From a virus: DNA of 23,618 nt. The position numbers and the translations under genes are program-made. Positions 1-23,618 of the stretch are shown here, piece by piece. Numbering within the stretch: the first letter of the stretch is position 1; each line of letters starts with the position of its first letter. The stretch is from the IMG/VR virus record IMGVR_UViG_3300031952_000152, positions 1 to 23,618 of that record. The stretch is one strand, 5' to 3'. The notes beneath the pieces are model-generated. The model worked only from the letters and a program-made list of their open reading frames with translations, ran no database searches and was not told where the DNA came from.

Positions 1-585
1 CAGTGCCGCCGGTAGTCCGCCGTTCAGCAGTGTCCCCAGGACTTTCAGCCGCTCCAGGACGGTGTACTGCGTCGGGCTGGCCTGGACTTCACCCAACCGT
101 CCTGTAAAGGTGACTTCCTCTAGGAGCGGTGTTACCTGGTCGGTGATGTCCTTGAGCCTGCCGAGCAGGGTATTGGCGGTCGGCGACGCTTGCACCTCCC
201 CCAGACGGCCGGTGAAGGTGGCCTCTGCCAGCAGTAGGGCAAGCGCCGTCTCCAGCGCCTTTAGGCGCCCCAGGACGGTGTTAGCCGTTGGACTCGCCTG
301 TACTTCGCCGACCCGACCCGTGAAGACGCTCTCCGCGAGCCGCGTCGCCAGTGTGTCCTCCGTCGCCGGGTTGATGGCGACCGCAGAGGTATTCTTGAGC
401 CCGACAGGATCGACGCCGCCCCCGCCGCCGGTCGCCTGTGTCGCCTTATCCCAAGTGCTAGTCGCTGGGTTCCAGACGTAGCCGTGGGAGGCGATGATGA
501 CCTTGAAACTCCCGTCGCCGCTGTCGACGTAGCGAGCGTACAGATCATGGCGGCCCGTAGTTTCAGGCGTAAACCGATCGGCCAT
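1..585 (-). CDS. Repeat-containing phage virion protein (tail or fibre-associated), C-terminus cut by window edge
   Basis: The open frame starts at ATG 585 and runs off the window after 195 codons, so only the N-terminal part is seen. A weak AGAGGG SD lies about 12 nt upstream. Residues 1-50 form a small aromatic-rich domain containing SHGYVWNP. A glycine run (about 53-57) and an INPATEDTLA segment (71-80) follow. Then come three 36-residue repeats (starts near 88, 124 and 160), each with the core FTGR-x-GEVQASPT and a leucine-rich tail. GEVQASPT-type repeats are familiar from phage tail or fibre-associated proteins; the exact role here is inference. It is the last gene of the structural block seen here, after the decoration protein, with a strong hairpin between them. 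Confidence 0.7.
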   Translation of the reverse strand, partial: MADRFTPETTGRHDLYARYVDSGDGSFKVIIASHGYVWNPATSTWDKATQATGGGGGVDPVGLKNTSAVAINPATEDTLATRLAESVFTGRVGEVQASPTANTVLGRLKALETALALLLAEATFTGRLGEVQASPTANTLLGRLKDITDQVTPLLEEVTFTGRLGEVQASPTQYTVLERLKVLGTLLNGGLPAAL

Positions 586-607
586 CTAGCTCGTGTCCCT
601 CTCTAAC

Positions 608-637
608 GGGGGAGCCCCGCCGAAACGGGGCTCCCCC
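608..637 (-). terminator. Strong GC hairpin between decoration gene and downstream repeat protein gene
   Basis: Perfect 12-bp stem: GGGGGAGCCCCG (608-619) pairs with CGGGGCTCCCCC (626-637) around a CCGAAA loop. It lies in the 74-bp gap between the two minus-strand genes. No clear U-tract follows on either strand, so partial termination, attenuation or mRNA 3'-end protection of the capsid messages are all possible. Confidence 0.65.
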
Positions 638-659
638 ATGTCTGTCTGGTCCCCTACGG

Positions 660-1070
660 CTAAACGATGTCCGCGGCGCCCGCCGGGTCAGCGCACTCTA
701 CGATGACCCGCTCGGTGCTTATCGCGCAGCCCACACACTGCTCGCGGTCGCCGGTGGTCGTGGGCTTGGTGGCGGTGATGCCGCCGGCCTCACCGTTGCC
801 GGTCTCGCCGAGCCAATACTTCGACCCTGCCGTGTACGGAGCGTCCCTATCCCAAAACACGGCCCGCCGGAAGCAGGTGACCACGTCGCCGGTTACTCCC
901 CGCTGGCCGACGATCAGCCAGGCGTCTACGATCGTGGTTACAGTCGCCAGCGCCTTCACCCAGCCGGACGAGTAGCCGATGAGGTCACCCGGCTTGTAGC
1001 TGATGGCGGTGCCCCCGAGCGTGACTTGCACGGGCATCTGCCCGTTCTCAAGTATTACGTCGTATGCCAT
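660..1070 (-). CDS. Putative capsid decoration (head-stabilising) protein
   Basis: A 136-aa protein directly downstream of the major capsid gene. Its ATG is preceded by an excellent GAGGAGG SD about 7 nt away, which suits high expression. The sequence begins MAYDVILENGQ and is rich in beta-prone stretches, glycine and threonine. It contains KPGDLIGYSSGW (27-38) and, in the C-terminal half, an ITATKPTTTGD segment. This resembles the small decoration-type proteins that commonly follow HK97-fold capsid genes; it would bind the capsid surface and stabilise the expanded head. The assignment rests on position, size and general resemblance, not on a catalytic motif. Another small head-completion protein is the main alternative. 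Confidence 0.65.
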   Translation of the reverse strand: MAYDVILENGQMPVQVTLGGTAISYKPGDLIGYSSGWVKALATVTTIVDAWLIVGQRGVTGDVVTCFRRAVFWDRDAPYTAGSKYWLGETGNGEAGGITATKPTTTGDREQCVGCAISTERVIVECADPAGAADIV

Positions 1071-1103
1071 TGTGCTTCCTCCTCAAAAGGATCGTGGTGG
1101 ACA

Positions 1104-1127
1104 AGGGCCGAGCCGAAGCCCGGCCCT
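1104..1127 (-). terminator. Intergenic hairpin after the major capsid gene
   Basis: AGGGCCG (1104-1110) pairs with CGGCCCT (1121-1127). An inner GC/GC pairing closes a CGAA loop. It lies just past the capsid stop codon and upstream of the decoration gene's SD. It could be a partial terminator or a stability element; no clean U-run is present. Confidence 0.4.
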
Positions 1128-1132
1128 CATTC

Positions 1133-2077
1133 CTAGACGTCGGTTACAGCGGCATCGGTGATGCCGTCGACCAGGGACGCCGAGAGCGTCCCGTAGTTGA
1201 GCAGCGACACGTACCACTTGATGCGGGTCCGGCTGGCGTCCTTCGTCTCCAGCTCCCCAAGGCGAACGACCGTGATCGGGCCGTTCTGCGCGCCGCAGAT
1301 CCCCAGTCCCTCCCCGAATTGCATCAGGAAGATGGTGCTGGTAACGCCGGTGGTCTTGAGGGTGTAGACGCTGGGAGTGCCGCTGACGGTCTCCGTCTGC
1401 ACCAGGAAGTCGGAGATCACCATCGGGACCTCGCCGTACATCTCGATCTGGCGGCCCATCTCGTCCCGCGAGACGGTGAAGTGGTAGCCGGAGGCCCGAC
1501 TGTGCTGTGTAATGCGCCGGCGCACGGCCCGCGTCATCACCATCATGTCGGGTCGTCCCGGCCTTATCAGGTCAATCGCCTGGTCCAGCTTGATTAGGTC
1601 GAGCGGCGCACCCGTGGTCGTGGTGCCCATGTGGACCTGCTGGGTGAGCGGGATGAGGTTGACCGAGTGCAGACCGTCGAACTCCTTGGTGAAGGCCGCG
1701 ACGTCGCCGTAGAAGAACCTGTCCTCAAAGGTGTGGCGGACAGCCTTCGCCTTTAGCTCGATCGCCGTGGCCTCCTGGTCGTTGATGTTCGACCGGGTCT
1801 GCTGGATGAACTGGTCGACGTCCGCGTCCCCGCCGAGGATCTTGAGCGCTGCCGTCACCTGCGTATAGGTAGGCGTGTCCTCAGCCCAGGTATCACCGAC
1901 GTCGTAGAACGCCGCCGTCGCCAGGCCGTTCTCACGGTTATACGTGAGGGCCGAGCCGACGATGTCGATGAAGGGCAACCGTTCCATGATGGGGTTGTCC
2001 TTCACTATGGTCGCGATCACGCCCGCGACCAGGTAGTCGTTGGTCAACTTGGCGGATTCCACCAAGGTCAGAGCCAT
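1133..2077 (-). CDS. Major capsid protein (HK97-like fold)
   Basis: A 314-aa protein with a near-consensus AGAGGAGGT SD 8-9 nt before ATG 2077. The N-terminus reads MALTLVESAKLTNDYLVAGV, then PIMERLPFIDIVGSALTYNRE, which I recognise as typical of a widespread family of phage major capsid proteins. An acidic and helical middle (about 80-125), the MVMTRAVRRRI segment (about 179-189) and a C-terminal ELETKDASRTRIKWYVSL stretch also match the family, where arginine- and aromatic-rich P-domain strands assemble the shell. Hundreds of copies would form the icosahedral head. It lies just downstream of the scaffold gene (22-nt gap), the standard order. No N-terminal prohead protease domain is visible, consistent with a separate scaffold. 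Confidence 0.93.
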   Translation of the reverse strand: MALTLVESAKLTNDYLVAGVIATIVKDNPIMERLPFIDIVGSALTYNRENGLATAAFYDVGDTWAEDTPTYTQVTAALKILGGDADVDQFIQQTRSNINDQEATAIELKAKAVRHTFEDRFFYGDVAAFTKEFDGLHSVNLIPLTQQVHMGTTTTGAPLDLIKLDQAIDLIRPGRPDMMVMTRAVRRRITQHSRASGYHFTVSRDEMGRQIEMYGEVPMVISDFLVQTETVSGTPSVYTLKTTGVTSTIFLMQFGEGLGICGAQNGPITVVRLGELETKDASRTRIKWYVSLLNYGTLSASLVDGITDAAVTDV

Positions 2078-2099
2078 TTGTCGTTACCTCCTCTGGTTG

Positions 2100-3071
2100 C
2101 TATTCGCCAGAGGCTTTGTGCGCCTCCACCCCCAGGGCGAGCATTTGATGCGGGCTCAGGGCGTCTCTGTCTACCTGCGGCCCGCTCACGCCGCCCAGGT
2201 TTGCGGCCCCTTCGCCTCTGGCGAACTCCTGTCCGATCTGTTGTCTCTTGTCCTTCTTCTTGTCTGTCTTCTGCTGCTGCTTGAGGTCCTTCACCTCTTG
2301 CTCCAGGGTGTCGACCTTGGCCTTCGCCTCGTACCGAGCGACCGAGTCGGCCAGTACGAGGACGCCCTCGTGCGGCGTCTGGCTGTTCGCCCCGATGTCG
2401 ATCCCCTGGTTGGCAGCAGAGATGACTCGCTCCACAGCGGTCCGCCCTTCGAGCTTCATGCCCGCCGTCTCCAGGCGGTCCAAGTAGCCGTCGAGCGACC
2501 GCGCGAGCCCTTGAGCCTGCGTTTGGGCCATCGCCTGACCCTGCGCCTGCCTTACCCGTTCGTCGAAGTTCTGCCGGAAAGCCGGCCGAGCCTCTTCCTC
2601 GATGCTCTCCTCAACGAGTTGGAGCAGGGCGTCGACCCTGACGTCGCGCTGGGCAAGGAGGCCCTTCGCTTCGTCGAGTTGCTCCTGCTTCTCGTTGAGT
2701 GCGGTCTGGAATCCGGGTAGTCGCTTCGTCAGGGTGGCGATTTCTGCCGCCAGACTCTCTACTGTCGGCGGGCCTTCGGCACCAGCCGCAGCGTCCGGGG
2801 CCGTTTCGCCTGGGGGCGGGGCCTCCCCGGCCGGCGGTGTACCCTCTGCGCCCTCCGTAGGGACGCTCAGAGCGGCCTCAGCGCCCTTAGCACCGTCGGC
2901 TGGGGTCTGCGCCTCAGCCGCGGCGTCTAGGGCGGCGATGCCCGCCATGAGCTGCTCGTGGGACGTGACTGGGACTGCCGGTGACGGGGACGACTGACCG
3001 CCCGTGGCGTCCGGGCTGACCGGAACCTTGGACTCGGCACCTTGTCCTTCACCGTCTGTCTTATCTGGCAT
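2100..3071 (-). CDS. Capsid scaffolding protein
   Basis: A 323-aa protein whose composition is classic for a phage scaffold. The first ~110 residues are disordered and rich in Ala, Pro, Gly and Glu. Residues ~105-145 and ~240-285 are Glu/Lys/Gln-rich helices likely to form coiled coils. Near the C-terminus lies a basic patch, KTDKKKDKRQQ, followed by a short helix that would contact the capsid protein, as in P22-like scaffolds. It would guide assembly of the procapsid and then leave. It sits immediately upstream of the major capsid gene. The ATG has a GGAGG SD about 9 nt upstream. I see no serine protease motif, so self-cleavage is not indicated. Confidence 0.85.
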   Translation of the reverse strand: MPDKTDGEGQGAESKVPVSPDATGGQSSPSPAVPVTSHEQLMAGIAALDAAAEAQTPADGAKGAEAALSVPTEGAEGTPPAGEAPPPGETAPDAAAGAEGPPTVESLAAEIATLTKRLPGFQTALNEKQEQLDEAKGLLAQRDVRVDALLQLVEESIEEEARPAFRQNFDERVRQAQGQAMAQTQAQGLARSLDGYLDRLETAGMKLEGRTAVERVISAANQGIDIGANSQTPHEGVLVLADSVARYEAKAKVDTLEQEVKDLKQQQKTDKKKDKRQQIGQEFARGEGAANLGGVSGPQVDRDALSPHQMLALGVEAHKASGE

Positions 3072-3095
3072 GACCTCTAACCTCCAAATGAAAGA

Positions 3096-3111
3096 CCCCC
3101 GATTTCGGGGG
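3096..3111 (-). terminator. Hairpin between the giant virion gene and the scaffold gene
   Basis: CCCCCG (3096-3101) pairs with CGGGGG (3106-3111) with a 4-nt loop. On the minus strand the stem is followed by TCTTTCATTT, a modest T-rich run, so this may act as a weak intrinsic terminator of upstream transcription. It lies just before the scaffold SD. Confidence 0.5.
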
Positions 3112-3142
3112 CCCCTGCCGTGTGTCTAGCCGTCCGATTCTG

Positions 3143-6100
3143 CTACTGCGCCAGTCTTGGCGCGTATCCATACTGTTTCTCGAAGAGCGCCTGTGCCGCT
3201 TTCGTCTTCGCAGTAGAGGCGTAACCCCACTTGATGAGGATCGCGTTGATGTCAGGGTGCCGGCGGCGGTATATCTCCCGCACCTCCGAGAGCGTAGCCG
3301 TTACCTCATCAAGGAACTGCCACCGCGGGTCTTCGCTGGGGTCGATGCCCATTTGGACGGCTTCGAGTTGGACCTGATTGGTGTACTGGCGCAGGCTCAC
3401 GCCCCGAAGGGCTGGCTCATTCGCCGTCATGCGCTCCCAGAGCTGCTCCTCCAGTTCCCAGTAGTCGCTTATCTTCTCCTGGTCCAGCCGAAGCTCGCGC
3501 TCCAGCGGGTGTTCATCCTTGTGGAGCCGGTCCTGAATGGCAGTCCATGTAGCATCGCCGTACCTTTGCTTGAAGGCGGCGTCGATGCTGTCCTTTGCCT
3601 CTTGGTCATAGCGCCCCAGGTCGTCAGTGAGGCCGGGATCGCTGATGGCCTGCATGTAGTAGTTGTAGAGGATGCTGTTCCTGTTCTCAGCGGTCATGGC
3701 CTCGGGCTGGTTGAAGCCAGCGACATAGAGGGAGAACTGCCCTTCGGGGTCGTTCAGGCGCTCCCTCATTCCCCGCCGTTGGTCCCTGATTCGGGTGATA
3801 GCGTCCCTGACCTGACTGCCACTGACCCCCGGCTTGAACTGTTGGGCGACCTTCCCCATCTGCTCCTTGTACCAGTCCTTGACCTTCTCGTTCTCTATCT
3901 GGTAGAGGTGCCGCTGGCGGGTCATTTCTTGTGTTTGATCGTCGCGCAGGGGCTCCGAGATCTCGCTCAGTGCCGTGACCTCTTCGACGTCCACGCCGGC
4001 TATCTCGGCGGCTCGCTCGTAGGCCTTCGCTCTTTGCTCGTTGGTCAGGACGTAGTGCCCCCTGTCATCTACCGCCGTGAGCGGGTTCTGGCGCATCCTG
4101 AGCCTGTCATTGACCGTGCCCTCCGATACGCCGAGCTCCGTAGCGGCCTGCCCGCGCGCGGCCCTGATCTTCTCCAAGTTCTCCGGCCGGAAGCGGACGA
4201 CGCTTGCCTGCTGCGAGATGGCCCGGCGCAGGCTTGCCTCCCGCCGCGCCTCTGACAGTTGCGAGATGGCGTCCTGGTCGCGCTGGTCGGCCTTCGTGCG
4301 GATCTCCGAGGGGATAAGGCCCTTGTTGAGTAGGATCTGGTTCATGTCCCGCTCCAGCCAGGGGTCCCCGAAGAACCTCTGCTGGACGGCCGCAGCGCCG
4401 GGAAGTCCGGCGGCTGTTGCCATGTCAAGTGCGGTGGACGCCGGCGCCGGCAGCGCCTCCCCCAGTTCGCCTTGCATGATGCCCATTGGGAAACTCACCT
4501 GGGGCCCGAAGAAGAAGCCGAGCGAGGCGAGGGCGTCTTCGCCCTTCTGTACCGCGCCGAGCGCCCCGCCCTCTCGCGGTGGGAAGAACATGTAGTTCAT
4601 CGCCGCTGTTCCGGGTATCGGCCAGCGACGGACGTTGCCGAAGACCATGCCACGCCCAAGGCCAACCTCATACTCCGTACCCGGAACCCTGAATTGCCCC
4701 GCCTCTGGGTTGCCGACCATCGGCAGCACGACCTTCGCGGTGGCCGGCTTCGTCATAACCTGACCCGCCAGGTAAGGCCAGCGGCGGCTCTCATAGACCC
4801 AGTAGGGGAAGAAGTGCTGCATCGTGTAGTCAATCACGTTCCGGTCGTCATAGTTCACAAAGGCCCTGCTCATATCGTCTTCCGCTGCGGTGATGGCGTC
4901 CTGGTAAGCCTTGGCGTAAATCTGCCGCTTGTCGGTCGGCAGCTTCTCTAGGGTGCCGGCGATTCGCTCCAGGTATGCGTTCAGCACGGCCTCCTGGTCC
5001 TCGTTGAGAACGGGCTCGCGCAGTGTCTTCATGGCGTCGCGCTTGAACTCCGCGAGGCGCGCCGCCCGGTTGCGCTGCATCTCCAGCACGGCGTCCTTCG
5101 CGTCTGCGGCTGCCGACTCGCTGGTAACGGAGAGCGGCGTGCCGGCGGGAGTCTCCAGTGCTGCCGCACGCTCCGACCCCACGCCCAATTCCAAACTTCG
5201 CACCTTCGCCAATTGCGCCTGAGCTTCGTAGACAGCAGTGAGGCGCTCGGCGAGTTGCTCTTCTAGCTGTTGGGAATCGAGTGGCGGTCGACCCTCAGCC
5301 CGCGCCCGCTCCAACTGGGCATAGAGGCCGTCGATCTCTGCCTCTTTGCCGCGGAGCATCAGTTCCGCTTGGCCGATCGCGTCGTTGGGGTCAGGCGCTC
5401 CGTAGGCCTCTTCACCGAGCCCTATGGTCTTCTCAAGCTGGTCGTGGCGACGTTCTGCCGCCCTGAGTTCACCGGTCAGTGCCGCTTCCTGCTTCTTCCC
5501 CGCCGTTGACTCCTGCCAGAGCTCGTAGGCGTTATCTTGGGTGTACCGGCCTTGACCAGCGCGCTCTCCAAAGGCCTCGGTTATCCACTCGTCGGCACCC
5601 CACATCTCATCCTCGAAGTCGGCCCAGTAACGCGTCTCGGTCGGTGCCGCCCGCGCGATGCCGCGCCCGGTGGGGTCGGCGGGTTTGCCGAGTGCGGCGC
5701 TGACCTGGTCGATCTGCTCCTGGAGCGCGTCCCAGCGCATCGTGCCGACCGTGTCCGTCGTGTCAACCGCGGCTTGAAGGTCATACAGGGCTTCCAGTTT
5801 CTTCTTGCCCTTGAGGTTCGGCAGCGACTCCTCGAGCTGGGCGAGCCGGCCCTGTTCCTCGAGCGGCGTCCCCAGTTTTCGCTTGGTTATACCCTTGCCG
5901 CTGGTGAGGGCCCGCGGCTTCTGTTCCTCAATCTTGACGCCGCGCGCCCGCAGTTGGGCCACAAGGTTCGGGTCCCTGACCTCGACCTGTGTAACCGGCA
6001 CCATCGGCGCGCGGCCCATACGAAGGCTCGGACCGGCTTGGTGCCGGGGCCGGTACACCGTCCTCGTGTTGGCGAACCGCCAGGCGGGGTTGTCGCGGTC

Positions 6101-9100
6101 GACGAAGTTCTGGACGTCGTAGAGTTCCTGCCTGAGACGGTAGATCTCCGACTTCACGCCCTCGCGCTGGCCCTTGAGTTCCTCGACGCTCGGCGGCCTC
6201 TTGGCCTCCTCTGCGCGCCCGAGCGCCTTTTCCGTCTCCCGCGCCCTCTGCGCGGCGATGGCCTCTATCTCCTCCGGTGTTCCCTTCTCGAAGAGGCCGG
6301 CCTGTTGAGCGCGAGTGCCACCCAACTCCGTCTCCGTAGCAAACGTGTCCTCCTGTACCATCTGCCCTTGCTCATCGAAGCGCAGGCGGCCGACTGTCTC
6401 CGGCGCCGCGGGTTCCGGCTTTGCGATCGGTTCCTGCTTGAACCGCATGGACTCTTTCTGGTACGCGCGCTCCGCCTTTACGGTCGGCGCCACGGTCCGG
6501 CGCTCGGCGTAGAAACAGGACTGGTAGAAGTCTTCGAGCGCCTTGTCTATCTCACCGTTGGCCTTCTCGTTGATTGCCTGGAGCGCACCCCGCATCTCGT
6601 ACACGTCCGCCGGGTCGACGCGGGCGACGTTCTTGCGCTGGAAGGCCCAGAACTTATCGGCGTACTCAACCGCCTCGCGGTGTCGGTTGAGCCGGAGTTG
6701 CGATATGAGCTTCGCGTTCTTCTGCGCGAGGCTGTTGAGTCCCGGCCCACCCTGCGCCCGCGATACCTGGTCGGTCCTCTTTACGATCCTGTCGAACCCG
6801 TCCTCGATCAGCGTCCGGGCCCGCTCGAGGCCGCTCCGCCATTCGTCCGCCGCCTCAGCCACAATCGGCGAGTGGAAGCCGTGTTGCTCTAGGAGATCCT
6901 GGAAGGAGTCCGTGAGTTCCCGCTCGTAGGCCCTGGTCGAGTATTCGAGGTTGTGAGCCTCTTTCAACGCGGCGAAGATGTCGGCCATGTTCTTCATCCG
7001 CATGTTGGGCAGGTGGTCGATGATGTCCTCGATACGGACGGCGATCGCCTCCGGCGTTGAGGCGTCCACCACCCGCTGCATCTCGTCCATCTTCGAAAAG
7101 ATCCCCTCAAAGCGCCGACCCAGACCCCCCACCCGGACGGCGTCGCCGTAGACCTTGAGTACACTCGGCGAGAGGTCGCTGTACTTCTCCATCAGGGCCA
7201 TCGCGCCCCGCCGGTTGAACTCCCGTCGATTGACCATCGTGGTCAATCCGCGGATCGCCTCCGGTCCGTTCGCCATCGCCGTCGCCACATGCACATTGAC
7301 GGCCTTGCGGACATGCTCCAACTCGGCCGGCAGTTGCTTGTTGGCGATGTCGAGGACTTCACGCATTACCGCGTCGTCCTGTAGGCCGGACGTCCGAAGG
7401 TTCTCCGCCAGCCGGGTACGGATACGCTGGATAGCGTAATGGGTGCGCTGGGCGGCGTCCGTGCGCCGTGAGACGTCCACAAAGTAGCCGCCTGCCCACT
7501 TGTAGGCAGACTTCAACCAATTAGGGCCCGTGACGTCCTTGAGTCCCATCGCTCCGCCGACAGTCTGGCCGGACTGGACTATCCGCCCCAGCTCGGGGGC
7601 ATGGAAGCCCTTTATCATGTTCCCAAGTGCGGCGCCGCCGTCCATGCCGATAGACGATTCGCCGGCGACCTGACGGTAGGCACCCTCCAAGACGTTGAAC
7701 AGCGGGAAACCCGCAAAGGCCAGGATCGCGTTTGACATGGGCCGGACGAAGTAAGGTTCGAGGGTCTTCCTGTAACCCGCGATGTACGTCCTGTCCATGC
7801 CGTCGAGGATGTAGCCGCGGAGAGCTCTCTGGGCCTGATTGGTGAAGAGGGCATCCTTCACGCCGACTGGCCCGCGTTTCTGCACGACCTCCTTGGTCAG
7901 GCCGAGTATCTCCCCGAACTTCGGGCGGCCCATCTTGCCGAGTTCTTCCGTCGTCGGCGCCTTGCCCGCCTTCATCATCAGGTCGACGCCGAAGTTGCGG
8001 ATGTAGGATGTCCGGCGTTCCCGGACCGCCGTGTCGATCGCCTTCCGCGCCCGAGCCGCCGTCGTCCTGCCCACCCAGTTTGCGAAGTCGAGGGGGTTCT
8101 TGCTGGCGATATTCTGCATCATCGGCACCCAGTTCTCGGGATCGCCGTCTGCCATATCCCCGAGAATGGCGCTGATACTGCCGTACTCCGGGTCGTTCCG
8201 CCCCGCAACAAGTAGGTGGTGGGTCAGCCTGGCGTCCCCCGTCATCGTGTCGACGCCGTAGGCCGCTCCGTGCCGGTCGGCCAGTACCCTCACGTTGTCA
8301 AAGGCCGCGTCCGCCAGCTCAGTTACCTTGTACTCGGTGGGTTTAGGCAGACCACGCCATCCCTTCGCCAGGGCGCCTCCGACCTTCTGAACAGGCCAGT
8401 CGGCAGCCTTCATGCCCACCTCTTCTCCCTTGCCGATAGCGCGCGTGATAGCGGCCAGCACCCCCGGCTTCCCAGCCGCCTTGATGCCAGCGTTCTTAAG
8501 CAGACCCCACCCGACGTAGCTCGCGGGGTGTGCCGCCATCTCGGTAATGAACTTCTCGACGTCACCCTGACCGGCGTACTCCTTCTTGGCCTCTTCGGTG
8601 GTCATCGTTCCGGCGTGGGCCGTCTTCGCCCCGGCCACTTGCAAGGCCTTCCCCATCCGTTGAAAGTTGGCGGGCCACTGCGTAGGGAGAGGGTGCGTTA
8701 CTCCAGCCGCACCGGCGCCCAAGATCCCCGCAACGCCTTCACCTACCAGCCCCAGGCGTCCCGCGACCGGCTTGACGCCTTCCTCCTCGACCTTGTTGTA
8801 GCCCGCTGCGAGTGGCTTTAGGGCGATGCCGGCCCCCTTCAATAGGGGCTTGGTGGCCGGGCTTGTCACCTGGGTCGCTACGTCTAGCCCCGTCTTGACT
8901 AACCCGCCGAGATCCCCGAGGAACCCGCCGCCGCCCTGCGGTTTCGTCTGCGGCACTGTCCCCGTCTGTTCCTGCGGGCTGAGGAGCTGCTGCACGATGG
9001 GCGACTGGAGAATGTCGTTCGAGATGCCACCTGTAGGCGGCTGGAGCTGCCCGCTTTCGACCATGCGGGCGTACTGGGCCGCGATGCGCTTCCGGCGTTG

Positions 9101-9163
9101 CGTCCTCAGCTCATCGAGACGGCTGAGCCAACTGTTTTGTCCCCAGCTTCCCCAAGTGCTCAT
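3143..9163 (-). CDS. Giant 2006-aa putative internal virion / DNA-ejection protein
   Basis: One uninterrupted 6-kb frame between portal and scaffold. Its ATG lies 2 nt after the preceding stop (TAGATATG), so it is translationally coupled. A proline/glutamine-rich N-terminus is followed by a Gly/Ala-rich hydrophobic, possibly membrane-active stretch (about 78-155). A mostly helical region follows, with a hydrophobic segment at 478-494. Residues ~960-1400 are charged coiled-coil-rich. A conserved-looking aromatic block around 1448-1465 (FFPYWVYESRRWPYL) precedes a Gly/Pro-rich hydrophobic region to ~1595. The last 400 residues are charged helices with an HTH-like LGVSEGTVNDRL at 1677-1688. I recognise no catalytic motif. 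Size, amphipathic segments and head-cassette position fit an internal protein injected with DNA, or a 'large polyvalent protein'; this is inference. Confidence 0.6.
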   Translation of the reverse strand: MSTWGSWGQNSWLSRLDELRTQRRKRIAAQYARMVESGQLQPPTGGISNDILQSPIVQQLLSPQEQTGTVPQTKPQGGGGFLGDLGGLVKTGLDVATQVTSPATKPLLKGAGIALKPLAAGYNKVEEEGVKPVAGRLGLVGEGVAGILGAGAAGVTHPLPTQWPANFQRMGKALQVAGAKTAHAGTMTTEEAKKEYAGQGDVEKFITEMAAHPASYVGWGLLKNAGIKAAGKPGVLAAITRAIGKGEEVGMKAADWPVQKVGGALAKGWRGLPKPTEYKVTELADAAFDNVRVLADRHGAAYGVDTMTGDARLTHHLLVAGRNDPEYGSISAILGDMADGDPENWVPMMQNIASKNPLDFANWVGRTTAARARKAIDTAVRERRTSYIRNFGVDLMMKAGKAPTTEELGKMGRPKFGEILGLTKEVVQKRGPVGVKDALFTNQAQRALRGYILDGMDRTYIAGYRKTLEPYFVRPMSNAILAFAGFPLFNVLEGAYRQVAGESSIGMDGGAALGNMIKGFHAPELGRIVQSGQTVGGAMGLKDVTGPNWLKSAYKWAGGYFVDVSRRTDAAQRTHYAIQRIRTRLAENLRTSGLQDDAVMREVLDIANKQLPAELEHVRKAVNVHVATAMANGPEAIRGLTTMVNRREFNRRGAMALMEKYSDLSPSVLKVYGDAVRVGGLGRRFEGIFSKMDEMQRVVDASTPEAIAVRIEDIIDHLPNMRMKNMADIFAALKEAHNLEYSTRAYERELTDSFQDLLEQHGFHSPIVAEAADEWRSGLERARTLIEDGFDRIVKRTDQVSRAQGGPGLNSLAQKNAKLISQLRLNRHREAVEYADKFWAFQRKNVARVDPADVYEMRGALQAINEKANGEIDKALEDFYQSCFYAERRTVAPTVKAERAYQKESMRFKQEPIAKPEPAAPETVGRLRFDEQGQMVQEDTFATETELGGTRAQQAGLFEKGTPEEIEAIAAQRARETEKALGRAEEAKRPPSVEELKGQREGVKSEIYRLRQELYDVQNFVDRDNPAWRFANTRTVYRPRHQAGPSLRMGRAPMVPVTQVEVRDPNLVAQLRARGVKIEEQKPRALTSGKGITKRKLGTPLEEQGRLAQLEESLPNLKGKKKLEALYDLQAAVDTTDTVGTMRWDALQEQIDQVSAALGKPADPTGRGIARAAPTETRYWADFEDEMWGADEWITEAFGERAGQGRYTQDNAYELWQESTAGKKQEAALTGELRAAERRHDQLEKTIGLGEEAYGAPDPNDAIGQAELMLRGKEAEIDGLYAQLERARAEGRPPLDSQQLEEQLAERLTAVYEAQAQLAKVRSLELGVGSERAAALETPAGTPLSVTSESAAADAKDAVLEMQRNRAARLAEFKRDAMKTLREPVLNEDQEAVLNAYLERIAGTLEKLPTDKRQIYAKAYQDAITAAEDDMSRAFVNYDDRNVIDYTMQHFFPYWVYESRRWPYLAGQVMTKPATAKVVLPMVGNPEAGQFRVPGTEYEVGLGRGMVFGNVRRWPIPGTAAMNYMFFPPREGGALGAVQKGEDALASLGFFFGPQVSFPMGIMQGELGEALPAPASTALDMATAAGLPGAAAVQQRFFGDPWLERDMNQILLNKGLIPSEIRTKADQRDQDAISQLSEARREASLRRAISQQASVVRFRPENLEKIRAARGQAATELGVSEGTVNDRLRMRQNPLTAVDDRGHYVLTNEQRAKAYERAAEIAGVDVEEVTALSEISEPLRDDQTQEMTRQRHLYQIENEKVKDWYKEQMGKVAQQFKPGVSGSQVRDAITRIRDQRRGMRERLNDPEGQFSLYVAGFNQPEAMTAENRNSILYNYYMQAISDPGLTDDLGRYDQEAKDSIDAAFKQRYGDATWTAIQDRLHKDEHPLERELRLDQEKISDYWELEEQLWERMTANEPALRGVSLRQYTNQVQLEAVQMGIDPSEDPRWQFLDEVTATLSEVREIYRRRHPDINAILIKWGYASTAKTKAAQALFEKQYGYAPRLAQ

Positions 9164-9165
9164 AT

Positions 9166-11019
9166 CTAGTATTTCCGGGGCATGCTAGACGGCATGGCGA
9201 ACTGCTCCCCCCGCGGCATCATCCAGGCGATGTACTTGAGCCAGTCCGGGACGTAGCCGCCGCCCTTCTGTACCACCCCTTGAAGCCCCTGGAAGGCGCT
9301 GTCGCTCATCCCGCGCATGTACTGTGCGCTCGGCGCCGGCGGCAGCCCGGCGAGGTTGGCGCCGGGATACGGTTGGCGCCCACCGTAGCTCAGGGTCTTC
9401 AACCAGGGCGGCATCGTCGGGCTGGCGGCGGGTTCCTCCTCGTCGTAGTCCGCCGTGACGTCCCCCCCGGCAGCAAACGACCGGGGGGTTGTCCCCGTGC
9501 CACCCGTACCCTGCTCCTGGGCGGTCTTCTTCTGGGACTTGATGTTCACCTCTTCGGGGGCTTCCTCGGCGAGGGTGGCGAAGAACGTTCCCGAGTGCAG
9601 GCCGACGATAGCGGCGGGTTCGCGGATAGTCATTCTTCCGCCGCCACTCATGGACGGGCTCTGCCCGCCCGCCCACAGGCGCTTGAGAGCCTCCGGGTCG
9701 GCCTTTGCCAGCGCCTCCTTCTCTCCCGCCGTCGATGAGGAGTAGCGCGATGTCGCTGCCAATCGCGACATGTTCTCCGGGGTCGCGTTCGCGAGTGCGG
9801 TCTGTGTCTCCTTGGGCGCGGCGTAGAAGTTGTAGATGTCGCTCTGCTCCTGGGGGGTGAACGTCTTGCCGGCGCCGGCCATGTACTCGTTCGCCGCGGC
9901 GCCGTACCCACCGGGGGCATAGCGGGCTTCCTGCTGGACGCCGATGGGGTCGTCCTGCCGGTATATCTGGTAGGTGCCCTGTCCCGCGTCCACAACACGC
10001 AGACCTTCGGCGGCCGCCGCCTTGATCGCCTCCTGCGCCCAGGCCCCGCTCACGGCGGTCCCGCCGTTCGGGATGTTCTTGAGAAGGTTCTGCAACCATG
10101 TTCCCCCGGTCCCGCCAATACCAGCGGGAGCCCCACCGCCAGCCCCAGCAGCGCCTCCGGGACTAGCCGCGCCTCCTGACGGCGGCCCCAGCAGCGACGG
10201 TTGCGCGCCTGCGCTAGGCACGGGCGCCTTCCAGGTCGTAGGCGTGTAGCCAGCCTCTCCATAGAGTCCCTTGAGCCAGTCCGGGAGCTGGAGACCCTCC
10301 GGGATGCCGGGACCTGCGTAGTCCTCCGGCAGTTCCTTCCCCTGTGTGGCGTACCAGTAGCTCACCCAGTCGGCCGGGTTCTTCTGCATCTCAGCAAGGG
10401 TCTGGAAATAACCGAGTCCGAGCTGCCCCGCCGCGATTGCGCGGTCGCTGTAGCCCTGTATTTGCGCCACGTCAACGGCCTGGCGGTAGGTAGCGTCGGC
10501 CTGGTACTTGCCCAAGTCCACCTGGCCGGCGGCGATGTCCTTTGACGCCTGGGCGTTGATGACGGCCGTGTCGACGGCCGAGCGGTAGTTCGCGTCTGCC
10601 GTGTACTTGTCGGCGTCCACCTGGCGGGTAACGACGTCGACGGCGGCACGGTAACTGACGTCCGCCTCGTAGCGCCTGGCATCCACCTCCATCCTTGCGA
10701 CGTCGCGCTGTGCGTCGGCGGAGATCTGCGCGGCGGCAACGCTGGCGCCACTGCCGCTGCCACCCTTGAGCAGTTCAGCATAGAACTGTTCGTTCTCAGC
10801 CTCCCCCTGAACAATAGCGAGGGCGATGTCGGGGTCCATCCCGCCATCTACGAGCTCCTGGTAGCGTCCGCCGATACCGCCGAGGCCGCTGTCCGCATTG
10901 GAACCAGACCCTAAATAGGCGTTTCTGGTGCTGACGGTTCCGGGTTCTCCCCACTTCCCCTGTCCGTAGATGCTTTGCAGCCACTCAGGGATTGTTTGCG
11001 TATCGGTTGGGAGTGCCAT
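9166..11019 (-). CDS. 617-aa virion-associated protein with 11-residue helical repeats and repeated P-x-W-L motifs
   Basis: ATG 11019 has a strong AGGAGG SD. Residues 106-204 divide cleanly into nine 11-residue units, three beginning Y-x-A-D-x2-Y-R-x-A-V with no gaps: a hendecad pattern typical of long amphipathic or right-handed coiled-coil helices. A Gly/Pro/Ala-rich linker (about 258-307) follows. A helical domain (about 320-450) and a low-complexity acidic C-terminus come next. The motif [IVLM]-P-x-W-L-[KQ] occurs four times (about 10-15, 245-250, 536-541, 590-595). No enzyme signature is seen. It sits downstream of portal and the 86-aa gene and is coupled to the giant gene. Hendecad helices are known from phage DNA-pilot proteins, so a role in ejection or inside the head is a reasonable inference; the family is not recognised. 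Confidence 0.6.
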   Translation of the reverse strand: MALPTDTQTIPEWLQSIYGQGKWGEPGTVSTRNAYLGSGSNADSGLGGIGGRYQELVDGGMDPDIALAIVQGEAENEQFYAELLKGGSGSGASVAAAQISADAQRDVARMEVDARRYEADVSYRAAVDVVTRQVDADKYTADANYRSAVDTAVINAQASKDIAAGQVDLGKYQADATYRQAVDVAQIQGYSDRAIAAGQLGLGYFQTLAEMQKNPADWVSYWYATQGKELPEDYAGPGIPEGLQLPDWLKGLYGEAGYTPTTWKAPVPSAGAQPSLLGPPSGGAASPGGAAGAGGGAPAGIGGTGGTWLQNLLKNIPNGGTAVSGAWAQEAIKAAAAEGLRVVDAGQGTYQIYRQDDPIGVQQEARYAPGGYGAAANEYMAGAGKTFTPQEQSDIYNFYAAPKETQTALANATPENMSRLAATSRYSSSTAGEKEALAKADPEALKRLWAGGQSPSMSGGGRMTIREPAAIVGLHSGTFFATLAEEAPEEVNIKSQKKTAQEQGTGGTGTTPRSFAAGGDVTADYDEEEPAASPTMPPWLKTLSYGGRQPYPGANLAGLPPAPSAQYMRGMSDSAFQGLQGVVQKGGGYVPDWLKYIAWMMPRGEQFAMPSSMPRKY

Positions 11020-11023
11020 GTCG

Positions 11024-11284
11024 CTATCCTCCTATCCTCAGACGCCGCTCGCGCAGGTTCATCTCGCGGCCTATCCAGTTGTTGACCGCCGGGCGCCCGT
11101 GCTCCTTGATCAGCACGGCGAGTTTCTCCGGCGTGAGACTGTCGAAGTCGCTCCGCAACTGCCGGCGGCTTTGTTCTTTCCCGAACGCCACAGGGCGGTT
11201 CTGGCGCGAAGCCTGGGCGTGTTCGGAGAGCACCCCGCTCACCAGCTCCAGGGCCCCGCCTATCACGTTCTCGTGCCTACGCAT
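11024..11284 (-). CDS. Small 86-aa protein coupled to portal, unknown function
   Basis: Its ATG shares one base with the portal stop codon (TAATG), so it is probably translated by re-initiation after portal. The protein is helical and strongly basic at both ends. A TPEKLAVLIKEHG helix (about 51-63) is followed by AVNNWIGREMNLRERRLRIGG. No family is recognised. Its place between portal and the two large proteins suggests a minor head or head-completion role, by position only. Confidence 0.6.
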   Translation of the reverse strand: MRRHENVIGGALELVSGVLSEHAQASRQNRPVAFGKEQSRRQLRSDFDSLTPEKLAVLIKEHGRPAVNNWIGREMNLRERRLRIGG

Positions 11285-13188
11285 TACACTGCCCTCGCGG
11301 GTTTAGGCGGGCCTCGGCGGGCGAGTTGACGAAGGATGAGGTCAATTTCCTTCGTGCTACCCGGCGCCGGCGCGGGATTCGGCCGTATGCGGCCAGCCAT
11401 AGGCGCAAGACCTTCGGCTGGAGGCACTGGCGCCCCGATACCGGCCCCCGGCGGGGCAAGGCCCGCCCCACCCATTCCTACTGCTGCCATCTGTTCCGGC
11501 GTCGGGCCGGCACCACCGGCACGCTCTGTCTGCTTGGCTTCTTCGGCGACCATGATCTCGTCGAGGTTCCAGCCGTACTCTTCCGCAGCCTGTTGTGCGA
11601 GGAGCTGTTGCACCGGCTGGCCGAACAGTGCCATGTCGCGGAGTACCTTCTTGAGAGTGCCGCTGGCGTCCTCGTTGCCCAGACCCTCTTCCTGGAGCTG
11701 CTCCCACGGGATGACGTGCTGGATGAACTCTTTGATGAACTCGCTCCGGCGGGTGATCTGGTCTTGCGGCAGATTGGGGTCGAGGACGGCTTGGACGGCG
11801 TAGTAGCCGCCTATCTCTTCCGCTGAGATGCTGCCCTTCCACCAGCCGTTCTTGTAGGGCCCGGCGACTTCTACGTCGTCCTCAACGTACTCGGCGAGCA
11901 TTTGCCAGTGCTCAAAGGTCTGTTGGAGCGCGATCTGAGTGGCCTGCTTGAGCGGGTCCATGATGAGCCGGGCCACGCCGAGGTATATCTGCGACTGGTA
12001 GGCCGTGTTCTCTCCCTGACGGAGTCCGCGCGCTACCGGCGGCAGGGTGTCGTCGTCGATGGCGGTCGAGAGGTGTCCGAGCTGCTCGAAGAGTTCGCGG
12101 GGGAAGCGTCCGACGTCGATCGCGTTCAGCTTCCAGCCCTTGTATTGGTTCAGGTCGCCGGGGGCAACGCTCACCTGGGGGTTCTGGTCGGCCTCGTTAT
12201 CGGGGATACTGGAATCGCGGAGGAGTTCCCAGACGCGCCAGGCCGTGCCGTGGAGGATCGCCCCGATCTGTGTCTCACGGCGGGCTTCTTCCTCGAGCAT
12301 GGATTTCACGATGTAGAGAAAAGACCTGTGAACGACCTCCGGCCCGGCCATCGTCGCGTTGTACTGACTGGCGACCGGCGCCGGCTCCCCGAAGCTGGGG
12401 AGTATCCAGGCATAGGGGACGAACCCCATGTCGTTGCGCCTGTTCAGGTATTCGCCGCCGTTCACGAGGATGATCTTGCGTTCGGGGCTCGTGAACTCGG
12501 TCCAGCGCACCAGTCCCGTCGCCGGGTTGTTGTTGGCTACGCCGGCGGACACTCCTATGGGGATCGTCCTGCCGAGCATCCTCTCCGCCCGCGACTTGGG
12601 AATTCTGACGTCCTCGATCACATAGCAGCCATCGGGGTCGGGCAGCAGGATCAGGGGGTCGGGGGAAACGCAGGCGATGGGGCAACCGCCCGCCTGGATC
12701 CGCTGCCAGCGACGCAGGCGGAACTCATAGGCATCGTCGGTCTCGCCATCCATCCGCTCCGGCTCCGGCATCCAATAGTCGGGGTCGAGGCTGTTCTTGA
12801 AGCATCCCAGGCCGCGAACGACGGCGTAGAAGACGGAGCCACGCACGGGCGGCGGCGTCAGACGTTGGGCCGCGTAGACCGGCAATTTGTTATAGATAAC
12901 CCGCAGCCACTTTTCCCTCTTGTCGGCGATCTTCTGCCACTTGTCGCCGTCCGACTGTGGCGGACAGTACAATCGCAGGTTCCCGGACGTAATGTGCGAG
13001 ACCATACGGTCGCACTGGCGCCGACCCGTGCCAGGGATGACGACGGGAAATTGCTTTGGGGCCTTGACGACAAACTTGAGGTTGTACATGCGGTCCAGCA
13101 TCATCATCTCGCTGTGCATCGTCGAGTAGTACGTGCGGAGCCCGTTGGCCGCGCTGAGGACCTCGCTAGCGGTTGATGGAAGCGACAT
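11284..13188 (-). CDS. Portal protein
   Basis: A 634-aa protein starting at ATG 13188, with a GGGAGGAG SD about 5 nt upstream; a longer in-frame start exists inside terL but would be unsupported. It directly follows terL (23-nt overlap). The order terS-terL-portal and the size are standard for the dodecameric head vertex through which DNA is packaged and ejected. Visible features: an N-terminal helix-rich region, a central wing-like alpha/beta region with SPERKIILVNGGEYLNRRN, a long helical stretch ending FEHWQMLAEYVEDDVEV, then basic-aromatic PYKNGWWKGSIS. The last ~110 residues are Gly/Pro/Ala-rich (barrel or disordered tail). Identity comes from context plus general resemblance to phage portals. 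Confidence 0.85.
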   Translation of the reverse strand: MSLPSTASEVLSAANGLRTYYSTMHSEMMMLDRMYNLKFVVKAPKQFPVVIPGTGRRQCDRMVSHITSGNLRLYCPPQSDGDKWQKIADKREKWLRVIYNKLPVYAAQRLTPPPVRGSVFYAVVRGLGCFKNSLDPDYWMPEPERMDGETDDAYEFRLRRWQRIQAGGCPIACVSPDPLILLPDPDGCYVIEDVRIPKSRAERMLGRTIPIGVSAGVANNNPATGLVRWTEFTSPERKIILVNGGEYLNRRNDMGFVPYAWILPSFGEPAPVASQYNATMAGPEVVHRSFLYIVKSMLEEEARRETQIGAILHGTAWRVWELLRDSSIPDNEADQNPQVSVAPGDLNQYKGWKLNAIDVGRFPRELFEQLGHLSTAIDDDTLPPVARGLRQGENTAYQSQIYLGVARLIMDPLKQATQIALQQTFEHWQMLAEYVEDDVEVAGPYKNGWWKGSISAEEIGGYYAVQAVLDPNLPQDQITRRSEFIKEFIQHVIPWEQLQEEGLGNEDASGTLKKVLRDMALFGQPVQQLLAQQAAEEYGWNLDEIMVAEEAKQTERAGGAGPTPEQMAAVGMGGAGLAPPGAGIGAPVPPAEGLAPMAGRIRPNPAPAPGSTKEIDLILRQLARRGPPKPARAV

Positions 13189-14686
13189 CTCTCTCCTCCC
13201 CCTGCCACGGGCCGTAGGCTGAGCGCGGCGCTCTCGACTTCTGTGGCTTTCTGACGTAGCCGAACTCGTGGATGAGCAGATACCCGACTGCCTTACAAGC
13301 GTCGTTGAACTTGTCGACCGGCCTGTCGGACCGGGCGTTACCATCGTTGTCGGTGGGGTACACGTAGGCACCGCCGACGTCGACGTGTGGCGACTGGGGG
13401 CCCGCACCCATCTCGCAGATGAAGCCCTGACAGACGGGGTTGACCTGCATCCGCGGCTGCTCGGTAACGGGGTCGAGCATGAGGAAGGTGTCGACTCTCT
13501 CTATCCCGTCCTCAATCCCCACCCTGTTCGTGAAGACCGGCAGGTTCGTTGCGTCGTGCCAAACCTCAGCGCAGGACTGCTCGTGGTTCACGGTGCGCTG
13601 CCGCCCGGCGATGTCCATGACGATACCCTCGACGTCCTTCCACCAGGGTTTTTGCCGGCAGATGTTGATCGCCATCATGTTCGTGAGGCCGGTGTGGTAG
13701 ACGGGTTCGTCGAAGACGCGGCAGACATCGTCGCTGGTGAACTGGACGGCTTCCACGGCGTAGGCGTGAGCTCGTCCGGGGTCGATCGCGAGCCAAACGG
13801 GGAGTCCGGGGATGTAGGTACACTCGCTCGAGACGTGGATGTGGTTCTTGAATAGCTTGAACACTAGGCCTCTCGGTGGCGCCGGCACTGCGCCGACGCG
13901 CTCCAGGAAGACGTCCGGCTTGTAGTGCTCCTCGAGGATCTTGATCTCTGGGTCATCACGTCCTCCGGGGTAGGCGTGGGGGTTGGCCCAGCTCGGTAAT
14001 GTGAAGGAGACAACCCCCCGCGTGTTGTCGGTCAGACCCATCGTGTAGTATTCGGGCAGCCATCCCACCGACCCCTCGAAGGTGCCTACCGCGTTCACCC
14101 ACCCGCCCGTCTGCGACACGCGCCCGAGAACACGGGTGAAGGCGTCGTGTACAAGGCGGCCCGGCTCACATATCAGCGCCCCGTGGAAGAAGACCCGCCT
14201 GATACGAAGCGGGTCCTTGGCGCTCCAGGTGTCGATGAGGGTCCCACTCTTGGTTACGACCTTCCATCGGCCCTGATCCGGCTTTGCGAGCGACCCCGGC
14301 TTGATCATCCCGAGCTTGGAGAGCCCGTCGACCAGGTACTCGAACTCTTCGCGGGTGTCGTCGAACTCCTGCGCGACGAGTCCATAGTGCAGGAACGGCT
14401 CGCCGCGGCCGAACGTGTCCGGCGTCAGTATGGTGTAGGGCAGGAGATCCTCGCCGGCTGACCGGCTCTTCCCCCCGCGTTCGCCGCCGGAGACGATCTC
14501 AATCTTTGCCATCGCCGTGTGGAACGGCAGGGCAGCCTCCGTTGGCTGATATCCCGTCTCCTTCCACACCGGCAACTTCGCCTCGAGCGGCAACCGCAAC
14601 GAGGGCCACGCCCATCGCCTCAAAAACAGCTCTTGTGGAGGGGCTAAGGTCGTGCTCACTGCCTCCCTTGTCCAGTCCGAGTACAC
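13166..14686 (-). CDS. terL: Terminase large subunit (packaging ATPase and nuclease)
   Basis: A 506-aa frame taken from GTG 14686. Starts at 14569 (GTG) or nearby TTG codons would shorten the overlap with terS; the conserved domain begins near residue 44. The ATPase has an atypical Walker A, SGGERGGKS (66-74, Lys73), after the GYQPTEAALPFH entry motif. The likely Walker B is LICEPG (161-166), with Glu164 as candidate catalytic residue and Cys163 where Asp is usual. GTFEGS (201-206) fits the coupling motif. The RNase-H-like nuclease shows aspartates in LAIDPGRA (Asp302), IVMDIAG (Asp358) and FNDACKA (Asp462). It drives ATP-powered DNA packaging into the procapsid and cuts the concatemer. It overlaps terS by up to 188 nt and portal by 23 nt. 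Confidence 0.92.
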   Translation of the reverse strand: MYSDWTREAVSTTLAPPQELFLRRWAWPSLRLPLEAKLPVWKETGYQPTEAALPFHTAMAKIEIVSGGERGGKSRSAGEDLLPYTILTPDTFGRGEPFLHYGLVAQEFDDTREEFEYLVDGLSKLGMIKPGSLAKPDQGRWKVVTKSGTLIDTWSAKDPLRIRRVFFHGALICEPGRLVHDAFTRVLGRVSQTGGWVNAVGTFEGSVGWLPEYYTMGLTDNTRGVVSFTLPSWANPHAYPGGRDDPEIKILEEHYKPDVFLERVGAVPAPPRGLVFKLFKNHIHVSSECTYIPGLPVWLAIDPGRAHAYAVEAVQFTSDDVCRVFDEPVYHTGLTNMMAINICRQKPWWKDVEGIVMDIAGRQRTVNHEQSCAEVWHDATNLPVFTNRVGIEDGIERVDTFLMLDPVTEQPRMQVNPVCQGFICEMGAGPQSPHVDVGGAYVYPTDNDGNARSDRPVDKFNDACKAVGYLLIHEFGYVRKPQKSRAPRSAYGPWQGEERDVASINR

Positions 14687-15215
14687 GCGCCGTCAGGTCG
14701 GCGGCCTTCTCTTTGTCCAGGAAACCCGGCGCCCCCAGGCCCTCGAGTAGAGCGTTGACCAGTAGGGCCTCCAGCTCCTCCCGTTGCGCCGCGACGGTAT
14801 CTATGCCCTGAGCCGCCAGTTGCGACTCGGTCGCCATGAAGGAACCTACGGGGTGCTCCGGCTTGAGCCATCGAGTCGCCGTCCGCCGGTCGATGCCGGC
14901 CCTTACCGCCGCCCGGCCGGGTTTCCGGCCGTTTGCCAGGTAGAACGTCAGAAAAAGGAGCTGCTTGGGCTCCAGTCCCTCGGCGCCATACCTTGCCAGG
15001 TGGCCGATCTTCGCGGGCGACCGCCGGACTAACTCCCGATCTTGATTGTGTCCTGCCCCGGCAGCTTCGGCGACTTGGTCGGCGCTACGTTGTCGGGGTT
15101 CCCCTTCTGTGTGAACGCGAGCCCCTTGTGCACTGTGCTCGGCGCCGGGCCGCCCCCGGGCTTTCCCGTTCCCTCTGCCATTTCCAGTCCCTCCTTTGCT
15201 ACTTCTCGCGGCCAT
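14499..15215 (-). CDS. terS: Terminase small subunit (start uncertain)
   Basis: Up to 238 aa from ATG 15215, which has AAGGAG 8 nt upstream. The core begins near residue 64 (RRSPAKIGHLARYG). It contains an HTH-like helix pair, NGRKPGRAAVRAGIDRRTAT (95-114), typical of small terminases that recognise pac or cos DNA, then helices for oligomerisation and terL contact. The order before terL supports the call. The first ~60 codons are suspect: they fully overlap a 50-codon frame with its own SD and stronger G/C bias at the third codon position. No canonical start exists in the terS frame between the end of that small ORF and the conserved core. The real N-terminus could be the long form, a frameshift product or a non-ATG start. 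Confidence 0.78.
   Translation of the reverse strand: MAARSSKGGTGNGRGNGKARGRPGAEHSAQGARVHTEGEPRQRSADQVAEAAGAGHNQDRELVRRSPAKIGHLARYGAEGLEPKQLLFLTFYLANGRKPGRAAVRAGIDRRTATRWLKPEHPVGSFMATESQLAAQGIDTVAAQREELEALLVNALLEGLGAPGFLDKEKAADLTARVLGLDKGGSEHDLSPSTRAVFEAMGVALVAVAARGEVAGVEGDGISANGGCPAVPHGDGKD
15029..15181 (-). CDS. 50-aa ORF overlapping the 5' part of terS in another frame
   Basis: ATG 15181 has an ideal AAGGAGG SD about 7 nt upstream. The frame ends TAG at 15029-15031. The product, beginning MAEGTGKPGGGPAPSTVH and ending GQDTIKIGS, is small, Gly/Pro/Lys-rich and probably disordered. Its third codon positions are mostly G/C, clearly more so than the overlapping terS frame over the same bases. 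It may be a separate small protein or the true N-terminal part of terS joined by a -1 shift. No classical slippery heptamer is visible. Confidence 0.45.
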   Translation of the reverse strand: MAEGTGKPGGGPAPSTVHKGLAFTQKGNPDNVAPTKSPKLPGQDTIKIGS

Positions 15216-15290
15216 CTGGTCCGCTCCTTAACAATCTGCCGCCATTTCGGCGGCATACTAAACTCGTCTGACTCGTTAAGTACCTGGGCG

Positions 15291-15614
15291 TCAGGGGTTC
15301 GAGAGATGGGGCTGGTCTACCCCCTCTACCCCCTGCTCCCGGCGTAGTTGTGTCCGCCGCCAGAGCCAGAACAGACCTTCCTCCAACTTCGTTATGGCGA
15401 GAGCGTTCTCGCGGCACATGAACCTCCCGCGCTGAAACCCGCGGAGTCGGTTTAACAACACCTCGAGCAGCGCCTCTATCGTGGTGCCGTTGATGCCCTC
15501 CGGCTCCGGGCCCGCCTGGAACTTGATGTACCCACAGTCCAGGTCCCCGCGCTTGAGTTCAACCCGCGCCGGACTCCCATCCATCGCCTCCCGGTCGCTG
15601 GTCCCGTCTGCCAT
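15291..15614 (-). CDS. Putative Acb2/Tad1-like cyclic-nucleotide sponge (anti-CBASS/anti-Thoeris)
   Basis: A 107-aa protein with AGGAGG about 7 nt before ATG 15614. An N-terminal beta-like part containing DCGYIKFQAGP (26-36) and a short helix (LLEVLLNRLRGFQ, 49-61) lead to the key stretch CRENALAITKLEEGLFWL (67-84), then WRRTQLRREQGVEG. The pattern 'RE-x-ALAxTKLEEAxxW' is what I recognise as the Acb2/Tad1 hairpin domain, common in small phage proteins. Characterised members bind cyclic di-/trinucleotides or gcADPR and so block CBASS or Thoeris defence; this copy's ligand is unknown. The GVEG tail is typical of a subfamily usually annotated hypothetical. It is placed upstream of terS. Confidence 0.6.
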   Translation of the reverse strand: MADGTSDREAMDGSPARVELKRGDLDCGYIKFQAGPEPEGINGTTIEALLEVLLNRLRGFQRGRFMCRENALAITKLEEGLFWLWRRTQLRREQGVEGVDQPHLSNP

Positions 15615-15645
15615 CTATGACCTCCTGACCGTTATGTCTGACCCC

Positions 15646-15891
15646 TTACTTCCGCCTCTTCTTCGAGGCCTTCGCCGTCTTGAGCCCCTCGTGTATCAGC
15701 TCCCGTGGGCTCATCTCTTCCCGCTTCTTCGCCGGCGCCCCGGTCGGCTCCCACCCGTGCTCCACCCCCCGCAAGAGGTTCATCTGCGCCTGCGCCTTCG
15801 CCGGCGTTGTCGCCTTCGCGTGTACCCGCCCCGTCGCCTTGTTCGCGACCTTCACCCGGCCACCCCTGGCTTTCCGCGTCCCGTATGGCAT
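15646..15891 (-). CDS. Small basic 81-aa phage protein, unknown function
   Basis: ATG 15891, with GGAGGGG about 8 nt upstream, is preferred over an upstream in-frame start because of this SD. The N-terminus MPYGTRKARGGRVKVANKAT, followed by AKATTPAKAQAQMNLLRGVEHG, resembles a recurrent family of very short phage and virus proteins of unknown role (pattern 'basic strand - TTxxKAxxQxxLL'). The rest is Lys/Arg-rich and ends KASKKRRK. Nucleic-acid binding is plausible from charge. It is the first gene of the leftward packaging/structural operon. Confidence 0.6.
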   Translation of the reverse strand: MPYGTRKARGGRVKVANKATGRVHAKATTPAKAQAQMNLLRGVEHGWEPTGAPAKKREEMSPRELIHEGLKTAKASKKRRK

Positions 15892-15974
15892 CTCTCGCCC
15901 CTCCGTGCTAAAATAAGGGCAGCCGCGACGGTGGATGCCGCCCGGCTGCATGACATCGAAAGGAGCACCCTCCG
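15892..15974. promoter_or_regulatory. Divergent intergenic region between the packaging operon and the HNH gene
   Basis: This 83-bp gap separates the leftward 81-aa gene from the rightward HNH gene, so at least one promoter is expected. A small AT island with TAAAAT (15909-15914), a -10-like hexamer for the plus strand, stands out in GC-rich sequence. No good -35 hexamer sits at the right distance. AAAGGAG near 15965 is the SD of the HNH gene. Confidence 0.35.
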
Positions 15975-16478
15975 ATGTGCCCTCAGTCTACCACGCCAGC
16001 CCCCGAGCCCCTAGCATCCGAAGAGTGGCGTCCTATCACCCTCTACAAGGACTGGGAGGGTGTCTACTCGGTCAGCTCCCTCGGCCGCGTCCGCCGCGAA
16101 ACCGCCGGCCAGGGCGCCCAGGCGGGCCACATTCTCAAGCCGAATACCGGCCCCGGCGGTTATCTCCGCGTCCTGCTCTCCTACCAGGGCCAGCAGCGCT
16201 ACTTTCCCATTCACCGGCTCGTTGCCTTTGCCTTCGGCCCCACAACCGACCCCCTGACATTCCGACTCACCCAGGTCAACCACATCAACGGCGATAAGGG
16301 CGACAACCGCCCCCTCAACCTGAGGTGCGCCCGCCGAGGTTCGCACCGACCTGCCGAACGACCGCACACCGGAGGCCGGTCGAACCGCGCTATCCTCCAC
16401 CGCCTTCTCGACCTCCAGAGTGCCGGTCCCATCGGCGCGTTGCCCTGGGAAATCGACCCGGTCGCCGCCGAAGTTTAG
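15975..16478 (+). CDS. HNH endonuclease with NUMOD4 motif
   Basis: A 167-aa protein starting at ATG 15975, with AGGAG about 9-10 nt upstream. EEWRPI (16-21) followed by YSVSSLGRVRR (31-41) is the NUMOD4 DNA-binding motif of homing-type endonucleases. The HNH part has His80 (FPIHRLVAFAF) and VNHINGDKGDNRPLNL (101-116), with the catalytic His103 and the metal-binding Asn-rich loop. After the HNH core the protein is short and Arg-rich and does not show the usual following helix, so the C-terminus may have diverged. Such enzymes nick or cut specific DNA and often behave as selfish free-standing genes. The orientation against the neighbouring operon and the position beside a repeat array fit insertion or an origin-linked role. 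Confidence 0.85.
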   Translation: MCPQSTTPAPEPLASEEWRPITLYKDWEGVYSVSSLGRVRRETAGQGAQAGHILKPNTGPGGYLRVLLSYQGQQRYFPIHRLVAFAFGPTTDPLTFRLTQVNHINGDKGDNRPLNLRCARRGSHRPAERPHTGGRSNRAILHRLLDLQSAGPIGALPWEIDPVAAEV

Positions 16479-16500
16479 GCTATGGTCGGTTTTGTCAGAG

Positions 16501-16522
16501 CCCCGCGCGGGGGGTACACCCC
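16501..16522 (+). terminator. GC-rich palindromes after the HNH gene
   Basis: A self-complementary 12-mer, CCCCGCGCGGGG (16501-16512), lies 22 bp past the HNH stop and overlaps a second small hairpin, GGGGT-AC-ACCCC (16511-16522). There is no T-run, so termination is only plausible. Confidence 0.4.
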
Positions 16523-16624
16523 ATAAATGACCCCACAGATACGAGGGTCTTATACGATACATCAGTGATCTTTTTTAACATACTGACAGAACATGACAAA
16601 ACCTAGGTTCTGTCAGAGAGCCTT

Positions 16625-16740
16625 TGACATATCCTAAACTTCTCCACATCTGGGAGACCCCTCCGCTGCCGCCGTAGACTAATCTTCCCGTATCCACTCT
16701 CTTATATATACCCCCCCCTAACTGCTGACATATCCTAAAC
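16625..16740 (+). repeat. Exact 15-bp direct repeat TGACATATCCTAAAC within the array
   Basis: Identical copies lie at 16625-16639 and 16726-16740. They begin with the same TGACA as the TGACAAAACC units but then diverge. The two copies flank a segment with TATATATA and a run of eight C (16711-16718). A second class of binding site, or decayed units, is possible. Confidence 0.7.
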
Positions 16741-16961
16741 CTCGACTGGGATGGAGTTGACAAAACCCTCCGCCGCGAATCTGACCCGAGGCCTCCGCCG
16801 GCCGTTGCCCGCATGACAAAACCCCCCAGTTTCGTCATGACAAAACCCCCCTCGCTCTGACAAAACCTCCGCGGAAAGGGCCGGAAATGCACACGGCGGG
16901 TGTAAGAGGGGGAGTAATTTCATGGTGTCCGCTACCTCCCCTTACGGAGTCCCATTCGTCT

Positions 16962-17321
16962 TTAGGGGGCCCCATCACTGCCATCGACTCTCTGCCCCCC
17001 GGCCTCTCCCCCTGTCCCACGGTGCCCGTCAGCACCCTCTACCCTTGCCGCGCGCATAGCTCGCAGAAGCACCCAGTCCTCCTGGGCATCATCAAAGAGC
17101 GGGTGGTCCTCCTCCTCGCCCCCTGCCTCTACCTGCCCGCTCCCGAGCGTCTGACACCACCGCACGTCCTCGAGGGCCAGCACCGGCAGCACCGGCAGTA
17201 CCTCAACCACCACGCCGATATCATCCCCGAGGGCCTCGGCTATGTCCTCCCCACCCCCCGGGATGCCCCGCCTTGCCCCCACACTGCCCAGCAGCCGCCG
17301 CAGCCAGCTTAGCCCTACCAT
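16962..17321 (-). CDS. Small acidic protein (119 aa), unknown
   Basis: Taken from ATG 17321, which overlaps the end of the upstream 75-aa ORF by 7 nt, a coupling arrangement; a longer form from ATG 17414 (GGAG upstream) also exists. The codons are G-rich at position 1 and G/C-rich at position 3, as expected for coding, while the opposite-strand frame lacks this. The product starts MVGLSWLRRLLGSV (possible amphipathic helix). It continues with acidic stretches, GGGEDIAEALGDDI and a VLPVLPVLALEDV segment, then a Glu/Asp/Gly-rich tail. No family is recognised. A real gene is plausible but unproven, because antisense frames stay open easily in GC-rich DNA. Confidence 0.4.
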   Translation of the reverse strand: MVGLSWLRRLLGSVGARRGIPGGGEDIAEALGDDIGVVVEVLPVLPVLALEDVRWCQTLGSGQVEAGGEEEDHPLFDDAQEDWVLLRAMRAARVEGADGHRGTGGEAGGQRVDGSDGAP

Positions 17322-17542
17322 CGCACCAGCCTTGACCGAGCCACCCGCGCAGCACGAGCCGCCCGCCTCTTCTCTACCCGCCGCGACCTCAACCACGCCC
17401 GCCACCAGCGCCATGACCGCACTCTCCACCAGCGCCAGATACGAGCCACGAGAGCCACAGGAGACAACAAGAGCCCGCCGAGCAGTGAAACACCACCCGC
17501 CGGGCCCACGGAGCCGTCAGAATGAGCCCTCAGAGCCGCCAT
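17315..17542 (-). CDS. Small membrane protein with Arg/Trp-rich tail (75 aa)
   Basis: ATG 17542 has a GGGAGG SD 5 nt upstream. Residues ~19-35 (LLGGLLLSPVALVARI) form one hydrophobic segment. It is followed by an exceptional cationic-aromatic tail with WRWWR written twice within 14 residues and then many arginines. The type (short hydrophobic helix plus Arg/Trp tail) recalls membrane-active peptides and small phage lysis or host-interaction proteins, but no family is recognised. It is the first gene of a short leftward unit that diverges from the DUF2958 operon and is coupled to the 119-aa ORF. A spurious frame cannot be excluded. Confidence 0.42.
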   Translation of the reverse strand: MAALRAHSDGSVGPAGGVSLLGGLLLSPVALVARIWRWWRVRSWRWWRAWLRSRRVEKRRAARAARVARSRLVRW

Positions 17543-17589
17543 TTGTACCTCCCGACGACAAACAGCGCCACCGAGACGCCGTCAGTCTA

Positions 17590-17618
17590 ATTCTACGCCA
17601 GGGATGCAAGCGGCTTGC
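17590..17618 (-). promoter_or_regulatory. Possible leftward -10 box with adjacent palindromic operator
   Basis: On the minus strand TAGAAT (plus 17590-17595) matches a -10 box at 5 of 6 positions, about 48 bp before ATG 17542. A perfect palindrome, GCAAGC-G-GCTTGC (17606-17618), sits where the spacer or -35 would be. No good -35 hexamer is seen, so a regulated or activator-dependent promoter is conceivable. Confidence 0.35.
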
Positions 17619-17638
17619 GACAAATGCGACAGTCCGAC

Positions 17639-17698
17639 GCACACGCGCAAAACAACAAAGGGCGCACACGCGCGAGGTAAGAAGCAGAGCACACGCGC
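17639..17698. repeat. Three GCACACGCGC repeats at exact 25-bp intervals
   Basis: Identical 10-mers start at 17639, 17664 and 17689. Spacers are A/G-rich and not conserved. The last copy ends 27 bp before the TTGACA box at 17726. The exact period and the divergent-promoter position suggest repeated protein binding (activator, repressor or initiator). Confidence 0.75.
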
Positions 17699-17725
17699 CA
17701 CCCGAAAATAAAGATGCACGCCCCC

Positions 17726-17769
17726 TTGACAAACGGATGGGAAGGGCCGATACTGGTACGGTATACCAG
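17726..17769 (+). promoter_or_regulatory. Sigma70-type promoter with overlapping inverted-repeat operator
   Basis: A perfect -35 box TTGACA (17726-17731), a 17-bp spacer and GATACT (17749-17754) as -10. Overlapping the -10 and start site is CTGGTA (17753-17758) inverted as TACCAG (17764-17769), with GGTATACC as an inner palindrome. A repressor bound there would block the promoter. It lies 53 bp before ATG 17822 and would drive the whole rightward operon. Confidence 0.7.
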
Positions 17770-17821
17770 ACGGAGGGCGGGGATTACACCCGCCGAGTAC
17801 AAAGGAAGGAGAAGGCGAGAG

Positions 17822-18151
17822 ATGGCAGACCTAGAGTGTAGCACCTTCCAGCGCCGGCCGTGCTACCGCTACATCCGCGAGTCGGACAAGATGCCAACCC
17901 TGGCGGAGGGCGACGATGGCGACGGGATAGCCCGCGTCAAGCTCTTCAACCCAGCCGGCGCCGGGACCTGGTATCTGAGCGAGTACGACCCGAAGAGCCG
18001 CCGGGCCTTCGGCGTCGCAGTCATCCAAGAGCGCGAGTTCGGATATGTCGACATGGCGGAGCTCGTGGCGTTCCGGGATAGCAGATTCGGCCTGCCGATA
18101 GAGCGGGATCTCTACTGGACGCCCCGGCCGCTGGTGGAGTGTGGGGGATGA
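17822..18151 (+). CDS. DUF2958-family protein
   Basis: A 109-aa protein from ATG 17822. The in-frame start further upstream would place the promoter inside the gene and is rejected. GGAGAAGGCG lies just before the ATG. The core ARVKLFNPAGAGTWYLSEYD (37-56), then AFGVAVI, EFGYVDMAELVAFR (72-85) and GLPIERDLYW (90-99), matches the DUF2958 pattern 'VKLFxPxGxxTWxxxExD ... ELGYxxLxEL ... GLxIERDLxF'. Members occur widely in phages and plasmids; the biochemical role is not established to my knowledge. It is the first gene after the promoter/operator and overlaps the next ORF by 4 nt (ATGA), so it heads a polycistronic unit. Confidence 0.82.
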   Translation: MADLECSTFQRRPCYRYIRESDKMPTLAEGDDGDGIARVKLFNPAGAGTWYLSEYDPKSRRAFGVAVIQEREFGYVDMAELVAFRDSRFGLPIERDLYWTPRPLVECGG

Positions 18152-18306
18152 GCCGCCGGGCACCGTGGGACATCGAGGTCGCCGGGGGCGCTGCCTGCGT
18201 CGGGCTGTCCCTGGCGGTCGGGACCGGCGCACCGGCGCTGTCGCTGGGCCTCCTCCTCGTGGGGCTGGTGGCGCTGGGGCTGGGAGTAAGGAGTATCGGA
18301 CGATGA
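18148..18306 (+). CDS. Two-helix membrane protein (52 aa)
   Basis: ATG 18148 overlaps the DUF2958 stop (ATGA), implying coupled translation. After MSRRAPWD come two hydrophobic segments, about residues 9-26 and 29-47 (SLGLLLVGLVALGLGV), separated by a Gly/Ala/Pro turn. The protein ends in the basic RSIGR. This is a small helical-hairpin membrane protein; holin-like or host-membrane-modifying roles are possible but nothing specific is recognised. It overlaps the next start by 4 nt. Confidence 0.6.
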   Translation: MSRRAPWDIEVAGGAACVGLSLAVGTGAPALSLGLLLVGLVALGLGVRSIGR

Positions 18307-18500
18307 CGCGCGAAGACGACCACAACCACGAGGAGCGGGCGCTGTGGGTGCCGGTGGGAGTGAGCCGGACCGCGCCGCGCTACGAGCTCGAGGGATGCAG
18401 GGCGAGGCCGGGATGCCCAGCGCGCAAGCTGGCCGAGCCGGTGCGGGCGATGGTGCATTTGGTTAGCAAGGAAGGAGAACGGAGAGAATGGGCACGGTGA
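18303..18500 (+). CDS. 65-aa charged protein with Cys pair, unknown
   Basis: ATG 18303 overlaps the preceding TGA (ATGA). The protein begins MTREDDHNHEERALWVPVGV. It has CRARPGC (32-38), two cysteines separated by five residues, and ends with a helix, LAEPVRAMVHLVSKEGERREW. The Cys/His content hints at metal binding, but no full zinc motif is visible. It overlaps the following gene by 13 nt. No family is recognised. Confidence 0.55.
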   Translation: MTREDDHNHEERALWVPVGVSRTAPRYELEGCRARPGCPARKLAEPVRAMVHLVSKEGERREWAR

Positions 18501-18637
18501 TCACTCTTACGGACAAGGAAACGGTAGTCCTGCTGGCCCTCGTCAGCGATGAGGAGACGGCTGACCATGAGAGGCGCGCCCTTGAGAAGACTATCCGTGA
18601 ACAACTGGGGGTGCCGAACGAGCCAACGAGCAGCTAG
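18488..18637 (+). CDS. 49-aa small protein, unknown
   Basis: ATG 18488 follows AAGGAAGGAG and GGAGAG, with the nearest SD slightly close. The product MGTVITLTDKETVVLLALVS continues as a helical acidic/basic segment (DEETADHERRALEKTIREQL). The pattern, a short strand then 'LTxxExxxLxxLVxDE' and a second helix, looks like a compact two-helix domain of the sort found in small phage regulators. No family is assigned. Its stop codon lies inside the left arm of a strong hairpin. Confidence 0.55.
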   Translation: MGTVITLTDKETVVLLALVSDEETADHERRALEKTIREQLGVPNEPTSS

Positions 18638-18654
18638 GGGGACTCTCCCCCTAG
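18634..18654 (+). terminator. Stop-codon hairpin 1
   Basis: A perfect 9-bp stem, CTAGGGGGA (18634-18642) with TCCCCCTAG (18646-18654), and a 3-nt CTC loop. The stop codon of the 49-aa gene is within the left arm. No T-run follows, so attenuation or RNA protection is as likely as termination. Confidence 0.55.
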
Positions 18655-18703
18655 ATCTAGGCCTCAACGGTGGGGCCCGGATGTAGCGGGAGAGAAGGCG
18701 AAC

Positions 18704-19135
18704 ATGAGAGACCTCGGGACTGACGTGAGGGAAGCGGTCCGGGCCACCAAGCTCGACCAGGTGAAGGCCGGCCACTATCAGCCGACATGGAAGCCGGCGA
18801 TCGCAGTCTTCGGCGAGTGCCACGGCGACGCCGACCGCCCCCACGACTCGCACCTGTGCAGCTTGATGTACATGGGCACCGAGCGAGCCGACGACGACAC
18901 CGCGATCCACCAGTACAAGCATGGAATGACCCGCCGGTATCTGTGCATCGACGACGCCGGCGTCATCTGGACCAGAGCGGGCGACGACGGCGCGCGCTAC
19001 TGGCAGCGGGCTGCCCACCCCGGCGCCGAGATCCTGCGGGCCTTCGGCGTGGAGTGCCAGGCCTACGATGAGGAGTACAAGGCGGAGCGCGACCGCCACC
19101 TCCGGGCCGCCGGGTACGGCGTGATCACGGGCTAG
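18704..19135 (+). CDS. 143-aa protein of unknown function
   Basis: ATG 18704 is preceded by GAGAAGGCG, the same element used by two other genes of this operon. The protein is soluble and rich in charged residues, His and Cys. It shows WKPAIAVFGECHGDADRPHD (29-48), HLCSLMYMG, HGMTRRYLCIDDAGVIWTRA (73-92), a GARYWQRA segment and a C-terminal helix. Several aromatic-flanked Cys/His residues could bind metal, but no recognised motif is formed. No transmembrane segment or signal peptide is seen. A second hairpin starts on its stop codon. Confidence 0.65.
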   Translation: MRDLGTDVREAVRATKLDQVKAGHYQPTWKPAIAVFGECHGDADRPHDSHLCSLMYMGTERADDDTAIHQYKHGMTRRYLCIDDAGVIWTRAGDDGARYWQRAAHPGAEILRAFGVECQAYDEEYKAERDRHLRAAGYGVITG

Positions 19136-19155
19136 GGGGGCACTCCTGCCCCTCT
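19134..19155 (+). terminator. Stop-codon hairpin 2
   Basis: A 9-bp stem with one G-U pair, AGGGGGGCA (19134-19142) with TGCCCCTCT (19147-19155), and a CTCC loop. Like hairpin 1, it begins inside a TAG stop followed by a G-run and is not followed by a T-tract. Confidence 0.5.
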
Positions 19156-19205
19156 CTCTGGCGACTGACGGCAGCTGCCGGAGCGTAGTGCAGGAGAAGG
19201 CGGGC

Positions 19206-19433
19206 ATGGCTGGTCAAACTCCATCCTTCTACGTGTACCGCGTCAGATATGACGGCTCGGACGGCTGGCGACAACTTGGGCCGCTGTACCTACACCGCCC
19301 GGACGCAGTAGCGGCGATGAAGAGCGAGCGGCGACAGTGGGACGCCCTCGAAGAATCGGGCAAGGGGTCGATCTTCGGCACGATGCAAATAGGGCGCCTG
19401 CCCGTGGTCGGCGCAGTACAAGGGAGGCTGTGA
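19206..19433 (+). CDS. 75-aa protein, unknown
   Basis: ATG 19206 is chosen because GGAGAAGGCG ends 3 nt before it; an upstream GTG in frame lacks an SD. The sequence MAGQTPSFYVYRVRYDGSDG is followed by WRQLGPLYLHRPDAVAAMKS (21-40), a short beta hairpin then a helix with many charges. The C-terminus is hydrophobic (MQIGRLPVVGAV). This looks like a small alpha/beta domain. It overlaps the next ORF at TGATG, so the two are translationally coupled. No family is recognised. Confidence 0.6.
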   Translation: MAGQTPSFYVYRVRYDGSDGWRQLGPLYLHRPDAVAAMKSERRQWDALEESGKGSIFGTMQIGRLPVVGAVQGRL

Positions 19434-19702
19434 TGAGGAACCTACGAGGCGGCTTGGCGATACCGAAGGGCGCGCTGGGAGCCTACCAGCAGCGATCCTC
19501 GACCTGCTACGCCGACGACCGCAGCGCCGGCGACTGGGTCGACGGCCTCAGTGGGTGGGGGGTCGATGGACTCAGTGGGTGGGGGGTCGATGGACTCACG
19601 GCAGCAGCGCGCCGATGGAGAGACGGCGAGACGGGCCGGGGTGACGTCGTCGAGAGGCCGCCGGTGAAGGATGCAGCCGCGTTCCGCTGGGGACGGCCGT
19701 AG
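19433..19702 (+). CDS. 89-aa protein with internal tandem repeat, unknown
   Basis: ATG 19433 overlaps the upstream stop (TGATG) and has GGGAGG 5 nt upstream, so translation is well supported. Residues 36-55 carry VDGLSGWG twice plus a third partial unit, encoded by a 24-bp tandem DNA repeat. Flanks are Arg/Asp/Gly-rich and no fold is recognised. It is the last gene of the rightward operon. A long antisense frame across it (19442-19915) is probably spurious. Confidence 0.5.
   Translation: MRNLRGGLAIPKGALGAYQQRSSTCYADDRSAGDWVDGLSGWGVDGLSGWGVDGLTAAARRWRDGETGRGDVVERPPVKDAAAFRWGRP
19538..19597 (+). repeat. 24-bp tandem repeat (2.5 copies) inside the 89-aa gene
   Basis: Units start at 19538, 19562 and 19586 (partial). 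The first unit differs from the second at two third-codon positions, so the repeat keeps reading frame and protein sequence. The core is CTCAGTGGGTGGGGGGTCGA. Confidence 0.85.
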
Positions 19703-19742
19703 GCAGCGCCAGCCTGCAACACCCTGACGTCGGTTGGACAGC

Positions 19743-19773
19743 GAGAGAGGGCCGCGCAAGCGACCCCCTCTCT
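19743..19773. terminator. Bidirectional terminator-like hairpin between converging operons
   Basis: AGAGAGGG (19744-19751) pairs with CCCTCTCT (19766-19773). Inside, CGC and GCG close a GCAA tetraloop (19556-like GNRA class, here at 19756-19759). It lies in the 95-bp gap where the rightward operon (ends 19702) meets the leftward operon (ends 19798), where a two-way terminator is expected. Confidence 0.6.
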
Positions 19774-19797
19774 GTCTCGGAGGTTGAACTCGAATCC

Positions 19798-20046
19798 CTA
19801 CGGTACGCCGAGGTGCGCCGCGATGTCGTTCAAGGTTCCGTCCGCTTCGATCAACGCTTGGCGGGCTTCGCCCAGAACCGACATGGGGTTGCCGGGCATC
19901 GGCGTGCCTCGGCACTCCTCAGCCGCAGGGCGCGGATCCAAGAAGTCAGAGACGCCGCCGAGTCTGTTGCGGAGGCTCACGGCCCGGGCGCAAATGTCCT
20001 GCGACAAGTTCAGTACCGTCAGCTTCTCCGCCGTTCCCTCTGCCAT
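19798..20046 (-). CDS. 82-aa helical protein, unknown
   Basis: ATG 20046 has a strong AAAGGAGG SD about 8 nt upstream. The protein begins MAEGTAEKLTVLNLSQDICA and continues as a helix (RAVSLRNRLGGVSDFL). A Pro/Gly-rich loop and a second helical part follow (LGEARQALIEADGTLNDIAA, 58-77). This resembles small phage proteins with a two-helix arrangement, but I cannot name a family. It is the last gene of the leftward accessory operon, separated from the HExxH gene by 46 bp. Confidence 0.7.
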   Translation of the reverse strand: MAEGTAEKLTVLNLSQDICARAVSLRNRLGGVSDFLDPRPAAEECRGTPMPGNPMSVLGEARQALIEADGTLNDIAAHLGVP

Positions 20047-20092
20047 GGTTCTTTCCTCCTTTCTCTCGGCGGGGCCGGTCAGCCGAGCAACA

Positions 20093-20476
20093 TCACTCCG
20101 GTACCGGATACATCCCCGTCAAGCAACCCGCGAGGCGGTCGATACAAACCTCCAAAGCATCTCTGTAACGCTGGAAGACGCGACCCACACCGACGTATTC
20201 CACGATCTGATCATCCATCAGCGCGAAGGCTAGGTGCAGGGCCTCATGGCAGGTATCTCGCCATGCCTTAGCGCGAGATACTTCCTTGAAGACGGCCGGG
20301 TAGACGGCAAGTACGGCCGTGCATCGGTCCTGAGTCCAGTTGATCTTCATGTCCGTGTCGGCGCCGCGGCTGGGGTAGTCAAACCGGACAGTCCAACCAT
20401 TGAGGCCGACTCGTCCCATCCAAAGGACGAACCAGTTTTCTACCTCTTCCCGCGTCGCACACTCGGGCTTGCTCAT
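20093..20476 (-). CDS. Putative HExxH zinc metallopeptidase-like phage protein
   Basis: A 127-aa protein whose ATG overlaps the upstream stop by 4 nt (ATGA), so it is coupled. The sequence TCHEALHLAF carries HEALH (77-81), an HExxH zinc-binding and catalytic motif in a predicted helix. It is preceded by strands (WTVRFDYPS and RCTAVLAVYP) and followed by a helix, RYRDALEVCIDRLAGCLTG. The layout resembles short SprT-like or phage putative metallopeptidases, where a third ligand follows downstream; I cannot identify that ligand here. It could act on proteins or be a structural zinc domain. The neighbour with a cell-wall-type fold suggests a lysis or envelope context, by inference. Confidence 0.65.
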   Translation of the reverse strand: MSKPECATREEVENWFVLWMGRVGLNGWTVRFDYPSRGADTDMKINWTQDRCTAVLAVYPAVFKEVSRAKAWRDTCHEALHLAFALMDDQIVEYVGVGRVFQRYRDALEVCIDRLAGCLTGMYPVPE

Positions 20477-20973
20477 CTCACTATCTCACACGTCCCCCGG
20501 CCGGTGAACGTCCCCTGCCAGACATCGACCCAGCGGTACGGCCCGCCGCCCCGGTCCTCGCAGACCACGACCTCCCCCGTCGAGAGCCGCAGCGCCGTCC
20601 CGAGTTCCCAGGCGTAGCCACAGGCCGCAGCGCCGGGGTGGGCCGGCTCGCCGTTCGCCATGTAGCACTCGCTGTCGTCGCAGCTCTCATAGCTGTACCA
20701 CGTTATCAGACAGTCGCCGGTCGATGGGTCTACCGATCGGGCCACCGGAGCCGGAGATGGGGCCACACCCAGCGCCGCGAATGTCGGCGCCGCGGGAGCT
20801 GGAGCCGCTCTCGACAGAAGGCGTCCGCGTTGCTCTTCGGCCAGGCAGAGCGGAGCCGCCAGAGAAACAGGAGCACCAACAGCATCCCCACCGCCGTCAG
20901 AACCAGGAACAGAGTTATCACGTTGTCCATTGGCGCCTCCTTGCAGGAGCACTACCACCGCGCCCACCATCAC
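20473..20973 (-). CDS. 3D/RlpA-like double-psi beta-barrel protein, probably exported (N-terminus uncertain)
   Basis: The frame is open from GTG 20973. Its C-terminal ~80 residues read ITWYSYESCDDSECYMANGE (90-109), then AACGYAWELGTALRL and VVVCEDRGGGPYRWVDVW (135-152). Gly-Thr, Asp140-Arg-Gly and Asp150 fit a 3D/RlpA-like fold found in cell-wall-active proteins. Several cysteines suggest export. Upstream is a Pro/Ala-rich linker (55-80). The beginning of the frame is hydrophobic (MVGAVVVLLQGGANG) and, further upstream, RWPARRVLLIVM would complete a signal peptide, but only non-ATG starts are available and no good SD precedes 20973. A separate membrane ORF with an excellent SD lies inside. 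Separate genes and a -1 fusion are both possible. Confidence 0.6.
   Translation of the reverse strand: MMVGAVVVLLQGGANGQRDNSVPGSDGGGDAVGAPVSLAAPLCLAEEQRGRLLSRAAPAPAAPTFAALGVAPSPAPVARSVDPSTGDCLITWYSYESCDDSECYMANGEPAHPGAAACGYAWELGTALRLSTGEVVVCEDRGGGPYRWVDVWQGTFTGRGTCEIVR
20730..20930 (-). CDS. Embedded 66-aa single-pass membrane protein
   Basis: ATG 20930 has a perfect AGGAGG SD 5 nt upstream. MDNVITLFLVLTAVGMLLVL starts one strong transmembrane helix (4-23), followed by LFLWRLRSAW and a very Arg-rich tail. The first ~40 codons are rich in third-position G/C, more than the surrounding 3D-domain frame over the same bases, which argues that this frame is truly translated. It could be a holin-like or regulatory membrane protein embedded in the cell-wall gene, or the real signal anchor of that gene joined by a -1 shift near codon 40. 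No classical slippery site is apparent. Confidence 0.55.
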   Translation of the reverse strand: MDNVITLFLVLTAVGMLLVLLFLWRLRSAWPKSNADAFCRERLQLPRRRHSRRWVWPHLRLRWPDR

Positions 20974-21002
20974 GATCAGTAGGACGCGGCGTGCCGGCCA
21001 CC

Positions 21003-21260
21003 TCAGCTCGGCCTCTCTTCGCTAGGGCCCGGCAGGTCGGCGAGCTTGTGGACCGGCCAGGCCTCCATCTTGTCGGCGTGCTCTCGGGCCGCCTTCGACA
21101 GCGCGGGGTCGCCCCCAGCCCTGTCGTTGAGGGTCGCCCAACAGCGGACGACGTCCGACCCGAGCACGTCCTGGCCCCGGATGAGGAAGACCGGCTCGTC
21201 GGCGGGGATCTTCCCCTCGGGGTCTTGGATACGGTCGTAGTCTTGCCTTGGGTGGATCAT
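21003..21260 (-). CDS. Conserved 85-aa phage protein of unknown function
   Basis: ATG 21260 has AAAGGGGG 4 nt upstream. The sequence MIHPRQDYDRIQDPEGKIPA followed by DEPVFLIRGQDVLGSDVVRC matches a frequent small phage protein pattern ('IPxDEPVFLxRGQD') known to me only as hypothetical. The second half is helical and ends MEAWPVHKLADLPG. Third codon positions are strongly G/C-rich, showing that this is the main coding frame even though the CsrA-like frame stays open across it. It is probably translated by coupling, as its start lies within the CsrA frame. Confidence 0.75.
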   Translation of the reverse strand: MIHPRQDYDRIQDPEGKIPADEPVFLIRGQDVLGSDVVRCWATLNDRAGGDPALSKAAREHADKMEAWPVHKLADLPGPSEERPS

Positions 21261-21435
21261 AGTTCCCCCTTTCGTGTGTCAGCTCCTCACGGAGCACTTT
21301 CACATCTTCCGGTGCCTCTATCAGCAGCTTGGCCTTGAGCGGACCGGGGCGGCAGTTGTCGACCCGGATGACGATCCGGTGTTCGCCGGCCTCGATGACG
21401 ATGGCTTCCCCGGCCCTACGGTTGAGGATCAGCAT
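21022..21435 (-). CDS. csrA: CsrA-like RNA-binding translational regulator with overlapping readthrough extension
   Basis: ATG 21435 follows GGAGGAAGGAG, a strong SD. Residues 1-55 match CsrA. MLILNRRAGE keeps Leu4, Arg6 and Arg7 of the first RNA-binding strand, and APEDVKVLREEL keeps the second site with Arg49 (equivalent to Arg44 of the E. coli protein) and Glu50. CsrA dimers bind GGA motifs near SD sites and block or alter translation. The usual family size is 60-70 residues, but no stop occurs after the domain. The frame continues to 137 residues, with an Arg/Pro/Gly-rich tail that entirely overlaps the 85-aa gene in another frame. The tail looks like incidental readthrough or overprinting. 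The start overlaps the methyltransferase stop by 7 nt. Confidence 0.82.
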   Translation of the reverse strand: MLILNRRAGEAIVIEAGEHRIVIRVDNCRPGPLKAKLLIEAPEDVKVLREELTHERGNYDPPKARLRPYPRPRGEDPRRRAGLPHPGPGRARVGRRPLLGDPQRQGWGRPRAVEGGPRARRQDGGLAGPQARRPAGP

Positions 21436-21992
21436 GGCTCCTTCCTCCAGTCCCACCCGCCCCACAGTGGGCGCCCGAGCTGTCCCCGGCGCCAGACGAC
21501 GATCACGCTGTCCCAGGTCGCCGCGGATGGCGCGCCCTTGTAGCGGACGCGGCCCTTGAGCAGCCGGATCTCCGTCGCCTGCATGACCCACTGGTGCCAC
21601 CACCCGGCGCTCGTGCTGGCGGGCAGGAGAGCCACCACAAGCTCCATACGGCCGCAGGCGACCTCCGTGTAGCACTTCTCGACCCACTTCTCGATGACGC
21701 CTCTCCCGTAGGGCGGGTTGACGTAGGCGCTCCCGCCACACGTGGGCAAGCGCATAGACGTTCCGGGGCCTCTTACGGTGTGGGTCTGCCACAGGCCCCA
21801 CCAGGGCAGGTTCAGCCCGTCCTCACCGAGAGGACTGCCGGGCCCGTACCAGTCGTCGGCCTTCTTATTCTCCGCGTTGGCGCAAGGGTCGAGGCCGAAG
21901 GCGCCGAACTCCCGCCGGAGGACGTCAATGAAGGCGTCGGGCGTTTCCCAATCGTCGCGGCTCTTGGCGCCGGGGTTACTCATTCGACCCAT
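21429..21992 (-). CDS. Phage DNA N6-adenine methyltransferase (Dam-like, PF05869 type)
   Basis: 187 aa from ATG 21992 (GGAGG 7 nt upstream). The alternative ATG 21983 overlaps the upstream stop as ATGA. The order of motifs fits the small phage adenine methyltransferase family: SRDDWETPDAFIDVLRREFG (11-30), GLDPCANAENKKADDW (33-48), YVNPPYGRG (90-98) with catalytic NPPY at 92-95, VALLPAST and RLLKGRVRY, then WDSVIVVW. It should transfer a methyl group from SAM to adenine N6 in DNA, usually to protect phage DNA from host restriction or mark it. An unusual insert with THTVRGPGTSMRLPTCGG (about 71-88) precedes the NPPY strand. It is coupled to csrA and to the DUF5131 gene. Confidence 0.88.
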   Translation of the reverse strand: MGRMSNPGAKSRDDWETPDAFIDVLRREFGAFGLDPCANAENKKADDWYGPGSPLGEDGLNLPWWGLWQTHTVRGPGTSMRLPTCGGSAYVNPPYGRGVIEKWVEKCYTEVACGRMELVVALLPASTSAGWWHQWVMQATEIRLLKGRVRYKGAPSAATWDSVIVVWRRGQLGRPLWGGWDWRKEPC

Positions 21993-22918
21993 GCTCTAGC
22001 CTCCGGCATCTCCCGCACCCGTAGGTCGGCCGGCCACTCGTCAGGGTTCTCGCCCTTACGATCGCGGACTAGCACGGGGGCATAAACCCGATGTAGGCGG
22101 CTGCGAAATCGACTGGCCCTAACATCGACTACGGGCTTCGCCCCGACCTGCTTCACATAGCACGGAACGCCCGCTGCCTTGCACTGGTCGCGGATGTCCC
22201 GTATCCAGCCCAGGTTGCACGGGCGGGCATGGCTTCCCGATTCTCCCCCTATCACCGCCCAGTCGATAGAATCGAGCCAGCCTGATGATGTTGGGCTGCC
22301 CTTCCAAACGAGATCGACGGCCTCCAGCAGCGGCTCCAGGCTCACCCACCGATGTGCCGCTGGCGTCTCCAGCAGCAGCGGGATGCGCTCGTCGGCGCGG
22401 GCCTGGTTCTCGGCAGAGACGCCGAGCCAGACGTTAGGAAGGGGCCAATTGCTCAGGCCAACAGGCGTATAGCGCCCTGGAATGTTGCCGCCCCATAGAA
22501 TTGTCTCTGCGACAACCGAATCCTGCCAGGGGAGCCACGGCTGGAGCATCGCCTCTCGCGCAACTCCAGCGGCGACAGCAGGATTAGTCAGGTATCTTCG
22601 CATCCGCTCCGGCCTCTTGGTCAGCAAGAGGTACGTGTGCTGTGGCGTCAGGGCCATGACCGCGAAGACCTTGTCGATGAACTCGTCCGGCACGTCGGGA
22701 TGGCACCAGTCCCCCATGAACGCGACGGCCACCGTCTTGGGATTGCGCCAGTGTAGGGGCTGCTCTAGCACTCGCTGGGATCGCAGGTGGACAGTCCCCC
22801 ACTCCTGGCGCTGGCGTCGGGCCATGACCTTTGCCCAGCAATTCGCGCAGCCCTCCGAGACCGGCGAGCAGCCTGATATCGGGTTCCAACTCTGCGGCGC
22901 GTAGATGATGTTGCTCAT
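21980..22918 (-). CDS. DUF5131 / phage Gp37-Gp68 family protein with Cys cluster
   Basis: 312 aa from ATG 22918, which overlaps the upstream stop by 4 nt. The longer in-frame start upstream is a shadow inside the neighbouring gene. The N-terminus SWNPISGCSPVSEGCANCWA holds Cys17, Cys24 and Cys27 in the C-x6-C-x2-C pattern of the Gp37/Gp68 (PF07505) family. FMGDWCHPDVPDEFIDKVFA, YLLLTKRPERM, WLGVSAENQ, RWVSLEPLLE and WAVIGGESGSHARPC follow in the family order, and VPCYVKQVGAKP ends the barrel. The fold resembles a radical-SAM-like TIM barrel, and the three cysteines could hold an Fe-S cluster; the reaction is unknown. The protein is complete in length and motifs. Confidence 0.88.
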   Translation of the reverse strand: MSNIIYAPQSWNPISGCSPVSEGCANCWAKVMARRQRQEWGTVHLRSQRVLEQPLHWRNPKTVAVAFMGDWCHPDVPDEFIDKVFAVMALTPQHTYLLLTKRPERMRRYLTNPAVAAGVAREAMLQPWLPWQDSVVAETILWGGNIPGRYTPVGLSNWPLPNVWLGVSAENQARADERIPLLLETPAAHRWVSLEPLLEAVDLVWKGSPTSSGWLDSIDWAVIGGESGSHARPCNLGWIRDIRDQCKAAGVPCYVKQVGAKPVVDVRASRFRSRLHRVYAPVLVRDRKGENPDEWPADLRVREMPEARAWVE

Positions 22919-23490
22919 ACCTTCGCCTTCCCTCTTCCTGCCTTGCCCTCCCTGTTCATCGCCGCCATCCGCTTCCCCGCAGCCTGCCGTTCCTCCAGAG
23001 TCCAGATGCGTTTCTTGCGACCGGGCATCGCGCCGCTCAACACCGGCAGCTCGTCCAGGGACACGCCGAGTAGCTCGCACACCTTCACCATGTTGCGGTA
23101 CTCGGCTTTCAGCCCCTCGACGGTCGTGATCTTCTTGTGGATGGCGAGGGCAAGGCCCTTCGCTGCCTCGGCCAGCGCAGCCTTCCCCGCGTCGATGGTC
23201 ATTCCCTTGATCTCAGCCGGAGGGCGTTGTCTGTTCATGCTTCGCAGCCTTTCAATGTTGATCTTGACTAGACGGTCGCCGCCGGCGTACAGCGGTTGGT
23301 CGAACATGACATCGGCAAAGCGCCCCTCGAGTCCAACCACGCGGCCGGCAAAGCCGTTCCAGCTCACACGCCCCTCGAGCTCTGGCCGCCAGGCGTCGGC
23401 CTCCCGGATGAGTACAGTCCGCGGGCAGAGGTCCTCGACGGTCGCCGCCGGATCTCCGTATCCCGTCTCCCGTCTACGCTGTTCGCCCAT
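22915..23490 (-). CDS. 191-aa protein with SH3-like segment and basic C-terminus, unknown
   Basis: ATG 23490 overlaps the upstream partial gene by 17 nt; its own SD is weak (GAGGAAGATGAG). The N-terminal third (about 25-80: VLIREADAWRPELEGRV, GLEGRFADVMFDQPL) looks like a beta-rich SH3-like or translation-modulating fold. The middle (about 96-150) is helical. The last 35 residues (KKRIWTLEERQAAGKRMAAM, then Lys/Arg/Gly-rich) resemble the short DNA-binding helix and basic tail seen at the end of some HNH or NUMOD proteins. No catalytic motif is seen. It ends ATGA-coupled to the DUF5131 gene. Confidence 0.65.
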   Translation of the reverse strand: MGEQRRRETGYGDPAATVEDLCPRTVLIREADAWRPELEGRVSWNGFAGRVVGLEGRFADVMFDQPLYAGGDRLVKINIERLRSMNRQRPPAEIKGMTIDAGKAALAEAAKGLALAIHKKITTVEGLKAEYRNMVKVCELLGVSLDELPVLSGAMPGRKKRIWTLEERQAAGKRMAAMNREGKAGRGKAKV

Positions 23491-23618
23491 TCGCTCTCAT
23501 CTTCCTCGGCTTCACGATGGTGACGTACTTCTCCAAGATGGGGCTGAACACCTCTCGCGGGACCAGGAAGACGGCCACGTTGCGGAACACCTTACCGTCC
23601 CGCACCTCCGCCAGAAGG
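23474..23618 (-). CDS. C-terminal 47 residues of a gene cut by the window edge
   Basis: The minus-strand frame enters at 23618 and ends TAG (23474-23476), overlapping the next gene's start by 17 nt. The visible product, LLAEVRDGKVFRNVAVFLVP followed by REVFSPILEKYVTIVKPRKM, ends with a basic tail. Codon third positions are G/C-rich as in true genes of this window. The family cannot be judged from this fragment. Confidence 0.6.
   Translation of the reverse strand, partial: LLAEVRDGKVFRNVAVFLVPREVFSPILEKYVTIVKPRKMRANGRTA

Follow-up and report, generated by a model that had tools for sequence, protein, structure and literature searches.

In SaPI Rep and SCCmec Cch2, a C-terminal domain binds iterons that lie just downstream of the protein's own gene (PMC7581432). 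The pRN1 origin is found downstream of the replication gene ORF904 and is functional also when relocated (PMC4234260). For DUF3987, a role as a helicase of mobile elements has been predicted (PMC5862659), and the PICMI primase, defined in its search model by DUF3987 together with DUF5906, is required for replication (PMC10803314). This domain of unknown function, DUF3987/YfjI, occurs widely among phages, satellites, islands and plasmids and is tied to the replication of satellites; its origin sites are unnamed in the literature that we searched: we found no paper containing both DUF3987 and iteron, and the papers containing the letters of the tandem unit described below are, judged by title, not on replication.

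Here we describe an array of short repeats in a linear virus record of 23,618 bp (65% GC overall), the whole of which was analysed and is called the window. The array is probably a replication origin. The case for this draws on a family-wide link between gene and repeat unit and on a gene in the relative G001, not on the window by itself.

Repeat array and its surroundings in the window

Six exact copies of TGACAAAACC, alongside TGACAGAAC variants, lie within 16488–16867 (Table 1), in agreement with an earlier note on this DNA that had counted at least six. Allowing up to one mismatch gives 7 sites against 0.47 expected from shuffles and, in the search of the rest of the record that the note had proposed, none outside the array. 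The units fit TGACARAAC (or NNNCARAA). TGACARAAC has eight exact sites, all inside 16489–16866 (380 bp), and none in the rest of the record; 2,000 Markov-simulated records contain a mean of 0.17 such sites each, and never more than 2 within 400 bp. The copies with one to three mismatches that the note also listed stand only in part, because one unit has a single mismatch (16606, minus strand) and three-mismatch copies are at chance level (103 sites in the record versus 93 expected).

The 22-bp dyad and the AT-rich patches that it had reported in this GC-rich genome are both present, the dyad at 16594–16615 and the patches as the two 100-bp windows with the least GC in the record, which start at 16550 (36% GC) and 16666 (48% GC). 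The arrangement at 16584–16615 comprises two tandem units and one inverted unit, not two facing two, and the array falls below a strict 2+2 double-dyad score (the gap scores 28, about the null level). The array is also atypical in that its units are scattered across 380 bp. In 9-mer repeat content the array gap is the richest part of the window (143 repeat pairs per 400 bp versus a median of 36), and it holds a second repeat family, TGACATATCCTAAAC(T/C)TC. The sequence GAAGTTTAGGCTATG at 16470–16484, which overlaps the HNH stop codon, is a 93% complementary arm to this second family. DnaA boxes (TTATNCACA) do not occur above chance, and an Rfam search of 15500–18200 returned no match.

Table 1. 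Features of the window and of the relative G001 (coordinates prefixed L047)
Feature	Coordinates	Strand	Remarks
Large terminase	13166–14686	leftward	
Small terminase	14499–15215	leftward	called by position
NUMOD4/HNH homing-type endonuclease	15975–16478	+	left neighbour of array; Pfam PF07463, PF13392; PHROG HNH
Unit TGACAAAACC	16488–16497	−	exact match; TGACARAAC unit family
AT-rich stretch	16515–16745		candidate unwinding element; both lowest-GC 100-bp windows start here
Unit TGACAGAACA	16584–16593	+	member 1 of tandem pair (10-bp step) with unit at 16594
Unit TGACAAAACC	16594–16603	+	exact; member 2 of tandem pair and left arm of 22-bp dyad
Inverted unit TGACAGAACC	16606–16615	−	1 mismatch; right arm of dyad
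Second repeat family, copy 1	16625–16642	+	TGACATATCC at 16625
Second repeat family, copy 2	16726–16743	+	TGACATATCC at 16726
Unit TGACAAAACC	16758–16767	+	exact match
Unit TGACAAAACC	16814–16823	+	exact match
Degenerate unit TGACGAAACT	16828–16837	−	head-to-head with unit at 16838
Unit TGACAAAACC	16838–16847	+	exact match
Unit TGACAAAACC	16858–16867	+	exact match
DUF2958 protein	17714–18151	+	right neighbour of array; PF11171
Supported gene further right	18704–19135	+	codon-position substitution bias versus G001
Right end of window	23507–23618		95% identical to G001 beside its DUF3987 gene
G001 DUF3987 gene	L047:2823–4028		stop ~90 bp beyond match to right end of window

Two relatives were located by TerL: G001 (IMGVR_UViG_3300032053_000364, 29.7 kb) and L039. 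Substitutions relative to G001 concentrate at third codon positions in the HNH gene and in 18704–19135, and do so more weakly in DUF2958. The genes left of HNH, terminases included, run leftward, and plus-strand genes extend from DUF2958 onward; HNH reads toward the array, and DUF2958 and 18704–19135 read away from it. All three are on the plus strand, contrary to the convergent flanking genes of the earlier note. The segment 16888–17100 is probably non-coding, because it carries frame-breaking indels relative to G001. The only promoter-like site upstream of DUF2958, at 17726–17754, is more than 850 bp from the array and would place the start of DUF2958 further in than 17714. Elsewhere in the window, the minus-strand ORF at 21022–21801 contains a CsrA-like sequence, MLILNRRAGEAIVIEAGEHRIVIRVDNCRPGPLKAKLLIEAPEDVKVLREEL, seen by eye and present also in G001 (L047:6593–7180), and the minus-strand ORF at 3143–9163 is, at 2,006 aa, of exceptional length for the record.

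The syntenic gap of G001 contains two exact units (L036:2427 and L036:2470), with no others in 18.7 kb (L047). In L039 this gap lacks TGACARAAC, weak GGGCAACAG repeats are found there instead and repeat content is not outstanding, so the note's suggestion to look for the 10-mer in relatives bears out for one of the two. The TGACARAAC unit is not conserved throughout the phage family. The note's proposal to align the region across relatives failed, as the array gap aligns with neither G001 nor L039. Tandem GGGCAACAG and an inverted copy take the place of TGACARAAC at L039:3199–3220 and 3260–3273; these repeats hint weakly at a changed specificity or iteron swap.

DUF3987 winged-helix genes and their repeats

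The earlier note, rightly, saw the window as lacking a known initiator gene and advised looking for a Rep-like gene outside it. The likely initiator gene in G001, which encodes a DUF3987 helicase-like protein, maps past the position matching the window's right end (Table 1). This gene was observed in G001 only, because the window stops short of it; the window phage's own copy would lie outside the record. The G001 protein (401 aa; PF13148, E 4.4e-15; PHROG label DNA primase) belongs to the YfjI family and has a C-terminal GGRP winged helix, the sequence ending ...TTKGGRPSAVYRRVLPWST. Adjoining genes give one weak DnaB N-terminal match and one RusA match. AlphaFold2 predicts a winged helix for the last 85 residues (pLDDT 82.5), and its full-length model is poor (pLDDT 45) except in this domain. 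Foldseek matches to the domain are weak, with MarR-family regulators, a ROK repressor and Z-alpha domains among the best. When a winged-helix profile that excluded the G001 protein was run over ~26 kb of G001, this protein was the top hit (E 0.0034; next 0.79); the A4 profile matches it with E 0.036, indicating a divergent member. The G001 array lies ~6.6 kb from the gene (L047:10605 versus 4028), beyond ~350 bp of its 3′ end.

Repeat arrays beside such genes were collected by motif, from viral contigs with two spaced 10-mer units and from a bacterial genome scan; because they were selected by motif, these loci suggest a gene link and do not test it. In one viral contig the array is inside the 3′ end of a DUF3987 gene with a GGRPxxxY winged helix, its units read in frame as ALTKPP (L015), and in another it is at or in the 3′ end of a gene ending with such a winged helix (L045). 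A Prim-Pol type GGRP gene is followed right after its stop by six exact units, three opposed to three (L044), and a GGRP winged-helix gene from the bacterial scan directly by seven (L164). The pair pattern of the 10-mer is not enriched across viral contigs (31 versus 42 for the reversed control). The triple pattern gives 60 versus 12 for the reversed control, although many of the 60 have a span of 38–40 bp in common and could represent a single family. In bacterial contigs the triple scan found mostly ordinary tandem repeats, with a C-terminal GRP wing motif beside the array only in L164. PF13148, which misses Prim-Pol forms such as L044, detected DUF3987 above the cut-off in two of the first 31 records scanned and weakly in a third. 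No motif array accompanies DUF3987-like phage genes that lack the GGRP wing (PaMx41, Tiera, Kuura and others). Units of the form TGACAAAAC also occur within genes of other types, a Phage_rep_O gene (L054:3899–4846, minus strand, read LTKPS/DKT) and a replisome-organiser-like gene (L049:7214–8182, minus strand).

For a gene-first test we searched 369 genomes of one class with a C-terminal winged-helix profile (sample 1), and 398 Pseudomonadota genomes with a second profile that included the sample-1 winged helices (sample 2). All six new loci of sample 1, inspected by eye before any score existed, have a 9-mer dyad after the gene, with TGACARAAC-like units in four (L310–L313) and variants in two (L314, L315). 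We then devised a de novo double-dyad score, which seeks a tandem pair of 9-mers opposed to an inverted pair, and applied it to both samples. With profile, score and region limits chosen in the course of the analysis and not beforehand, and against block-wise dinucleotide shuffles that are only approximately dinucleotide-preserving, 16 of 20 Pseudomonadota loci beat 40/40 shuffles as well as a coding control region of the same locus; the remaining 4 gene-first hits, and several from Actinomycetota, were not significant. L320 and L330, from a single genome, are almost identical, which leaves 15/19 independent loci with a significant double dyad at the gene's 3′ end.

In the gene-first test TGACARAAC at up to one mismatch has 35 occurrences, versus 8 for the reversed control. 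The units are mostly TGACARAAC or a variant, and a CARAA-like core is kept in many variants. The array of L313 reads TGACAAAACTGACAAAAG...CTTCTGTCAGTTCTGTCA and that of L310 TGACAGAACTGACAGAAC...GTTTTGTCAGTT; variant units include CTACARAAC (L314) and CCATCAAAA (L317). L313 has a second double-dyad array of close likeness at 2849–2902, ~1 kb downstream of the first. In 396 Actinomycetota genomes, scored with the exclusion of three loci in which the gene was not located, L338, L339 and L342 beat the shuffles, and NGCCAAAAC tandems are visible by eye in L337, L340 and L341, among others.

Plasmids show the same association. An Acinetobacter plasmid has a tandem unit pair facing an inverted pair 6 bp after the yfjI stop. 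An 18.4-kb Streptomyces plasmid, annotated with a Prim-Pol gene and YfjI and, in its full annotation, without a terminase, carries 10 exact TGACARAAC sites, all within ~260 bp of the yfjI stop. On a Bartonella plasmid a variant unit, CTTCAAAAC, was identified by eye, with a score not above every shuffle; RepC is encoded there as well, and YfjI may therefore not be the plasmid's sole initiator. The yfjI gene of E. coli CP4-57 has no array.

Competing readings of the array

We think it reasonably likely that the array is an iteron replication origin recognised by a DUF3987 protein through its winged helix, the candidate initiator gene lying just past the window's end in G001. The winged helix would bind the tandem and inverted TGACARAAC units, as the association of gene and unit suggests. 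The helicase domains would then gather on the array and melt the AT-rich stretch near the 16594–16615 dyad and ahead of the direct repeats at 16758–16867. We infer both the reading of the units and the opening of the AT-rich stretch from SaPI Rep, Cch2, pRN1 and the prediction that DUF3987 is a helicase. The helicase would load, and a primase or DnaB partner might begin synthesis, the gene with the DnaB N-terminal match adjoining DUF3987 in G001. Against this reading speak the ~6.6 kb between array and gene, the sighting of the gene in the relative only, the null-level dyad score, the missing unit in L039, the divergence of the G001 winged helix and the gene-first hits with no significant dyad, as well as the existence of 10-mer arrays as ordinary bacterial tandem repeats, the unenriched pair pattern and the lack of DnaA boxes above chance. 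Among the options of the earlier note (origin, partition site or packaging site), an origin is the best supported, and partition and packaging gained no positive evidence.

The array lies upstream of a group of plus-strand genes, tandem and inverted short sites also fit repressors, and the predicted winged helix resembles MarR and ROK regulators. The units could on these grounds be operators, bound by a repressor, by DUF3987 or by another winged-helix regulator that controls the HNH/DUF2958 region. We regard this as unlikely, since 16479–16900 contains no promoter-like site, the only one before DUF2958 being distant, and since the units of other loci follow a stop codon or sit in the 3′ end of a helicase gene rather than at a recognised promoter. 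Operator or stoperator arrays would moreover be expected to have sites at promoters genome-wide, whereas here all sites fall in one 380-bp region.

An origin might instead be served by another initiator, such as one resembling lambda O or a replisome organiser, in which case DUF3987 would be a bystander. The occurrence of the 10-mer inside the Phage_rep_O and replisome-organiser-like genes, and the distance of the array from the DUF3987 gene, are consistent with this, but we consider it quite improbable: we saw no gene of this kind in the window or among the G001 ORFs beside DUF3987, the winged-helix profile gives no other candidate in ~26 kb of G001, and in other replicons the unit has a strong association with the winged helix of DUF3987/YfjI proteins. 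A packaging (pac/cos) or partition site has very little chance of being correct: the small terminase and HNH genes are within ~2 kb left of the array and the motif matches in L009, L012 and L015 are near terminase genes, but the L012 match is a plain 24-bp tandem repeat, the L015 array sits in a DUF3987 gene, the same arrays occur on plasmids and at genomic loci (the Streptomyces plasmid being free of a terminase), arrays of the gene-first samples follow the helicase gene and not a terminase, and no parB was noticed.

Beyond the origin read by DUF3987 proposed for this phage, the evidence is evenly balanced on whether winged-helix DUF3987/YfjI proteins form a large undescribed class of self-recognising initiators in phages, plasmids and islands. 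The origins of such a class would be short double dyads built from 9-bp units, in which the CARAA core is conserved and the 5′ triplet varies and determines specificity; in some phages they would have been relocated away from the gene. Units beside DUF3987/YfjI genes in many replicons suggest what the protein binds, and a specific 9-bp unit at a fixed position makes both the start site and its reader testable. The unit also offers a sequence handle for locating origins in uncultured phages.

Comparison with known systems

The pRN1 protein ORF904 is similar in combining primase, helicase and winged helix and in having its origin downstream of the gene, but that origin has no iterons and consists of a 100-bp stem-loop (PMC4234260). 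SaPI Rep and Cch2 resemble the present candidate as initiator helicases with an origin directly downstream, as in most sampled DUF3987/YfjI loci. They differ in domain type, the SaPI Rep types, Cch and Cch2 being DUF927 or Primase-Cterm/D5-like whereas the candidate is DUF3987; here, in addition, the unit is of 9 bp with a CARAA core and the array is ~6.6 kb from the gene. Origins of the lambda O type share a winged-helix initiator, iterons and an AT-rich element, and their iterons are sometimes intragenic (as in the Phage_rep_O gene of L054); lambda O is not a helicase, whereas the G001 candidate itself carries a helicase-like domain. The α protein of phage P4 is likewise a primase–helicase with a C-terminal origin-binding domain, although it is a Toprim and SF3-like protein with a different iteron, GGTGAACA. 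The type I iterons of P4 ori/crr parallel the array described here in being octamers in both orientations, with an AT-rich core and sites away from the gene.
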